Positions 1 through 64,000 of a stretch of DNA of 64,000 bases are shown piece after piece. Under the pieces are notes generated by a model. It had not been told where the DNA came from and searched no databases. It saw nothing but the letters and a program-made list of their open reading frames with translations. Position 1 is the first letter of the stretch. Each line of letters opens with the position of its first letter. The stretch comes from an uncultured Dokdonia sp. (GTDB lineage: Bacteria; Bacteroidota; Bacteroidia; Flavobacteriales; Flavobacteriaceae). The DNA is taken from contig NZ_CANLNH010000007.1 in NCBI RefSeq assembly GCF_947492535.1, positions 1 to 64,000 of the forward strand. The letters are read 5' to 3'. The position numbers were made by a program, and so were the translations under genes.

Positions 1-77
1 CTAGCAATTAGGTATAGAAGGAAACTGAATTATACGTTAAAAAGGAAATGCATCACATCGCCATCGGCTACGATATA
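1..77. repeat. Partial duplicate of the ychF 3' end
   Basis: Bases 1-77 are identical to 152-228. The right copy contains the stop codon and last 15-16 codons of ychF plus 29 bp of 3' flank; the left copy is a detached duplicate, cut by the window edge. The copies are separated by 74 bp that hold a hairpin. The left copy diverges after base 77, exactly where ychF coding sequence would continue, so it is not a second gene. Confidence 0.9.
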
Positions 78-101
78 GCCTCAAAAGGAATAAAACGGAA
101 A

Positions 102-144
102 ATTCCATAAAATTTGTGCTTCGCAAATACAAATTTTATGGAAT
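102..144 (-). terminator. Hairpin terminator downstream of ychF
   Basis: A 16-bp perfect stem (102-117 with 129-144) has an 11-nt loop. On the minus strand it follows the ychF stop codon at 181 and is followed by a T-rich stretch, as expected for an intrinsic terminator. It lies between the two copies of the ychF-tail repeat. Confidence 0.6.
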
Positions 145-180
145 AACCACCCTAGCAATTAGGTATAGAAGGAAACTGAA

Positions 181-1275
181 TTATACGTTAAAAAGGAAAT
201 GCATCACATCGCCATCGGCTACGATATACCCTTTTCCTTCTACACCTAATTTTCCAGCTTCTTTTACTTTAGCTTCACTTCCGTACTCCACAAAGTCATT
301 ATATTTAATAACCTCAGCACGAATAAATCCTTTTTCAAAATCGGTGTGAATAACACCAGCGGCTTGCGGTGCTGTAGAACCAATATTAATCGTCCATGCA
401 CGTACTTCTTTTACCCCTGCTGTAAAATAGGTTTGTTGATTTAATAACTTATACGCACTACGTATCAATTTTGCACTTCCTGGTTCATCAAGACCAATAT
501 CAGCTAAAAACATCTGACGCTCTTCATAGTCATCTAGCTCTGTAATATCTGCCTCTGTACCTACAGCGAGTACTAATACTTCTGCATGTTCATCTTTTAC
601 AGTCTCACGTACTTTATCTACATATGCATTTCCATCTACAGCACTGTTTTCATCTACATTACATACATACATTACTGGTTTATCTGTAATAAACTGTAAT
701 GGTTTTACATATTCTTCACGTGCATCTTCATCTATATCTATAGCGCGTACAGAAATACCGCCTTCTAAACCTTCTTTTAATTTAAGTAACACAGCTTCTT
801 CTGCTTGTGCTTCTTTATTTCCAGTTCTCGCGGCGCGTTTTACTTTATCTATTTTCTTATCTACCGTATCAAGATCTTTTAATTGTAACTCAATATCAAT
901 TGTTTCTTTATCGCGTATGGGATCTACACTTCCATCTACGTGTACAATGTTATCATTATCAAAACAACGCAATACGTGAAGAATTGCGTCGGTCTCACGG
1001 ATGTTTCCTAAAAACTGATTTCCTAATCCTTCTCCTTTACTTGCTCCTTTTACCAATCCTGCAATATCAACAATCTCTACCGTTGCTGGTACTACGCGTT
1101 CTGGATTTACAAGTTCTTCTAATTTCTCAAGACGTGGGTCTGGTACATTTACAACACCTATATTAGGCTCGATGGTACAAAACGGAAAATTGGCGCTTTG
1201 TGCTTTAGCATTAGATAAACAATTAAATAATGTTGATTTCCCAACATTCGGTAATCCTACGATTCCTGCTTTCAT
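181..1275 (-). CDS. ychF: Redox-regulated ATPase YchF (Obg-like)
   Basis: This is a cytosolic P-loop NTPase of the Obg/YchF class, which prefers ATP and associates with ribosomes (family knowledge). The P-loop GLPNVGKS is at residues 7-14, followed by the G2 region around [10 protein letters not shown], the G3 motif DIAGLVKGA near residue 70, and an NVDE motif in place of the GTPase NKxD near residue 206, which is the YchF hallmark. A coiled-coil insertion and a C-terminal TGS domain follow. Its 364 residues match the family length. The start is the ATG at 1275. A -7 promoter box lies about 95 bp upstream. The last 16 codons are duplicated at 30-77. Identification is secure. Confidence 0.97.
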
Positions 1276-1371
1276 AATAGATACTTCAAATGATTATGTA
1301 TAGATACGCTCCTGCCTGCCTGCCGGCAAGTTCGCGAAAGCGGTTTAAAACACCACTCCTTTTTCAGCGTG

Positions 1372-1379
1372 CAAAGATA
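1372..1379 (-). promoter_or_regulatory. Candidate -7 box for ychF
   Basis: Read on the minus strand this is TATCTTTG, a perfect match to the Bacteroidota -7 consensus TAnnTTTG, about 95 bp before the ychF start and just after the stop of the upstream gene. A TTTG about 12 bp upstream is closer than the usual -33 spacing, so the upstream half is unclear. The predicted leader includes a partial TTCGCGAAAGCG palindrome at 1331-1343. Confidence 0.4.
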
Positions 1380-1401
1380 CAAGGGAAGAACCAAAATACC
1401 A

Positions 1402-2787
1402 TCATTTTGGATTTATTGTTTTTTCTCCTACTGTTCCGTACCATTTTGCAATGGTATTTTCGGCAGGTTTAAAACGCGGTGTAAAGTCTACATTGGTTTT
1501 TGCTCCTTCAGCAGTTGTTCGAGTATGCCATTGCCAAATATAGCATCCTGCAAACCAAGGTTCATTCCATAATTTTTGAAACATCGCTTCATAGGCACGT
1601 TGTTGGGTTTGATCAGATTTTTTCTTGGTGAGCGCTCCTGTTACTGCGCCCCATTCCCAAGGAGCAATCGTTGCTGCATCATCACTTCGATACCCAATTT
1701 CTGTAAATAAAATTGGCATATCATACTGTGATGATGCTTTCTTTAAGGCTGTTATATGTGTATCCCAACCTGCTTTAATCGTTTCTAAATCAGGATTTCT
1801 ATTGGTTGTTAAAGGAAAATATGCTTGTACGCCTATATAATCGAGTTCCTTCCAAAACGGAATACGTTCTATAGGGTCGTCCCAATTGGAAGCATACGTC
1901 AACTGTCCAGTATATATTTCTTTAATCTTTTTTATAAATGGAATCCACACATCAGGTTGATGCTGAATGGCTGTTCGTAATTCTGTACCTATACAAAATA
2001 AAGGGACGTCCATTTTTGCTGCCATACGGGCATATTGTAACATGCGCTCCTCATAACTCTTAAACCATATATCCCAATCTTCCTGAGAAAGTTGAATATT
2101 AGAACGCCACCCTTCACGTAACCAAATATGCGGTTTTAAATGTACGCTGATTTCCTTTTCTTGTAGTCTTCTAATATGTTTCATCGTTACAGAATCCCGA
2201 CGAGACCAAACGTCGGGAATTACCTTACCTTCTATTTTATTTGTGGTTTCATTTTTCTGATCTATAAACGGAATCACAGTAGCCCACTCAATATTATCTT
2301 TTATAAGGTCTTTTGTTGCTTTCTGCACATCTTCTTGATCATACGACCAGAAAACACTCATCCCTCTATGTTTTCCATCTATTTCGTAGCGATTTGTCGC
2401 TTTCTCAGATGTATTTTCTATACTATAATCCCAATCATAATTAAAGAACTCAGTACTATTAAAAGAGATAATCCCTTTAATACTTATATAGATCACAAAA
2501 ATTGGGATCACAAGTGAGAAGCTAAATCGTTTAAGTGCTAACGTCCATCCTCTTTTTTTAAATCCCCGTACTGCATATCGTATGATAACAAATAGTACAT
2601 AAACGAGTAAAAAGAATATATGGAATCCAATAAGAAATCGTGATGTAGGTACAAATACGCCTAGCATTTTGATGGCTTCTACAAAAGAAACCTTAGCTCT
2701 CCATATGCCTATACAATAGAATAGCAAAAATATGCCCCAAGTACTTAGGTACAGTTTTAAAAGAATACGAAGTGTTTTCTTAAACAT
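1402..2787 (-). CDS. Membrane-anchored GH113-like glycoside hydrolase
   Basis: The 461-residue protein has three hydrophobic segments (about 8-28, 52-72 and 88-108) and then an extracytoplasmic TIM-barrel-like domain from about residue 140. Motifs resembling glycoside hydrolase family 113 (beta-mannanases) are visible: FCIGTEL with Glu269 as candidate acid/base, GVQAYFPL, and ILFTEIGYRS with Glu363 as candidate nucleophile. Aromatic residues (WLREGWRS, YIWQWH) could line a sugar site. A role in mannan or glycan hydrolysis at the envelope is inferred from family only. The three N-terminal helices are unusual for the family. It sits alone between ychF and the hydrolase at 2849, on the same strand. 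Confidence 0.75.
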   Translation of the reverse strand: MFKKTLRILLKLYLSTWGIFLLFYCIGIWRAKVSFVEAIKMLGVFVPTSRFLIGFHIFFLLVYVLFVIIRYAVRGFKKRGWTLALKRFSFSLVIPIFVIYISIKGIISFNSTEFFNYDWDYSIENTSEKATNRYEIDGKHRGMSVFWSYDQEDVQKATKDLIKDNIEWATVIPFIDQKNETTNKIEGKVIPDVWSRRDSVTMKHIRRLQEKEISVHLKPHIWLREGWRSNIQLSQEDWDIWFKSYEERMLQYARMAAKMDVPLFCIGTELRTAIQHQPDVWIPFIKKIKEIYTGQLTYASNWDDPIERIPFWKELDYIGVQAYFPLTTNRNPDLETIKAGWDTHITALKKASSQYDMPILFTEIGYRSDDAATIAPWEWGAVTGALTKKKSDQTQQRAYEAMFQKLWNEPWFAGCYIWQWHTRTTAEGAKTNVDFTPRFKPAENTIAKWYGTVGEKTINPK

Positions 2788-2848
2788 AAGGAAGCTATCT
2801 AAAAAGGACTACTACCTCTTAGAAGCGTATCCTATATAATTGTTACAA

Positions 2849-3679
2849 TTATTTTTCTTTTTTAAGAACGCGATCTATTGCCGTTGTATACTCTGGAAAT
2901 GTCACAAGATCATTGTGACCTCCACTAGGAACGGTTATAAATTCTTTAGACGATGTTGCTATTTTTTCAAATAACTTCTGCCCATGTTCATAAGCAACTA
3001 CGGCATCATCAGTACCGTGAAAAACAGTAATAGGGCAAGAAACAGCATCTACAAATTCATATGTAGGCATCCTGTATTTTAATAATCGTTTTACAGGAAG
3101 CCATCTAAAACGCGAACGTGCCTCATCTTCGATACTATAAAACGGTGTTTCTAACGTAAGGTTTTTAGGGGTATGTTTACTTGCTACATAGGTAGCGAAA
3201 GTGGTCCCTAAGCTTCTCCCATATACATGAATTTGGGATTCGGGATAGTTCGCTTTCGCGAAAGCGTACCAAACCTCACTATCATCATACAAGGCTTGTT
3301 CTGGATTTGAAGTAGTTATGCTCGCATCACTTTTCCCATAATTACGATAATCCATTACAATTACTGAATATCCTTTTTGACTGAAAAACTGCGTAATCTC
3401 CCCCCAACGACGCACACTACCTGCATTTCCATGAAAATAAAGAATAACACCTTTAGCATTTGCTACAGGAAAATGGAGTCCGTGAAGTTGCACTCCTCCT
3501 TCTCCTTCTTGGTATATTTCTTCAAAAGGAACATCAAATTCAAAAACATAGTCTTTGGGTAATTGTTCGGGATGAAAAAGCATACTCTCTTGAAAAAAGT
3601 ATAATCCGCCACATAAAATTCCATAAAGATTTCCCAAAATAAACAGGAGGATTGCTCCTCTTTTTAGTGTACGCTTCAT
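2849..3679 (-). CDS. Membrane-anchored alpha/beta hydrolase (copy 1)
   Basis: This 276-residue serine hydrolase has one N-terminal hydrophobic anchor (about 8-30), so the catalytic domain probably faces the periplasm. The oxyanion-loop motif YFHGNAG is followed by the nucleophile elbow YGRSLGTT (Ser156), the acid in HGTDD (Asp224 or Asp225) and the base in GGHND (His255). The order and length resemble BEM46/ABHD13-like hydrolases. It is paralogous to the protein at 4552-5421, sharing LHF, MDYR, YGRSLG, KYxxPTY and HGTDD blocks. It lies downstream of a cysteine-rich leader-peptide gene with a terminator between them. The substrate cannot be told from sequence. Confidence 0.85.
   Translation of the reverse strand: MKRTLKRGAILLFILGNLYGILCGGLYFFQESMLFHPEQLPKDYVFEFDVPFEEIYQEGEGGVQLHGLHFPVANAKGVILYFHGNAGSVRRWGEITQFFSQKGYSVIVMDYRNYGKSDASITTSNPEQALYDDSEVWYAFAKANYPESQIHVYGRSLGTTFATYVASKHTPKNLTLETPFYSIEDEARSRFRWLPVKRLLKYRMPTYEFVDAVSCPITVFHGTDDAVVAYEHGQKLFEKIATSSKEFITVPSGGHNDLVTFPEYTTAIDRVLKKEK
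3251..3266. repeat. CGCTTTCGCGAAAGCG palindrome inside a gene
   Basis: A perfect 16-bp copy of the window's commonest palindrome, here inside the coding sequence of the hydrolase at 2849-3679, so the motif is tolerated in coding DNA. Confidence 0.95.
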
Positions 3680-3729
3680 TGCATAGGTTTATAATGAGAC
3701 AAAGTAACTGTTTTTAATAGGAATAAAAA

Positions 3730-3767
3730 AAACACCTAAGTATATAAGAGCATAAACTTAGGTGTTT
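3730..3767 (-). terminator. Terminator between peptide gene and hydrolase
   Basis: A 12-bp perfect stem (3730-3741 with 3756-3767) has a 14-nt loop. On the minus strand the stem is followed by a T-run (the A-run at 3724-3730), so it should end transcripts of the small peptide gene at 3825-4031 before the hydrolase. The gap thus separates the two genes transcriptionally at least in part. Confidence 0.7.
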
Positions 3768-3824
3768 CTTAATCTGATACAGTATATAAACTGTGTGTGG
3801 TTTTATTTACATACTGTTTTAAAA

Positions 3825-4031
3825 TTATCCTCCAAATCCATCACATGCTAACACGTCAAAAACGCATAAACCTACGCTCTGTACACAGGCAAAGATGCAA
3901 CCTACGGGAAATACACCTGCACAATCTGCATCAGAGTTACAGGTTGTTAATCCCATACCTCCACCTACTGACAACTGTTCTTTTTTGCTCAACTTTTGAG
4001 CACCTTTTACATTTGAAATCTTTTTTAACAT
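3825..4031 (-). CDS. Cys-rich peptide with double-glycine-type leader
   Basis: The 68-residue peptide begins with a Bacteroidota bacteriocin-type leader: hydrophobic start MLKKI, then Leu14, Lys16, Glu18-Gln19 and a Gly-Gly-Gly at 23-25 where a C39-peptidase exporter would cut. The core after Gly24/25 is rich in Gly, Val and Phe and has six cysteines (31, 37, 45, 49, 56, 63), enough for three disulfides or other cross-links; it ends GFGG. It has its own terminator and is followed by a membrane alpha/beta hydrolase. No exporter or modification enzyme is in the window. Leader class is well supported; whether the product is a bacteriocin, signal or other secreted peptide is unknown. Confidence 0.75.
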   Translation of the reverse strand: MLKKISNVKGAQKLSKKEQLSVGGGMGLTTCNSDADCAGVFPVGCIFACVQSVGLCVFDVLACDGFGG

Positions 4032-4304
4032 TATTTATCTATTTTAAATGACACATTCCTCTGATCAGTTTAAGACAGTCAAAGAATCTGTCTAACAAAC
4101 TAGTTTTGTATGATTTAAATGTAGATTCATTTATATGGATTTACAAAGAAACTATTCCAGTTTTCATGAATATCGATAAAGTAAAAAGTGTCCCCACAAA
4201 AACTTACTATTAGAAGGCTATTTAAATTTGTAACTAATTAAAATAGAATACTTATAGATCAATTACTATTTAATATTTAATTGATGATTTATATAATTTT
4301 GTTA

Positions 4305-4453
4305 ACCCGTTGTGCATTTTGAATAGATTTCTTGATTTTTCCCCTCCCTGAAGGGTGAATCGAAGAAATCTTTAGTACTTCCTTTAGGATTTGAGGGAAA
4401 TAATGAAGATTGATAGGATACTATCACAGTTGTTTTGTCAAAATGCACAACAG
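4305..4453. repeat. MITE-like structured repeat, copy A
   Basis: About 149 bp bounded by inverted ends (CCGTTGTGCATTTTGA on the left and its near-complement on the right, perfect over 14 bp). Inside are a hairpin (4325-4337 with 4358-4371, one bulged G) whose loop carries CCCTGAAGGG, and CCTTTAGGATTTGAGG. Copy B at 14171-14322 shares ends, length and internal motifs while its hairpin stem differs by compensating changes. No coding capacity is visible. The rest of 4032-4551 shows no gene; the leader region of the peptide gene is at its left end. Confidence 0.8.
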
Positions 4454-4551
4454 ATTTTATTAGTAATGTTTCAAGAAAAGTAGTCTACACTAAATGATGT
4501 AATAACATGATTTATTAGTATAGAAAATAAAAGGTGTTGTATCTATACTAC

Positions 4552-5421
4552 CTACGCATTCTTACGCTTTGTATTATGAATTACGTTGAAGCTAGAGCCT
4601 TCCAAATCGATTTCTTTTGGTGTAGAATTAAGAATTTCGGTAAGCATTTTATGATAACTCTCAAAGTTATTGAGGTTTTTATGCCCGCCCCCAATGATGG
4701 TGTACATTTTAGTTAACTTAGGTTTCACTTTAGAAAGTTTCACACTCGTTTTATAGGGAATCAATTTATCATCGGTACCATGAATAATATGGATAGGACA
4801 TTGTACATATTTAAGCCACTTGTAGGTAGGTAACGGATATTTAATCAATAAAGACAGAGGCATAAACGGCGCATAGCGTGCCGTTACTTTGGTAAGACTA
4901 TAATAGGGAGCATCAAGAATAAGCATCCTCGGATTATTTACAGAGGCAATTTTGGTAGCAAGTCCAGATCCCAAACTACGTCCATAGAGGATAATATGTT
5001 TTTCATCTACGTGTTCTTTTAATTTATTATAAATTACTTGTAGATCTCTTTTCAATGCTTTCTGATTACGACGTCCTGTACTTTTTCCAAAACCTCGGTA
5101 ATCCATCATCACAACATCATAGCCATTACGCGTAAAATCTACGGCAAATTTTCCCCATCCTTTAATGCTTTTAGAATTTCCTTTGAGATACAACACAACG
5201 CCCTTAGGTTTTTTAACCTTAAAATGGAGTCCATTCAGTTGTGCACCGTCTCTTGTCTCTATGGTATATTCATCTACTTCTTGATTTTCATAAAAGAATT
5301 GAAAATCAGCAGGTAGTTTTTCTGGTTTAAATAAGAAATAGTCTTGTAAATAATATAATAATATACTTATAACAATGTATAATATAATTAAAGTAATACC
5401 TACAACTATTAATTGTTTCAT
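4552..5421 (-). CDS. Membrane-anchored alpha/beta hydrolase (copy 2)
   Basis: This 289-residue paralogue of the hydrolase at 2849-3679 has an N-terminal hydrophobic anchor (about 4-24), nucleophile elbow YGRSLGSG (Ser149), HGTDD acid (Asp217 or Asp218) and GGGHKN base (His247). The oxyanion-loop HG of copy 1 (YFHGNAG) is replaced by Lys-Gly (YLKGNS), which may change activity. The C-terminal tail is about 20 residues longer and polar. It starts 53 bp after the stop of a cysteine-rich leader-peptide gene, with a terminator hairpin in the gap. Substrate unknown; family assignment is firm. Confidence 0.85.
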   Translation of the reverse strand: MKQLIVVGITLIILYIVISILLYYLQDYFLFKPEKLPADFQFFYENQEVDEYTIETRDGAQLNGLHFKVKKPKGVVLYLKGNSKSIKGWGKFAVDFTRNGYDVVMMDYRGFGKSTGRRNQKALKRDLQVIYNKLKEHVDEKHIILYGRSLGSGLATKIASVNNPRMLILDAPYYSLTKVTARYAPFMPLSLLIKYPLPTYKWLKYVQCPIHIIHGTDDKLIPYKTSVKLSKVKPKLTKMYTIIGGGHKNLNNFESYHKMLTEILNSTPKEIDLEGSSFNVIHNTKRKNA

Positions 5422-5443
5422 TATACTAAAGTAATGAAAAAAG

Positions 5444-5467
5444 AAAAGCGAGTCGTAACTCGCTTTT
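5444..5467 (-). terminator. Terminator after the 46-residue peptide gene
   Basis: A 10-bp perfect stem (5444-5453 with 5458-5467) closes a CGTA loop. On the minus strand it begins 7 nt after the peptide stop codon and is followed by a T-rich run, 22 nt before the hydrolase start. It may act as an attenuator between the two genes, giving more peptide than hydrolase transcript. Confidence 0.7.
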
Positions 5468-5474
5468 AAACTTC

Positions 5475-5615
5475 TTAATTAACACAACAACACCTAGGGT
5501 TTGTATTAAGATAACAAAAACAAGCATAGCAAGGAAGGGAAGCTCCATTAATAGTTTCTTGTTCTTCTTTTTCTAATTCTTTAATTCTGCTGATTTTTAA
5601 AATATCATTTAGCAT
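5475..5615 (-). CDS. Second Cys-rich leader-type peptide, 46 residues
   Basis: A short gene read by eye: ATG at 5613-5615, stop TAA at 5475-5477. The leader aligns without gaps to that of the peptide at 3825-4031: Met-Leu start, Ile5, Leu14, Lys16, Glu18-Gln19, and Gly24-Ala25 (NGA) as the Gly-Gly-type cleavage site. The 21-residue core after residue 25 has six cysteines, spaced C29, C32, C34 and a CCC triplet at 42-44, which is dense for its size. A perfect -7 box lies about 35 bp upstream and a terminator directly downstream. Next gene is the paralogous hydrolase. Real gene very likely; function (bacteriocin, pheromone, metal-binding peptide) unknown. Confidence 0.7.
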   Translation of the reverse strand: MLNDILKISRIKELEKEEQETINGASLPCYACFCYLNTNPRCCCVN

Positions 5616-5649
5616 ATTAATAAAAATTTATAGTTAATACTCTATATTA

Positions 5650-5657
5650 CAAACATA
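5650..5657 (-). promoter_or_regulatory. Candidate -7 box for the 46-residue peptide gene
   Basis: On the minus strand this reads TATGTTTG, matching TAnnTTTG, about 35 bp before the ATG at 5615; no TTTG at the ideal -33 spacing was seen. The remainder of the 5616-5927 gap is AT-rich and holds one TTTCGCGAAA core at 5784-5793 between the divergent peptide and M16 peptidase genes. Confidence 0.45.
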
Positions 5658-5927
5658 TAACTCAATTTTATGTTTTATTATTATAATTAAGCAAAAAATT
5701 AACACATTAGTTATCAGACATATAACAATTTGACAAGTTTAAAATATCATATATAGGTTAAGAATCTTTTTGATTTTTTACGCTTTCGCGAAAAGTAAAT
5801 AAGGCATCATTAATTCTTTCAAAAAATGCCTGTAACCCCTTACAAACGTTAAATTCTTTAACACAAAACCCCTTTTATACACAAAGAGAGTATCGTACCT
5901 TGTAGGCTTCTTAATAAATAAAAAAAA

Positions 5928-8804
5928 ATGACTTTACAAAAATCTTTACGACTAGCGTTTATGGGTCTCATATGCTCTGGTTTTTTTATTGCTTGTACAG
6001 ATGAAAGTAGCTCTAATGGTAGTAATGCCGAAGATAGCGCTTCTCTTTCTGTAGATTATGAAAAATATGAACTAGAAAATGGACTTGATGTCATTTTACA
6101 TCAAGATAAAAGTGATCCTATTGTTTCTTTAGCGATCCAATATGGTGTAGGATCTAATCGTGAAAAAACAGGACGTACAGGATTTGCGCATCTTTTTGAA
6201 CATATGTTATTTCAAGAGTCTGAAAATGTACCACAAGATCAGTTCTTTAAAAAGATACAAGATGCTGGAGGTACACTTAATGGAGGTACTTGGAAAGATG
6301 GTACTATCTATTATGAAGTTGTTCCAAATAATGCTATGGAAATGGTGATGTGGTTAGAAAGTGACCGTATGGGATACCTTATTAACACGGTAACAGAATC
6401 TGCATTTTACAATCAACAAGAGGTTGTTCAAAATGAAAAGCGTCAGCGTGTAGATAATAACCCTTACGGACATACAAACTGGGTGTTAGATAAAAATATC
6501 TACCCAGAAGGTCATCCTTATAATTGGCAAGTCATTGGAGAGTTAGTAGATCTTCAGAATGCAACTATCGATGATGTAAAAGAATTTTACGCAAAATACT
6601 ACGGTCCTAACAATGCAACGTTAGTACTTGCTGGAGACTTCGAAACAGAAGAAGCAAAAGCAATGATTGAGAAGTATTTTGGCGAAATCAAAAAAGGACA
6701 AGACGTTCCTAAACTAAAGCCACAACGTGTTACACTTGCTGAAACAAAGAAATTGTACCACGAAGATAATTTCGCGCAAGCGCCACAATTACATATGGTT
6801 TGGCCAACACTTGAGCAATATACTGATGATGCGTATGCATTAGATTTTCTAGCAGAAATCCTTTCTGACGGAAAAGAAGCACCTATTTATGAAGTGCTCA
6901 CAAAAGAGAAGGAATTAACGTCAAATGCATTTGCATATAACAATTCGCAAGAATTAGCTGGAGAATTTCATATTATCGTAACTGCGAGTGCAGGAAAAGA
7001 TCTTGACGACGTAGAGACTGGAATTTTTGAAGCAATGCAACGTTTTGAAACTAATGGTATTCCTGAAGGGGATGTAGATCGTATCAAGGCAAGTTTAGAA
7101 ACAGATTTCTATAATGGCATCAGTAGTGTATTAGGTAAATCATTCCAAATGGCACAATACAATGTATTTGCAGGAGAGCCTAGTTTTATCGAGCAAGATA
7201 TTGAGAATATCAAAAAAGTAACCGAGGCAGATATCATGCGTGTATATAACAAATACATTAAAGACAAGCCGTATGTATTAACCAGTTTTGTACCTAAAGG
7301 ACAATTAGACTTGATTGTTGAAAATTCTAAAAAAGCACCTATTGTAGAGGAAGCTATTACAGAAAATGTAACTAAAGAAGTAAAAGATGCAGCAACTGAA
7401 GTTGTAAAAACACCTTCAAATTTTGATCGCTCTGTAGAGCCTTCACAAGGACCTGCTCCTGCACTTAACATTCCTGATAGCTGGACAACAGAATTAGCTA
7501 ATGGAATGAAAGTATATGGTATTGAACAAAATGAAATACCTACGGTTAATTTTAACCTTGTTATTGAAGGAGGTCATTTACTAGACAGTAAAGATAAAAA
7601 TGGGGTAGCAAACCTTATGACAGATATCTTGATGGAAGGAACGGCTACTAAAACACCTGCAGAGTTAGAAAAAGCTATTCAAAGTCTTGGTGCGAGTATC
7701 CGAATGTTTACAGGACGTGAATCTATTGTAGTACAAGGAAATACACTTACACGTAATTTTGAAGCTACGATGGATCTTATTGAAGAAATTCTATTAGAAC
7801 CACGTTGGGATGAAGAAGAATTTGGACGTATCAAAATAGCTACCGTAAATGGAATTAAGCGTTCTAATGCTAATCCAAATGTTATTGCAAACAGAGTATA
7901 TACAAAAACATTGTATGGAGATGATCATATTTTCTCATACCCATCTAGCGGTACTGAAGCATCTGTAAATGCAATCACAATGAATGATTTAAAAGCATTT
8001 TATAATACAAATTTCTCTCCATCAGTAAGTAGATTTCATATTGTAGGAAAAATTAAGAAAGAGACTGCGTTAAATGCATTGAAAGATCTTGAATCAAAAT
8101 GGGCAGCAAAAGAAGTGACAATGCCTACTTATGAGATTCCTTCACAAAGAGGTAAATCATCTTTATTATTTGTAGATGTACCAAATGCAAAACAATCTGT
8201 AATTAGTATCGGAAATATAGGACTTGCGCGTACAGATAAAGATTTTTACCCTGCCGAAGTCATGAATTATAATTTAGGAGGCGCTTTTAATGGCGTTGTA
8301 AATAGAATTCTTCGTGAAGAAAAAGGGTATACATATGGCGCTCGTACTGGTTTTAGTGGAACAAAGATTCCTGGAACATTTACGGCTTCTTCTAGTGTAC
8401 GTACCAATACAACTGGAGAGTCTGTACAAATCTTTAAAGACGAGATTGCTCGTTATAAAGAAGGAATCACTGCAGAAGATCTTGAGTTTACTAAGAATGC
8501 CTTAATTAAGTCGAATGCGCGTCGTTTTGAAACACAAGGTGCATTATTAGGTATGCTACAAGAGATGAGTGCTTATGGCTTAGCTCCAGATTATATAGAA
8601 GGAGAAGAAGCTACCGTACGTAATATGACATTAGAGCAACACAAAGCGTTAGCAAACAAATATCTTGATGAGTCAAAAATGGCGTATCTCGTTGTTGGTG
8701 ATGCTGCGACACAATATGCACAGTTCCAAAAAATGGGATTTGATGAAGTAAAGTTATTAGACAAAGACGGTAACGAAACTGAATTAAAAGCAGTAAAGCA
8801 GTAA
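5928..8804 (+). CDS. M16 family metallopeptidase, two-domain lipoprotein
   Basis: The 958-residue zinc peptidase of the pitrilysin/insulinase class probably degrades peptides at the envelope. A lipoprotein signal ends at Cys23 (FFIAC), followed by a Ser/Asn-rich linker. The N-terminal M16 half carries the inverted zinc motif HLFEH (His88, Glu91, His92), with the third ligand likely Glu165 or Glu170 in the NQQEVVQNE stretch. The second half (about 510-940) repeats the fold without the HxxEH motif, the usual inactive half that closes the chamber. Length fits the two-domain family. It is monocistronic: divergent upstream gene, strong terminator downstream. Confidence 0.93.
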   Translation: MTLQKSLRLAFMGLICSGFFIACTDESSSNGSNAEDSASLSVDYEKYELENGLDVILHQDKSDPIVSLAIQYGVGSNREKTGRTGFAHLFEHMLFQESENVPQDQFFKKIQDAGGTLNGGTWKDGTIYYEVVPNNAMEMVMWLESDRMGYLINTVTESAFYNQQEVVQNEKRQRVDNNPYGHTNWVLDKNIYPEGHPYNWQVIGELVDLQNATIDDVKEFYAKYYGPNNATLVLAGDFETEEAKAMIEKYFGEIKKGQDVPKLKPQRVTLAETKKLYHEDNFAQAPQLHMVWPTLEQYTDDAYALDFLAEILSDGKEAPIYEVLTKEKELTSNAFAYNNSQELAGEFHIIVTASAGKDLDDVETGIFEAMQRFETNGIPEGDVDRIKASLETDFYNGISSVLGKSFQMAQYNVFAGEPSFIEQDIENIKKVTEADIMRVYNKYIKDKPYVLTSFVPKGQLDLIVENSKKAPIVEEAITENVTKEVKDAATEVVKTPSNFDRSVEPSQGPAPALNIPDSWTTELANGMKVYGIEQNEIPTVNFNLVIEGGHLLDSKDKNGVANLMTDILMEGTATKTPAELEKAIQSLGASIRMFTGRESIVVQGNTLTRNFEATMDLIEEILLEPRWDEEEFGRIKIATVNGIKRSNANPNVIANRVYTKTLYGDDHIFSYPSSGTEASVNAITMNDLKAFYNTNFSPSVSRFHIVGKIKKETALNALKDLESKWAAKEVTMPTYEIPSQRGKSSLLFVDVPNAKQSVISIGNIGLARTDKDFYPAEVMNYNLGGAFNGVVNRILREEKGYTYGARTGFSGTKIPGTFTASSSVRTNTTGESVQIFKDEIARYKEGITAEDLEFTKNALIKSNARRFETQGALLGMLQEMSAYGLAPDYIEGEEATVRNMTLEQHKALANKYLDESKMAYLVVGDAATQYAQFQKMGFDEVKLLDKDGNETELKAVKQ

Positions 8805-8825
8805 GCTGTTTATTTAGTATATACA

Positions 8826-8852
8826 AAAGGGACATCGATACGGTGTCCCTTT
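8826..8852 (+). terminator. Terminator after the M16 peptidase gene
   Basis: A 9-bp perfect stem (AAAGGGACA, 8826-8834, with 8844-8852) has a 9-nt loop and runs into seven or more T residues, 22 nt after the stop codon. A good intrinsic terminator for the plus strand. Confidence 0.8.
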
Positions 8853-8946
8853 TTTTGATTGTGAAAATAGAAGGAGATTCCCGACTTCGCGGGAATAAAA
8901 ACATATTTTAAGTACCTTAGTTCCTCGATCGCAAAATCAACACCCA

Positions 8947-10443
8947 CTGAAACTTTTTGAACACATCAAAAAATACCCTGTACTCACTATTTCTATAGGG
9001 CTTTTACTCTTGTTTGCAGGCTTTGTATTTGTAAATACTACAGGGTTTTACAATAGTATTGAAAATGCTTCCTTATGGGTTCGTAAATGGTTTGGTCATT
9101 TCTATCTCTATTTAGGATTATTCTGCGTACTCTTCATTGTAGGATTAGCCCTCTCCCCTTTCGGGAAACAGAAATTAGGGAGTCCTGAAGATGTGCCTGA
9201 GTTCTCACGTTGGTCATGGATCGCCATGTTATATAGTGCTGGTATGGGTGCAGGCATTCTCTTACGAGCGGTACAAGAGCCTGTCTTTATGCAACAACAC
9301 CCACCGATACAGACGGGTGCTTCACCAGAAATTATAGCCTTAGAATATACTTTTTATCAATGGGGATTTACCGCATGGGCATTTTATGGCCTCTTTGCGT
9401 TGATTATTGGGTATTATCTATTTACCAAAAAACGATCTGCGCTTATTAGTGCTTCGATACAAAGCATCACTACCCATAAACTACCGACACATGGTATTGA
9501 TATTCTAGCAACAGTTACGACTGTTTTTGGGCTTGTAGGTGCTATAGGGTTAGGAACCACACAAATTAATGGAGGTCTCAATCATATTACGCAAGGGAAC
9601 TTTGGTCTTTGGACGACTATTGGTATTACGATATGTATTGCTATTCTTGCCTTTCTATCGGTTTGGAAAGGGATGCATAAAGGCATCAAACGTATTTCTA
9701 CGCTTAATATATGGATCACCTTAGCCATTCTCATCTATGTGTTTGTGCAAAGTGATATGGTAGCGGTTGTGTCCGCTTTCGCGAAAGCGGTTACCCTTTA
9801 TATAAAAGATTTTATCCCACTTAGTCTTGCGATTGGATCGTATAATCCTGGGGAAGCTTTTTTAACAGATTGGACGTATTACTATTGGGCATTTTGGCTC
9901 GCTTGGGCTCCGTTTACAGGCATTTTTATTGCGCGTATTTCTCGTGGAAGAACGATTAGAGAATTGTTACTGGGTGTCTTGATCATTCCGGCCATGGGGA
10001 CTTTTTTTTGGTTTAGTGTTTTTGGAGATAGTGCCTTTACACTCATAGAGAATTGGGGAACATATAACAACGAATTTGGCAATGTATTTTCTTCCATTTT
10101 TGTGTTTTTTGAAAGTTATCCATTTGCGAGTGTACTCAATGTGATTACAATGGTTTTACTGATTAGTTTTTTAGTCACTTCGGTAGACTCGGCGGTATTT
10201 GTATTGAGCATGTTTACTGATAAAGGAAATCCAACGCCTAAACGCAGACATCGTTTGATCTGGTCTGTAGGAATTGCGCTATTTGCTATTGCCATGATTG
10301 TATTGGGCAATGCCCGTCCAGAAATTAGTGTCTTGGTTGCATTGCAAAAATTATTGATCATCACTTCCCTCCCATTTGCCTTGTTTATGGTGGTGATGGT
10401 TGGCGTGTTTGTAAGAGATATCGTAAAGAAAAAAGAGTCATAA
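8947..10443 (+). CDS. BCCT family (betaine/choline/carnitine) transporter
   Basis: This inner-membrane secondary transporter of compatible solutes such as glycine betaine has about 12 hydrophobic helices. The BCCT signature is present (DWTYYYWAFWLAW near the middle, followed by ARISRGRTIRE), with the glycine-rich stretch GMGAGIL and the QEP motif after it in the first third. The first in-frame standard start is TTG at 9010, but that would remove most of helix 1. The reading frame is open back to 8899, and residues encoded from CTG at 8947 (LKLFEHIKKYP then a hydrophobic run) look like an authentic N-terminus, so I place the start there, tentatively. A CGCTTTCGCGAAAGCG palindrome lies inside the gene. 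Confidence 0.9.
   Translation: MKLFEHIKKYPVLTISIGLLLLFAGFVFVNTTGFYNSIENASLWVRKWFGHFYLYLGLFCVLFIVGLALSPFGKQKLGSPEDVPEFSRWSWIAMLYSAGMGAGILLRAVQEPVFMQQHPPIQTGASPEIIALEYTFYQWGFTAWAFYGLFALIIGYYLFTKKRSALISASIQSITTHKLPTHGIDILATVTTVFGLVGAIGLGTTQINGGLNHITQGNFGLWTTIGITICIAILAFLSVWKGMHKGIKRISTLNIWITLAILIYVFVQSDMVAVVSAFAKAVTLYIKDFIPLSLAIGSYNPGEAFLTDWTYYYWAFWLAWAPFTGIFIARISRGRTIRELLLGVLIIPAMGTFFWFSVFGDSAFTLIENWGTYNNEFGNVFSSIFVFFESYPFASVLNVITMVLLISFLVTSVDSAVFVLSMFTDKGNPTPKRRHRLIWSVGIALFAIAMIVLGNARPEISVLVALQKLLIITSLPFALFMVVMVGVFVRDIVKKKES
9774..9789. repeat. CGCTTTCGCGAAAGCG palindrome inside the BCCT gene
   Basis: A perfect 16-bp copy in coding sequence. It encodes part of a loop between transmembrane helices (residues AFAKAV). 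Confidence 0.95.
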
Positions 10444-10565
10444 GTTCCATCGTGATTATCTATAATGAAAAACCAATCAATTCTCTTAATTACTTATACT
10501 AACTTTCAAGATGAGTATTCATAATATAATTAGTAATTTTAAGATTGAACTCAAACTTTCAGAAA

Positions 10566-10991
10566 ATGAAAACAACCACATTTCTAACATTTGTAGGTGA
10601 ACAATGCGGAAAGGCTAAGGAAGCTATAGATTTTTATACTTCTATCTTTCCTAATTCAGAAATTAAAAGCATCGTAAACTATCAAGAAGGAGAAGCTGGA
10701 GGAACACCAGAGCTTATTAAATATGGTGTTTTTACATTAAATGGTACTGCATATATGGTTTCTGAAAGCAATTACAATCATGCATGGTCATTTTCGCCAG
10801 GAGTATCGCTATTTGTTACGTGTAGTTCTGAGGAGGAGATAGATACTTTATTTGAAAAAATCGTGTCAAATGGAGGCCAAATAATGGTTCCGCTTGAAAA
10901 TTATGAAACTGGTGATTACGGTTTTGGTGAAAAATTCGGATGGTGTCAAGACAGGTATGGTATTTCATGGCAATTTAATCTTTCCGAATAA
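10566..10991 (+). CDS. VOC superfamily protein (PhnB / 3-demethylubiquinone methyltransferase-like)
   Basis: This cytosolic 141-residue protein belongs to the vicinal-oxygen-chelate fold. The N-terminus MKTTTFLTFVGEQCGKAKEAI and the following FYTSIFPNSEI match the PhnB-like subgroup (PF06983), and the C-terminus GWCQDRYGISWQF is the usual ending of this subgroup. The start chosen is ATG 10566; an in-frame TTG at 10545 would add seven unconvincing residues. The enzyme activity of this subgroup is generally unknown. It stands alone between the BCCT gene and a small membrane protein. Confidence 0.88.
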   Translation: MKTTTFLTFVGEQCGKAKEAIDFYTSIFPNSEIKSIVNYQEGEAGGTPELIKYGVFTLNGTAYMVSESNYNHAWSFSPGVSLFVTCSSEEEIDTLFEKIVSNGGQIMVPLENYETGDYGFGEKFGWCQDRYGISWQFNLSE

Positions 10992-11043
10992 ATACGAAAT
11001 CATATCATATACTGTTTAATATAAAGGGATAGAAAAAAATAAC

Positions 11044-11406
11044 ATGAAATCAATCGTTTTAAAATTACCTGAATATCTTTTAATTATTTTAATCTTATTA
11101 GCGGGATATACCCCTCCTTTTTCTATAAACCCACTTTTTCTTGGAATCATTGGTATTTTAATTCTTCAAATTATATTTAAAAATAAAATATTAGGTCTCA
11201 TACTTGGAACTCTATACTTTCTCGTTACTCTTTATTTCTTGGGAGCGTTACTGTCAGAATTTAATGAGTTTACAGAAGTTAACAATAGTGCAAGACAATT
11301 ACTCCTTGTAGGTATTCCTCTCTGGATACTAAATGTAGTCTTATCTTCTATTATGATCTATAAGTATGCTATTCATACGTTCAAAAATAATCTACAACTA
11401 AGCTAG
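11044..11406 (+). CDS. Small hydrophobic membrane protein
   Basis: The 120-residue protein is predicted to have four transmembrane segments (about 8-26, 30-48, 52-75, 88-110). It has no recognisable domain or catalytic motif. Its 3' end overlaps the end of the convergent kinase gene by 9 bp, so no terminator fits between them. Uncharacterised. Confidence 0.7.
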   Translation: MKSIVLKLPEYLLIILILLAGYTPPFSINPLFLGIIGILILQIIFKNKILGLILGTLYFLVTLYFLGALLSEFNEFTEVNNSARQLLLVGIPLWILNVVLSSIMIYKYAIHTFKNNLQLS

Positions 11407-13695
11407 CTTTCGCAATTCATCTTTGAGGTGTACTGATAGGTTGTAGACAATTATTTTTTTAAACGTATCAATATCATAAGGCTTTAGAATGATATCATTC
11501 ATACCTGAGCTAAAGATTTGGGATTTTTGCCCCTCTATCTCAACAGCTGTTAAAGCAATAATAGGAATAGACGTATTAAATTGTCGAATCTCCACAGTCG
11601 CATCAAAACCATTTTTAACAGGCATATTAATATCCATTAAAACTAAGTCAAATGCGTTTTCTTTTACAAGAGTTACTGCTTCTTCCCCATTTTGTGCAAT
11701 CGTACATATCACATCTTCATTTTCAAGAATCTTTTTAGTAACGATTTGATTTATCCTATTATCTTCTACAATTAGAATTTGTTTCTTAGCTAATTGTTTG
11801 AAATTTAAAATAGGAGCAGGTGTAGTCGTATCTAATTCATTAGAAATAGCAATATCTAGATTAAATATAAACGTTGTTCCTTTTCCTAATTCACTTTCTA
11901 CTCTAATTTCACCGCCAGCTTGCTCTACTAGTTTTTTAACAATAGGCAATCCTAAACCAGTACCTTGATATTTAGAAGACATAGAATCTATTTGCGTAAA
12001 CTCATCAAAAATCTGATTTAATTTATGGTTTTCGATACCTGGTCCTGTGTCACTAACTATAAATTGAATCGTAGCAGTTTCGGTAGTTTTCTTTATATTC
12101 TTAATAGCTAATATAATTTCACCTCTCTCAGTAAATTTGAAGGCATTCCCTATTAAATTCATTAAAATTTGAGATAGTCTTACAGAATTGCCGTGCAAGA
12201 ATGTAGGAACATCTTCTTGAATCTGAATTTTAATTTCGTTTTGATTTTGTAGTCTTACGTATTCAAAAGAAGAAGCTATGGTAGATGAAAGTTCTTTAAT
12301 ATCAAACGTTGTTTTTTCTTCTTTAAAACTAGTATTCTCAATTTTATTAATATGTAATAAGTCGTTTACTAGAGCTAATAGATAATTTGCAGAAAACTTT
12401 AATGATTTCAAGTCTTTCTCGTGTTTCTTCAAATCATTATTTTCTAATAAAATAGAGCTCAGCCCTACAACACCATACAGCGGAGTTCGTAACTCATGAC
12501 TCACTGTTGCAAAAAACTTTGATTTTACCTTAGTGAGTTCTTCACTTTGTTTTTTTGCAGCTAAATATTCTACATTTTTATTCTTAAGATCTGTTATTAA
12601 TCGTTTGCGTTTAAAATTGGAAATATACGTCTGAATAAAAATGATAGAAACTAAAATTAAAATAGCCAGAATAACACAAATTAATAAGGTCTTACTCTCG
12701 GCTTGTTCTTCTAATAATTTTTTTTCTAACTCTTTTGATTTGATTTGATCTTTAAAACGTTCTGCATTTAATTTTGCTGTTGCAGATTCAATGATATTTC
12801 TGTCATCATCTTTATTTTTTTCTATTTCATATACTTCTAATTTTTTATTAACCTCATACACTCCTTTATAATCTCCTTTCATTGCTAAAGCTTCTTTATA
12901 ACCTGTGTAGCCTTCTATTAGAGCTTCTTTGAATTCATTAGCTGGAGAAAGAGCTATTGTTTGTTTGAAGTTTTTGATAGCTTCTTCTGGTTTATTTAAT
13001 AGAAGTAGCATTCTTCCTTTATTATGAAGATGACTCGCTTTAAAATGGGGAGGGTTATTCAATAAGTTTAGATAGATTCCTGTTTTATCAATATGATACG
13101 CACTATTCTTTGCATCTTTTGCTTCATTATATGCTCTTGATAAGTTATGATGTAAAATAAATAAGCGCGTGGTATCTTTTAAACGGGATGCAATTTCAAT
13201 ACTTTCTAGGTAGGAGCTTATCGTTTTACTTTGATAACCTTCCATAGAATAATAGAGGTTTGCAAGATTCCCTTTGGATTTTAAAATAAGTGAACTATCC
13301 TTCGCCTTTTTTGCTTCGTTTAATGATTTTAAAAATAGTTTCTTAGCCCTTATGGTATCCTTAACAGCTAGTAATGTGTTCCCAATAACTGACCTGACTT
13401 TATGAATATGTGCTTTATTTTCACTTTTTTCAGCTAGTGATAATCCTTTTTCACTATAAATTAAAATCGGGGCATAGTTAAGATTATAGTGTTCTCCTGT
13501 CATCCAATCTATCATTGCATCAACATGCGTTGTTATCTCGGCTGCAGTAGAATCTATTGAAATTTCAGGTAACTTATCTATGATAGAATTTAAAGAGACA
13601 TCAACAGCTTTATTTTGCTCTTGACTAAAAGAAAATAGGCTGAAGAGTATAACAATCAAAAACAATGTTTTGTGCAAGAACTTCATAATAAACAT
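11398..13695 (-). CDS. Hybrid sensor histidine kinase with TPR sensor and receiver domain
   Basis: The 765-residue signalling protein has a signal peptide ending near residue 24, TPR-like helical repeats across about 50-300 (periplasmic), a coiled coil, one transmembrane helix about 337-357, then HisKA with phosphoacceptor His400 (FFATVSHELRTPLYG), HATPase_c with the N box (NLIGNAFKF) and G boxes (SDTGPGIE, GTGLGL), and a C-terminal receiver with Asp688 (LVLMDINMP). A second ATG three codons in (13686) is an equally good start. No output DNA-binding domain is present, so the phosphate likely passes to another protein. It shares architecture with the kinase at 19508. Ligand unknown. Confidence 0.93.
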   Translation of the reverse strand: MFIMKFLHKTLFLIVILFSLFSFSQEQNKAVDVSLNSIIDKLPEISIDSTAAEITTHVDAMIDWMTGEHYNLNYAPILIYSEKGLSLAEKSENKAHIHKVRSVIGNTLLAVKDTIRAKKLFLKSLNEAKKAKDSSLILKSKGNLANLYYSMEGYQSKTISSYLESIEIASRLKDTTRLFILHHNLSRAYNEAKDAKNSAYHIDKTGIYLNLLNNPPHFKASHLHNKGRMLLLLNKPEEAIKNFKQTIALSPANEFKEALIEGYTGYKEALAMKGDYKGVYEVNKKLEVYEIEKNKDDDRNIIESATAKLNAERFKDQIKSKELEKKLLEEQAESKTLLICVILAILILVSIIFIQTYISNFKRKRLITDLKNKNVEYLAAKKQSEELTKVKSKFFATVSHELRTPLYGVVGLSSILLENNDLKKHEKDLKSLKFSANYLLALVNDLLHINKIENTSFKEEKTTFDIKELSSTIASSFEYVRLQNQNEIKIQIQEDVPTFLHGNSVRLSQILMNLIGNAFKFTERGEIILAIKNIKKTTETATIQFIVSDTGPGIENHKLNQIFDEFTQIDSMSSKYQGTGLGLPIVKKLVEQAGGEIRVESELGKGTTFIFNLDIAISNELDTTTPAPILNFKQLAKKQILIVEDNRINQIVTKKILENEDVICTIAQNGEEAVTLVKENAFDLVLMDINMPVKNGFDATVEIRQFNTSIPIIALTAVEIEGQKSQIFSSGMNDIILKPYDIDTFKKIIVYNLSVHLKDELRKLA

Positions 13696-13959
13696 TCATA
13701 ATTTAGGGAGCTCTAAATATAGATTTTATTTATAAAACAAGTACGTTATATTAATATTATATGCATTTAATCGGCTATACACGTATTTAATCGATATTAT
13801 AAACTATTAAAAAGAAAACACATATATTATAAATCATAGATTTTTATCTAATATTTTATAAAAACATCAATTCATTTTATGTATTTAGCATGTATTATTA
13901 CATTAAGGAATTAATATCATTGTAAAAAAGGTATAGTGTTACCTCACAAACAAAAATAA

Positions 13960-14579
13960 ATGAATAAAGAAATTTTAAATCAAGATACTTTACCTAATAC
14001 AGAAAGAAGAAGAGACCTACTACCTATTTGGATAAAAGTATTTCTGTGGTTCTTTATGATATTTGGTTTTTTTGCGCCCATTTGTTTATTGCTTGGAATT
14101 CTTGGTTTTGATGTTTCTCTTGCCCTGTACGGTTTAGAAGCTACAAATGCCTTAACAGTTAATGGGCTTAACCCGTTGTGCATTTGATTCTATTTCTACT
14201 ACTTTTTCCCCTACCCTAAAGGGTGAATAGTAGAAATTTTCATTCCATCCTTTAGGATTTGAGGAAAAGAATGAAAATATAGCATCTAAACCCACGCTAT
14301 TTTTTCTAAATGCACAACGGGTGATTTTATTATAATTATAGTATTTTCTCTTAAAGGAACTGTATCTTTTGGACTGTGGACTGAAAAAAATGGACTGTTG
14401 GTCTTGCCATTGTAGATACAATTCTCGGTATTATTTTGTGTACTTTTATAATAATAGTCTTACCATTCTTGTCTGAAAGCGGGGATTCAATTTTAAATAT
14501 AAGACTAGAGTTCATTGTACTAATTCCTTATTTATTAAAAACGAATAAAATAAAATCAGACTGGGAAAATAGATCCTAA
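13960..14579 (+). pseudogene. Membrane protein gene broken by repeat insertion and frameshift
   Basis: The frame opens at ATG 13960 and encodes a charged N-terminus and a hydrophobic segment (about 66 residues), then is interrupted by the MITE-like element at 14171-14322, which introduces a stop at 14185. After the element the same frame resumes (about 14335, SLKGTVSFGLWTEK) and then shifts at an A7 run (14384-14390): the continuation (LAIVDTILGI ... DWENRS) is in another frame and ends at TAA 14577-14579. Restoring one A joins the halves. The protein looks like a small flavobacterial integral membrane protein of unknown function. Clearly inactivated unless the shift is a sequencing error. 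Confidence 0.8.
14171..14322. repeat. MITE-like structured repeat, copy B
   Basis: A 152-bp element with perfect 15-bp terminal inverted repeats (ACCCGTTGTGCATTT at 14171-14185 and complement at 14308-14322). The internal hairpin 14192-14201 with 14228-14237 encloses CCCTAAAGGG, followed by CCTTTAGGATTTGAGG. Relative to copy A the hairpin stem is changed on both arms with pairing kept. It sits inside a membrane-protein gene, so it has moved or arisen after that gene. No open frame of its own. Confidence 0.85.
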
Positions 14580-14675
14580 ATAAGCGTATTTAAACATGAT
14601 TATTCATTAAGGTTAGAGATATTATCTAGTATCTTCAGGAGGTACTTATCATATATTAATTAAAAAATCTGTTTA

Positions 14676-14691
14676 CGCTTTCGCGAAAGCG
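14676..14691. repeat. CGCTTTCGCGAAAGCG palindrome
   Basis: A perfect intergenic copy, 33 bp before the gene at 14724. The 14580-14723 gap shows nothing else. Confidence 0.95.
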
Positions 14692-14723
14692 GACAAAGAA
14701 GAACACCCACAGTAAATTAACTA

Positions 14724-15104
14724 ATGTCACTATCTAAAAACATACAACGCCTATTAAAAAAAGAAGCAGGTGTAATTCTTTTAAAAAAAACTTCTAAAGA
14801 TACTACGTGGGAATTTTTAATCTCAAATACAAATACATTAGCCACACTATTATACTTTATTATAAGGAAGAAACATGACTATTTAATCCTAACGAATAAA
14901 AGAGTGGTACTTATTTTACGAAACAACGTAGTTAATGAATATGTATTTAACGAAGTCTCATCTGTATCTTATAATGGGATAAATGAAACCCTACAAATAA
15001 AAGAACCAGATCAATACGTTTCATTTCACGTAGAAAAAATGAGAATCACATATGATGAAGCTAAAGAGATTAGAAAAAAACTTGAACCTTTTTCTAAAAA
15101 ATGA
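14724..15104 (+). CDS. Hypothetical protein, possibly PH-like
   Basis: The 126-residue basic protein has no signal peptide. A central segment of alternating beta-like stretches (DYLILTNKRVVLIL, NVVNEYVFNEVSSVSY) followed by a C-terminal helix recalls bacterial PH domains that sit on membranes, but this is a fold-level impression only. It is followed 12 bp later by a small membrane protein in the same direction, so the two are probably co-transcribed. Confidence 0.6.
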   Translation: MSLSKNIQRLLKKEAGVILLKKTSKDTTWEFLISNTNTLATLLYFIIRKKHDYLILTNKRVVLILRNNVVNEYVFNEVSSVSYNGINETLQIKEPDQYVSFHVEKMRITYDEAKEIRKKLEPFSKK

Positions 15105-15116
15105 TCATAACAAATC

Positions 15117-15407
15117 ATGCAAGCCAAAAACAAAAGAAGAATATGCATACTTACTATCATAGGAATGATTTTACTCATTCCGTTTATTGCGATGCAGTTT
15201 ACACCAGAAGTCCGTTGGGCATTAGCTGATTTTGTAATCGCAGGTATAGTATTATTAGGATTTGGAAGTATGATAGAAGGTATCATTTTGAAAATACAAA
15301 ACCGTACATACAAAACACTGCTTTATATTATTCTCATCATCTTATTTCTTTTGCTATGGGCAGAACTCGCCGTTGGTATCTTTAATTCTCCAATTGCTGG
15401 GAGTTAA
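15117..15407 (+). CDS. Small three-helix membrane protein
   Basis: The 96-residue protein has hydrophobic helices at about 10-28, 35-53 and 64-85 and a charged N-terminus (MQAKNKRR). It lies 12 bp downstream of the gene at 14724. No domain recognised; proteins of this size and pattern are common as uncharacterised flavobacterial membrane proteins. Confidence 0.65.
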   Translation: MQAKNKRRICILTIIGMILLIPFIAMQFTPEVRWALADFVIAGIVLLGFGSMIEGIILKIQNRTYKTLLYIILIILFLLLWAELAVGIFNSPIAGS

Positions 15408-15484
15408 AATTCAACTAATTAACAAAATATTGATTTTTCTATCTTCTTTAAAAGTTACTTTAGAATCTAACTAAAATCAATCTC

Positions 15485-16432
15485 GTGACTAAAAAGCAAC
15501 TCGTATTCTTTACAGTATACTTCTTTGCAATTGCGCTCTCATTGGGGCAATCTACTACTGACTATACCATCTATCATCAAAACGTATTAAAAACAGAACA
15601 ACATATTGTTGATGAAAACTATAGTGATGCGCTCTTCATATATGAGCAATTATTTAAAACCTATGACTTCATATTTTTAAGAGACTATAAAATAGCAAGT
15701 CAGTTGGCTGCTTATACAAAAAACAAAGAGAAAACACTTTCCTATATCGAATTAGGCATACAAGCAGGATGGTCTTTGACATCTATTAAAAAACATACAC
15801 TTTTAAAAAAATACCTTTCAAAAGAAGATTGGAAAATAATCAAGAAAAAATACGATTCGCTTACGTCCATACACGAGCGTACACTCAATAAAGAAGTACA
15901 GGCGCAAGTCAAAAAAATGTATGCTAAAGATCAGTGGAAAGCGCTCAAGGCATTGTTTAGATTTAGCGAAAAAGCACAGACTCGGTATGCCGAAAACAAA
16001 TTTGCACCACACAGTGAGCAACAAATAGCCAAACTTATGGATATCATGGCGACCTATGGATATCCTGGGGAACAACTAGTGGGTAAAGGATATTGGACAT
16101 CTACAATCATTAGTCATCATAATTCTATATCTACTACATATAATCGAAATGACACATTGTACACAACTTTAATTCCAGTACTTAAAGAAGCTATTCAAAA
16201 AGGACAACTTTCGCCGTATCAGTTTGCCATTATAGATGATTGGTACTTGACATCCTTAAATGATGATTCAAAACCAAATTATGGAATTATAAGACCACCT
16301 TCTCCAGAAAACGTGTCTAAGACAAATAATCCTAGAGCTGCTATTGGTATACGAACAATAGCACTAAGAGATTCATTACTAACTGTTGAAGAGAAAATAG
16401 GAATTCACCTCTATATAATGGATATATGGTAA
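15485..16432 (+). CDS. Exported protein, DUF6624-like
   Basis: The 315-residue protein starts at GTG 15485, with a signal peptide of about 20 residues (hydrophobic FFTVYFFAIALSL, then GQS). The N-terminal half is helical and TPR-like. The C-terminal half has the pattern GYPG, then ISHHN, then a long helix and FAIIDDWY, which I associate with DUF6624; this assignment is from memory and moderate. No enzymatic function is known for that family. Stand-alone gene. Confidence 0.65.
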   Translation: MTKKQLVFFTVYFFAIALSLGQSTTDYTIYHQNVLKTEQHIVDENYSDALFIYEQLFKTYDFIFLRDYKIASQLAAYTKNKEKTLSYIELGIQAGWSLTSIKKHTLLKKYLSKEDWKIIKKKYDSLTSIHERTLNKEVQAQVKKMYAKDQWKALKALFRFSEKAQTRYAENKFAPHSEQQIAKLMDIMATYGYPGEQLVGKGYWTSTIISHHNSISTTYNRNDTLYTTLIPVLKEAIQKGQLSPYQFAIIDDWYLTSLNDDSKPNYGIIRPPSPENVSKTNNPRAAIGIRTIALRDSLLTVEEKIGIHLYIMDIW

Positions 16433-16544
16433 ACAAAACATATAAGCCTTTGTTAATTGTGTTAAATCAATCTAAATTGACGTGTCAATATTACACTTGA
16501 GCAGTATATTTATGTTAGAATTTTAACGTTTAAAAGTACTCGCT

Positions 16545-18973
16545 ATGATGAAAACTAACACTTTACTTTCCACGTTTTTCTTTATTTCTCTATTTCTCTA
16601 TTTTTTAATTTTACCGGTTTTTCTCAAAATATAACACAAAGAGGTCCGTACAATTCAGAAGTTCCCATCATTGAACAAATTTCTGTAAAAGACTCATTGT
16701 ATATTATGAGAGAGCATGTTGTATTACAGTTAGCTAATGAGCAAATAAACAATGATCATCTCTTTTTCAAAGCATATCTTTTAACGGGACCTCAACAAAA
16801 TAGATATAGCAATAGCCGTGTGTTACATATTGAATTACAAGACACCAATGGAACTACTGTAAAAACACAATTTCATGAAATCGTAGACGGAATGGTCACT
16901 GGAAATATCATTCTGCCTAAACGAGTAAAGGAAGGTAATTACACTGTAAAAGCATACACACAGTGGATGAAAAATTACAGTGACACACCTTATGCGAAGA
17001 AGCAAATTCTCATTGGAGATCCTGCTACTTCTGATACATCTCTAACAAATACGATAACCATTCTTCCTGAAGGAGGAACCTTTTTACAAGGGTATAAAAA
17101 TAAAATAGCATTTCAGATACCTCCAAACCTCATAGGCAACGATGGGACTATTGGTACCATCGTAGATAGTCAAAATACAGAGATTCTTAAAGTAAGAGAT
17201 TATAGTGAGGGTTCGGGAATTGCATTTCTAGAACCAAAAAGTAATGAACGTTATTTTCTAAAATTAGAAAATGGTACTACGTATCCATTACCAGAGAGTG
17301 AAGATCAAGGACATATGCTACGCATTAATAACATAGAAGCTTCCATGGCTAGTATACAAGTAGTTCGTTCTGAAAAAGCTCAAAAAACACCTCTTAAACT
17401 TATAGGCACATTACGTGGTGTACCTTATTTTGAAAAGAAAATTAACTTCACAAAAAATAGTGCCGATATAAAACTTGATAAGGAAAAAATACCAAGAGGC
17501 ATCTTAGAACTACAGCTTGTTGACTTAGAAGGAAACTCACTAGCCAAAAGACCTATTTGGATAGATGGACAACCTTTACAAATTACAATGGACCAAGTAA
17601 CATCTACCGATACTGAAGTAACCTATAAAATAAAAGTGACAGACCAAAAAAATAAACCTGTAAAAACAGAGGTAGCACTTAGTATCATTTCGGAAGATAC
17701 GAACACAACTAGATTTGAAGAAGCCGATCTATTTGCTTCCCTTCCTGAGCAACTTGACAATGCAACAGAAAGAAACAGACGTTTTTTACAAGATATGTTT
17801 GTACTCATTTCTCAGAAAGCAGAAAGCGATACACACAATGAAAGTTCAATGACCATTAATACGATAAAGTATCCTATTCAAAAAGGGCTCCATGTGAAAG
17901 GCTATGCGTATGATTTCAATAATAAACTATTAGTCAATACGCCTATACAAGTTATGTTTACCAATGAAAACGGTATTTCTATTGAAGAAACTACTACCGA
18001 TGCTAATGGAATTTTACGCGTAGATAATATTCATATTGATGGAGAAACAACGCTTCTATGTAGAACAAAAGGAGATGATACAGAATCCAGATTGGTGCAA
18101 TTAGAGCGTATTGAAGATGCTTTTTATAAAGACCCTAAAAAAGAAAAAGCAAGAATAAAGCTAGCTAAAACAGGCTCAAAACAGAAAACGAATGCATCTC
18201 AGGAGCAAAAAGCACTTGCTGTACAACCTTTGGACACCACAGGAACACTTGTTTTAAATGAAGTACCATTAACAGGGAGAAAAACAAAAGAAGCGCCTCC
18301 AAAAGAAAAACCATCAGTATATGGCGTAAAACCGCCTAAACACAGAATAGTATACCAAGACTATGACCGTCCTAAAAGTACAGGACTATTACTTGCTCAA
18401 GTACCTGGAGTTATCGTTACTGGTCTTGGTGAATTATATCCTTCAGTATCTATTCCCCGAGCGCCAGGACCCATTTTATTTGTCGTAGATGGTATTCCTG
18501 TGATGCGTAGAAGTCGCATAAATACAGGTAATACATTTGGGGGTGGTGCGCTCACTACGGCGCCAAGATCAAGTTTAAATGATCTTCAAGATGTTGTAAA
18601 TTATTCAGATATTCAACGTATTGAAGTATTAATAGGTCCAGAAGCTGCTATCTATGGTTCTAGAGGTGCTGGAGGTGTGATTGCTGTATACACACGTTTT
18701 GCAGAAGACACCTATATCCCTAGAAAAAAAGCACAACTTGATTTTCAAGGATATGAACCCGCAATTACATTTGAAAAATATCAAGAAACACTTTCTAAAA
18801 AAGATCGTAAAAATGCTACTGTATTATATTGGAATCCATCCATAAATACCAATGAAAATGGAGAAGCTTTAATCACATTACCAATCACGGATACTACAAA
18901 ACCGTTAAAAGTAAAAGCTACGACTATTAATCAAAAAGGAAATGTAGGCGTATTGCAAACATCATTGAATTAA
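16545..18973 (+). pseudogene. MG2-like / TonB-plug protein with frameshifted signal peptide
   Basis: The open frame from ATG 16697 (758 residues) lacks a signal peptide, but one is encoded just upstream from ATG 16545 in another frame: the hydrophobic leader, then FTGFSQ and mature-type sequence continuing into the long frame. The shift is at a T6 run (16601-16606); one more T would join them into about 809 residues. The protein has an N-terminal MG2/macroglobulin-like domain (about 30-130) and a C-terminal TonB plug-like domain (QVPGVIV, LFVVDGIPV, IQRIEVLIGPEAAIYG, GAGGVIAVYTR) without a beta-barrel, an architecture common in Bacteroidota, where function is unclear. Called broken as read; phase variation or sequencing error are alternatives. 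Confidence 0.75.
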
Positions 18974-18987
18974 TATTTTTCTGGGTA

Positions 18988-19003
18988 CGCTTTCGCGAAA
19001 GCG
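18988..19003. repeat. CGCTTTCGCGAAAGCG palindrome
   Basis: A perfect intergenic copy extended to GTACGC...GCGTAC, 14 bp after the stop of the plug-domain gene; it could form a hairpin but no T-run follows. Confidence 0.95.
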
Positions 19004-19119
19004 TACTTAGAAAATTTACGGCCAAAGAATGCCATAGTGTTAAAGCGTACTCAACAAAAAATATAATTTGTAAATATTTAAAATTGTATATGTGTAGAGT
19101 CACTATCTTGTGATCTCTT

Positions 19120-19506
19120 ATGAAAAAAGAAATCACAAAAAGAAAAGATATTCACCTTCTCGTCACCACCTTTTACAGTCGGATACGAAAAGATGTATAC
19201 CTCGCTCCTATCTTTGAGCGGCATATCCATCATTGGGAGGAACACCTAGAACACCTCACTGATTTTTGGGAAGCACAACTCTTTTTTAAGAAAAAGTTTA
19301 CAGGCAATCCATTAGAAAAACATCAACAAGTAGATGCCGCCGAAGGATATACCGTCAACGAGCAACATTTTGGTATTTGGATCAATCACTGGATACAAAC
19401 CATAGACGATTTATTTGTAGGAGAAAAAGCAGCCACACTTAAAAATAGGGCAAGAAAAATAGGCACCTTCTTACATGTCGGAATGTTTAATGCTAGGCCT
19501 AAATAA
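19120..19506 (+). CDS. Group III truncated haemoglobin
   Basis: The 128-residue cytosolic globin matches group III truncated haemoglobins: a short N-terminal helix, then FYSRIRKDVYLAPIF, DFWEAQLFF and the region LEKHQQVD whose His is the likely proximal haem ligand, then HFGIWINHWIQTID and a C-terminal helix. Length is typical. Such globins bind O2 or NO; the physiological role here is unknown. It converges with the histidine kinase gene at 19508, which ends two bases after this gene's stop, so no terminator separates them. Confidence 0.9.
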   Translation: MKKEITKRKDIHLLVTTFYSRIRKDVYLAPIFERHIHHWEEHLEHLTDFWEAQLFFKKKFTGNPLEKHQQVDAAEGYTVNEQHFGIWINHWIQTIDDLFVGEKAATLKNRARKIGTFLHVGMFNARPK

Positions 19507-19507
19507 T

Positions 19508-21676
19508 CTAACTGACACGTTCCTTTTTAACGATAGCCTTATAGATTTTTTCAATAAAATCTGCCGTCACAAAAGGTTTTAAGATATATCCATCCATGAG
19601 TTCTTTATTAATCTTTCCTTCTATCTCTTCTGTAGAAGTAGCAGTTAAGGCTATAATAGGAGTATTATCTCCATTTTCTCGAATGATTTTTGTGGTCTCA
19701 TAGCCATCAAGTTCTGGCATATGGATATCCATTAAAATACAATCAAACTTCATTTCCTTTATAAGTGCTATCGCATTTTCACCAGAGTCTACTACTTGAG
19801 ACGTTATATTGTATTGATCTAAAATCTTCCTTGTTACCAATAAATTGATTTTATTATCATCTACAACCAAGACCTTCTTATGTTGTAAGTCTTTTGTTAA
19901 GTATTTGAGATCTTCATCTTTTATAATTGCTTTGGTACTCTTAGAGAATGTCAATTCAAAACTAAAGGTTGCACCTTCTCCTTCTACACTATCTATATGA
20001 ATATCACTATCCATAGCTAATAATGTTCTTTTTACGATAGAGAGCCCTAAGCCTGTTCCTTTAAATGACTTTTCAGTTTTAGAACGTTCTTGGTAAAATT
20101 CTTCAAAGATCTTTATTTGCCCTTCTTTAGAAATACCTATCCCATTATCTTCTATCGCAAAATACACCGTAACTTCTTCTCCTATTTCTTCAAGTAACTT
20201 AACGCGTATCATGATCGTTCCATTACTCGTAAATTTGATCGAATTAGAAACCAGATTAATGAGTATTTGTGAGAGCTTTAAAGAATCTCCTATAAGTACT
20301 TCTGGGATTGTTGGATCATATGCTAATTGTACTTTATTATTACTATCACGTATAGCATACTCTAAGCTTTCTACAATATCTAAAATTAAAACCTTTGGTT
20401 TAAACTCTAAAAACTCAACATTCATTTTGCCCGATTCAACTTTGTTTAGTTGAAGGACATTATTAATAAGTGATAATAAATGGTTTCCTGAAAAATTAAG
20501 TGACTCTAGGTATTCTTTATGACTACTATTTACATTTTCTTTTAATAACAGCCTAGATAGCTCTATCACGGCATATAAAGGAGTTCGTAGCTCATGACTA
20601 ATTTCTGAATAAAACTTACTCTTTACATTAGATAAGTATTCTGCCTCTTCTTTTGCTATTTTGAGTTGTTTGTTTTTTTTGAAAATGCCATAAACACTTA
20701 AAAGTAAAATAATGCTAACAATAATAAATATAATGTTAGACACTCGAGTTTTCTTAAAAGCAATAGCTTGTTCTTCTTTTTCTTGATTAACAATAGAGAG
20801 TTTTTCTTCATTCTCTTTATTACGAAATTTAGTTTCTACCTCTTTAGCAACCTCCAATTCCCTAAATGTGTATATGGTATCTGCTACTTGGGTGTATTCT
20901 CTCAATGCGAGAAACGCATCTTTATAATCATTATTCTCATAATGACGTTTAGATTGAGTTCTATATAACGTAGCTAAAATGCCATAAAAGTTATATTCTT
21001 TTGCATAAGTAATACTCTCATCAAAATAGAAGTTGTAATTATTAATGTCTCCTTTTTCATAGTAGACATCACTCAATCGCATATATAAATACCCTATAAT
21101 AGATCGTCCTTTGACAAGTGTTGATTCTTTAGATAACTCATACGCTTCGGTATAATAGGTTAACGCACTATCATATGCCTTTTCTACATTGCTCAAGTAC
21201 CGAGCATAATTATATAACGGATAGATAATCTCATCTTTATTTTGAGATGTTCTTCCTAGTGCAATCGCTTCTTTAAAATAAGTGTTTGATTTTGCAATAC
21301 TATCTAATTCACGATATGTTACACCAATATCGCTTATTGTTTTTATCACATTTCCTATATCGTCAGATTTGAGAAAATAGTCCCTAGACTTAGATAAATA
21401 ATCTAGACATAATGTAATATTCCCTGTATTGTAATACGAATTTCCAATCACATTATAAGCCTTGGCTTTTAAGTGATCATTATTCGTTTTGGTTGCATAC
21501 TCAATAACCTTATCAGAAATTTTGATTGCTTCTCCGTAATCAAATTGATCAAACTTGTGATAAGCACGCTCCACTTCTTTATACATAGAGTCTATCATAA
21601 TACTATCTTGGGCTTGCCCATTAGCAAAGCCACAGAGACCTATAAGAAAAGTACATAGTAAATATGTATAGCGCAT
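19508..21676 (-). CDS. Hybrid sensor histidine kinase with TPR sensor and receiver domain
   Basis: The start is placed at ATG 21676 because it begins a clean signal peptide (MRYTYLLCTFLIGLCGFANG); an in-frame ATG at 21766 would add 30 residues before it. The 722-residue protein has periplasmic TPR repeats (about 30-290), a coiled coil, one transmembrane helix near 312-332, HisKA with the phosphoacceptor in EISHELRTPLY (about His361), HATPase_c (NLVSNSIKF, DNGIGI, GTGLGL) and a C-terminal receiver with CILMDIHMP. It has the same layout as the kinase at 11398 but is clearly diverged. It is divergent from the protease gene at 21819. Ligand unknown. Confidence 0.93.
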   Translation of the reverse strand: MRYTYLLCTFLIGLCGFANGQAQDSIMIDSMYKEVERAYHKFDQFDYGEAIKISDKVIEYATKTNNDHLKAKAYNVIGNSYYNTGNITLCLDYLSKSRDYFLKSDDIGNVIKTISDIGVTYRELDSIAKSNTYFKEAIALGRTSQNKDEIIYPLYNYARYLSNVEKAYDSALTYYTEAYELSKESTLVKGRSIIGYLYMRLSDVYYEKGDINNYNFYFDESITYAKEYNFYGILATLYRTQSKRHYENNDYKDAFLALREYTQVADTIYTFRELEVAKEVETKFRNKENEEKLSIVNQEKEEQAIAFKKTRVSNIIFIIVSIILLLSVYGIFKKNKQLKIAKEEAEYLSNVKSKFYSEISHELRTPLYAVIELSRLLLKENVNSSHKEYLESLNFSGNHLLSLINNVLQLNKVESGKMNVEFLEFKPKVLILDIVESLEYAIRDSNNKVQLAYDPTIPEVLIGDSLKLSQILINLVSNSIKFTSNGTIMIRVKLLEEIGEEVTVYFAIEDNGIGISKEGQIKIFEEFYQERSKTEKSFKGTGLGLSIVKRTLLAMDSDIHIDSVEGEGATFSFELTFSKSTKAIIKDEDLKYLTKDLQHKKVLVVDDNKINLLVTRKILDQYNITSQVVDSGENAIALIKEMKFDCILMDIHMPELDGYETTKIIRENGDNTPIIALTATSTEEIEGKINKELMDGYILKPFVTADFIEKIYKAIVKKERVS

Positions 21677-21818
21677 TAATCTAATGGGTTGTAAGTCCCT
21701 GTAATTTAAGTAAAACTTTTTTATACTTCTAAAATTGACCGCTAAATAAATAGAATATGTTAACATTCGTTAACCATTATTTCCCTTCTCCTTGGTTATT
21801 TTTGAAAAAAACACGTCC

Positions 21819-22982
21819 ATGAGGTATTATTTTTTGCTCGTATTATTCATAAGCAGTACAATAATAGCAACAAGCCAAGTTGCAAGTATTCCATTTGAAA
21901 AGGAAGGTCTCGTATATATTCCTGTAGAAGTACCTGAAAAAAATGAGTCCTTAACCTTTGTTTTTGATACTGGGGCATCTACAGCTGTTATGGATAAAAC
22001 AGCAGCCACTCGTTTAGGCATAAAAGCAGATACAAAGCAATACGCCACAGGAGCATCAGGGTCTCAAGAATATGAAATTGCCTTAGATAGAACGATTCGT
22101 ATTGAAAATTTAGATTTTGATAAACTAAATATTGTACTCGTTGATTTACAAGAATTAAGTAATCGCTCAGGAATTCAAATAGATGGCATTATAGGATATG
22201 ATGTGATTCGTAGGTATGTAACAGAGTTTGATTTTGCAAATAAGAAATTACATCTCTATAATAATACCAAAGATATAAATGACATAACTGGGTATACAGC
22301 TCACAAAATAAGAATGAGTAATGCCATACCGATGGTAACGTTAGATTGCGCTTTTAAAGATGGCACGACCATCTCAGGAGATTTCCTTTTTGATAGTGGT
22401 GCCAATTTGGGAATTCTTTTTAATACGCCATTTGTAAAAAAACACCAATTAAAAGATAAATTTGATACATCCATTACCATTTCATCTAGAGGACTCACAG
22501 CAACTACAACCTCAATAGTAGGATTAACCAAAGAGGTGTCACTATTAGGAAATACCTTTTCAGGAGTCCCTGTAAGTCTTTCACAATCTAAACAAGGGGT
22601 AAGCTCTCGAACAGACTTTGCAGGTATTCTGGGAGCAGATATTATCAATCGTTTTGATATGATATTAGATTATAAGAAAAAGAAACTATACCTAAAACCG
22701 AGTGTATACTATAAAGATGCATTTGATATCCCACTGGTCGGTTTTACGATTAAGAAATCTGATCAAAAAATAGTCATAGGCGATGTCATTCAAGGTACGG
22801 AAGCTGCACAAAAAGGAATTCAAAGTGGTGATGAAATACACTCCATAAATAATGTATCACATGTCGACTTAAAGTCCTACAGAGAACTCTTAAAAAAAGA
22901 AGGTCAAACCATACAACTAGTGCTGAAAAAAGCATCTGGAAAAGAAGAAGTGATCGAATTAAAACTCGAAAGATTATTATAA
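21819..22982 (+). CDS. Exported retropepsin-like aspartyl protease with PDZ domain
   Basis: The start is ATG 21819, giving 387 residues with a signal peptide (to about residue 20); an in-frame TTG at 21792 adds nine unlikely residues. Two aspartyl-protease half-sites are visible: FVFDTGAST (Asp50) and FLFDSGANLG in the second lobe, each followed by hydrophobic-Gly motifs (GIIGYDV, GILGADI). The C-terminal PDZ domain spans about 295-385 (QGTEAAQKGIQSGDEI). Probably a periplasmic protease; clan-AA proteins of this shape are widespread in Bacteroidota. Substrate unknown. Confidence 0.85.
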   Translation: MRYYFLLVLFISSTIIATSQVASIPFEKEGLVYIPVEVPEKNESLTFVFDTGASTAVMDKTAATRLGIKADTKQYATGASGSQEYEIALDRTIRIENLDFDKLNIVLVDLQELSNRSGIQIDGIIGYDVIRRYVTEFDFANKKLHLYNNTKDINDITGYTAHKIRMSNAIPMVTLDCAFKDGTTISGDFLFDSGANLGILFNTPFVKKHQLKDKFDTSITISSRGLTATTTSIVGLTKEVSLLGNTFSGVPVSLSQSKQGVSSRTDFAGILGADIINRFDMILDYKKKKLYLKPSVYYKDAFDIPLVGFTIKKSDQKIVIGDVIQGTEAAQKGIQSGDEIHSINNVSHVDLKSYRELLKKEGQTIQLVLKKASGKEEVIELKLERLL

Positions 22983-23058
22983 TTTACCCTCACCTTACTC
23001 CTCTCCCATAGAGAGGAAATCCCTTAAAAGAAAATACAGATAAGAAAATATCAAGAAA

Positions 23059-23206
23059 CCCCTTCTCCCAGAGGGAGAAGGCTTGGATGAGGGATGTATG
23101 AATAAAAAGTCACATTATCTTCAATTTAATCTTGCCCCAAAAAGAGAAAACAACTTTGAAAACACATAGGCCCCTTCTCCCTGAAGGAGAAGGCTGGGAT
23201 GAGGGA
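23059..23206. repeat. Two imperfect palindromic CCTTCTCCC repeats
   Basis: Units at about 23059-23093 and 23171-23206 share CCCTTCTCCC, a short loop, GGGAGAAGG or GGAGAAGG, and then GGCTTGGATGAGGGA or GGCTGGGATGAGGGA. A looser relative (CCCTCACC, CTCCTCTCCCATAGAGAGG) is at 22984-23015. They fill the 22983-23215 gap after the protease gene; 28488-28503 carries a related CCTCCCCTTTCTGAGGGGAGG palindrome. Non-coding dispersed repeats. Confidence 0.75.
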
Positions 23207-23215
23207 AAATAGAAA

Positions 23216-24538
23216 TTACTTATACTGCTTCCCATGTTTAATCACGATATCTACATTTTGAAGTAAACTAATATGGCGTAAAACATCTCCTTTTACAGCA
23301 ATGATATCGGCTTTTTTACCTTCGGTAACAGTACCTACCTCATCGGCAACACCCATCCATAAAGAAGGCCAATAGGTAGCACCACGTATTGCATACATAG
23401 GATCAATTCCAAATTCATTTACCCAAACATCAAGTTCGTTCCACGTAGACTGGCTATGGAACTTCATAGGAATCCCACTATCTGTTCCTATCATAAGTAC
23501 AACACCCGCCTCCAACAGCTGGTTAATCTTAGTTTCTAAGGTAGGTTTGCGTACCGGTGTTAACTGAAAATACGGCAATCGGTCCTTATGCTTAAAACTA
23601 TTCTTTATATCGGTTACAATCGTATCGTGAAGACCGCGATGCCAAGAATCATTATCCAAATGTTCTCCATGATCACGTACATACTCATAATTATATAATC
23701 CTTCTACGGTTGGACACCAAAATAAAGGACCTAAATTCATCTGTGCCGTACGCGCTTTAATCGCATCCATGACATCATCAGGATAGCTAGGTGCTGAAGA
23801 AAGTCCTGTATGCTCAAAACAATCGGCACCAGCTTTTAAACCTGCTATAATCTCCATAGGACGATGCCCGTGCGCGACCACTTTCAAATTATGTTTATGT
23901 GCTTCATCTACTACCGCTTGAAGCTCGGCTGTGGTCATCTGATCTTGATCTATTAGTTTGACACAATCCACACCAGCATCGGCAAGGCGTTTTACTTTTT
24001 TACGCGCATCATCAGGTCCGTTTACACCCCATCGAAAAGCTTCTGTGCCAGGGTACGGTTTCTTCTGAATAAAAGGTCCCGACACATATAAAGTAGCTCC
24101 TGGAATCTCTCCATTATTAATACGATCCCGTATCGAAATACTTTCTTCTAATGGCGCTCCAAGATCTCGTGCACTCGTTACTCCCGCCATCAGTAATTGT
24201 TCAGCAGAAGCAGGCATAATTGTATTTTCTAATAAGGGTAAGTAGGTTTTATCCCAATACGCATAATCAGCATGCCCATTAATCATGGTATGTACGTGCA
24301 TATCCCATAATCCTGGAAGTACAGACATCCCTTCGGTAGAAATAACCTCGGCACCTTCAGGAACCTTTAACGTGGCTACAGTACCTACAGCTTTTATATT
24401 TTCACCTTCTATAAGAATCACACTATTTTTTATGGGTGTAGATCCATATCCATCGATAAGCGTCCCCCCAACTAAGGCTTTTACTTGTGCTTGTAACGAA
24501 ACAGTTCCTATTAAAAATGCAAAGAGTATTTTTTTCAT
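23216..24538 (-). CDS. Exported amidohydrolase, imidazolonepropionase-like
   Basis: The 440-residue metal-dependent hydrolase has a short signal peptide (to about residue 17). Metal and catalytic motifs of the amidohydrolase superfamily appear in order: HVH (His81, His83) in WDMHVHT, CVKL lysine near 194, VVAHGH, FEHTG and MIGTDSG with the catalytic Asp. A C-terminal ADIIAVKGD completes the small beta domain. Related exported enzymes act as prolidase- or imidazolonepropionase-like hydrolases; the substrate is not deducible. It sits alone between repeat-rich gaps. Confidence 0.88.
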   Translation of the reverse strand: MKKILFAFLIGTVSLQAQVKALVGGTLIDGYGSTPIKNSVILIEGENIKAVGTVATLKVPEGAEVISTEGMSVLPGLWDMHVHTMINGHADYAYWDKTYLPLLENTIMPASAEQLLMAGVTSARDLGAPLEESISIRDRINNGEIPGATLYVSGPFIQKKPYPGTEAFRWGVNGPDDARKKVKRLADAGVDCVKLIDQDQMTTAELQAVVDEAHKHNLKVVAHGHRPMEIIAGLKAGADCFEHTGLSSAPSYPDDVMDAIKARTAQMNLGPLFWCPTVEGLYNYEYVRDHGEHLDNDSWHRGLHDTIVTDIKNSFKHKDRLPYFQLTPVRKPTLETKINQLLEAGVVLMIGTDSGIPMKFHSQSTWNELDVWVNEFGIDPMYAIRGATYWPSLWMGVADEVGTVTEGKKADIIAVKGDVLRHISLLQNVDIVIKHGKQYK

Positions 24539-24735
24539 GGCGGTTATTTTTTCTTAAATATAAATAAATCAGGTGTATTATAAAGAGATAATCTCTAGTA
24601 AACAAGCAAATATGATCCTTCTGAATGTACTACAAAACCATGCTATATAAGCCATCAAAACAATATCATGTGATAGAGTATCTTTGTCAGTACGCTTTAC
24701 CATTTCATTCTCCCTACGTGTGTGATTCTTGTATT

Positions 24736-24938
24736 CGCTTTCGCGAAAGCGTATATAGAAACGTATCCAAAGATTACTTCAAAATAGAGTAGTATTCTAA
24801 ATTAGAGTAGTACTCTATTTTGATCTAGTACGTAGTTTCTATGAATACATTACCCATCTAACTGTCACCTCGAGCGCAGTCGAGAGCTCAGGTAAACCTA
24901 ATTAGCTTTCAGTAATAAGGTCTCGACTGCGCTCGACC
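24736..24938. repeat. Cluster of dispersed palindromes in a 577-bp gap
   Basis: The gap 24539-25115 has no gene. It holds CGCTTTCGCGAAAGCG at 24736-24751; a 41-bp inverted repeat at 24781-24821 (AAAATAGAGTA arms) with a relative at 36120-36160; and a pair of inverted units, CTCGAGCGCAGTCGAGA near 24869-24885 and TCTCGACTGCGCTCGA near 24921-24936, with relatives at 40149-40213. A TATCTTTG box on the plus strand at 24679-24686 is too far from any plus-strand gene to assign. Confidence 0.8.
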
Positions 24939-25115
24939 AGACATTAGAAATACAATGATGTATATACTAAAAGCCAAAACATAATACGTCTAGTCTCTAT
25001 ATTCTATTCTTAAAACAACACAATGTTGTTAATCATAAACTAAATCACATTTGTATATAACATTTTTTCATGCGAATTCGTTACTTTTAAAGACTAACGC
25101 TAAAGACCACTCCTT

Positions 25116-28100
25116 TTGAAGATTAAAAAATTCTGGAAACGAATTTTAATAGCACTCATTACAGTTCCTATTGTACTGACAGGAAGCCTCATACTCTATA
25201 TTCAGAGTAATCAATCTGATATTATCAAAGGGGAAATTGCAAAACTCAACAAAGAACACAAAGGTCAAATTAATGTAGGAGAAAGTGAATTATCCCTTTT
25301 TGGCAACTTTCCACACATTTCTATCAAAGTATATGATGTACAGATTCTTGAAACAAAAGAAGCCAATGCACCCATCATCATGGATGTAAAAGACATCTAC
25401 GTAGGTTTTAACCTATGGGATATTGTCAATAAAAACTATGATATTCAATCTGTATTATTAGAAGAAGGCGTGTTTAATATTGTCATTCACGAAAACAATA
25501 CTACCAATATTCAAAACTCCTTAGCGAGTACCTCAGATACAGAAACCCCTACAACCAATATTCACCTAAAAAAGATCACGTTTAAAAATCTAGATATTCA
25601 TACGCTAGATGAAGCGACCAATACTGATGTAGAAAAATTTGTATACGCAGGTACCGGTGGTTTTAGCCGAAAAGATAGTATCATCGCTGGCCACATAGAT
25701 ACCTATTTTGAATTAAATGTCATCAAAGATAGCGATACTACCTTTTTTCGTCAGAAGCATTTTGAAATTAATACAGACCTCACATTTAATGAGCATACCG
25801 GTATTCTTGAAATACAACCTTCAAGTATTTCGATGGAAAATGGTGATTTTGATTTAGAAGGTACGATAGACACCAAAAATGATGTAGACCTTGACCTTTC
25901 TATAAAAGGAACAAAGACCAATTTTGATATGTTTATAGCCTTTGCACCGGCAGATGTTATTCCTGTATTAGAAAAATACAACAATGCGGGTAAAATCTAT
26001 TTTAATGCGAATATCAAAGGGGCTGCAAACAAAGGAAACAGACCCGCTATCAATGCCAATTTTGGAGCAGGAAAAGCCTTTCTAGAAAATACAGAAAGAA
26101 ATAAGAAAATAGACAATATGGGCTTTAATGGCCATTTCACTAATGGAGAGAATAGAGATGCCAGTACCATGGAATTTTCACTCACCGATATGACGGCATC
26201 GTTGGAAAAAGGTGAATTTCAAGGTTCTATTTTTATCAAGAATTTTGAATCTCCAGAAGTGGAAATGCAAATCGACTCCAATTTCAATCTCGATTTTATA
26301 GCCGACTTTTTCGAACTAGAGCAAGTCCAAAATGCCTCGGGAGCCGTTTCGCTGAAAATGAACTTTCACGATATTATTGATGTTGACCACCCCGAAAAAG
26401 CATTACAAAAACTCAATCAGGCTTACTTCTCAGAGTTGATTGTAAAAGATCTGAGTCTAGATGCCAAAGAACTTCCGGTTCCCTTGGATAGTTTGAATGT
26501 ACATCTCGTCATGAATGGTAAAGAAGCCACACTCAAACAATTTGAACTCTTGATGGGCAATTCAGATCTATCGATTAATGGTTTTCTCTCAGATTTACCC
26601 GCCATTGTACATCATACCTCTATTCCTGTAAAAGCCCATTTAGATATCACTTCCAAGTACTTAGACCTCGCCGAACTCACAGGCTTTTCAAAACAAGACA
26701 CGATCCAAACTGGGGTTGATGAACAAATAAAAGAGTTAAGTTTAGGGCTTTCTTTTAACGCTTCCGCGAAAGATTTTACAGAATCTACCTATTTACCAAG
26801 AGGCGAATTCTTTATCGATAGCCTCTATGCCGACTTGAAGCACTATCCGCATACACTACATGATTTTAATGCCGATATATTTATAGATACCAAAGACTTA
26901 GAAATTATAGACTTTACGGGTTATATAGATGATAGTGACTTTCATGTAGATGGACTCATACACGATTATTCGTTTTGGATGCAACCCGAACTTCAAGGAG
27001 ATGTCTATTTAGATCTCAACCTATCCTCTGAAAAATTAAGGCTCGAAGATATCTTTTCCTATAAAGGAGAAAATTATGTTCCAGAAGACTACAGACATGA
27101 AGAGTTTGATAATCTGGCATTACATGTTTCTTCTAGTATGCATTATAAAGATTCTGTGTTACATTCCATCGATCTAGGCTTGGATAAGTTAGATACAAAA
27201 ATGAAAGTACATCCTCTACCCTTTGAAAATTTTAGAGGAAATATTCATTATGAAGATGATCATATTGTCATCAAAGACTTTCATGGCGAAATAGGAACCA
27301 CCAATTTTAATTTCGATCTCAATTATTATTTGGGAGAAGATCCACAGATAAAGAAAAGAGATAATTACCTCGAATTAAACGCAAATTATATTGATTTTGA
27401 TGCGCTGTTTAATTTTGAAGAAAATGCACCCACACCCACAGAAGTAGCCGTTTCAAAAACAGCAGATGTAAAAGAACATGCAGAAGCTTTCAATCTCTAT
27501 GAATTGCCATTTACAGACATGCAATTCAAAGCAGATATCGGACATTTTATATACCATAGAATCGATCTTCAACAGATCAAAGCCGATATACGCACCACAC
27601 CAAATCATTACATCTATATAGATACCCTAAATATGGATGCTGCTGGAGGAAACATCCGATTAAGTGGTTACTTTAATGGAAGCGAACCTAAGCATATCTA
27701 TATGCAACCCGATTTAGTAATGACCAATGTCGATTTGGATAAACTCCTATTCAAGTTTGAAAACTTTGGACAAGATCATCTCGTATCCGAAAACTTACAA
27801 GGCAAGCTCACCTCCAGAATCAAAGGAAAGGTACGTGTATACCCAGATATGACGCCAGACTTGGATCAGTCTACCCTAGAAATGGACGTAAAAGTATTAA
27901 ACGGCCGATTAAAAAATTACGACCCTATGTTGGCACTTTCCGATTATATGGGTGATAAAAACCTCCAAAACATTCGATTTGACACCCTTCAAAACAGCAT
28001 AGACATACAGAAAGGAACCATCAATATTCCCATGATGACCATCGAATCTACCATAGGTCATATGGAATTATCAGGCACCCATGACAGCGATCAAAATATT

Positions 28101-28313
28101 GATTATTACTTACGTATTCCTTGGAAAGCTGCCCGAAAAGCCGCTTGGCAAAAACTATTTAAAGGCAAAAGAGACACCCTTGTAAACCCAGAACAAGAAG
28201 ATGCCATTGTAGCCATAGACACCACCAAAAGAATCAGATACCTCAACCTAAAAATCAAAGGCAACGTAGATGATTACAAAATCTCCTTAGGCAAGAAAAA
28301 AGAAAAGGAATAA
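25116..28313 (+). CDS. Large AsmA-like envelope protein
   Basis: The 1065-residue protein has an N-terminal transmembrane anchor (about 8-30, KRILIALITVPIVLTGSLILYIQ) and then a long, repetitive beta-rich region with many short strands of the AsmA/TamB type, consistent with a periplasmic bridge for lipids or envelope maintenance. The C-terminal AsmA-like block includes the GHMELSGTHD stretch and a basic tail. The start is TTG at 25116, since no ATG occurs nearby and the next residues form the anchor. It is followed by a structured repeat at 28380. Family assignment good; specific cargo unknown. Confidence 0.82.
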   Translation: MKIKKFWKRILIALITVPIVLTGSLILYIQSNQSDIIKGEIAKLNKEHKGQINVGESELSLFGNFPHISIKVYDVQILETKEANAPIIMDVKDIYVGFNLWDIVNKNYDIQSVLLEEGVFNIVIHENNTTNIQNSLASTSDTETPTTNIHLKKITFKNLDIHTLDEATNTDVEKFVYAGTGGFSRKDSIIAGHIDTYFELNVIKDSDTTFFRQKHFEINTDLTFNEHTGILEIQPSSISMENGDFDLEGTIDTKNDVDLDLSIKGTKTNFDMFIAFAPADVIPVLEKYNNAGKIYFNANIKGAANKGNRPAINANFGAGKAFLENTERNKKIDNMGFNGHFTNGENRDASTMEFSLTDMTASLEKGEFQGSIFIKNFESPEVEMQIDSNFNLDFIADFFELEQVQNASGAVSLKMNFHDIIDVDHPEKALQKLNQAYFSELIVKDLSLDAKELPVPLDSLNVHLVMNGKEATLKQFELLMGNSDLSINGFLSDLPAIVHHTSIPVKAHLDITSKYLDLAELTGFSKQDTIQTGVDEQIKELSLGLSFNASAKDFTESTYLPRGEFFIDSLYADLKHYPHTLHDFNADIFIDTKDLEIIDFTGYIDDSDFHVDGLIHDYSFWMQPELQGDVYLDLNLSSEKLRLEDIFSYKGENYVPEDYRHEEFDNLALHVSSSMHYKDSVLHSIDLGLDKLDTKMKVHPLPFENFRGNIHYEDDHIVIKDFHGEIGTTNFNFDLNYYLGEDPQIKKRDNYLELNANYIDFDALFNFEENAPTPTEVAVSKTADVKEHAEAFNLYELPFTDMQFKADIGHFIYHRIDLQQIKADIRTTPNHYIYIDTLNMDAAGGNIRLSGYFNGSEPKHIYMQPDLVMTNVDLDKLLFKFENFGQDHLVSENLQGKLTSRIKGKVRVYPDMTPDLDQSTLEMDVKVLNGRLKNYDPMLALSDYMGDKNLQNIRFDTLQNSIDIQKGTINIPMMTIESTIGHMELSGTHDSDQNIDYYLRIPWKAARKAAWQKLFKGKRDTLVNPEQEDAIVAIDTTKRIRYLNLKIKGNVDDYKISLGKKKEKE

Positions 28314-28379
28314 AACCTCAAGGCAAGCCTTAGACCCGATAAAAGGAATTGACCCAAAGGTTGAGATATTAAACCAAGG

Positions 28380-28460
28380 CCCCGCTGAAAAAGCGGGGTT
28401 AGTTCAACTATCTATTTTGTATGCGTCTTACAGACTTTACAAAATAGGTGTTTCACTAAT
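28380..28460 (+). repeat. Structured leader-like element, copy 1
   Basis: About 81 nt: hairpin CCCCGCT-GAAAA-AGCGGGG (28380-28398), linker TTAGTTCAAC, then a 10-bp stem (28412-28421 with 28438-28447) containing an inner GTCT-TAC-AGAC hairpin, and TTTCACTAAT at the end, whose ACTAA can pair with the TTAGT of the linker. Copies 2 and 3 (33705 and 35022) keep the same plan with compensating stem changes. Here it lies after the AsmA-like gene and no gene starts close behind it. The remaining 28461-28804 gap holds a CCTCCCC palindrome at 28488-28503 and a TTTCGCGAAA core at 28616-28625. Confidence 0.75.
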
Positions 28461-28804
28461 AAAACAACAAAACAAAAGCTCCTCCCCTTTCTGAGGGGAG
28501 GTGGATGAATCGAGGCACGAGATTCAGACGAAGGGGAGCGAACACCTACAAAAACCCAAAACACACTAGTATAGGCTCTCTTCTCTATATTCTATATTCT
28601 CTTTTTAAAACTCGCTTTCGCGAAAAAATGTATATTAAGGTTATTGAAGCACGAAAAGATATACGAAGTGTCACCCTAAACCTATCAAAGGACGACATCT
28701 AAGTATAAAAAGTATCTAACTATTAATTATAATACTATATTTGAACGTAAGCATACAAAAGAAATTATTTATAAATGTATGTTATACATAATACCAAGAA
28801 ATAT

Positions 28805-30172
28805 ATGAGTTACAAAAAAAAGTGGAAATTAATACTTGAAGAAAAAAGGTTCAGAACCAAATCCAAAACTATTGAGAGTGATGGTAGAAACACCTTTGAA
28901 AATGATTATGGACGACTTATTTCAAGTGCGCCAATTCGACGACTTCAAGATAAAACTCAAGTCTTTCCACTAGAACAAAGTGATTACATAAGGACAAGGT
29001 TAACGCATTCACTTGAGGTGTCTTATTTAGCAAGCTCAATTGGACAAAGTATTGAAAATTATTTACTTAAAGAAAAGGAATTAGAACTTGAGTTAAAAGG
29101 GAATTTAAGTTCATTACTTCGGGTTGCTGGTTTAGTGCATGATTTAGGAAATCCACCTTTTGGACATTTTGGAGAAGAAGCAATAAAATCATTTTTTAAA
29201 AATTATTTTGCAACTAACAAAACAACTCTTAGTGAGTTAGAAAAAGCAGATTTTGAAAATTTTGATGGAAATGTTCAAACATTAAGAATACTCTCTAAAC
29301 TTTATTATTTTGGAGATGAGTTTGGGTATAATCTAAACTACTCTAGTTTAGCATCAATAATAAAATATCCATCAAATTCGGTTGATGGTAACAAAAAACC
29401 CACTACAGAAATAGCTAAAAAGAAATTTGGTTACTTCGTTACAGAAACAGAAACTTACAAAAAGATAAATGACTATTTAAAATTAGGTAATAGAAGACAT
29501 CCCGTTGTATACCTTTTAGAAGCGGCAGATGATATAGCTTATAGCGCAGCAGATATTGAAGATGGTATTAAGTTGGGAATAATTGGGATAAAAGATATTG
29601 AAGATATTTTCAGCAAAAACTTAGATAGAAATAAGGATGTTGTTTTAAAAAATTTAGAGTATCTAAAGTCTGCCTATTCGAAAAAACCAAACGTAGATAC
29701 TTCAATAATAATTCAAAAATTTCGAATTTCTACACAAAAAATTATGATAGAAGGCATTGTAAAATGTTTCAAAGACAACTATGATGATATAATGCAAGGG
29801 AAGTTGGAAGACGAAATAATCGATATTTCTGAAGCTAAAGACATTAGAAGGGCATATAAAAAACTACAATATAAAGTCTTTGATGATAAATCAATTCTGA
29901 AAAAGGAAATTGCAGGATGGGAAGCAATATATGGCCTTTTAGATATTTTTGTCAAAGCATCTAGAAGTGATTCTTTTCAAGCAAACGGTAATAATTTAGA
30001 AGCTCGTTTATATAAAATCATATCATCAAGTCATAAAAAAGTTTATGAAGATATTGAGAATTATTCAAATACAGAATACAAAAAACTTCAATTAATCGTT
30101 GACTTTATAAGTGGTATGACAGACACATATGCAATTAGATTGTTTCAAGAATTGAAAGGAATTAAAATATAG
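28805..30172 (+). CDS. dGTPase-like HD-domain triphosphohydrolase
   Basis: The start is ATG 28805 (MSYKKKWKLILEEKRFR, the usual opening of the family), giving 455 residues; an ATG at 28775 adds ten. Motifs of deoxyguanosine triphosphate triphosphohydrolases are clear: RRLQDKTQVFPL, the HD-type metal site from RTRLTHSLEV and HDLGNPPFGHFGE, FDGNVQTLRI, and LLEAADDIAYSAADIEDG. The family hydrolyses dNTPs to nucleoside and triphosphate; some members lower dNTP pools and block phage (established for bacterial dGTPases). It is coupled to a nucleotidyltransferase four bases downstream. AT-rich base use and flanking repeats suggest an accessory region. Confidence 0.88.
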   Translation: MSYKKKWKLILEEKRFRTKSKTIESDGRNTFENDYGRLISSAPIRRLQDKTQVFPLEQSDYIRTRLTHSLEVSYLASSIGQSIENYLLKEKELELELKGNLSSLLRVAGLVHDLGNPPFGHFGEEAIKSFFKNYFATNKTTLSELEKADFENFDGNVQTLRILSKLYYFGDEFGYNLNYSSLASIIKYPSNSVDGNKKPTTEIAKKKFGYFVTETETYKKINDYLKLGNRRHPVVYLLEAADDIAYSAADIEDGIKLGIIGIKDIEDIFSKNLDRNKDVVLKNLEYLKSAYSKKPNVDTSIIIQKFRISTQKIMIEGIVKCFKDNYDDIMQGKLEDEIIDISEAKDIRRAYKKLQYKVFDDKSILKKEIAGWEAIYGLLDIFVKASRSDSFQANGNNLEARLYKIISSSHKKVYEDIENYSNTEYKKLQLIVDFISGMTDTYAIRLFQELKGIKI

Positions 30173-30176
30173 GTAA

Positions 30177-30947
30177 TTGGACTATAACGAATTAAAAAGG
30201 AAATTCAAATTACATTTTGGATTAGAATTAAATTCTAATCCAAGGTTTAAATTTCTTATGTATGATATTTTTGTTTATGGTAGTGCATATATAGTTGGTG
30301 GTTATCTAAGAGATTTTCTAAATTCAAAACCATCAAGAGATATAGATATTATTGTAGATTTAGATAATGAGAAATTATTAGAAATAATACAAAGTGCAAA
30401 TGTTGAGTTTTCAATAAATCGACATAAGGGTATAAAATTACATTTTGCACAAATAGATGTTGATATGTGGAGTATTGAAAACAATTGGGCTTTCAAAAAT
30501 GAACTTGTCAAATTAAATGAAAATGACAAATTAAAAAGTATAGCCAAGGGATGTTTTTATAATTACGATTCACTAGTAGTTAATCTTCATACCTTAAATA
30601 TGAACATTCATAACTATAAAAACTTCAATCTTGAAAAAAAATTAGATATACTTCAAAAATCTCCTATTTATAAAAATCTAAACCCCACTACAGAGGCTAA
30701 TATTTTAAGGGCATTTTACTTAAAAAAAATATACCAAATTGAATTTTCAGCCAACACTAAAAAATATTTAATAGATAAAATCGGAGAAATAAGCGACAAG
30801 GAATTGAGTCCTCTTACGCAACTAGAATTGACCAAATCTAAATACGACAAATATCAGTATAGTCTTTCTGCTAATGAAATTGAATCGAGTATAAAGGATT
30901 TATATAAAAGTAATGATTTTGATAAGCAAATGTATTTAGAACTGTAA
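30177..30947 (+). CDS. CCA-adding/poly(A) polymerase-like nucleotidyltransferase
   Basis: The 256-residue protein starts at TTG 30177, four bases after the dGTPase stop, so translation is probably coupled. The nucleotidyltransferase head shows GGYLRD at about 42-47, then SRDIDIIVD (Asp pair of the catalytic DxD) and the third acidic strand QIDVDMW near 100. The C-terminal half is helical and lacks the full tRNA-binding neck/body of true CCA enzymes, which are nearer 400 residues, so it is more likely a small dedicated NTase than a tRNA maturation enzyme. Its pairing with a dGTPase suggests an accessory nucleotide-based, possibly defensive, function; this is inference. Confidence 0.75.
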   Translation: MDYNELKRKFKLHFGLELNSNPRFKFLMYDIFVYGSAYIVGGYLRDFLNSKPSRDIDIIVDLDNEKLLEIIQSANVEFSINRHKGIKLHFAQIDVDMWSIENNWAFKNELVKLNENDKLKSIAKGCFYNYDSLVVNLHTLNMNIHNYKNFNLEKKLDILQKSPIYKNLNPTTEANILRAFYLKKIYQIEFSANTKKYLIDKIGEISDKELSPLTQLELTKSKYDKYQYSLSANEIESSIKDLYKSNDFDKQMYLEL

Positions 30948-31155
30948 ATCACTATGCACAACAACGCTCATAGCTAGTAGTTGTTTAATAAAAGATAGGG
31001 CAGGTATGTATTTTTTTTTAATTTGGCATATTGATAAAAATAATAAGAAAAATTTAAAAACTCAGCTTGTGCAAAACACGAAAAGTTAACATCTTTTTTA
31101 GTACTACTTTTATACACTAGACCGTTAGGCAACATTAACTTAAACCTATATAATT
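30948..31155. other. Spacer between the two accessory gene pairs
   Basis: A 208-bp AT-rich non-coding stretch. It begins TGCACAACAACG and CTCATAGCTAGT, contains TTGGC and CTTGTGCAAA, and ends CACTAGACCGTTAGGCAAC just before the next ATG. This combination resembles spacers I recall between gene cassettes in flavobacterial genomes, but that is memory and needs comparison. No promoter was assigned. Confidence 0.4.
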
Positions 31156-31845
31156 ATGAATCTTCCATTAACTCATGTAACACCTTGGGAAAATTTCAGA
31201 AAAATAGCAATAGATGAATTTTTGTTACCAAAGCCTTGTAGATTTTTTAAGGAAGAACTTATATATCTAAATTTTGGAAGACTTGCATATAAGCCATCAA
31301 AAAAAGATTATAATTGGAACGAAAATTCTCCAGTAATAATATTCTTTAACAATCGATTATTGGATAAATGCAATCGTTATTTCCCTTTTGATACAGGGGC
31401 TATACTTGCAGGAAGATTTAGAGCTACAAATCTTAATTCTAAAAAACTGAAAGAAAAGTTTGCTTTTGATTTGAAAAAGTCAACTCCTGAAAATTGGATT
31501 AACTCAATATATAGCTCAAATCTTGAATATATCGAACATAAAATGCCTTCATTAATTACAAATAATAATGAAATCAATCATTTACTTATTGAAGCATATA
31601 ATCAACTAGAAAAAAATGATGAATTAGACTATAGGTTAACAAGTATTGAATGCCATAGTAAAGTCCCAATAAGTATTAAAAATTCATTTTTAGTAATAAT
31701 TCCAAATGACAAAAAAGATGAGTTTAGTAAGTTGAAAATTTCTAGTGCCCTAAATGTTAGCTTTTATAGTGATTTATCCCAAAATGGTTATCTACCTCAT
31801 GATCTTAGTACTAAAGCCAATAAGATATTTACTCAATTAAGTTAA
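31156..31845 (+). CDS. Uncharacterised accessory protein
   Basis: The 229-residue soluble protein has no signal peptide. Distinctive features are an N-terminal THVTPWENF, then FLLPKPCRFF, LNFGRLAYKP near 45-55 and PFDTGAI near 83-89. The THxTxxENF opening and early beta strands vaguely recall ADP-ribosyltransferase-like folds, but no catalytic triad can be assigned. It lies 7 bp before the DUF6602-like gene and both read in the same direction, so they form a two-gene unit. I do not recognise a named function. Confidence 0.65.
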   Translation: MNLPLTHVTPWENFRKIAIDEFLLPKPCRFFKEELIYLNFGRLAYKPSKKDYNWNENSPVIIFFNNRLLDKCNRYFPFDTGAILAGRFRATNLNSKKLKEKFAFDLKKSTPENWINSIYSSNLEYIEHKMPSLITNNNEINHLLIEAYNQLEKNDELDYRLTSIECHSKVPISIKNSFLVIIPNDKKDEFSKLKISSALNVSFYSDLSQNGYLPHDLSTKANKIFTQLS

Positions 31846-31852
31846 TAATTTA

Positions 31853-32707
31853 ATGATGAATGAAAAAGGTAAAAGAGTAAGAGAATTTTTCGAAATTGAG
31901 GCAAAGTCAATTTATCAACGATACAAATCAATTGAGAAGTTATTACCTAAAGGAGATACTAAAGGATCCGCTCATTCATCTGAGGAAGGTAGGTTTGTAG
32001 AATCTTTAATACGTGATTTTCTTAATAAACATCTCCCAAAAAACCTAGAGGCTCTTTCAGGTTTTATACTCAAACCTTCTACTAAAACAGGAATGAGCGA
32101 TCTTGAAAGAGTCGAAAACGAATATGATGAACATTCTTCTCAAATTGATATAATAGTTTATGATACAGCACAGTTTCCTATTTATGAAAGATTTGAAGAA
32201 TTCTGTGTAGTGCCTCCAGATGGTGTGATTGCAATCATTTCTGTAAAAAAAACTTTAAGATATAGAGATATAGAACCAGAGTTAGAGTCACTATCAAAAA
32301 ACGCTAAACTTTGTAAAATCAATAATAATAGAATTCCTTTTCTCTGCTTACTAAGCTTTACTTATGACTTTGGCAAATCAAAAAACTATAAAACAACAAT
32401 CTTCAAAAAAATTAAAAAAAAATATGAAAAGAAGGATTTTGAATTAATGATTAATGAATTAACAATTTTAGATTTATGCATGTTTTTTAAATTCAGAAAA
32501 GAAGATTCTGATAAGGATGAAAATGCAAAATATGTGTTAATTGATTTAGAAAACAAATTCCATATTGGTATTCAAAGATTATTGCAAAGTATTTTAGGTG
32601 TTTATTATAATAAATCAATAAATAGTAACATTGAAAGGCCTGGTTATGTTAGCTTTGAAAAAGGAACTTTTGGTGGTGCAACAACAATAGGCTATATTAA
32701 ATATTAA
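31853..32707 (+). CDS. DUF6602-like protein, PD-(D/E)XK-like
   Basis: The 284-residue protein (ATG 31853; a second ATG follows at 31856) resembles DUF6602. Visible are an N-terminal helix, HSSEEGRFVESLIRDFL with an acidic residue of a possible nuclease helix, LPKNLEALSG, SQIDIIVYDTAQFP with the candidate catalytic Asp, and VIAIISVKKTL. In PD-(D/E)XK enzymes the last strand is usually (E/D)xK; here it reads SVK, so one acidic residue is missing and activity is doubtful. The C-terminal half is basic. It pairs with the gene at 31156; a defence role is inferred only from fold and context. Confidence 0.65.
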   Translation: MMNEKGKRVREFFEIEAKSIYQRYKSIEKLLPKGDTKGSAHSSEEGRFVESLIRDFLNKHLPKNLEALSGFILKPSTKTGMSDLERVENEYDEHSSQIDIIVYDTAQFPIYERFEEFCVVPPDGVIAIISVKKTLRYRDIEPELESLSKNAKLCKINNNRIPFLCLLSFTYDFGKSKNYKTTIFKKIKKKYEKKDFELMINELTILDLCMFFKFRKEDSDKDENAKYVLIDLENKFHIGIQRLLQSILGVYYNKSINSNIERPGYVSFEKGTFGGATTIGYIKY

Positions 32708-33016
32708 AATATTGTCAATGCTGTATATAATTAATTTCTTGGTCAATGCTGACTTACAAACATTCCGGAGGAATTTTCTACACATGAATTATTTGCTAAC
32801 TTTAATTCCTATATAATTCAACGGAATCATACACAAACACGTTTAAAACAGTATCAAAAACAAAAAAACACAATATTTAAATTAATATTTTTAAAATACT
32901 AAGTGTTAAAATATTTAGCTAAGAATTTTATAAATAAAATCATAATATCGTAATCTACGCAAATATATTGCGCATTATACTTATAAATTTATATCCTTAA
33001 TTTTAAATTAAATGAT

Positions 33017-33535
33017 ATGAAAATGTTAGAAGAAATGGTTTTTATAGGTGAAATTAATCTACAGATTAAAATTGCATTTAGAGCATTTGAACGTCTTCAA
33101 TCCGAATCAACAGATGGTAATTCTGATCAAATAGAAGTTTGGTCTTCAATTCAATTATTTCTAATAGCTACAGCAAATGTCTCAAAGATTCTTTAGCCTC
33201 ATTCAAAGTATAAGGTTCGAGGAGAGAGATTACGAAAATTACTTAATATAGATAAGAACGATCCGCTTTCTGATCGTAAATTTCGTAATCATTTTGAACA
33301 TTATGATGAACGAATTGGAACTTGGTTTACGAATCAATCATCAGCAGTCTATCAAGATTTAGCAATGAATCCATAAATGCATTCTTACTTTGGAGCAGGA
33401 CTAAATAATTCTCATCGAGGATATAATTCATTTAATAATACTTTAATTTTCAGAGGAGAGTCTCTAGATATAAATATCATATTAAAATCACTCCAGCATA
33501 TTAAAAATAATTGTAGCCCTTATGTTTTGCCTTAA
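33017..33535 (+). pseudogene. Decayed hypothetical gene with two in-frame stops
   Basis: One reading frame runs from ATG 33017 to TAA 33533-33535 (172 codons) and reads as ordinary soluble protein, but is cut by TAG at 33194-33196 and TAA at 33374-33376. The TAG falls where Trp would fit (KIL*PHSKY). The middle part (LRKLLNIDKNDPLSDRKFRNHFEHYDERI) is coherent across the first stop. No family recognised. The preceding 32708-33016 gap shows no gene; it has CGGAGGAATTTTCTACACA and long A/T tracts only. Decay at the edge of the island fits an old insertion. Confidence 0.75.
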
Positions 33536-33640
33536 AGATGAAGAATGTAACTAAATATTCGATTCTATTATTTTTTTATTCATAACATGGCATAAACTAA
33601 AACCAATCTCCCCACATTTCCATAACTTTAATCGGTACCC

Positions 33641-33690
33641 AAAACTTTTTTGCGACACTTTTAAAAAAGTTGCGTTATTATAGTGTAAAG
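33641..33690 (+). promoter_or_regulatory. Possible promoter of the sigma factor gene
   Basis: An inverted repeat ACTTTTTT (33644-33651) with AAAAAAGT (33663-33670) is followed by TTGCGTTATTATAGTG. It lies about 150 bp before the sigma gene with structured copy 2 in between, which would then be in the 5' leader. An autoregulated ECF-type promoter is possible; no consensus can be derived from one sequence. Confidence 0.3.
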
Positions 33691-33704
33691 GCATTAAATC
33701 AAAA

Positions 33705-33803
33705 CCCCGCTAGATGCTGAAACAAGTTCAGCAAACAGCGGGATTAGTTTAACTTACACTATTGAGTGCGTCTTACAGACTTCTCAATACTGAGTTTCAC
33801 TAA
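33705..33803 (+). repeat. Structured leader-like element, copy 2
   Basis: About 99 nt upstream of the sigma factor. Hairpin 1 is CCCGCT (33706-33711) with AGCGGG (33737-33742), enlarged by an inner TGCTGAA/TTCAGCA stem (33715-33721 with 33727-33733). Then comes TTAGTTTAAC, hairpin 2 TATTGAG (33760-33766) with CTCAATA (33783-33789), inner GTCT-TAC-AGAC, and TTTCACTAA. It ends 21 nt before the start codon, so it likely sits in the mRNA leader. Confidence 0.75.
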
Positions 33804-33823
33804 CAACACATCAAAACCGATTT

Positions 33824-34363
33824 TTGGAACAATTAGAACTCATAGAAGCATGTAAAAACAATAACCTAAAAGCACAAATGCAGATCTATCAAAACTATAA
33901 AGATATGCTGTACAATGTGAGTTTTAGAATTGTAAAAAGCCAACAAGATGCACAAGACACCGTGCATGATGCTTTTATCAAAGCGTTCCAGAATATTTCA
34001 AAACTTGAAGACAACCGTCACCTAGGGCCCTGGTTAAAACGTATTGTAATCAATTGTTCTTTAGATTTCTTACGAAAGAAAAAGAAATTAGATGGATTAC
34101 AAGACTCGGTGGAGCTTCAAGAAGAGGAAGAAGAAGACACAGATACCTTTGAAGAGACGTCTTTAAAAGTAGAACAAATTAAAAAAGTAATTCATGCATT
34201 AAAAGACAAATACCGAATCATTTTGGTCCTGTACCTCATCGAAGACTATTCGCACAGAGAAATCGCCGAGCAATTAGGCTTAAATGAAAGTACCGTACGT
34301 AACCAGTACAGACGAGGAAAAAACCTTTTAATACAGCAATTTCAAAAAAATGTAGTCCTATGA
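33824..34363 (+). CDS. RNA polymerase sigma-70 (ECF-type) factor
   Basis: The 179-residue sigma factor starts at TTG 33824. The sigma-2 region (MLYNVSFRIVKSQQDAQDTVHDAFIKAFQNI begins near residue 27) includes the core-binding and -10 recognition helices, and GPWLKRIVINCSLDFLRKK follows. An acidic linker (EEEEEDTDTFEE) precedes sigma-4 with the helix-turn-helix SHREIAEQLGLNESTVRNQYRRG. The next gene, an anti-sigma-like membrane protein, overlaps its stop by four bases (ATGA), so the two are translationally coupled. The regulon is not deducible. Confidence 0.93.
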   Translation: MEQLELIEACKNNNLKAQMQIYQNYKDMLYNVSFRIVKSQQDAQDTVHDAFIKAFQNISKLEDNRHLGPWLKRIVINCSLDFLRKKKKLDGLQDSVELQEEEEEDTDTFEETSLKVEQIKKVIHALKDKYRIILVLYLIEDYSHREIAEQLGLNESTVRNQYRRGKNLLIQQFQKNVVL

Positions 34364-34986
34364 GTGTAGAAGATTTTATAAAGAAGCATAAAAAAGCATT
34401 TGATGATCAGCAAATGCCTGACAATGCAACGCTAGATTTTGAAGCGAGATTGAAAAAAGAGTTACATACATCAACGCGTTCTAAACGAATACAAATGATT
34501 CGATATGTGTCTATGGCAGCAAGTCTGGTACTCGTTGTTGCACTCGGATACCTCTATAATGAAAACAAAAAAGAACACCTAGAAATTAGAGACAATCTGG
34601 TGCTTGCTTTAGGCGAAGATCAAACCAATAGTACGCGTTTACAAGCCATCTATGACATCGAAGATCAGTATCAAAACCAAGAAGAAGATGAAAAAATACT
34701 CCATGCCTTTTTTAAAATTCTAAAAGAAGATTCCGATAGTAATTCAAAACTTGCTGTGATTGATGCTCTTTTAAAGTTTCCAAATAATCAAATGGTACGA
34801 AACAACCTTATTGAAGCTTTGGAAACAGAGAAAGAACCCTTAGTACAGTTAAAGCTTATAAAATCGGTTTCCATTTTAAGAGAGCAACGAGCCAAAGAAC
34901 CACTTAAAAAAATTATAGAAAACAAAGAATCCTTACCCTTAGTAAAAGGGAACGCATCTGCCTCATTGGCCATGTTAAATCAATAA
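34360..34986 (+). CDS. Anti-sigma-like membrane protein with HEAT-like repeats
   Basis: The 208-residue protein overlaps the sigma gene by four bases. The N-terminal cytoplasmic part (about 1-45, basic) would bind the sigma factor; a transmembrane helix lies about 48-66 (YVSMAASLVLVVALGYLY). The C-terminal part (about 85-208) is built of short helix pairs resembling HEAT repeats (LAVIDALLKFPNNQMV, LIEALETEKEPLVQL, LIKSVSILREQRAKEPL). The arrangement, location and topology indicate an anti-sigma factor; no canonical zinc-type anti-sigma motif is seen, so binding is inferred. Confidence 0.8.
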   Translation: MSVEDFIKKHKKAFDDQQMPDNATLDFEARLKKELHTSTRSKRIQMIRYVSMAASLVLVVALGYLYNENKKEHLEIRDNLVLALGEDQTNSTRLQAIYDIEDQYQNQEEDEKILHAFFKILKEDSDSNSKLAVIDALLKFPNNQMVRNNLIEALETEKEPLVQLKLIKSVSILREQRAKEPLKKIIENKESLPLVKGNASASLAMLNQ

Positions 34987-35021
34987 AAGAAGTAAAACCA
35001 AGATCGAGATCTTGAAATAAG

Positions 35022-35102
35022 ATCCCGCTAAAAAGCGGGATTAGTTCAACATACACTATTGAATTCGTCCTTCGGACTTTTCAATAGTGGGTTTCACTAA
35101 TA
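35022..35102 (+). repeat. Structured leader-like element, copy 3
   Basis: About 81 nt: ATCCCGCT (35022-35029), AAAA loop, AGCGGGAT (35034-35041); linker TTAGTTCAAC; stem CACTATTGAA (35054-35063) with TTCAATAGTG (35080-35089); inner hairpin GTCC-TTC-GGAC (35067-35077) in place of GTCT/AGAC of copies 1 and 2; then TTTCACTAATA. Its end is 12 nt before the ATG of the DUF4097-like gene. Confidence 0.78.
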
Positions 35103-35114
35103 AAAACGAACAAA

Positions 35115-36053
35115 ATGAAACATATAATCACATTAGTTACCTTCCTTTTCATCATAGGGACAGGATACGCACAAAAAAATCAAAAACGCATCACGTTTAC
35201 AAAAGGAACCTTAAAAATATGCTCAACCGCAAACATGACAATTAGCGGGTATGACGGTGATGAAGTCATCATTAAAAGTCTTAATAGTAATGCAAACTAT
35301 GCCTATTACAACCGTTTTGGCGAAAAATTAAAGACACCTAAATCATCAGACTCTGTCATATTTAGATATAAAACTTTTTTCAATACAGACGATAATAAAG
35401 AACTGGAAGAAGGTCTAACACCCTTAGGAAATAAATCAAACAATCCAGCTGATAATCTATATTTAGACATTACAGAAAACCCAGGAGAGTTAATTATCAA
35501 AGACTATCATGGAAGTAGCTCTGATCTCTTTGAAAATTATGGAGTTATAAACGCTGTTAATTTTAATAACAAATATGAAATACTCATTCCCAACTCGGTA
35601 AAACTATTATGGAATACAGAAGGATGCAAGAAGACCAATTCAAATACCTTTTTTATCACCTCCAACTCGAACGCTTGGGAATTATCAGATTTTAAAGGAG
35701 AAGCTGAGATTTCTACATCCTACCGTTCTATCAACCTAACCGATGTGAGTGGTCCTGTAATTGCAAACACCATAGGAGGAAATATCAAAGTGGTTTTTGA
35801 CAAAGTATCACCCACAAATTTATATTCTCTTATCAGTAACGATGGGTACATCGATATGACATTACCTCAAAATGCCAATGTACAACTAGATGCCACTGGA
35901 AATCGTATTTTAAGTGATATTGATTTTAAGGTTTTAAATGAAGATCTCACCGAATTTGATGGAAAAAGAATGAGACTGGAACTAAATGGAGGAAAAACCA
36001 AAATGAAACTAGATGCTAGCCAAGGAAGCATTTATCTTAGAAAGAGTAAGTAA
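35115..36053 (+). CDS. Exported DUF4097-like beta-helix protein
   Basis: The 312-residue protein has a signal peptide (to about residue 19, ITLVTFLFIIGTGYAQ). The remainder is rich in short beta repeats of the putative-adhesin DUF4097 type: TLKICSTANMTISGYDGDEVIIKS, later INLTDVSGPVI, GGNIKVVFD and DGYIDMTLP, ending QGSIYLRK. Such proteins often follow sigma/anti-sigma pairs in Bacteroidota. Gene order and the intervening structured element suggest control with the sigma locus. Function unknown, probably surface or periplasmic. Confidence 0.75.
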   Translation: MKHIITLVTFLFIIGTGYAQKNQKRITFTKGTLKICSTANMTISGYDGDEVIIKSLNSNANYAYYNRFGEKLKTPKSSDSVIFRYKTFFNTDDNKELEEGLTPLGNKSNNPADNLYLDITENPGELIIKDYHGSSSDLFENYGVINAVNFNNKYEILIPNSVKLLWNTEGCKKTNSNTFFITSNSNAWELSDFKGEAEISTSYRSINLTDVSGPVIANTIGGNIKVVFDKVSPTNLYSLISNDGYIDMTLPQNANVQLDATGNRILSDIDFKVLNEDLTEFDGKRMRLELNGGKTKMKLDASQGSIYLRKSK

Positions 36054-36119
36054 GTTATATACGTCATTCTGAATTTATTTCAGAATCTCACAGGCTGCAT
36101 AAGCAAGTGCTGTTTGACA

Positions 36120-36160
36120 AAAATAGAGTAACACTCTAATTTAGAGTGTTACTCTATTTT
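36120..36160. repeat. 41-bp perfect inverted repeat and other palindromes
   Basis: A 19-bp perfect stem (36120-36138 with 36142-36160) has a 3-nt loop; a 41-bp relative with the same ends is at 24781-24821. The 500-bp gap 36054-36553 has no gene; it also holds TTCTGAATTTATTTCAGAA units at about 36067 and 36428, TCCTGAATCAAGTTCAGGA at about 36473, and an expanded palindrome (36193-36256) that repeats AATGTCACTGTATACGCT twice. Confidence 0.85.
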
Positions 36161-36240
36161 TATATAAGGCGCCTAGAAAAAATGTCACTGTATACGCTCC
36201 TACCTGCCGGCGAGGCAAGTTCGCAAAATGTCACTGTATA

Positions 36241-36256
36241 CGCTTTCGCGAAAGCG
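36241..36256. repeat. CGCTTTCGCGAAAGCG palindrome
   Basis: A perfect copy, 50 bp after an expanded form (CGCTCCTACCTGCCGGCGAGGCAAGTTCGC, read 36195 onward in two parts) that shares the same flank AATGTCACTGTATA. Confidence 0.95.
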
Positions 36257-36553
36257 TACACAGGAAAAGTCCATATCTATTTTACTTTAAAATGAACAGA
36301 CTATGTATAACTCCATGTATCAAATACCAAAACTTCGTTAAAATTCAGCCCTATTAACAAAAGCCTTCTTCTCATTTTTGTAATTTTAGGAGTTATGAGA
36401 TTGTTTTTAAAAGTCTTTACGACGTCATTCTGAATTCATTTCAGAATCTCACAGGTATGATTCACATAATGGGATCCTGAATCAAGTTCAGGATGACAAC
36501 CTTAAAAGTTTTAGATGATCTCATAGAATAATCACTAAAACCAAACCAAAAAA

Positions 36554-39500
36554 ATGAAGATTGCTTTCAACTATCTCGTGCTATTCTTATGTGCGATTAG
36601 CATGACACTCCATGCACAAGAAAAACCTAAAAATCCGTTTAGCGGCTTAGCATTTAGAAACATTGGTCCTGCCATGACGTCTGGAAGAATTGCAGATATT
36701 GCCATTCATCCTGAAAATGAAAATGTCTGGTATGTGGCTGTTGGCTCTGGAGGTATCTGGAAAACAACCAATGCCGGAACGACTTGGAAATCGTTATTTG
36801 ATAATGAAAAAGTCTACTCCATGGGTTGTATTACCATCGATCCTAACAATCCAAGTACCATCTGGGTAGGCTCAGGTGAAAATGTAGGCGGACGCCATGC
36901 AGGCTTTGGAGATGGAATATATGTAAGTCATAATGATGGAAAATCATGGAAGAACATGGGACTGAAAAACTCAGAGCATCTTTCTAAAATCATTATACAT
37001 CCAGAAAACTCAGACATTATATGGGTGGCTTCTCAAGGACCGCTTTGGAGTAAAGGCGGTGATCGCGGAGTCTATAAAACAACGGATGGCGGTACCACTT
37101 GGAAACGTACCTTAGGAGATGACGCATGGGTAGGCGCTACTGATTTACTTATAGACCCAACAAATTCTGATGTACTCTATGCAGCTACATGGCAGAGACA
37201 TCGTACCGTAGCAGGCTATTTAGGTGGCGGACCAGGATCTGGATTGCATAAAAGTACCGATGGTGGGGAAACTTGGAAACCGCTTAAAAGCGGCATTCCG
37301 AAATCCAACCTAGGTAAAATAGGACTCGCTATGTCTCCATTTAATTCTGACGTGGTATACGCGGCTATCGAATTAGATCGAAGAAAAGGAGGTGTCTTTA
37401 TGACTAAAAACGGAGGTACAACGTGGACCAAGCAATCTAATGCTGTTGGAGGTGGTACAGGACCTCATTATTACCAAGAGCTCATTGCGTCTCCTCACCA
37501 AGAAGGAACGCTCTATATGATGAATAATTCCGCATTGATCTCTACCGATCATGGGAAGACGTTCACCAACATGAAGCGATCCAATCAACATAGTGATAGT
37601 CATGCTTTAGTCTTTAAAAAATCAGATCCTAATTACTTACTTATTGGAACCGATGGTGGATTATATGAAAGCTTTGACAATACCAATAGTTGGAAATACG
37701 TACGCAACTTACCGATTACCCAATACTTTAAAATTGCTGTAGATGATGCCCTCCCCTTCTATAATGTATATGGAGGAACTCAAGACAACGGATCTCATGC
37801 AGGTCCTTCGAGAACGATTAGTTCAGATGGAATTGCTAGCGCCGATTGGTGGAAAACCTTAGGAGCCGATGGGGCACAAACTGCTACAGAGCCTGGAAAT
37901 CCTAACATTAGTTATGGAGAATTCCAACAAGGAGCTCTATGGAGAATTGATCATACAACCAGAGAAACCGTTTTTATCCAACCACAAGCAAGAGAAGGCG
38001 ATCCGTATGAGCGTTTTAATTGGGACGCACCAATTCTTGTGAGTTCGCATAATCCAAAAAGACTCTATTTTGCTTCGCAACGTGTTTGGAAATCTGAAAA
38101 CAGAGGCGATGGTTGGGAGCCTATTTCTGGAGATTTAACTTTAAATCAAGAGCGTGTTACTTTTCCATATTATGACAAATCACAAAGTTGGGACAATGCA
38201 TGGGATGTGTTTGCAATGTCCAATTACAATACCATTACTTCTTTAGCGGAATCACCAAAACAAGAAGGACTCTTATATGCAGGTACCGATGACGGCTTAA
38301 TTCAAGTGACAGAAAATGGCGGTGCTAGTTGGAAGAAATTTACATTAAATAACATCAAAGGAGTGCCAGAAACGCCTTTTGTAAATGACGTTCGCGCTGA
38401 TCTTTTTGATGCCAATGTCGTGTATGCTGCCTTAGACAATCATAAATATGGAGATTACAAACCGTATATTATCAAGAGTACAGATAAAGGAAAAAGTTGG
38501 AAACTCATCAATGGAGATCTTCCTGAAAAACTACTCATCTGGCGATTGGTACAAGATCATGTAAAGAAAGATTTACTATTTGCTGCTACTGAGTTTGGTG
38601 TATACTTCACTAACAATGGTGGAGGTAACTGGACGAAGTTAAAAGGGGGTATGCCTAACATTCCGATTCGAGATATTACCATTCAAAGACGTGAAAATGA
38701 TTTAGTAGCAGGCTCATTTGCTAGAGGAATCTTCATTTTGGATGATATTACACCTTTACGTAATTTCAATGCAAACATGAACAACACAGAAGCAACCTTG
38801 TTTCCTGTAAAAACAGCACATTGGTACCGACAGCACAATCGTGTAGGAAGTCAAGGTGATGCTGAGTGGATTGCTAAAAACCCACCATTTGGAGCTAATT
38901 TCACTTATTATATGCCTAATAAACTGAAGTCTATTAAAGACCTAAGAAAAGAACAAGAAAAGAAAGGGAATGCAAAATTTCCAGGTTGGGATGCGCTTGA
39001 AGAAGAAAACAGACAAGATAAGCCTTCCATTCTTTTAGTGGTTAAAGATGCAAATGGTAACGTAATCAATACGGTAAAAGGAACCAACAAAAAAGGCTTT
39101 AATCGTGTGAATTGGAACTTATCCTATCCTAATAAAAGTGGAGAACGTTTACAAGCACCAAGAGGTCGTCGTGGCTTTAGAGGTCCAGGTATTATGGTCA
39201 CGCCTGGAAGCTATACCGTAACCTTAGTAAAACAAATGAATGGTACACAAACCGTATTACAAGGACCTGAAACATTTCAGGTAGTACCACTAATGGAAAG
39301 TACGTTACCTAGAAAATCGTATCAAGAAATAGATAGTTTTAGAGAAGCGACCTTTGCGTTTCAACAAGATTTAACCGCTACTAATATTGCCTTATCTAAA
39401 AGTCAACAAAAGGTAGATGCGATGTTACGTGCATTGAGCAAAGCTACTTCACCCTCTAATGATTTATATACTCGTTTACATGACGCTAAAAATGCTTTAT

Positions 39501-39784
39501 TAGATATTGATAAAGAATTGCACGGAAATCCTGTAAAAGGTGAAATTGGTGAACGAAATAACCCAACTGCTAGTGATGGAAATTCATTAGGTTGGAGAGC
39601 ATTAGGAAATACCTATGGTCCAACTGATGAGCACAAAGGATTATTACGTAGAGTACAAAGCCAACTAAAAAGTGTAAAAGCAAAATTGACTCCTATGGTA
39701 ACGACAACGCTCCCAGCACTTGAAAGTGACTTGAAAAAAGCAGGAGCTCCTTGGATAGAAGGACAAGGACTCATTCAGGATTGA
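36554..39784 (+). CDS. Exported BNR-repeat / VPS10-like protein
   Basis: The 1076-residue protein has a signal peptide (about 1-21, AQEK junction). Many Asp-box motifs of the form SxDxGxTW are visible: TTNAGTTWK, SHNDGKSWK, TTDGGTTWK, STDGGETWK, TKNGGTTWT, TENGGASWK, STDKGKSWK, TNNGGGNWT. They predict a beta-propeller pair (about 30-720), as in sortilin/VPS10 and YCF48-like proteins. The C-terminal part (about 760-1076) has an Ig-like strand region and a helical tail (DLTATNIALSKSQQKVDAM). No glycosidase acid motif was seen, so substrate binding rather than hydrolysis is likely. Bacteroidota carry many such exported proteins of unknown role. Confidence 0.85.
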   Translation: MKIAFNYLVLFLCAISMTLHAQEKPKNPFSGLAFRNIGPAMTSGRIADIAIHPENENVWYVAVGSGGIWKTTNAGTTWKSLFDNEKVYSMGCITIDPNNPSTIWVGSGENVGGRHAGFGDGIYVSHNDGKSWKNMGLKNSEHLSKIIIHPENSDIIWVASQGPLWSKGGDRGVYKTTDGGTTWKRTLGDDAWVGATDLLIDPTNSDVLYAATWQRHRTVAGYLGGGPGSGLHKSTDGGETWKPLKSGIPKSNLGKIGLAMSPFNSDVVYAAIELDRRKGGVFMTKNGGTTWTKQSNAVGGGTGPHYYQELIASPHQEGTLYMMNNSALISTDHGKTFTNMKRSNQHSDSHALVFKKSDPNYLLIGTDGGLYESFDNTNSWKYVRNLPITQYFKIAVDDALPFYNVYGGTQDNGSHAGPSRTISSDGIASADWWKTLGADGAQTATEPGNPNISYGEFQQGALWRIDHTTRETVFIQPQAREGDPYERFNWDAPILVSSHNPKRLYFASQRVWKSENRGDGWEPISGDLTLNQERVTFPYYDKSQSWDNAWDVFAMSNYNTITSLAESPKQEGLLYAGTDDGLIQVTENGGASWKKFTLNNIKGVPETPFVNDVRADLFDANVVYAALDNHKYGDYKPYIIKSTDKGKSWKLINGDLPEKLLIWRLVQDHVKKDLLFAATEFGVYFTNNGGGNWTKLKGGMPNIPIRDITIQRRENDLVAGSFARGIFILDDITPLRNFNANMNNTEATLFPVKTAHWYRQHNRVGSQGDAEWIAKNPPFGANFTYYMPNKLKSIKDLRKEQEKKGNAKFPGWDALEEENRQDKPSILLVVKDANGNVINTVKGTNKKGFNRVNWNLSYPNKSGERLQAPRGRRGFRGPGIMVTPGSYTVTLVKQMNGTQTVLQGPETFQVVPLMESTLPRKSYQEIDSFREATFAFQQDLTATNIALSKSQQKVDAMLRALSKATSPSNDLYTRLHDAKNALLDIDKELHGNPVKGEIGERNNPTASDGNSLGWRALGNTYGPTDEHKGLLRRVQSQLKSVKAKLTPMVTTTLPALESDLKKAGAPWIEGQGLIQD

Positions 39785-39810
39785 TGATGAAATTAGTTTG
39801 AAATAAAAAG

Positions 39811-39828
39811 CGCCTCTATTTGGAGGCG
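39811..39828 (+). terminator. Terminator after the BNR-repeat gene
   Basis: CGCCTC pairs with GAGGCG (39811-39816 with 39823-39828) and is followed by six T residues. The 39785-40430 gap (646 bp) has no gene. It holds a near-inverse of this hairpin at about 40107-40133, a region with TTTCTTTGCTTGTCCAAAG that is resembled at 55560, the CTCGAC palindromes at 40149-40213 and an ACTCTGAAATAAATTCAGAGT unit at about 40326-40346. Confidence 0.75.
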
Positions 39829-40148
39829 TTTTTTCTATTTAAGTATTTTCTGTTCATTTTCTTTGCTTGTCCAAAGAAAACGAACCAAAAGAAAAGACAC
39901 TTTTTATTCGTATGATTTCTATTTTAAATATTTGAACTCATGAATCTTCGATTTCCAAGGTATTTTTTCGCTTAAAGCGAAAAACCACAAAACTTCACCT
40001 AAATTTTTTCCAAGGCTTCAAAAATTTTTAACGGTAAAGCCTTGTTATACTGAGGAAAAAGAACGCTATTTAACTTACTTATCAACTAAAAAATGTAAAA
40101 TCAAAAAAGCGTCTCCAAATAGAGGTGTTTTTTTATTGAGTAGTATAT

Positions 40149-40213
40149 AGGTCTCGACTGCGCTCGACCTGATAAATTATTTAATCTAGTCTCATCGAGC
40201 ACAGTCGAGATGT
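40149..40213. repeat. Inverted CTCGACTGCGCTCGA repeat pair
   Basis: GGTCTCGACTGCGCTCGACCT at 40149-40169 faces CATCGAGCACAGTCGAGATG near 40192-40211. The same pair occurs at about 24869-24936 with the units in opposite order. Non-coding dispersed repeat. Confidence 0.75.
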
Positions 40214-40381
40214 TTATGCAAAATTATAATGAATCGCACTTAATATCTTTTTCTATGTAGTATCTAACGAAAAAACTCCATGTAGAATTTAAATTAAGTA
40301 TCTCATAATTGAATACAATTCTATGGAGACTCTGAAATAAATTCAGAGTGACGTATTCAGATAGATACATACTCGTAAAAC

Positions 40382-40410
40382 AAAAAACACCTCCAAATGG
40401 AGGTGTTTTT
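40382..40410 (-). terminator. Terminator after the ferredoxin gene
   Basis: AACACCTCC pairs with GGAGGTGTT around an AAAT loop, flanked by A-run and T-run on both sides, so it can act in both directions; it lies 20 bp beyond the ferredoxin stop codon on the minus strand. Confidence 0.75.
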
Positions 40411-40430
40411 CTTTATAAATAAATTATTTT

Positions 40431-40784
40431 TTACTCTTCAGGATGCATGAAGGCTTGTTTTCCTAGAAGTACTTCTTCGGTTTCTACATGATCTTCGTCA
40501 GGAACACAACAATCTACTGGACATACAGCCGCACATTGAGGCTCTTCGTGAAATCCTTTACATTCTGTACACTTGTCTGGGATGATATAATAGATCTCGT
40601 CGCTTACTGGTTCTTGCGCATCGTCTGCATTGACAGCTTTACCATTCGGTAATACGACATCGCCAGTTAAACTTGTTCCATCAGAATAACGCCAGTCATC
40701 TGCTCCTTCATAAATTGCTGTATTTGGGCATTCTGGTTCGCATGCGCCACAATTAATACATTCGTCTGTGATGATAATTGCCAT
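40431..40784 (-). CDS. 4Fe-4S dicluster ferredoxin
   Basis: The start is ATG 40784 ([15 protein letters not shown]), 117 residues; an upstream in-frame ATG at 40829 would add an unrelated 15-residue tail. Cluster 1 ligands are [12 protein letters not shown], and cluster 2 ligands [19 protein letters not shown]. An insert of about 40 residues between the clusters and an acidic tail are typical of the bacterial-type family. A cytosolic electron carrier. It is divergent from acyl-CoA reductase with a 62-bp gap that must hold both promoters; this gene neighbourhood recurs in Flavobacteria (recollection), but no shared pathway is established. Confidence 0.93.
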
Positions 40785-40846
40785 AGGTTCTTTTTTCAAT
40801 AACTTTGCACAAAAATAATGCCTAGCCATAGATTAGACAAGCACTT

Positions 40847-41959
40847 ATGAAATTACTAGAAAGAATTAACGCTTTTGTTCAACTTGGAGATTTTTTATCT
40901 CAATTTTCTAGAACTGAAATATCACAAAAAGAAGGCATTGCTCATAACGATCTTTTCTTTGATGGACTACAGCATCAAATCAAATTGGCAGGTGAATACA
41001 ATGGTTGGTTTACCCAAGAAAATATTTTATATGCCATAGAAGGATGGGCAGCATCACTTACAGAAGAGCACCTCACACAATGGATGGCTGCGTATGAGTC
41101 CGCTTTCGCGAAATCGAATTTAGGAGATTCACAACCAGAGGAAGGGCGCAGCGATAAAGCGTATACCTCAAAAACCATAGCCGTCATCATGGCAGGAAAT
41201 ATTCCGCTTGTTGGTTTTCATGATTTCTTATCGGTACTCATTACAGGGCATAATGTCATAGTTAAACAGTCGAGTAATGACAAACACCTCCTCCCCTTTT
41301 TAGCGAAATATCTGGAATATATAAATCCAGCATTTAAAGGAAAAATCACTTTTACAGAAGATAAATTACCTGCATATGATGCCGTGATTGCGACAGGAAG
41401 TGATAATACAGCGCGTTATTTTGACTATTATTTTGGAAAAAAACCGAATATCATTCGTAAAAATCGAAACTCGGTAGCGGTACTTACTGGAAATGAAACA
41501 TCAGAACAATTAGAAGCCCTGGCAGAAGATATCTTTCGTTATTATGGATTAGGGTGTCGTAATGTATCTAAGTTGTATGTCCCAAAAGACTATAATTTTG
41601 ATGCCTTTTTTAATGCGATTTATGCTTGGAAAGACATTATCAATCAGGCAAAATATGCCAATAATTACGATTATAATAAAGCGGTGTATTTAATGAGTCT
41701 TTTTGACTTGCTAGAAAATGGGTTTCTCATGCTGAAAGAAGATCCTAGTTTTGGATCGCCTATTGCTACCTTGTTTTACGAGCGTTATGATGCTATAGAA
41801 AATCTGTATACAACCTTACAAGAGCATACCGATGCTATACAGTGTATTGTAGGAGAAGGACTTGATATAGAGACTATAAAATTTGGACATACACAAAAAC
41901 CACAATTATACGACTATGCCGATGGGGTAGATACTATTGCATTTTTGTTAAAAAAATAG
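40847..41959 (+). CDS. Acyl-CoA reductase (LuxC-like)
   Basis: The 370-residue protein matches the LuxC-like aldehyde-dehydrogenase-fold acyl-CoA reductases of Bacteroidota. Visible are IAVIMAGNIPLVGFHDFL near 110, HNVIVKQSSND, the GSDNTARYFDYYF segment, IIRKNRNSVAVL, and the catalytic cysteine in YGLGCRNVSKLYVP near residue 235. Shorter than the 470-residue LuxC of luminous bacteria. It precedes serC by about 150 bp in the same direction. Role in fatty aldehyde formation is inferred from family; no partner thioesterase or synthetase is adjacent. Confidence 0.9.
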   Translation: MKLLERINAFVQLGDFLSQFSRTEISQKEGIAHNDLFFDGLQHQIKLAGEYNGWFTQENILYAIEGWAASLTEEHLTQWMAAYESAFAKSNLGDSQPEEGRSDKAYTSKTIAVIMAGNIPLVGFHDFLSVLITGHNVIVKQSSNDKHLLPFLAKYLEYINPAFKGKITFTEDKLPAYDAVIATGSDNTARYFDYYFGKKPNIIRKNRNSVAVLTGNETSEQLEALAEDIFRYYGLGCRNVSKLYVPKDYNFDAFFNAIYAWKDIINQAKYANNYDYNKAVYLMSLFDLLENGFLMLKEDPSFGSPIATLFYERYDAIENLYTTLQEHTDAIQCIVGEGLDIETIKFGHTQKPQLYDYADGVDTIAFLLKK

Positions 41960-42107
41960 TGCATAAATTATCATATTCATAACACGTTTTTCTATCTATT
42001 TAGGCATCTTTGTACTTTAAATATTTCTCCTATAAAAAGGGAGTATCGTATAAAAATCGATGTGTAACATCGAGCAATTAAACCCACAATGGGATAAAAC
42101 ATACCCT

Positions 42108-43172
42108 ATGAAGAAGCATAATTTTAGCGCAGGACCTTGTATTTTACCACAAGAGGTTTTTCAAGAAGCCTCTCAAGCTATTTTAGATTTTAATAACTCT
42201 GGATTATCCATTTTAGAGATTTCACATCGTAGCAAAGATTTTGTTGATGTGATGGATGAAGCTCGTAATCTTGCCTTAGAATTACTAGGCTTAGAAGGAT
42301 TGGGGTATAAAGCATTATTCTTACAAGGAGGCGCAAGTATGCAGTTTTTAATGACGGCATACAACTTATTACAAACTAAAGCGGGGTATTTAAATACAGG
42401 TACTTGGAGTGATAAATCAATTAAAGAAGCAAAACTTTTTGGTGAAGTAATCGAAGTAGCGTCTAGTAAAGATGCTAACTATAAATACATTCCTAAGGGA
42501 TTTGTATTACCAGAAGGACTTGATTATTTACACCTTACAAGTAATAATACCATATTCGGAACGCAAATCAAAAACTTCCCTGAAGTAGATTGTCCGTTGA
42601 TATGTGATATGAGTAGTGATATATTTTCGCGAAAGCTAGACTTTTCAAAATTTGATATGATTTATGCTGGGGCACAGAAAAATATGGGACCTGCAGGAAC
42701 AACTCTGGTAGTGATACGTGAAGATATTTTAGGAAAAGTAACACGCGCAATTCCAAGTATGTTAGATTATAAAACACATATCAGTAAAGGAAGTATGTTT
42801 AATACGCCTTCTGTCTATGCGGTATATGTATCTATGCTTACGATGAGATGGCTTAAAGCGAAAGGCGGTATAAGCGCTATCGAAGAAGTAAACGATCGTA
42901 AAGCAACGTTACTTTATTCTGAAATAGAATTGAATCCTTTATTCACAGGATTTGCGGCTAAAGAAGATCGTTCTTCTATGAATGCGACGTTCTCACTTAC
43001 AGATGGAGATCTAAAAGAGACTTTTGATGCGATGTGGAAAGAAGCAGGTATTAATGGTCTGAACGGACACCGAAGTGTTGGAGGATATAGAGCGTCTATG
43101 TACAATGCCTTAACGTTAGAAAGTGTTGGAACATTGGTAGATGTGATGAGCGAATTAGAACGTAAAGCGTAA
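42108..43172 (+). CDS. serC: Phosphoserine aminotransferase
   Basis: The start is ATG 42108 (MKKHNFSAGPCILP, typical for SerC); an ATG at 42060 adds 16 implausible residues. The 354-residue PLP enzyme converts 3-phosphohydroxypyruvate and glutamate to phosphoserine in serine synthesis. SAGP at the N-terminus, FLQGGASMQF, TGTWSDKS, SSDIFSRKLDF and the Schiff-base lysine in YAGAQKNMGPAG are visible, with GHRSVGGYRASMYNA near the end. serA follows 82 bp later. A TTTCGCGAAA core lies within the gene at 42625-42634. Confidence 0.97.
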   Translation: MKKHNFSAGPCILPQEVFQEASQAILDFNNSGLSILEISHRSKDFVDVMDEARNLALELLGLEGLGYKALFLQGGASMQFLMTAYNLLQTKAGYLNTGTWSDKSIKEAKLFGEVIEVASSKDANYKYIPKGFVLPEGLDYLHLTSNNTIFGTQIKNFPEVDCPLICDMSSDIFSRKLDFSKFDMIYAGAQKNMGPAGTTLVVIREDILGKVTRAIPSMLDYKTHISKGSMFNTPSVYAVYVSMLTMRWLKAKGGISAIEEVNDRKATLLYSEIELNPLFTGFAAKEDRSSMNATFSLTDGDLKETFDAMWKEAGINGLNGHRSVGGYRASMYNALTLESVGTLVDVMSELERKA

Positions 43173-43254
43173 AGCGAGACGCTTAATTAATAAAAATGAA
43201 TAAGATTCCCATCTTCATGGGAATTAAAAACTACCCGTCTACGCGGGCATTACT

Positions 43255-44208
43255 ATGAAAGTATTAGCAAACGATGGTGTTTCTCAAACAGGAATTGATG
43301 CACTAGAAAAAGCCGGATTTGAAGTAATTACAACAAAAGTTGCCCAAGAACAACTTGCTAACTATATCAACTCAGAACAGATTGATGTCGTATTAGTACG
43401 TAGTGCAACAACAGTTCGTAAAGAAGTGATTGATGCATGCCCAAGTCTTAAGATTATAGGACGTGGGGGTGTTGGTATGGATAATATAGATGTTGCCTAT
43501 GCACGTGAAAAAGGATTACACGTAATTAATACACCAGCAGCTTCGTCTGCATCGGTAGCAGAATTGGTATTTGCGCATTTATATGGAAGTGTTCGCTTTT
43601 TATATGCAGCCAATAGAGATATGCCATTAGATGGAGATTCTAAATTTAAGGATCTTAAGAAAGCATACGCAAAGGGAACTGAACTTAGAGGAAAAACATT
43701 AGGTATTATTGGATTTGGACGTATCGGGCAAGAGGTTGCAAAAATTGCGATTGGTTGTGGTATGAACGTGATTGCTAGTGATCCATTTATGGAAAAGGCA
43801 ACAATTGATCTTTCATTTTTTGATGGACAGAAAGCTTCGTTTACCATTGAAACGATTGCAAAAGAAGATATCTTAAAGCAAGCTGACTTTATCACATTAC
43901 ATGTGCCTGCTCAAAAGGAATATGTCATTGGAAAAGGTGAACTAGCGCTTATGAAAAATAACGCAGGTCTTGTAAATGCTGCTCGAGGAGGCGTTATAGA
44001 TGAAGTAGCCCTTATCGATGCTTTGGATAAAAGAAAATTAGCTTTTGCTGCATTAGATGTTTTTGAAAATGAACCAAAGCCAGCAATACAAGTACTTATG
44101 AATCCTAGAGTATCATTAACACCGCATATAGGTGCTGCGACACAACAAGCACAAGATCGTATTGGTACAGAACTAGCAGATCAGATTATTGAGATCTTAG
44201 TCAAGTAG
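43255..44208 (+). CDS. serA: D-3-phosphoglycerate dehydrogenase-type 2-hydroxyacid dehydrogenase
   Basis: This 317-residue NAD-dependent dehydrogenase of the D-2-hydroxyacid family is adjacent to serC, so it is very likely the first enzyme of serine synthesis. Rossmann motif GIIGFGRIGQEV is near 150, with catalytic Arg in NAARGG, Glu in FENEP and His in TPHIGAAT. It lacks the C-terminal ACT/regulatory domains of the E. coli enzyme, which fits the short type and suggests no serine feedback by that route. A strong terminator follows. Confidence 0.93.
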   Translation: MKVLANDGVSQTGIDALEKAGFEVITTKVAQEQLANYINSEQIDVVLVRSATTVRKEVIDACPSLKIIGRGGVGMDNIDVAYAREKGLHVINTPAASSASVAELVFAHLYGSVRFLYAANRDMPLDGDSKFKDLKKAYAKGTELRGKTLGIIGFGRIGQEVAKIAIGCGMNVIASDPFMEKATIDLSFFDGQKASFTIETIAKEDILKQADFITLHVPAQKEYVIGKGELALMKNNAGLVNAARGGVIDEVALIDALDKRKLAFAALDVFENEPKPAIQVLMNPRVSLTPHIGAATQQAQDRIGTELADQIIEILVK

Positions 44209-44229
44209 ATCATTATTTACAATATCATC

Positions 44230-44277
44230 AAAAGCAAATGCCTTTAGAGTGTACACTCTAAAGGCATCTGCTTTTAT
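44230..44277 (+). terminator. Strong terminator after serA
   Basis: A long hairpin (AAAAGCA, ATGCCTTTAGAGT arm with ACTCTAAAGGCAT, TGCTTTT arm around GTAC-type loop) ends in a T-run, 22 bp after the stop; one bulged base each side near the base. Confidence 0.8.
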
Positions 44278-44394
44278 TTTTTATTGATTATATAATTTTT
44301 TGTTAAAGATTCACTATTTTTGATAAGTTTTTAAGACTAAATTAACATTTATCTTACTACACAAACCAAAAAAACTAACAAAAATTTACTTACA

Positions 44395-46710
44395 ATGAAA
44401 AAACTACTACTAGTATGTTTTGCAATTTGTGTTGCTAACATCAGCATTGGACAAGTTACAAATGAAGGAGTACCCAAGAGTTGGAAAAACCTCGAAAGCT
44501 CGAAAGCTAAATCAAAGATTTTACCCAGTTTTGATTTAGAATCTATTAAAGCGGAAGATGCAATAAATGAACAAGACAGGGATAACCCTAAACCTTGGCG
44601 TTTTGGATATATGCATAGCGTAGATTATGGCTTACAAGATGGAACATGGGATACCCTAGAAAATGGGGATCGTGTATGGAGAATTGCTATTGAATCGCCT
44701 GGTGCAATATCATTAAACTTTATTTTTGATGAATTTTACATGCCAGAAGGTGCTTCTGTTTATTTATATAGTGATGACAGAAAAGACTTATTAGGAGCTT
44801 ATACAGCTGTTCAGAATCAAGAAAGTGGCATCTTAGGAACTTGGTTAGTCAAAGGAGAAAAAGTATGGATAGAATATTTTGAACCTCTTGCTGTTCAAGG
44901 GCAAGGAAAATTACATATTGCAAAAGCAACACATGGATATAGAAGTTCTGGAGCATTTGCAAATAATACTACGAAAGCATTAAACGATTCTGGAGATTGT
45001 AATCTAGATGTAGATTGTTCTATAGGAGATGATTGGGAACTCTTTAAAAATCATAATAAGAAATCTATAGGTATTCTTCTTTCAGGAGGTAATGGATTTT
45101 GTAGTGGTGCACTAATTAATAATACCTCTAATGATGGCACTCCGTATTTCTTAACGGCAAATCATTGTTTCAGTAATCCTGCAGCTTGGTCTTTCCGTTT
45201 CGGATGGATCAGTCCTACGCCTGTATGTGCAAGTACTGATAATAGTGAAGCAGGTCCCGAAGATATGACGATTAGTGGAGGTACGTTAAGAGCTAGAAAT
45301 GCTGATTCTGATTTTTGCCTAGTTGAAATTAATAGTGATATCCCTGAAGATTGGGATAGAGTTTGGGCTGGTTGGGATAAAACAGATAATTTTCCAGAGT
45401 TTCAAGTAGGTATTCACCACCCAAGTGGAGATGTCATGAAAGTGTGTAGAGATGATACTCCTGCAATTAAAGCGATACATGATGCTGGAGGTGGTCCTCA
45501 AGATGAGGCTGAGACTTGGGAAATTACAAGTGCCGGAGGTGGCTGGGAACTAGGTGTTACTGAGGGTGGTTCTTCAGGTTCTCCATTATTTGATCAAAAT
45601 GGAAGAATTATTGGTCAGTTATTTGGAGGAGGCGCTGCTTGTTCAGGTACAAATGATAATAATGCATTAGATTTTTATGGACGTTTTGGTATTTCTTGGG
45701 ACGGTCCTACGGCTGCGACAAGGCTACGTGATTGGTTAGATCCAACTGAAACTGATCCAGATGTTTTAGATAGTTTCCCAGTTCTTGAGACATTTGAATT
45801 TGATGGAACAGTGAGTGTAGCAATTCCAGAATTAGAGTGTGGAAACACAACTACTGCTCCTATAATTACACTTAATAATCAAGGCTCTCAAGATATCACT
45901 TCTGCAACACTAACTTGGAATCTAGATGGAGGTAACGAGGAAACTATAGAGTTTACTGGTACGCTTGGACAGTTTGAATCAGAAGACATTACTTTAGATC
46001 CTATTGATTTTAGTACTGGTATGCACGAGGTAAATGTTACTTTGGTATCTATCAATGGTGATGCTGATCAAAATGCTGATAATAACTCCGCAACAGGAGA
46101 AATAAATGTTGAAGCAGAATTAATTACCACTCAAGTTCACTTAGAGCTTACAACTGATGATTATGCTGAAGAAACTTCTTGGGAGTTTAGAAATATTGAT
46201 GGGACAATAATCGCAAGTTTTGGACCTTATCAGCAAACAACTGATGATAATACCACATTTACCTATGATTTTGATGTAGATCCTAACGAATGTTATGAGT
46301 TTGAAATTTTTGATGCATTTGGAGATGGTATTTGTTGTCAATTTGGAAATGGATCGTATGAATTAACTATAGACGATGAAACTGTTATATTTTCTGGTGG
46401 TGAATTTGGCGATAGCGAAATCACACAAGCAGCTATTGGTGAACCTCTATCTGTAGGTGATGTGTTTAGTGATAATTTTTCATTATATCCTAACCCTGTA
46501 GCTAATGTTTTAAATATAACAATGTCTACAATCACGCCTGAAGTTAACTACGCTATTGTAAATATAGTTGGACAACAAATCCAAAAAGGAACATTATCAA
46601 CAGGTACTACTGAATTATCTACTGAGAAATTAACTCCAGGAATCTATTTTATTACAATAGAAGATACTGTGAACAATACACGCTTTACTGAAAAGCTAAT
46701 CAAGAAATAA
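44395..46710 (+). CDS. Secreted trypsin-like serine protease with type IX sorting domain
   Basis: The 771-residue protein has a signal peptide (to about residue 20, SIGQV). After a propeptide-like beta domain (about 60-190) comes a chymotrypsin-fold protease resembling lysyl/glutamyl endopeptidases: GFCSGALINN, TANHCF (catalytic His), DSDFCLVEI (Asp) and GGSSGSPLFD (Ser), with cysteines for disulfides. Next come a CARDB-like domain (about 475-575), a beta-sandwich domain with DAFGDGICC (about 580-680), and a type IX secretion C-terminal domain (LYPNPVANVLNI ... GIYFITIED). A secreted or cell-surface protease of broad use. Monocistronic with terminators on both sides. Confidence 0.92.
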   Translation: MKKLLLVCFAICVANISIGQVTNEGVPKSWKNLESSKAKSKILPSFDLESIKAEDAINEQDRDNPKPWRFGYMHSVDYGLQDGTWDTLENGDRVWRIAIESPGAISLNFIFDEFYMPEGASVYLYSDDRKDLLGAYTAVQNQESGILGTWLVKGEKVWIEYFEPLAVQGQGKLHIAKATHGYRSSGAFANNTTKALNDSGDCNLDVDCSIGDDWELFKNHNKKSIGILLSGGNGFCSGALINNTSNDGTPYFLTANHCFSNPAAWSFRFGWISPTPVCASTDNSEAGPEDMTISGGTLRARNADSDFCLVEINSDIPEDWDRVWAGWDKTDNFPEFQVGIHHPSGDVMKVCRDDTPAIKAIHDAGGGPQDEAETWEITSAGGGWELGVTEGGSSGSPLFDQNGRIIGQLFGGGAACSGTNDNNALDFYGRFGISWDGPTAATRLRDWLDPTETDPDVLDSFPVLETFEFDGTVSVAIPELECGNTTTAPIITLNNQGSQDITSATLTWNLDGGNEETIEFTGTLGQFESEDITLDPIDFSTGMHEVNVTLVSINGDADQNADNNSATGEINVEAELITTQVHLELTTDDYAEETSWEFRNIDGTIIASFGPYQQTTDDNTTFTYDFDVDPNECYEFEIFDAFGDGICCQFGNGSYELTIDDETVIFSGGEFGDSEITQAAIGEPLSVGDVFSDNFSLYPNPVANVLNITMSTITPEVNYAIVNIVGQQIQKGTLSTGTTELSTEKLTPGIYFITIEDTVNNTRFTEKLIKK

Positions 46711-46740
46711 AAATCAATTTCTTATAGTTATATATAAATG

Positions 46741-46767
46741 AAACGGGTGTTATTTTAACACCCGTTT
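46741..46767 (+). terminator. Terminator after the secreted protease gene
   Basis: A 12-bp perfect stem (46741-46752 with 46756-46767, AAACGGGTGTTA arm), 3-nt loop, followed by T residues. Confidence 0.85.
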
Positions 46768-46783
46768 TTTAAATCCAAGAATT

Positions 46784-47194
46784 ATGAAAACTGTATACCT
46801 TCTTTTTAGTACAATATTATTTTTTTCTGCTTGTAATAGCGCAAAAACAGATACTAAAAAATCTATACTTAAAAATGAAACTTATACAATAATAAAACTT
46901 ATAGAAAACAACGTTTCTTCAACAAATATGTCTATTACCTTTAATGAAGAAACTAGTAAAATATCTGGAAACACAGGATGTAATTCGTATTTTGGAGATT
47001 ATACATATAAAGATAATACCATATCTTTTTCAGGTGTAGGAGCTACTAAAAAATATTGTCCTAAAATCAGTAAGATAGAAAAGTTGTTATTAAATACACT
47101 TAAAGAAACGACACAAGTCTATAAAAACGCTACTGACGAAATCTTATTTAAAAATAGTGATGATAAGGTCGTAATCATTGCAAAACTACAATAA
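46784..47194 (+). CDS. META-domain lipoprotein (HslJ-like)
   Basis: The 136-residue protein has a lipoprotein signal ending at a Cys near residue 17 (LFFSACNS). The META-domain signature is visible in NMSITFNEETSKISGNTGCNSYFG and FSGVGATKKYCP. Related to HslJ-type small envelope proteins. Function unknown; likely outer-membrane or periplasmic. It lies immediately after the previous gene's terminator and stands alone. Confidence 0.85.
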   Translation: MKTVYLLFSTILFFSACNSAKTDTKKSILKNETYTIIKLIENNVSSTNMSITFNEETSKISGNTGCNSYFGDYTYKDNTISFSGVGATKKYCPKISKIEKLLLNTLKETTQVYKNATDEILFKNSDDKVVIIAKLQ

Positions 47195-47372
47195 CAACAA
47201 AATATAACACATTTATTTTTAGATATTTAATTAAAAAACGGTAGATGTAAAATATATTCACATCGACAAAAGGGTGTTTTTTACCGATAAAATGCATTTT
47301 AAAAATTTTAAACGCATCTTCCCTTAAATATTTCGTAAATTGAAACTATTAATAACTTAAAACAATAAAAGG

Positions 47373-48005
47373 ATGTCAGGATTACTAGACTTATTAAATA
47401 GCCCAATGGGAAAGCAGATTATTAGCGGAGTGAGTGGGTCAACAGGTCAATCAGAAAGTGATACAGGTAATCTATTAAGTATGGCAATGCCAGTACTTAT
47501 GGGTGCCATGAAGAAAAATGTACAAACACCAGATGGAGCAGCAGGATTAATGGGAGCATTATCTGGAAAACATGATGGTAGTATATTAGATAATTTAGGT
47601 GGTCTTTTTCAAGGAGGTGTAGATGAGAGTGTTCAAAAAGACGGGGAAGGAATTTTAGGACATCTCTTAGGAGGAAATCGTCCTACTGTAGAAAACGCCT
47701 TAAGTCAAAAATCAGGAATGGATGCTGGATCTGTAGGTCAGATTCTTAAAGTAGCTGCTCCAATTTTAATGGGAGTACTTGGAAAACAAACAAAACAAGC
47801 AGGCGTTAGTGATGCTAACGGAATGAATGCATTACTAGGTGGTATGTTAGGTGGACAACCTAAAGAAAACCAAAGCTTAATTTCATCATTATTAGATGCA
47901 GATGGAGATGGAAGCATCTTAGATGATGTAGCTGGTATGGTGTTAGGAGGCAGTAAAAAACAAGGAGGTCTTGGCGGATTATTAGGAGGTCTCTTCGGAA
48001 AATAA
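47373..48005 (+). CDS. DUF937 family protein
   Basis: The 210-residue glycine-rich protein starts MSGLLDLLNSPMGKQII, the usual opening of DUF937. It repeats a GALSGKHDGSILDNLGGLF-type unit again near 165-185 (DADGDGSILDDVAGM), and ends with Gly-Leu repeats (GGLGGLLGGLFGK). No signal peptide. Function unknown for the family. A terminator hairpin follows. Confidence 0.9.
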   Translation: MSGLLDLLNSPMGKQIISGVSGSTGQSESDTGNLLSMAMPVLMGAMKKNVQTPDGAAGLMGALSGKHDGSILDNLGGLFQGGVDESVQKDGEGILGHLLGGNRPTVENALSQKSGMDAGSVGQILKVAAPILMGVLGKQTKQAGVSDANGMNALLGGMLGGQPKENQSLISSLLDADGDGSILDDVAGMVLGGSKKQGGLGGLLGGLFGK

Positions 48006-48032
48006 ATCGTACGTAACTTAATCTATTATTTT

Positions 48033-48066
48033 AAAGTCACATGCTACTGCGGTAGTATGTGACTTT
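48033..48066 (+). terminator. Terminator after the DUF937 gene
   Basis: AAAGTCACAT, GCTACTGC and GGTAGTATGTGACTTT form a hairpin (one wobble) followed by seven T residues. Confidence 0.8.
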
Positions 48067-48172
48067 TTTTGTATCATAATGTCTCAATTTCGAACTATGA
48101 GACGTAATCCAATAAGTCATCATTAACTATTACACATTTATTTGGTAAAATTGCATCTACAAACATCAATCA

Positions 48173-49702
48173 ATGAAATCACAAATCACACTCATCCTAC
48201 TTTTTACTCTTCTTTTAAATAGTTGTAAAGAAGAAGAAAAAAAAGAAGTGTTTGTTACTACTTCTACCGATACATTCACTTCAGAAATAAATCACTTAAA
48301 AGAATATTTTCAAATTCCTGGACTCGCCATTTTAATTAAAAAAGGAGATACAACAATTCATGAAGGGTATTTAGGATATGCTACTATAACAGATAGTATC
48401 GCATTAGATAAAACAACAACAATTCCTATGGCATCCCTAACAAAAATATTTTCTGGAATTGTAATCATGCAATTAGAAGAGGAAAGAAAACTATCACTAG
48501 ATGATCCTATTAATAAGTATCTACCAGACATGGGAGTTCCTGAGACTATTAAAATAAAACATATTCTCTCTCATACATCCCAAGGAGAAGTAGGCAAACA
48601 TTTTTATTACAGTAGTCGCTTTGGAATCTTAACACCTATCATTGAGAAAGCAGCTGGATATCCCTTTGAAGATGCTATTCAGAAAAGAATCATCAATAAG
48701 CTTCAACTTACGAATACCTACCTATTAAAAGACTCTCTACAAATTAATTCTGAAAACAGAAAAATAGCAGCTCCCTACTTTTTAGGAGGTGATATGAAAG
48801 ATGGTTTTTTTCTAAAAGAGACAAGAGGTGGGTTTATAGATTATGGATTCTCTGCATCTGCAGGAATAACGTCTACGGTTCATGATCTAGGAGTATTAAG
48901 TGATGCACTAGATAGTAATACTCTTATATCTAAGGCATCAAAAGAAAAAATAATGACTCCTTTTGCGAATGACTCCCCATATGGTCTTGGTATTTTCACA
49001 CAAGAGTTTTTAGGCGAACAATTAATTTGGGGCTATGGTCAATATGATTGCTACTCTAGTTTATTACTTAAAGTTCCAAGTAAAAACCTCACTTTTATTA
49101 TAGCAGCAAATAATAACTTGATGAGCGATCCTGCTCGTTTGATTAATGGTGATATCACTACTTCATTATTTGCAATGAGTTTTCTTAAAAACTATGTGTA
49201 TCACTTTAATAATATGCCGCTTTTTGAAAATGCAAATTCATTAGCATCATTAAAAGACAAGATAAAAGGGGCTAAAAAAGAGTTTTACCGTCAAAAATTA
49301 ATTGCGCAAGCATCTGCCGAAGCCTATATGACAAGGTTTGATAGTCGTAGTGGGGATAATAGCAAAGCTATTTTAAAGGAGTATTTTAAGCTATTCCCAA
49401 TGAATGAGACAAGTAGTAATCTCACAATACTTTTCAATTTACAATTTCATAAAACGATTGCTAGTATGCGTGAAGAACCTGAATTCACTGCATTTGATAC
49501 GGAATATAAAAAGATAGGTTCACAACTACTTTCTATAGATACTCACAATCCATATGCAAATTATTATATGGCCAACTATTACCAAACTAAAAACAATATA
49601 GATAGTACCACCTACTTCTATAAGAAAGTTGTTGATGCAGATAATTTCTCTCCATGGTGGTATACTCAAGAAGCACAACAGTGGCTTGAAAGTCAAAACT
49701 AG
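48173..49702 (+). CDS. Lipoprotein serine hydrolase (class C beta-lactamase fold)
   Basis: The 509-residue protein has a lipobox ending at a Cys near residue 17 (LLLNSCKEE). The penicillin-binding/beta-lactamase fold (about 35-340) shows MASLTKIFSG (nucleophile Ser and Lys of SxxK), a second-motif Tyr in HFYYSSRFG (where YxN is usual, here YSS), and an SHTSQGE block. A C-terminal 150-residue helical extension (about 370-509) resembles TPR. Probably a periplasmic/outer-membrane esterase or peptidase rather than a true beta-lactamase. Stand-alone with a following terminator. Confidence 0.85.
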   Translation: MKSQITLILLFTLLLNSCKEEEKKEVFVTTSTDTFTSEINHLKEYFQIPGLAILIKKGDTTIHEGYLGYATITDSIALDKTTTIPMASLTKIFSGIVIMQLEEERKLSLDDPINKYLPDMGVPETIKIKHILSHTSQGEVGKHFYYSSRFGILTPIIEKAAGYPFEDAIQKRIINKLQLTNTYLLKDSLQINSENRKIAAPYFLGGDMKDGFFLKETRGGFIDYGFSASAGITSTVHDLGVLSDALDSNTLISKASKEKIMTPFANDSPYGLGIFTQEFLGEQLIWGYGQYDCYSSLLLKVPSKNLTFIIAANNNLMSDPARLINGDITTSLFAMSFLKNYVYHFNNMPLFENANSLASLKDKIKGAKKEFYRQKLIAQASAEAYMTRFDSRSGDNSKAILKEYFKLFPMNETSSNLTILFNLQFHKTIASMREEPEFTAFDTEYKKIGSQLLSIDTHNPYANYYMANYYQTKNNIDSTTYFYKKVVDADNFSPWWYTQEAQQWLESQN

Positions 49703-49729
49703 CTATCATTTTTTTAAAAACATATTTAC

Positions 49730-49762
49730 TCACTCAAGATTTTATGACATACTCTTGAGTGA
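49730..49762 (+). terminator. Terminator after the serine hydrolase gene
   Basis: TCACTCAAGA (49730-49739) pairs with TCTTGAGTGA (49753-49762) around a 13-nt loop; a T-run follows. Confidence 0.8.
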
Positions 49763-49931
49763 TTTTTTTATATAAAAACCCAATCCCCTCACCCAAACTG
49801 CCTATTCCCTCATTTATCATTTCAACAATCATGTAAGTGCTATAGATTTGTTAACGACAAAGAGCAGTAATGATACTGCTTTACATTAACACAAGTTTTG
49901 AACTAAAATCAGTACATTTAAGATTATAATT

Positions 49932-50339
49932 ATGAAAAAGATCGTTTACACTTTACTCCTAGCCACCTTTATTATAGGATGTGCTACCACCAATACTAAA
50001 AATGATATTGCAAATACTGCTGGAAATGCTTCAGATACGGTACGCATAGCAAATGATAGTTTAGAATTTGAAATTATTATCATAGAACCTGGATTTAATA
50101 ATTGGTTAGTCACACAACAACCAAGAGGATATTATGTGCAACCCTATTTGGAAAATAGAAATTTAATGCGGGTAATAGAATATAATAACCGTGTATTGGA
50201 GAGCTCTCGATTTGATCCTAATATTTACTTACAGCAAATAAATTATGAACGAGGCATCGATTATGGTTACGAAGTAAATTATTTATTACATAATTGGTTC
50301 AACTTTTTTGAAAGACGTTATAAGCAAAAGCTACGATAG
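49932..50339 (+). CDS. DUF6146-like lipoprotein
   Basis: The 135-residue protein has a lipoprotein signal ending at a Cys near 17 (FIIGCATT). The body contains EIIIIEPGFNNWLVTQQPRGYY and NYLLHNWFNFFERRYKQK, which I associate with DUF6146. Function unknown. It is the first gene of a five-gene run (to 54273): 15 bp later comes the DUF6787-like gene, then the His/Cys-rich protein, the TonB receptor and a lipoprotein. Confidence 0.75.
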   Translation: MKKIVYTLLLATFIIGCATTNTKNDIANTAGNASDTVRIANDSLEFEIIIIEPGFNNWLVTQQPRGYYVQPYLENRNLMRVIEYNNRVLESSRFDPNIYLQQINYERGIDYGYEVNYLLHNWFNFFERRYKQKLR

Positions 50340-50354
50340 TCGTATTTTTGTTCT

Positions 50355-50876
50355 GTGATACAGAACATCAAAAATCGTTGGGAAATAACTCAAAATTGGC
50401 AATTCATCCATATTATTCTTGGTTTGATTGCCACTTTTTTTTCAGCATACCTCATCGCAAAAGGAATTATTAAATCTTTTGCTATTCAAAATGAAACCTA
50501 TACGCTCGTGGCCATTAGTGTATGTACCCTATTTGTTGCTTTCATTTTATTAAAAATCACTTTTTGGCTATTTAAAAAACTATATAAACGTTGGGGTGTT
50601 AAGCAACGATGGCAACTTATCGCTATGTTTTTAGTCTTTGCTGTTACGGGATCTACTGCTGGGAAAGTTTCTGACCCTATTATGGAATTAATAGGACTAG
50701 CAAGAGAAACTACCAATGGATGGGTTTATTGGCCTGTTAGAATTGTGTTAATTTTCCCAATTTATCAAGTTTTATTAGTGATCTTTGGCTGGATATTTGG
50801 TCAATACAATTTTTTTAAGAACTTTGCGATCAAAATGGCCTCAAGAATGGGGTTTGGTTTTTTATTTAAAAAGTAA
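50355..50876 (+). CDS. DUF6787-like membrane protein
   Basis: The 173-residue protein starts at GTG 50355. Four hydrophobic helices (about 18-38, 48-70, 85-105, 125-150) alternate with basic loops; the pattern WEITQNWQFIHI and VKQRWQLIAMFLVFAVTGS is characteristic of DUF6787. Inner-membrane location. It lies in the operon 49932-54273; the stop is 2 bp before the next start. Confidence 0.78.
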   Translation: MIQNIKNRWEITQNWQFIHIILGLIATFFSAYLIAKGIIKSFAIQNETYTLVAISVCTLFVAFILLKITFWLFKKLYKRWGVKQRWQLIAMFLVFAVTGSTAGKVSDPIMELIGLARETTNGWVYWPVRIVLIFPIYQVLLVIFGWIFGQYNFFKNFAIKMASRMGFGFLFKK

Positions 50877-50878
50877 GC

Positions 50879-51211
50879 TTGCGTACATTTCGTTCACATA
50901 TTATAAAAAATATATCGGCAATTGCCCTTATGTTCTTCTTATTACTGCCAACGGCAGTTAATTTTGCGCATAGTGCAGAAGGACATGACCATAGTGATCG
51001 TTGTGAGAATAAATCAGATACGCATGTACACGAAAAGAAGTTAGATTGCTGTCTTTGTGATGTTACACTTCAAGACAACGGCATTTTTAATTTCACAAAA
51101 GACATCATATTTGTCCCTTATCAGGATATTTTTGAAAAAACTATTCATACACAAACGGTATATCTATCTATATATCGTACTACAGAATCTAGAGGTCCTC
51201 CCTCATGTTAA
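50879..51211 (+). CDS. Exported His/Cys-rich small protein, probable metal binder
   Basis: The 110-residue protein starts at TTG 50879 (an ATG at 50930 is within the signal peptide hydrophobic core). The signal peptide spans about 8-32. The segment following it is dense in His and Cys: HSAEGHDHSDRC, then HVHEKKLDCCLCD, a likely divalent-metal site (zinc or copper). The C-terminal half ends RGPPSC. It precedes the TonB receptor by 42 bp. Similar small proteins sit before metal-type receptors in Bacteroidota; the ligand is inferred. Confidence 0.75.
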   Translation: MRTFRSHIIKNISAIALMFFLLLPTAVNFAHSAEGHDHSDRCENKSDTHVHEKKLDCCLCDVTLQDNGIFNFTKDIIFVPYQDIFEKTIHTQTVYLSIYRTTESRGPPSC

Positions 51212-51253
51212 TAATACGCTACATTACGCTTTAGATTAACAAATTTTTTATTC

Positions 51254-53656
51254 ATGAAACTTTTTATTATGCTCTGTGCAGTAATGTACAGTGCTATTAG
51301 TATAGCACAAAGCTGTACAAACACTCTCACAGGTTATGTTATTGATTTACACGATCAGGAAACTCTTGTTGATGCAACTCTCAGCATAGAGGAGCTAGGG
51401 AACACCATAAAAACAGATGCTAAAGGGAAGTTCTCTTTTAGTAATTTATGTAATGGTGCAACCTACACATTACGTGTATCTCATCCATTATGTAATACGC
51501 AAACCATTAACGTTACAATTAATGGAGATACGGAGCGTAGTATCAATATGGAACATCACTTAGAAGAACTAGGGGAAGTTTCTATTTCTGGAGAAGCCCG
51601 TAAAAATGGAGGGAAAACAGCTATTGAATCACAACTATCAAATGAAGACATCCAAGCCAACAGTGCTGGCTCTTTAGGAGATGCTTTAAATCAGTTAAGT
51701 GGTGTCTCTTCTTTAAATACGGGAAATACAGTTGTAAAACCTGTGATACAAGGATTACATAGTAGTCGTGTGGTTTTAATTACTGAAGGAACTCGATTAC
51801 AAGATCAGGAGTGGGGTGTTGAACATGCTCCTAATGTTGATTTAAATAATGCAGGAAGTATTTCTGTTATCAAAGGAGCTGCGGGCTTACAATATGGTGG
51901 AGACGCCGTAGGAGGAACCATTATTGTCAATCCAAAGCGTATTCCTATTTCTGATAGTTTGTATGGAGAAACCCTTCTTACAGGCGTTACTAATGGACGT
52001 GGTGGTAGTGTAACAACTACGCTTACTAAATCTTATAATTCAGGATGGTATGCTAGCGTACAAGGAACTCTAAAGCGCTTTGGGGACTTTGAAGCGCCTG
52101 ATTATATACTAAGCAATACTGGCGCTTTTGAACGCGATGCTGCAATTCGTATTGGAGTTAATAAGTATTCGTATGGAATTGAAGCTAGCTATTCTATTTA
52201 CAATAATGAATTAGGGATTTTACGTGCCTCTCATGTAGGAAGTGCTGCCGATCTTGCAAATGCAATTACTAATACAGGTGTTCCAGCATTTACAGAAGAT
52301 TTTACCTATGAAATAGATGCACCCAAACAAGAAATAAAGCATCAAGTGGCAAAACTAAATGCTTATAAGCGTTTTGATAATATTGGGAAGTTTAGTTTTC
52401 AATATGATTATCAGCAAAACAATCGCTTGGAATTTGATATCAGACGTGATAGTGAAGATGTACGTCCAGCTATTGATTTAGAATTAAGCACCCATAGCGC
52501 ATCTTTAGATTTTGAATATACCGCAGATAATACGATAGATGCCAAAGCAGGAATTATAGGACGTTCACAAACAAATTTCCCGAATCCGCTTACGGGTGTT
52601 CGAAGATTAATACCAGATTATGATCGTATTGATTTTGGAGTCTATGCCTTAGGATCTAAGACATTTGATACTTGGACTATTGAAGGAGGGCTACGCTATG
52701 ACTATAATTTTATAGATGCACAAAAATTTTACCGTACTACCTTTTGGGAAGCCAGAGGATATGATGTCTTATTCCCAGAATTAGTAGTGGAAGATTTAGG
52801 AACTCAGATTTTAACAAATCCAGAATTTACCTTTCATAATATATCGGCTACTGCTGGTATAGGGTATGATTTTAATGATTTATATAGTCTAACAGCAAAC
52901 TATGCGCTTTCCAATAGAGCCCCTAATCCATCAGAATTATTTAGTGATGGCTTACATCAAAGTGCCGCTCGTATTGAATTAGGAGACATTAGGTTTGATA
53001 AAGAAACCTCTAATAAGGTATCTGTTGCGCTTTCGCGAAAGCATAAAAATTGGTCATTTACGGTAGCTCCATTTGCTAATTTTATTTCAGACTTTATCTT
53101 GATAGAACCTACCGGAAGTCAGCAAACATTACGTGGTAATTTCCCCGTCTGGGAATACCGTCAGACTGATGCACGACTTTTAGGGGTAGACATTGATAAT
53201 CAATTTCGCGTAAGCGAGCATATTAGTATTAACAATCAACTATCTGTTGTTAAAGGACAGGATACAACACTGGATTTACCAATCATCAATATTCCTCCTG
53301 TAAACACAACAAACCGTATTACGTATACAAAAGAAAAATGGCATAATTTAAAAGTATCTGTTGAGAGTTATTATGCCTTTAGACAAAATGAATTTCCAGA
53401 TACTAATTTTGAAATTTTTATTGTCGAAACCGATAGCAATGTATTAGTAGATGTAAGTACGCCTCCTGATGCCTATCATTTAATTAATCTAAGAGGTCAA
53501 CTTGATTTTGTAGTTAATAATAAATCTACACTGCAAGTAGCACTAGCGGTTACCAATCTTTTTGACACTTCATATCGTAATTACTTAAACAGACAACGCT
53601 TTTTTGCCGATGACCTTGGTAGAAATGTGAGTCTACAACTCAAAATAAATTATTAA
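51254..53656 (+). CDS. TonB-dependent receptor, metal-type
   Basis: The 800-residue outer-membrane receptor has a signal peptide (about 1-20), an N-terminal carboxypeptidase-regulatory-like domain (LTGYVIDLHDQETLVDATLSI, about 25-110), then the plug (EVSISGEARKNGG, LNQLSGVSSL, GLHSSRVVLITEGTRLQDQEWGVEH, AAGLQYGGDAVGG) and the beta-barrel ending LGRNVSLQLKINY. The plug has a Gly-Leu-His start like zinc receptors of the ZnuD type (family resemblance). Together with the preceding His/Cys protein and following lipoprotein it indicates uptake of a divalent metal. It carries a TTTCGCGAAA core in the gene at 53031-53040. Confidence 0.88.
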   Translation: MKLFIMLCAVMYSAISIAQSCTNTLTGYVIDLHDQETLVDATLSIEELGNTIKTDAKGKFSFSNLCNGATYTLRVSHPLCNTQTINVTINGDTERSINMEHHLEELGEVSISGEARKNGGKTAIESQLSNEDIQANSAGSLGDALNQLSGVSSLNTGNTVVKPVIQGLHSSRVVLITEGTRLQDQEWGVEHAPNVDLNNAGSISVIKGAAGLQYGGDAVGGTIIVNPKRIPISDSLYGETLLTGVTNGRGGSVTTTLTKSYNSGWYASVQGTLKRFGDFEAPDYILSNTGAFERDAAIRIGVNKYSYGIEASYSIYNNELGILRASHVGSAADLANAITNTGVPAFTEDFTYEIDAPKQEIKHQVAKLNAYKRFDNIGKFSFQYDYQQNNRLEFDIRRDSEDVRPAIDLELSTHSASLDFEYTADNTIDAKAGIIGRSQTNFPNPLTGVRRLIPDYDRIDFGVYALGSKTFDTWTIEGGLRYDYNFIDAQKFYRTTFWEARGYDVLFPELVVEDLGTQILTNPEFTFHNISATAGIGYDFNDLYSLTANYALSNRAPNPSELFSDGLHQSAARIELGDIRFDKETSNKVSVALSRKHKNWSFTVAPFANFISDFILIEPTGSQQTLRGNFPVWEYRQTDARLLGVDIDNQFRVSEHISINNQLSVVKGQDTTLDLPIINIPPVNTTNRITYTKEKWHNLKVSVESYYAFRQNEFPDTNFEIFIVETDSNVLVDVSTPPDAYHLINLRGQLDFVVNNKSTLQVALAVTNLFDTSYRNYLNRQRFFADDLGRNVSLQLKINY

Positions 53657-53709
53657 ATCAAATCAAGTAAACAATTAAATTAAAAACAATTAAATTAAAA
53701 ACAATTATT

Positions 53710-54273
53710 ATGAAAACTATTAAATCTATGAAGACCTTTATGATTGCATTGGTAGCAGGAATTATCGCAATTTCTTGTTCTAGTGACGATGATAACACGC
53801 CAGAAGTTATTAATGAAGAAGAGGTTATCACAACAGTAAGAGTTCAACTTGCTAATGACGTAGGCTTCACAACTACTTTACAAAGTGTAGATAGTGATGG
53901 TGACGGACCTGAAGCTCCAGTAATTACAATAGAAGGAGATCTATTTGCAAATACAACATATACAGGTGTCGTTACTTTTCTAAATGAAACAGAAAGTCCT
54001 GCAGAAAATATTACGTTAGAAGTTGCAGAAGAGGCAGATGAACACCAAGTATTCTATACACCTGCAGATGGTCTTAATATTACTACAGTATATAATGACC
54101 AAGATTCTAATGGTAATCCATTAGGAATTTTATTTACATTAACTACAGGAGAAGCTAGTAATGGCAACTTTACAGTAACACTTCGTCATGAGCCAACAAA
54201 ACCAAATAATGGTCTTGCAGATGCTGGAGGAGATACGGATGTAGAAGTTACATTTGATGTAACTATTCAATAA
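53710..54273 (+). CDS. Lipoprotein partner of the TonB receptor
   Basis: The 187-residue protein has a signal peptide with lipobox Cys near 23 (ISCSSDDDN). The body is beta-rich, very acidic, with VITIEGDLFANTTYTGVVTFLNE, HQVFYTPADG and a His residue in TLRHEP. It lies 53 bp after the receptor gene. Location suggests an outer-surface or periplasmic substrate-binding role for the receptor; the specific metal contacts are not identifiable. Confidence 0.75.
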   Translation: MKTIKSMKTFMIALVAGIIAISCSSDDDNTPEVINEEEVITTVRVQLANDVGFTTTLQSVDSDGDGPEAPVITIEGDLFANTTYTGVVTFLNETESPAENITLEVAEEADEHQVFYTPADGLNITTVYNDQDSNGNPLGILFTLTTGEASNGNFTVTLRHEPTKPNNGLADAGGDTDVEVTFDVTIQ

Positions 54274-54284
54274 AAACAATTTAT

Positions 54285-54349
54285 AAGGAAAGCGGTTGCA
54301 TGATTAGGAACATAGCATATATCACAATTGATATAGTAACCGCTTCCTT
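54285..54349 (+). terminator. Terminator of the metal-receptor operon
   Basis: AAGGAAAGCGGTT (54285-54297) pairs with AACCGCTTCCTT (54338-54349), one bulged A, and runs into TTTTT. A second, related hairpin AAGGCGGTTA (54431-54440) with TAACCGCCTT (54468-54477) follows. The 54274-54643 gap also has an expanded palindrome at about 54522-54560 (CGCTCCTGACTGCCGGC then TTCGCGAAA). Confidence 0.75.
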
Positions 54350-54643
54350 TTTAAATAAAATACTTATACTCAAAAGCTATACATGCAATAACATTGTTAG
54401 TATAGCATAAAAATAAATATTTTGATTAGCAAGGCGGTTACCCTTTGATTAGTAACCAAGAATATCGTAACCGCCTTCATTCAAAATAGTGTAATACACT
54501 ACTTATCTACTAATCATTTATACGCTCCTGACTGCCGGCAAAGGCAGATTCGCGAAATTTTATATAGAGTTAATTCTTTTTGGTTGATTTGTATAGAATG
54601 ACAAGTTAAGAATAATTTACTTGTTATTAATACTTCTTAGTAC

Positions 54644-55474
54644 TTAGACATACTCCAAAAAGAAATCGGGTTCTGGACGTACACGATAATTATCGGTGAC
54701 ATCTGCAAATTGAATAACCCCCTCTTTATCCGTAATAATTACAGTTGGTAATACAGTATCACTATCATACCCTAATACTTGAAATCCAAACGGAATCCCA
54801 TTCTTAGAAGTAATCTTAAGTTGCTTGGCAGCAGCATTCTTAACGTCCGTTAAAAATTGAAACTGTAAGCCATGTTTCTTTGCTAGTTTTTCTGAAAACC
54901 CATGAGGCTGCGGACTTACAAAAACCATATGTACTCCTTTCTCTTCAAGGGTTTTATATTGATCTACAATCTCCTGAATTTGTGCCATACACAACGGACA
55001 CCAATTACCTCTATAGAATAAAAAAATGGAAGGCTTGCCTATAAACGAAGTAGAAGACACCAGCGCTTTTTGATTGTTTTCTAGTGTAAACTCGGGAAGT
55101 GTATTTCCTACTTGGACAACAGATGTATCTCGATTTCGAAACACCGAATACCATACAAGATATAACCACCACCCTACTATTAATAGTGATACATACACAT
55201 ATTCTCTAAGTTCAAAAGTAGTCCTACCTACAATAGTTAATACAAGCCCAATCGTAATGGTTACTGTATATAAAACTAGAAATCTACCAGTACGAGCACG
55301 TGGCATTACAAATAAACCTATGAAAAATACAACAACAGATATCGCAATGATCATAAGACCTACAGCTCCTAATTTTGGCTCATTCTGTATAATTTCCAAA
55401 TTATACTTACCCGCCACATATAATGCGAATATTGGGAAAACAGAAATAAAAATAGATTTTAGTAGATTTTGCAT
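54644..55474 (-). CDS. Membrane-anchored redoxin / peroxiredoxin-like protein
   Basis: The 276-residue protein has three or four N-terminal hydrophobic helices (about 5-24, 34-54, 66-84, 90-107) and a thioredoxin-fold domain from about 115. Motif LFYRGNWCPLCMAQI holds a CxxC at about 158-161, with LKITSKNGIPFGFQV and a cis-Pro region (VLPTVIITD). AhpC-TSA/redoxin-like; it may reduce peroxides or act as a disulfide protein with the membrane part receiving electrons. Stand-alone; partner unknown. Confidence 0.85.
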   Translation of the reverse strand: MQNLLKSIFISVFPIFALYVAGKYNLEIIQNEPKLGAVGLMIIAISVVVFFIGLFVMPRARTGRFLVLYTVTITIGLVLTIVGRTTFELREYVYVSLLIVGWWLYLVWYSVFRNRDTSVVQVGNTLPEFTLENNQKALVSSTSFIGKPSIFLFYRGNWCPLCMAQIQEIVDQYKTLEEKGVHMVFVSPQPHGFSEKLAKKHGLQFQFLTDVKNAAAKQLKITSKNGIPFGFQVLGYDSDTVLPTVIITDKEGVIQFADVTDNYRVRPEPDFFLEYV

Positions 55475-55878
55475 AAAAGATTTATTTGAGGACTAAGTAG
55501 TAGGAATTAAAGTTTCATTACAGTGTAATATCTATTTACTTTGTTCATTTTTTTCATTGCCAAAAAAACGAACCAAAAAATGCTAGGCTCAAACGTACTT
55601 TACTAAAAACTTTATTCGTTACAGCGCAAAATAAAACTATTTCAACAGAAGGGTTTTATGTATTAAAAGAGAAAGTAAACTTTATCTTAGAAACCAAGTG
55701 AATATACTATTTTGCTTAACCTTTCACTCATTTCGTTTTTGACGCAAAGTGCGTTTAGGCCATTACAAAGTTTGTATTATAATAGATTATATACCTCTTT
55801 TTAATTCTAATATTCAGTACTTGGTATTTATTTCTAATATAGAATTAGAAAGCTAAATGATTTGTCGCTATAAGCAAT
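55475..55878. other. 404-bp gap with a dispersed AT-rich repeat
   Basis: No gene is visible. It holds a TTTTTTTCATTGCCAAAAAAACGAACC stretch near 55546-55573 (in two parts) that resembles 39850-39890, where TTTGCTTGTCCAAAGAAAACG occurs, suggesting a small dispersed repeat. Nothing else noted. Confidence 0.4.
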
Positions 55879-57423
55879 CTATCCTTCCTGTTGTTGTGGC
55901 GGTTGTTCTGGCTTGGCAAATAAATCCATATAAGCTCTTCCTAAAAATTCGGTGACATCACTAGCCATTAAGCCTTCAATTCCATATTGATTAATCGCAA
56001 TATCAGCAGCTCTACCATGAAAATATACGCCCATCAATGCAGCTTCCATAGGATGATATCCTTGTGCTAATAGTCCTGTAATCACACCCGTTAAAACATC
56101 TCCGCTTCCTGCGGTTGCCAGTCCTGGGTTTCCAGAATCATTAATATATAACTTCATATCGTAGGTAGTAATAGTATGTGCCCCTTTCATAACAATGGCG
56201 ATATCGTGTTTTTTAGCAAACTTGGCTGTTTTTTCTAAACGATCAAAGTCGTCTTCCCAAGTCCCTATTAAACGTGCTAGTTCCCCCATATGAGGTGTTA
56301 CTATAGAAAGTGCTGGTACTTCTGCTAAAAGTGCTGGATTGGCTGCAATGATATTAATCGCATCAGCATCTATGACTATTGGATTTTTTTGCGCTTTTAG
56401 AAATGCTTCCATGGCTTTAGCCGTTTTAGGATCGGTACCCATGCCTGGACCAATTCCAATGGCATTAGCATCTGTTTGGAAATCAATTTCTTCAAAAACC
56501 TTTCCATTAAAGTTATCCGTTTCGGTCATCACTTCTGGAATAGCCGTTTGTAAAATAGGCACGCCTATTTGTGGTACATAAGCAGTCACCATACCACTTC
56601 CAGCTCGCATGGCCGCTTTACTAGCGAGTACAATGGCCCCCATTTTTCCATAACTCCCTCCTATCAGTAAACTATGGCCATACATCCCTTTATGTCCAAA
56701 CTGACCACGACTACGATACATCTGAATGACTTCTTGTTTTCCTATCAGTTCAACATCTGTAGGAGTTGTTGCTAAATATTCTGGATCCAATCCAATATCT
56801 AAGATATCCCATGCCTGCATGATCGGTGCCGTCATTGGTAAAAAGAAAGGTAATTTTGGCGCTTGAAAACTCAATGTAAATCGGGGTTGGATGATCACAT
56901 CTCCTTCTTGAGGTGCCATATCCATATACATTCCAGAAGGGATATCAATACTCAATACATACGCATTGGATGCATTAATCGCTGTAAAAAGTGCTTTTAC
57001 CCAATCTTGGACAACCCGATTGAGACCTATTCCAAAAATAGCATCTACGACAATATCCTGCGGACTAATTACAGGGAGTTCGTCTCCTTCATTAATCACT
57101 ATGGGCCAATTTTTAGTAGCCGATTTTAAACGACTATAGGCTTCTAGAAAATCAGGAACACGCTTCGTATTATAATTTACTAAATAGGTCGTAACATTAT
57201 AATTATTTTCGATAAGGTATCGTGCAAGTACCATCCCATCACCTCCATTATTTCCAATCCCACAGAATACTTTAATAGGTACTTGTCCTCCTTTTAAACG
57301 TTCGTGTACCCACTCGTAGATATACCCTCCTGCACGTTCCATCAAATTGATAGAAGGAAGGTTTTCCTTTTTTACGGTTATCTGATCTGCTTCGTATATC
57401 TGTTTTCTACTGAATATTTTCAT
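55879..57423 (-). CDS. nnr: Bifunctional NAD(P)H-hydrate epimerase / ADP-dependent dehydratase
   Basis: The 514-residue enzyme repairs hydrated NAD(P)H. The N-terminal epimerase domain (about 1-210) shows FCGIGNNGGDGMVLARYL and VDAIFGIGLNR; the C-terminal kinase-like dehydratase domain (about 225-500) shows GSYGKMGAIVLASKAAMRAGSGMV, IVTPHMGELARL, the catalytic GSGDVLTGVITGL and AVYFHGRAAD-type motif. Length is standard for the YjeF fusion. Starts at ATG 57423. Cytosolic metabolite repair; no operon partners. Identification secure. Confidence 0.95.
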   Translation of the reverse strand: MKIFSRKQIYEADQITVKKENLPSINLMERAGGYIYEWVHERLKGGQVPIKVFCGIGNNGGDGMVLARYLIENNYNVTTYLVNYNTKRVPDFLEAYSRLKSATKNWPIVINEGDELPVISPQDIVVDAIFGIGLNRVVQDWVKALFTAINASNAYVLSIDIPSGMYMDMAPQEGDVIIQPRFTLSFQAPKLPFFLPMTAPIMQAWDILDIGLDPEYLATTPTDVELIGKQEVIQMYRSRGQFGHKGMYGHSLLIGGSYGKMGAIVLASKAAMRAGSGMVTAYVPQIGVPILQTAIPEVMTETDNFNGKVFEEIDFQTDANAIGIGPGMGTDPKTAKAMEAFLKAQKNPIVIDADAINIIAANPALLAEVPALSIVTPHMGELARLIGTWEDDFDRLEKTAKFAKKHDIAIVMKGAHTITTYDMKLYINDSGNPGLATAGSGDVLTGVITGLLAQGYHPMEAALMGVYFHGRAADIAINQYGIEGLMASDVTEFLGRAYMDLFAKPEQPPQQQEG

Positions 57424-57518
57424 GGAGTATTATTTCTTTTATAGATTAGAAAATCGCTACGATCTCTTTGTTGTAAAAATACTACTTTTTTGGAGCTCTC
57501 TGGGAGTTGTTTTCTATA

Positions 57519-57534
57519 CGCTTTCGCGAAAGCG
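57519..57534. repeat. CGCTTTCGCGAAAGCG palindrome
   Basis: A perfect copy extended to TATACG...CGTATA. The divergent gap 57424-57787 (364 bp) otherwise shows only AT-rich sequence with ATTCAAAATATTCAAA-type direct repeats near 57611-57640; promoters for nnr and the GH2 gene must lie here but were not assigned. Confidence 0.9.
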
Positions 57535-57787
57535 TATAACATAACAATTAGAACATATCAACGATTCATTGCAGCTATAAAACTAGCGACTAAATATCTT
57601 TCACCTAAACACTCAAAATATTCAAAATATTCAAAATTCTTAAAATCAATATTTTAAATTCACATTCCAAAATATTATAGGCACTTTTCTAGTATACTTA
57701 TAAATACATTTCTTCTTTTCTTAGGTTGGGCATTTTATTTAGTGTACTTTCAAAATCCTTTAAAAAAAACCATCCTAAAAATCCTTT

Positions 57788-60643
57788 ATGTCAAATTCTA
57801 TTATACGAGTTCAACCCAAAATAGGTCAGCCACAACTTTTAAATTCTGAAATTATACCTTGGCAACTCGTAAAAGATATCATTACTTCTTCTGAAACAGA
57901 AAAAGCAGTAGCAATCAAAAAACAAGGGATTGCATATTCATTACATGGAATTGATTCCGAAAAAAGTATGCCTGCTACTGTCCCTGGCACTGTCTTAAAC
58001 GCTGTATTAAGGGATAAAAAATGGCTAAAAACCAATATACTAAACCAAGAACAGCTAGTAAAAGAAGGTAAAACTGTACATACTGATTTCTTCGATCCTT
58101 TTTTTGACACCAATCAGCAATTTATACCCGATGTATTTGACAAAGGAATTGAATTTTACACCTATTGGTATTACGCAGAATTTTCTTTAAAAAATGTAGC
58201 GTCAAATCAACGTCTTTGGTTGAATTTTAGAGGTCTTAATTATACTGCAGATGTATTTGTAAATGGAGTTCAAAAAGGAACCCACTTACAAGGTATGTTT
58301 TTACGAAATTCATTTGATATTACTGATTGTCCAAGTAAAGACGGTGTATATAGAATTGCCGTTCGAGTTGAACCACCATCTACGCCTGGAAAACCAACTT
58401 TAGCAAATAATGGAGGTGTTCTTAGTGTACCAAATATTGGAGAATGTGTCACCATGCGCCATACGGTAGGTTGGGATTGGACCATTTCTATTCCAGATAG
58501 AAGTACAGGAATTTGGGATCAGGTATCACTTACTACCACCAAAACATTAGTGATCAAACATCCTAAAGTAACAACAAAAATTAAAGGAACGACAGCTATA
58601 GTCACTATTCAGACACAAGTATATAATCCAACTAACGAGCAACAAACAGGATTTATAAGCTATGAATTGGATGGGAAAACACATCAGAAATCAGTAACGG
58701 TTAGTGCTGGAAAAACACTACTAGTTGACTTTCCTCCTCTTGAAATACCCAATGCCCGTTTGTGGTGGCCACATGGAACTGACCCCATAAACCCAGAAAA
58801 CAAGCCTGAGTTATACGAGCTTAATATATATGCTAGTACAGCAAAAGAAATGAATGATACATCGCTTTCAGATCAACATACCATGAACATCGGAATGCGA
58901 GAGTTTTCAAACGAATTGGTCAAAGTTGCAGTTCCAAATGATACAACTGGCGAGAAGACAAGAAATAGTCGTCAGTTTCTTGTAAATGGATTACCTGTCA
59001 TGATTCGTGGTGGAAATTGGATGGGAATGGATACCTTATTTAGAAATAATGCAACGCGTTATAAAAATGAAGTCCGTATGCACAAAGAAATGAATTTAAA
59101 CTTAATTCGCGTTTGGGGAGGTGGACATATTGAGCGTCCAGAATTTTATGAAGCTTGTGATGAATTAGGAATTATGGTGATGCAAGAATTCTGGTTTTCT
59201 AGTGAATTTATATATGAAGATCCTGAAATACCAGAAAACTATAAAACTACATTTACCCAATGCGCTATAGATACCATACAGATGTTAAGAAATCATACAA
59301 GCTTACTGTTTTGGTGTGCCGCTAATGAATCAAAACCTCCTACATCTTTACTTACAGAATTAGAAAGCTATATAGGAGAAAAAGAAGAGGCTTTATATGA
59401 TACTACCCGACTGTTAGTTCATAATTCTTTAGATATAAATGGAAATGGATACCCTGGTACAGACGGACCATATGGGATTTTAGAACTGAACAATTATTTT
59501 AAATGGTTGCCTGACGGATATACCAATTCGTTCAATCCAGAAATAGGGTCTTTAGGAATCCCTACGGTAGAAAGTATTCAAAGAATGATTCGAGCAGAAA
59601 ATTTAACCTCCGTTCCTGAAGAATATGCAGTCTTTAAGAACACAGGCAAAAACCATCCCATCGTAAATGAAAGTTGGAAACAATTAAAATATAGTCAGTA
59701 TATGATTGATCATAATGTGCAAAAGCCTAGTGATCAAATCTACACATATGGAACCCCAAAAGATATCGAGGCTTATTGTGAACGCGCACAACTTGCTAAT
59801 CACCTACATTATAAAGAACTATGGGAAGGTTATTTATTGCATATGAAGGAATGGTATACTGGATTAATTATTTGGAAATCTCAAGGTTGTTGGACAGGTG
59901 TAAGAGCGAAGTTATACGATTGGTTTTTAGAACAAAACGGAGGTTTTTGGGGAGTAAAAACCGCTTGCGAACCAATACACGTACAACTAAATCTAGAAAA
60001 TTATCCTACAGCAACTAGTTATGACGTGCATGTTGTAAACCAAACAATCCATGAGTATAAAAACCTCAATCTTCACTGGGAAATTTATGATGTAAAAGGT
60101 AGCATTGCATCAAAAACAATTCCTGTAAAAACGGAAGATGGCACCAATACCGTGTGTAAAACTAGTACTACTAAAATTGCAACTTTAGCCATTAACGATC
60201 TACTTACTTCATTAGACCCTGATCTATACTTTGTTATTTTAAAATTAGTAAACGGACAGAAAACAATGTCTCGGAATTTTTATTGGTTGAGTAAAAGTGG
60301 AGACTATCAACCGTTGGATTCCTACAGTACAGCATCACTAACTTATACTGCAAAAGGTCAAAAAACAACCCAAGGCAATTATACACTGCAAACAACATTT
60401 AAAAACAATAATAATCAACTCTCTTTTTGGAATCGTTTGCAAGTAAGGAAACCAAGTAAAACAGGTGAAGACACAAGGATATTACCTGTGTTTTATGAAA
60501 AAAATTATTTCTCATTAGCAAGCCAAGAGCAGCTATCTATCACTATAGAATTCCAGCACGATCGAAAAGAAGGAATCCCTGAACTATGGATCAGAGAATG
60601 GAATCAAAAATGGGTGCAAATACCTATCAATTGGGGGAAATAA
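57788..60643 (+). CDS. Glycoside hydrolase family 2, beta-mannosidase-like
   Basis: The 951-residue GH2 enzyme has no clear signal peptide. The N-terminal sugar-binding domain (about 45-240) contains ATVPGTVLNAVL, WYYAEFSL, LNFRGLNYTADVFVNG and VGWDWTISIPDRSTGIWDQV; an Ig-like domain (about 250-350) with LWWPHG; then the TIM barrel with RGGNWMGMD, NLIRVWGGGHIE, acid/base Glu in FWCAANES (about 525) and nucleophile Glu in FNPEIGSLGIPTVES (about 600). The overall pattern matches exo-beta-mannosidases or exo-glucosaminidases and mannosylglycoprotein endo-beta-mannosidases rather than beta-galactosidases. An amine-oxidase remnant follows at 35 bp. Confidence 0.88.
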   Translation: MSNSIIRVQPKIGQPQLLNSEIIPWQLVKDIITSSETEKAVAIKKQGIAYSLHGIDSEKSMPATVPGTVLNAVLRDKKWLKTNILNQEQLVKEGKTVHTDFFDPFFDTNQQFIPDVFDKGIEFYTYWYYAEFSLKNVASNQRLWLNFRGLNYTADVFVNGVQKGTHLQGMFLRNSFDITDCPSKDGVYRIAVRVEPPSTPGKPTLANNGGVLSVPNIGECVTMRHTVGWDWTISIPDRSTGIWDQVSLTTTKTLVIKHPKVTTKIKGTTAIVTIQTQVYNPTNEQQTGFISYELDGKTHQKSVTVSAGKTLLVDFPPLEIPNARLWWPHGTDPINPENKPELYELNIYASTAKEMNDTSLSDQHTMNIGMREFSNELVKVAVPNDTTGEKTRNSRQFLVNGLPVMIRGGNWMGMDTLFRNNATRYKNEVRMHKEMNLNLIRVWGGGHIERPEFYEACDELGIMVMQEFWFSSEFIYEDPEIPENYKTTFTQCAIDTIQMLRNHTSLLFWCAANESKPPTSLLTELESYIGEKEEALYDTTRLLVHNSLDINGNGYPGTDGPYGILELNNYFKWLPDGYTNSFNPEIGSLGIPTVESIQRMIRAENLTSVPEEYAVFKNTGKNHPIVNESWKQLKYSQYMIDHNVQKPSDQIYTYGTPKDIEAYCERAQLANHLHYKELWEGYLLHMKEWYTGLIIWKSQGCWTGVRAKLYDWFLEQNGGFWGVKTACEPIHVQLNLENYPTATSYDVHVVNQTIHEYKNLNLHWEIYDVKGSIASKTIPVKTEDGTNTVCKTSTTKIATLAINDLLTSLDPDLYFVILKLVNGQKTMSRNFYWLSKSGDYQPLDSYSTASLTYTAKGQKTTQGNYTLQTTFKNNNNQLSFWNRLQVRKPSKTGEDTRILPVFYEKNYFSLASQEQLSITIEFQHDRKEGIPELWIREWNQKWVQIPINWGK

Positions 60644-60677
60644 TAATTTCTTAGACAGATAATGATATCCATCTACA

Positions 60678-61149
60678 GCGTATCAAGATCAAAAAGGTGT
60701 ACTAACCGGCACTTATAATTTTGATAAAATCGCTCACAAATGGGGGAGAAATGCCTATAAAGAAAAGAGTGCATTATGCACGAGAAAATGCTAAGAAATT
60801 TAACGAGAAGTTTGGAGAGGGATTACATGATGGTATAGCAATTGCTTGGCAAAATATGCCATACATTAAAGGAGGTTAGACCTATTGGCAAGCAATAGGA
60901 AAATCTGAGTATACTGCAAAACAATATAATGCTATTTCTCAAGGAACGGGTATTTATGATGAAAAGAGCGGAATGCATAGTATCTCATGTTTCTTTATTG
61001 TAGGAGATCAAATCTCATCCTTACTAGGTTGGCAAGAAGGTGCTATTGCAGCAGCTATCAAAGTAATAAGTCGTATGGCAAAACCAGATTTGGAAATTAC
61101 GTCTCTAAAACGTTTACCAGATACACGTTTAATGGTTGAAGGTGTTTAA
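60678..61149 (+). pseudogene. Remnant of a flavin amine oxidase C-terminus
   Basis: Coherent coding appears in two frames: AYQDQKGVLTGTYNFDKI to about 60770, then in another frame HYARENAKKF, GIAIAWQNMPYIKGG, TAG at 60877-60879 (Trp expected), TYWQAIG and the C-terminal CFFIVGDQISSLLGWQEGAI, SLKRLPDTRLMVEGV, ending TAA 61147-61149. The GDQ-x-GWQEGAI block is the FAD-binding end of monoamine/amino-acid oxidases. The N-terminal two-thirds are missing, with the GH2 gene directly upstream. Clearly decayed. Confidence 0.8.
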
Positions 61150-61281
61150 TAGCAAACAGACTATATGTATAGACAAGTAAATAGTAAACTATCTCGGAGC
61201 AAGCCCACGAGGTAGTTATACGAAACTGAATTTTAATTTCGAGGCAAGCCTCGGAGTAGTAAACCCTTTGGCAGCACCAAT

Positions 61282-61318
61282 AAAGATGCGGTATAGAAAC
61301 AATCTACATCGCATCTTT
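61282..61318 (+). terminator. Hairpin after the oxidase remnant
   Basis: AAAGATGCG (61282-61290) pairs with CGCATCTTT (61310-61318), 19-nt loop, followed by CATCATTTTATTT. The 61150-61424 stretch also holds CGAGGCAAGCCTCGG at about 61240-61254, a small palindrome resembling others in this window. No gene. Confidence 0.6.
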
Positions 61319-61424
61319 CATCATTTTATTTATCTCTTGAAAATAGTAACATATATCATAAATCAAAGACATATAACACATTATACTGTATAAAGTTATG
61401 TATAGTATTAAAATCTAGCGGTCA

Positions 61425-62060
61425 ATGATATCAAGAAAAACATTAGAAATTATAGCAGTCTTTCTAACAGCTATTGGAAAGTTTGCTTTCATGGATTATT
61501 TAGAGTGGAGATTTCCCTATGTTACTGGAGCTTCTCTTTTTTGGATACTCTATATCTTATATCGATGGAGAGTCACTCCAGACATTTTTAAAGATTGGGG
61601 ATTTAGAAAAGACAACTTTAAAGAGGTTTTAAAAATAGTATTGCCGTTTGGAATTATTGGAATACTTGTTATGGTTATTATTGGCAGTATTCAGGGAACC
61701 ATCAACTTGACATGGCACATCATTCCTATTTTGATAAGCTACCCTATTTGGGGTACAATTCAACAATTTTTACTCATCGCACTTTTAGCAGGTAATTTGA
61801 GTGACTTAAAAATCCCTAAGCTTAGTAAACCAATTATCATTTTAATTGCAGCGTTTATGTTTGCTGGAGTACATTATCCATTTTGGTGGCTTATTATAGC
61901 TACGTTTATTCTTGCTATATTTTATGGTTATGTGTATTTAAAAAAACGTAATGTATATGTATTAGGGCTTTTCCACGGGTGGTTAGGCGGTATTTTTTAC
62001 TATACTGTGATGAATACTGATCCCTTTTTAGATACGTTTGGAAAACTTATATATGGTTAA
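61425..62060 (+). CDS. CPBP-like membrane protein with altered catalytic motif
   Basis: The 211-residue protein has about six or seven hydrophobic helices. Its topology and the motifs AAFMFAGVHYPFWWL (His) and GLFHGWLGGIFY (His) fit the CPBP/CAAX intramembrane protease family. The first motif, normally EExxxR, reads IQQFLLI here, so the catalytic Glu pair is replaced by Gln-Gln and the Arg is absent; catalysis is doubtful. Stand-alone gene after the oxidase remnant. Function unknown. Confidence 0.7.
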   Translation: MISRKTLEIIAVFLTAIGKFAFMDYLEWRFPYVTGASLFWILYILYRWRVTPDIFKDWGFRKDNFKEVLKIVLPFGIIGILVMVIIGSIQGTINLTWHIIPILISYPIWGTIQQFLLIALLAGNLSDLKIPKLSKPIIILIAAFMFAGVHYPFWWLIIATFILAIFYGYVYLKKRNVYVLGLFHGWLGGIFYYTVMNTDPFLDTFGKLIYG

Positions 62061-62071
62061 AATGCTGTATT

Positions 62072-62087
62072 CGCTTTCGCGAAAGCG
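62072..62087. repeat. CGCTTTCGCGAAAGCG palindrome
   Basis: A perfect copy 12 bp after the CPBP-like stop, followed at 62104-62127 by an expanded fragment (CTTGCCGGTAGGCAGGTTCACGA). Confidence 0.93.
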
Positions 62088-62151
62088 AACTTGAGAGACC
62101 TCTTGCCGGTAGGCAGGTTCACGACCAAAAGGGAGAGCGTAGCGTTAAAGC

Positions 62152-62829
62152 TTAAAAAAGGGTATATAAATTTGTGACAATAATCCCATTACAATCAGGC
62201 AAAACAACAGTGACTAACTCTTTTACATCTTTTACTTTAAAATGAAATGGTGATGCTAGCACATCTACTCCACTTTGCTTTTTTAATCGGGTACCTTGCC
62301 CAGAAATAATATCTTTATTTGGAGTAAAATCTCCTTCAGGAAGATGTTCTGTAAAGAGTACATATTTATAAACCTTCAGTTTATCAAGAATACATTGTAC
62401 CTCAGCATTGGATAGATGTTGTACTACTTGCCGCACAATAGCGCAATCTCCTGCAGGTAAATCATCCTGAGCAATATCCAAACAATGAAATTCTAAATTC
62501 GCTGCGCTATACGTTTTTTTATTCCGCGCAATAAGATTGGGTACAATATCTACTGCAATATATTTCTTAGTATAGGGTACTAACTCTTTTCCAATATTAA
62601 AATCACCACAGCCTAAATCACATACCGTAAGAGGCCTTTCAAAAGAGGTAAGAAAAGAAATAACGGCGTGTATATAAGGCTGTACAATATCTGGATGATG
62701 TGATCCTTCTCCAGAGTAATACGCTACTTCCCCACCCCACAAATTCATATCATAGATTTGTTCCATAGCATCTTTTGTAGGCCATGGTTTCTTTATTTTT
62801 CTTTTAGTTTGCTCTTCACTCATATACAC
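62152..62829 (-). CDS. Class I SAM-dependent methyltransferase
   Basis: The 225-residue soluble methyltransferase has the SAM-binding motif TVCDLGCGDFNIG at about 85-97, followed by YIAVDIVP, LEFHCLDIAQDDLP and a CAIVRQVVQHL strand. It begins MYMSEEQTKRK; ATG 62823 is an alternative start two codons in. The N-terminal DMNLWGGEVAYYSGEGSH resembles small-molecule methyltransferases but no substrate can be named. Stand-alone, convergent with the CPBP-like gene. Confidence 0.88.
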   Translation of the reverse strand: MYMSEEQTKRKIKKPWPTKDAMEQIYDMNLWGGEVAYYSGEGSHHPDIVQPYIHAVISFLTSFERPLTVCDLGCGDFNIGKELVPYTKKYIAVDIVPNLIARNKKTYSAANLEFHCLDIAQDDLPAGDCAIVRQVVQHLSNAEVQCILDKLKVYKYVLFTEHLPEGDFTPNKDIISGQGTRLKKQSGVDVLASPFHFKVKDVKELVTVVLPDCNGIIVTNLYTLF

Positions 62830-62940
62830 CTACAGCCTTTTTCTATTTTTATACCTTTATACACATCTAATCATTCTAAAATAATATATTTATTCTTTTG
62901 TATGTGAAGATAGCATCGCATTACATATTCAATATAAAAA

Positions 62941-63396
62941 ATGAATATAGAATTAATTACTAAGGATTGTATTTTTTTAGAAAAAGGCATTGTCTATTTC
63001 TGGAAACAATGGGGAAGTAAATCCAACTTTGACTTCTACAAAAACTGTATTGAAAATTCGCTATCTATTGATAATGCATTACCCAAGTTTTATCTTATGA
63101 TAGAAAATAACACCATCATAGGTTCTTATGCTTTATTAACTAATGACCTCATCAGTAGGCAGGATCTCATGCCTTGGTTTGCATGTTTATATGTAGATAA
63201 AAAGTATAGAAATCAAGGAATTGCCAAAAAACTATTAGCACACGGCCTCAATGAATCCTATAAAAAAGGATATGATATGTTATACCTTTGTACTGATCTA
63301 ATTGATTTTTATGAAAAATACGGGTGGAATTATTTTGACATTGGATACCATCTAAATGGTGATAAAACAAACATCTATTCTAAAGCAACCTCTTAA
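62941..63396 (+). CDS. GNAT family N-acetyltransferase
   Basis: The 151-residue protein has the GNAT fold: FYLMIENNTIIGSYAL, the acetyl-CoA-binding loop LYVDKKYRNQGIAKKLLAHGL (R/Q-x-x-G-x-A/G form RNQGIA), DMLYLCTDLIDFYEKYGWNY near the C-terminus. Starts at ATG 62941. Substrate unknown. It precedes the Crp/Fnr regulator by 44 bp in the same direction, so they may be co-transcribed. Confidence 0.88.
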   Translation: MNIELITKDCIFLEKGIVYFWKQWGSKSNFDFYKNCIENSLSIDNALPKFYLMIENNTIIGSYALLTNDLISRQDLMPWFACLYVDKKYRNQGIAKKLLAHGLNESYKKGYDMLYLCTDLIDFYEKYGWNYFDIGYHLNGDKTNIYSKATS

Positions 63397-63440
63397 AATG
63401 GTAGTTTACTTTAAAAAACTAATGATCATAAACTAAACCT

Positions 63441-64000
63441 ATGACAAATCCTCAACCAATTTTAGAGTATATCAAAAAGCACGTTGACTTAACTGCTGAG
63501 GAAGAGGAGATACTACTTTCAAAAATTACTGATAGAAGGTATCTCAAAAATCAATACATCGTACAACAGGGTGATATTTGTAAGACGATTAATTTTATTA
63601 TTTCTGGATGTACAAAAATGTTTTATGTGGATGAAGAAGGACAAGAACATATCATTATGTTTTCTGTAGAAGATTGGTGGAGTTCTGATTTAGGAAGTTT
63701 TATCACACAAACGCCTGCCGACTTTAATATTCAATGTTTAGAGAATACACAACTTATTCAATTTTCGTATGATCATCTGGAAATATTATATAAAGAAATT
63801 CCTAAATTAGAACGTCTTTTCAGAAAAATTACAGAACGTGCTTTTGTGGCTTCACAAAAAAGGGTTGTTAGAAATTTTAGCCTTTCGGCGAAAGAACAAT
63901 ATCTCACTTTTAAGAATACCTACCCTAAAATAGAACAACGGGTTCCTCAATACATGATCGCTTCGTATTTAGGGATTACCAAAGAGTTTTTAAGTAAAAT
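63441..64000 (+). CDS. Crp/Fnr family transcriptional regulator (partial, 3' truncated)
   Basis: The open frame starts at ATG 63441 (MTNPQPILEYIKKHVDL) and is cut by the window end. A cyclic-nucleotide-binding-like beta-roll (about 20-130) shows QYIVQQGDICKTINFIISGC and a VDEEGQEHIIMFSVEDW strand set, followed by the long dimer helix and the start of the winged helix (QYLTFKNTYP ... YMIASYLGITKEFLSK). The conserved cAMP-phosphate Arg is not evident, as in many Bacteroidota members. The regulated genes are not known. Confidence 0.9.
   Translation, partial: MTNPQPILEYIKKHVDLTAEEEEILLSKITDRRYLKNQYIVQQGDICKTINFIISGCTKMFYVDEEGQEHIIMFSVEDWWSSDLGSFITQTPADFNIQCLENTQLIQFSYDHLEILYKEIPKLERLFRKITERAFVASQKRVVRNFSLSAKEQYLTFKNTYPKIEQRVPQYMIASYLGITKEFLSK

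What the first reader, a model, noticed from the sequence alone, without database searches (positions are those of the whole stretch)
3825..5615. Two tandem units of Cys-rich leader peptide plus membrane alpha/beta hydrolase
Reading the minus strand gives peptide (5475-5615), hydrolase (4552-5421), peptide (3825-4031), hydrolase (2849-3679). Both peptides have leaders aligning without gaps (Leu14, Lys16, Glu18-Gln19, Gly24) and six core cysteines; both hydrolases are paralogues. Two parallel pairs suggest duplication of a module rather than chance neighbours. Double-glycine leaders of this style are known in Bacteroidota; coupling to ABHD13/BEM46-like hydrolases is not one I recognise. The hydrolase could process, modify or give immunity to the peptide (inference).
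Basis: partly seen in the sequence, partly recalled or inferred. Interest (0 to 1): 0.75.

Follow-up and report, generated by a model that had tools for sequence, protein, structure and literature searches.

The report
Secreted-peptide genes with a shared RNA knot
The two small cysteine-rich peptides are not part of a hydrolase module: they belong to a set of about 45 similar export peptides scattered through this marine bacterium's genome, and a good part of them share a conserved, apparently undescribed knotted RNA just ahead of the gene, which suggests joint control of a large peptide arsenal.

Summary
The four genes exist as described, but the "peptide + hydrolase module" reading fails. 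hydA and hydB are an old tandem pair: 79 of 80 hydA loci from named genomes have a partner just downstream, 76 of them with a gap of 68 bp or less. The three long gaps are Dokdonia loci, and these are the only three of the 80 with leader peptides. P1 (3825-4031) sits between hydA and hydB in four Dokdonia genomes; P2 (5475-5615) was found at this place only here. The pair is older, so no module was duplicated.

The peptides belong to a genome-wide family of about 45 double-glycine-leader, mostly cysteine-rich peptides. Only the two in the window lie beside hydA/hydB homologues. Across genomes the family tracks VKOR genes; here these are C39-like/VKOR/thioredoxin fusions without the catalytic Cys and His.

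Upstream of P1 (4055-4095) and of 19 of the 45 genes in all lies a ~36-nt element predicted to form an H-type pseudoknot, with strong compensatory changes. It occurs in 31 of 237 Flavobacteriaceae genera sampled; P1's copy matches nothing relevant in Rfam 15. Most likely a cis-regulatory RNA; signal, mechanism and peptide activity are unknown.

The parts
3825..4031 (-). P1: double-glycine leader peptide, 68 aa, six-Cys core
   Evidence: orthologues between hydA and hydB in G011 (Dokdonia pacifica), G007, G015
4055..4095 (-). pseudoknot element (~36 nt plus 3-nt flanks) upstream of P1: AGACAG/CTGTCT interleaved with TCTTTGA/TCAGAGG; the stretch ends 23 nt before the P1 ATG
   Evidence: hit of model R1 at E 3.0e-6 (this site is one of the 43 training sites)
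3725..3766 (-). inverted repeat followed by a T run after P1; terminator-like by eye, loop too long for the scan
   Evidence: read from the sequence, positions
5475..5615 (-). P2: leader peptide ending Gly-Ala, 46 aa, six-Cys core; no R1 match upstream; at this place only in this genome; 61% identical paralogue at G000:C9:41998
5444..5467 (-). terminator-like hairpin directly after P2
   Evidence: 10 pairs; 7 such sites found in 2700-6000 against 1.5 expected
4552..5421 (-). hydA: alpha/beta hydrolase with N-terminal hydrophobic segment (by eye); first gene of an old hydA-hydB tandem, not part of the peptide system
2849..3679 (-). hydB: paralogue of hydA, second gene of the old tandem

Best explanation
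P1 and P2 are two members of a dispersed family of about 45 ribosomal precursor peptides in this Dokdonia genome. A conserved 25-residue leader (MLKxIxNLxGxxxLxKxEQKxIxGG) precedes a variable, mostly Cys-rich core. P1 entered the gap between two older, tightly packed hydrolase genes in an ancestor of four Dokdonia species; P2 most simply entered ahead of hydA in this lineage alone (from gene-order comparison). Inferred: unlinked C39 ABC exporters cleave the leader and export the core; membrane C39-like/VKOR/thioredoxin proteins, whose C39-like domain lacks the catalytic Cys and His and could only bind the leader, oxidise core cysteines; the products act on competitors or as signals. P1 and 18 other family genes here carry upstream a conserved element predicted to fold as an H-type pseudoknot (supported by compensatory changes) at a near-fixed distance before the start codon. 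It most likely lies in the mRNA and controls its translation or stability, and so ties part of the scattered genes into one regulon (inferred). The hydrolases are bystanders.
For: Family: 45 leader matches in G000 at E<=0.01; 45 ORFs in the fetched loci, 42 with at least four Cys. Bystander hydrolases. Over 118 genomes, leader matches in 14 of 17 genomes with VKOR and 5 of 101 without; outside the genus 7 of 10 and 3 of 90. For hydA outside the genus: 3 of 15 and 7 of 85, p 0.17. Three C39-like/VKOR/Trx genes lie beside clusters of 2, 4 and 3 leader peptides; catalytic Cys and His absent. Pseudoknot: 43 training sites, 10 of 13 pairs with changes on both sides, 89.3% paired against 24.8-48.1% when slid. 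67 sites found with a model whose only base pairs are those of the first stem (65 not training sites): 12 of 13 pairs, 89.6% against 26.0-42.0%. 32 sites in loci of 27 further genomes: 6 of 13 pairs, 34 cells changed on both sides against 12.3 in shuffles, 91.1% against 23.8-56.1%. Gene context: 19 of 21 G000 sites (18 of the 19 are training sites) and 22 of 24 G011 sites, 47 of 67 and 26 of 32 directly precede a leader ORF or leader match.
Against: No expression, secretion, disulfide or activity data exist. 26 of the 45 family genes here, P2 among them, have no R1 match, so the element is not universal. No promoter consensus was found at a fixed distance upstream of the element, so whether it lies in the transcript is not shown. 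In the A5 set two of five measures do not beat the shuffles (63/500 and 85/500). 20 of the 45 peptides have an odd number of Cys, so not all Cys can be paired within one peptide. A split lantibiotic dehydratase sits beside one C39 exporter, so thioether modification of some members is possible. The first 43 sites were chosen partly by complementarity. Leader profile and R1 were built mostly from Dokdonia, so absence elsewhere may be lack of sensitivity; the second stem's sequence, though not its pairing, is in R1. The VKOR count is by domain; the fusion with C39 was checked by Pfam only in G000. hydA and leader peptides are associated over all 118 genomes (p 0.003), through the genus.
Confidence: 0.73

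Rival explanations
1. First reader's module: each hydrolase processes, modifies or gives immunity to its neighbouring peptide, and the pair was duplicated.
For: The adjacency itself; P1 and its place between hydA and hydB are kept in four Dokdonia genomes.
Against: hydA loci without leader peptides in 77 of 80 cases; the other 43 leader peptides in this genome have no such hydrolase as next gene; P1 and P2 differ in distribution; hydA presence does not predict leader peptides outside the genus (3 of 15 against 7 of 85).
Confidence: 0.04
2. The element is a DNA operator or promoter part bound by a regulator, for example the TPR/AraC-type regulators found at three leader-peptide loci, not an RNA.
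For: Interleaved inverted repeats also exist in duplex DNA; four TPR+HTH_18 proteins recur as neighbours; no fixed promoter was found upstream of the element.
Against: Arms change in a compensatory way (UA, CG, GC at one pair; GACA/TGTC to GTCA/TGAC in G098 and G106), which duplex binding does not require; spacing to the ATG is narrow (18-32 nt).
Confidence: 0.2
3. The cores are modified by lanthionine or radical-SAM enzymes and not mainly by disulfide formation.
For: Split lantibiotic dehydratase next to one C39 exporter; 2 of 29 leaders weakly resemble TIGR04149, annotated as rSAM-modified (best E 0.0018); 20 of 45 peptides have an odd number of Cys.
Against: Leader matches track VKOR genes, and the three here, fused to C39-like and thioredoxin domains, are adjacent to peptides; the small peptides nearest the dehydratase are of another leader type by eye and are preceded by DUF805b RNAs.
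Confidence: 0.17
4. The element is part of a mobile or recombination site that spreads the peptide cassettes.
For: P1 and P2 appear as insertions in otherwise kept gene order.
Against: The inserted stretch is long and differs between the four species; the element has a near-fixed place relative to the ATG; P2 has no R1-type element.
Confidence: 0.04

Closest known systems
Double-glycine leader peptides exported by C39 PCAT transporters (Bacteroidales RiPP precursors and bacteroidetocins; PMC10352776, passages read)
   Same: leader ending in GG, small precursor, C39 exporter in the genome
   Different: about 45 dispersed genes in one genome, exporter not beside P1 and P2, mostly Cys-rich cores, VKOR-type proteins as companions
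NCBIfam TIGR04149, NF047792 (CCPGW putative bacteriocin), NF047798 (leader_Chryseo)
   Same: a few family members match weakly (2, 2 and 1 of 29 at E<=0.1)
   Different: P1 and P2 match none of them
Rfam RF02914 DUF805b RNA
   Same: short cis-regulatory RNA (35 positions); in these genomes also upstream of GG-type peptides (L016 twice, L013) and of a lipoprotein in G015 (G015 gene read); pseudoknot-like topology is my reading of its consensus
   Different: different sequence; no DUF805b match at the P1 element or at L114 even at E<=10
HlyB-type C39-like domains (recalled as catalytically dead, substrate-binding)
   Same: L019 VKOR fusion N-domain matches TIGR01846 weakly (E 0.0014, far below cut-off); catalytic Cys and His missing
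   Different: fused to VKOR and thioredoxin, not to an ABC transporter
Pfam PF12146/PF00561 alpha/beta hydrolases
   Same: hydA and hydB score far above the cut-off
   Different: solved relatives of hydA are distant (best E 9.6e-9 over residues 75-184); ABHD13/BEM46 assignment not tested

Membership tests
Double-glycine leader peptide | leader with conserved L/E-Q/G positions ending GG, GA or GS | tested here: met
   A2 profile E 2.5e-13 (P1) and 4e-12 (P2); P2 ends GA; both window leaders are rows of A2
Double-glycine leader peptide | C39 peptidase exporter in the genome | tested here: met
   two PCATs with C39, ABC membrane and ATPase domains
Double-glycine leader peptide | exporter in the same gene cluster as P1 and P2 | tested here: not met
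   C39 matches lie on C9, C1, C19 and C10; the window is the start of C7
Double-glycine leader peptide | cleavage after GG and secretion | not testable with these tools
   needs mass spectrometry
NCBIfam TIGR01847 bacteriocin signal | profile match | tested here: not met
   1 of 29 members at E 0.068; none for P1 or P2
Rfam RF02914 DUF805b | covariance model match at the P1 element | tested here: not met
   no match at E<=10 in 111 bases
H-type pseudoknot RNA | two interleaved helices supported by compensatory changes | tested here: met
   (in one search three of five measures exceed all shuffles)
H-type pseudoknot RNA | transcribed and folded in the cell | not testable with these tools
   needs RNA-seq and probing
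Riboswitch | direct ligand binding that changes expression | not testable with these tools
   no ligand data
Alpha/beta hydrolase (PF12146) | profile match over cut-off | tested here: met
   80.6 and 76.2 bits, cut-off 27
Peptide+hydrolase module | co-occurrence beyond this locus | tested here: not met

The most novel reading that the evidence does not exclude
The pseudoknot is a new class of very small riboswitch-like or protein-sensing RNA that coordinates dozens of unlinked secreted Cys-rich peptide genes across Flavobacteriaceae, so that one signal switches on much of a peptide arsenal whose leaders are then read by a dead C39-like domain fused to a disulfide-forming VKOR/thioredoxin enzyme.
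Probability: 0.3. Interest if true: 0.9.

Novelty: new variant of a known kind. Interest (0 to 1): 0.68.

Why it matters
Some Flavobacteriaceae genomes are dotted with small leader peptides that cluster-based mining would overlook because exporter and modifying enzymes lie elsewhere. A conserved RNA upstream gives a second, independent handle for finding them and says that scattered genes may be one regulon. A C39-like domain without its catalytic residues, fused to VKOR and thioredoxin, makes a testable proposal for how leader peptides could be directed to oxidative folding in Bacteroidota. It also shows that the hydrolase link would have been a false trail.

Tried and rejected
Module duplication was rejected. 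A search for recurring immunity-like neighbours of the 45 peptides (67 distinct flanking proteins) found C39-like/VKOR/Trx proteins, TPR/AraC regulators, one further weak pair (26% over 72 aa, E 6e-5) and the window hydrolase pair itself. A first pseudoknot scan with loose rules was too permissive (28 of 45 upstreams; shuffles mean 12.2, maximum 20; 36 of 156 long-ORF upstreams) and was replaced by site-level comparison and a covariance model. No promoter motif at a fixed distance upstream of the element was found. Rfam gave nothing relevant at the P1 element and nothing over threshold in the whole window. P1 cores evolve fast (18/43, 25/42, 20/43 identities with G011, G007, G015; hydA 94-96%, hydB 82-86%), but dS is near saturation, so no claim of positive selection. 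Paper searches listed no paper I could recognise as describing this element or a C39-VKOR peptide oxidase; of these only listings and abstract openings were seen, apart from passages of PMC10352776 and a term search in PMC4555120 that found no C39 or peptidase. The 2017 paper on 224 candidate RNAs, recalled as the source of DUF805b, is not held.

Full report
OBSERVATION. Both peptide leaders align without gaps, both cores have six Cys, and the two hydrolases are paralogues (37% over 273 aa) of the Hydrolase_4 type. Pfam and NCBIfam give no significant family for either peptide. The peptides are not chance ORFs: whole P1 finds 24 matches in its own genome at E<=10, its own gene included; in the loci then fetched, the 26-residue leader alone finds 24 further ORFs above the inclusion line (these loci had been chosen). 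A leader profile (alignment A2) finds 45 matches in the genome at E<=0.01. In the window it finds only P1 and P2 below E 0.1.

THE HYDROLASES ARE AN OLDER PAIR. In the 118 relatives searched, hydA orthologues (331 bits or more) occur in 24 genomes including this one, and in all 24 a hydB-like gene lies next to it on the same strand. In named genomes, the best 80 of 215 hydA relatives found were kept; 79 of the 80 have a tandem partner downstream, 76 with gaps between -16 and +68 bp (tblastn ends, so approximate), one (L143) shows no partner, and the three long gaps (714, 1040, 1482 bp) are three Dokdonia records, among them D. pacifica DSM 25597. Those three are also the only ones of the 80 with any leader hit at E<1 (up to 6 kb each side, less at contig ends). 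Sister Dokdonia genomes G014, G017, G001 and G012 have the hydA stop and the hydB start overlapping or touching, and G005 has them close. The peptide DNA was therefore gained inside an existing pair. P1 orthologues lie there in G011, G007 and G015; G011 has a second leader peptide beside it and G015 an extra lipoprotein gene. P2 is missing at this place in these three: the hydA-M16 gap is about 240 bp in G011 against 507 bp here, and no leader peptide is found there. P2's nearest relative found is elsewhere in this genome (C9:41998, 61% identity), with no hydrolase of this type beside it. The simplest account is two separate gains, not one duplicated module.

THE PEPTIDE FAMILY. Of the 45 leader matches two are fragments (C6:143743, C19:71092); the fetched loci hold 45 ORFs, two of which one search did not list. 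42 of the 45 contain four to seven Cys; 20 of 45 have an odd number. Cores are diverse; a recurring pattern is C-x-S/T-D-x-D-C, as in P1 (by eye). Leader matches per genome are 45-54 in four Dokdonia (G000, G007, G011, G015) and 0-6 in the other 14 genomes of the genus. P1 cores are far less conserved than the flanking genes: 18/43, 25/42 and 20/43 identical residues against 94-96% for hydA and 82-86% for hydB. Among 67 distinct proteins flanking the 45 peptides, the families that recur are C39-like/VKOR/thioredoxin proteins (three loci), TPR plus HTH_18 proteins (four proteins at three loci), one weak pair, and the window hydrolases themselves. hydA and hydB match no other flanking protein.

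EXPORT AND OXIDATION. The genome has two C39 ABC exporters, each next to an HlyD-like gene, one of them also beside a split lantibiotic dehydratase. Three further proteins of 533-540 aa combine a C39-like domain, VKOR and thioredoxin (in one of them, L020, the C39 match comes only); they lie beside clusters of 2, 4 and 3 leader peptides. In an alignment the C39-like domains of all three lack the catalytic Cys and the His that both exporters have; that they bind leaders is inference. Over 118 genomes, leader matches occur in 14 of 17 genomes with VKOR and 5 of 101 without; outside the genus 7 of 10 against 3 of 90. For any C39 the figures are 17 of 39 against 2 of 79. For hydA outside the genus they are 3 of 15 against 7 of 85, p 0.17; over all 118 the hydA figures are 9 of 24 against 10 of 94, p 0.003, through the genus. 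The VKOR count is by domain: in other genomes the VKOR frames are mostly 500-610 aa and several also carry a C39 match, but the fusion was checked by Pfam only here. Shared ancestry is not corrected for, and A2 comes mostly from Dokdonia.

THE UPSTREAM ELEMENT. Comparing upstream regions of the 45 genes showed a repeated ~36-nt stretch, for P1 at window 4055-4095: AGACAG ATT CTTTGA CTGTCT TAAACTGA TCAGAG. Two inverted repeats are interleaved, as in an H-type pseudoknot. A first loose scan was too permissive to be evidence. 43 aligned sites (A3; one of 44 dropped) give 89.3% standard pairs against 24.8-48.1% for slid partners, and 10 of 13 pairs changed on both sides; these sites had been picked partly for complementarity. 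I therefore built a model with base pairs for the first stem only (R1; the sequence of the second stem is still in it) and scanned 118 genomes. In 67 matches (two of them training sites), the full structure with the second stem gives 12 of 13 pairs with changes on both sides, 106 such cells against 32.8 in shuffles, and 89.6% paired against 26.0-42.0% when slid. Examples are GACA/TGTC replaced by GTCA/TGAC in G098 and G106 and GGATAC/GTATCC in G001. A third set of 32 sites in loci of 27 further Flavobacteriaceae genomes gives 91.1% against 23.8-56.1% and 34 cells against 12.3, although two of the five measures there do not exceed the shuffles (63 and 85 of 500). Sequences are related, so these are not counts of events.

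WHAT IT PRECEDES. In G000, 19 of 21 R1 sites end 19-26 nt before a leader ORF; one precedes a lipoprotein and one no ORF of 30 aa. Put the other way, 19 of the 45 leader ORFs have the element and 26, P2 among them, do not; 18 of the 19 were training sites. In G011, 22 of 24 sites directly precede a leader match. In one search, 47 of 67 sites have a leader ORF 18-27 nt after the match. Among the other 20, five precede GG-type leaders of other kinds by eye (L266, L259, L281, L216 twice), one runs off its contig inside a leader (L251), one precedes the lipoprotein (L264), one a secreted-looking protein about 110 nt downstream (L260), and several are weak matches without an ORF. In the cross-genus set 26 of 32 have a leader ORF; three more precede other GG-type leaders and three look like decayed leaders by eye. 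The element occurs in 37 of 397 genomes and 31 of 237 genera sampled across the family at E<=0.001; up to 16 sites were seen per genome, which is also the number of candidates scored per genome in that call. Rfam 15 has nothing relevant at the P1 site or at L114 at E<=10. A different family, DUF805b (RF02914), reaches its gathering score upstream of two other GG-type peptides in L016, upstream of the leader peptide in L013, and upstream of the G015 lipoprotein between hydA and P1. Exported peptides here thus seem to use at least two small RNA elements.

MECHANISM. Supported: conserved interleaved pairing, near-fixed distance to the start codon, and strong association with leader peptides. Inferred: it acts in the mRNA. 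With its 3' edge 18-32 nt before AUG it would sit at the upstream edge of the initiating ribosome, so control of initiation or of mRNA stability is most likely; whether a metabolite, a protein or nothing binds it is open. No promoter signature at a fixed upstream distance was seen, which leaves a DNA-level role possible. P2 and the other genes without an R1 match may be controlled otherwise.

VERDICT. The worthwhile result lies one step outside it: a dispersed Cys-rich leader-peptide family, part of which shares a conserved, apparently unlisted pseudoknot RNA.

Noticed in passing
window 3253, 9776, 14678, 18990, 24738, 36243, 53030, 57521, 62074: The palindrome CTTTCGCGAAAG occurs 9 times in 64 kb against 0 in 100 shuffles, also inside genes (one copy within hydB).
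   Followed up: no
L016 2281-2315 and 2653-2687 (-); L013 4572-4607 (-); L081 4769-4806 (-): DUF805b RNAs (RF02914) over the gathering score upstream of small GG-type peptides and a lipoprotein, so a second RNA element is linked to exported products (L081 gene read).
   Followed up: partly
L016:2778-4499, L204:5388-7115, L207:1769-3502, L207:4444-6174: TPR plus AraC-type HTH proteins of about 575 aa recur beside leader peptides at three loci; candidate regulators or sensors.
   Followed up: partly
L115 (G000:C9:140000-149000): Split lantibiotic dehydratase (separate N- and C-type proteins) next to a C39 exporter and an HlyD-like gene, a few kb from two small GG-type peptides in L016.
   Followed up: no
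L020:7704-9272: A CHAT-domain protein encoded right next to one C39-like/VKOR/Trx gene and its leader peptides.
   Followed up: no
L265 (G000:C19:70337), L288, L303, L304: Pseudoknot elements left without an intact peptide or followed by decayed leader frames (by eye), suggesting turnover of the peptide genes.
   Followed up: no
L114 3867-3988 (-) and 6676-6735 (+): SAM and SAM-II riboswitches over their gathering scores lie on either side of the leader peptide at L114:4598-4774.
   Followed up: no
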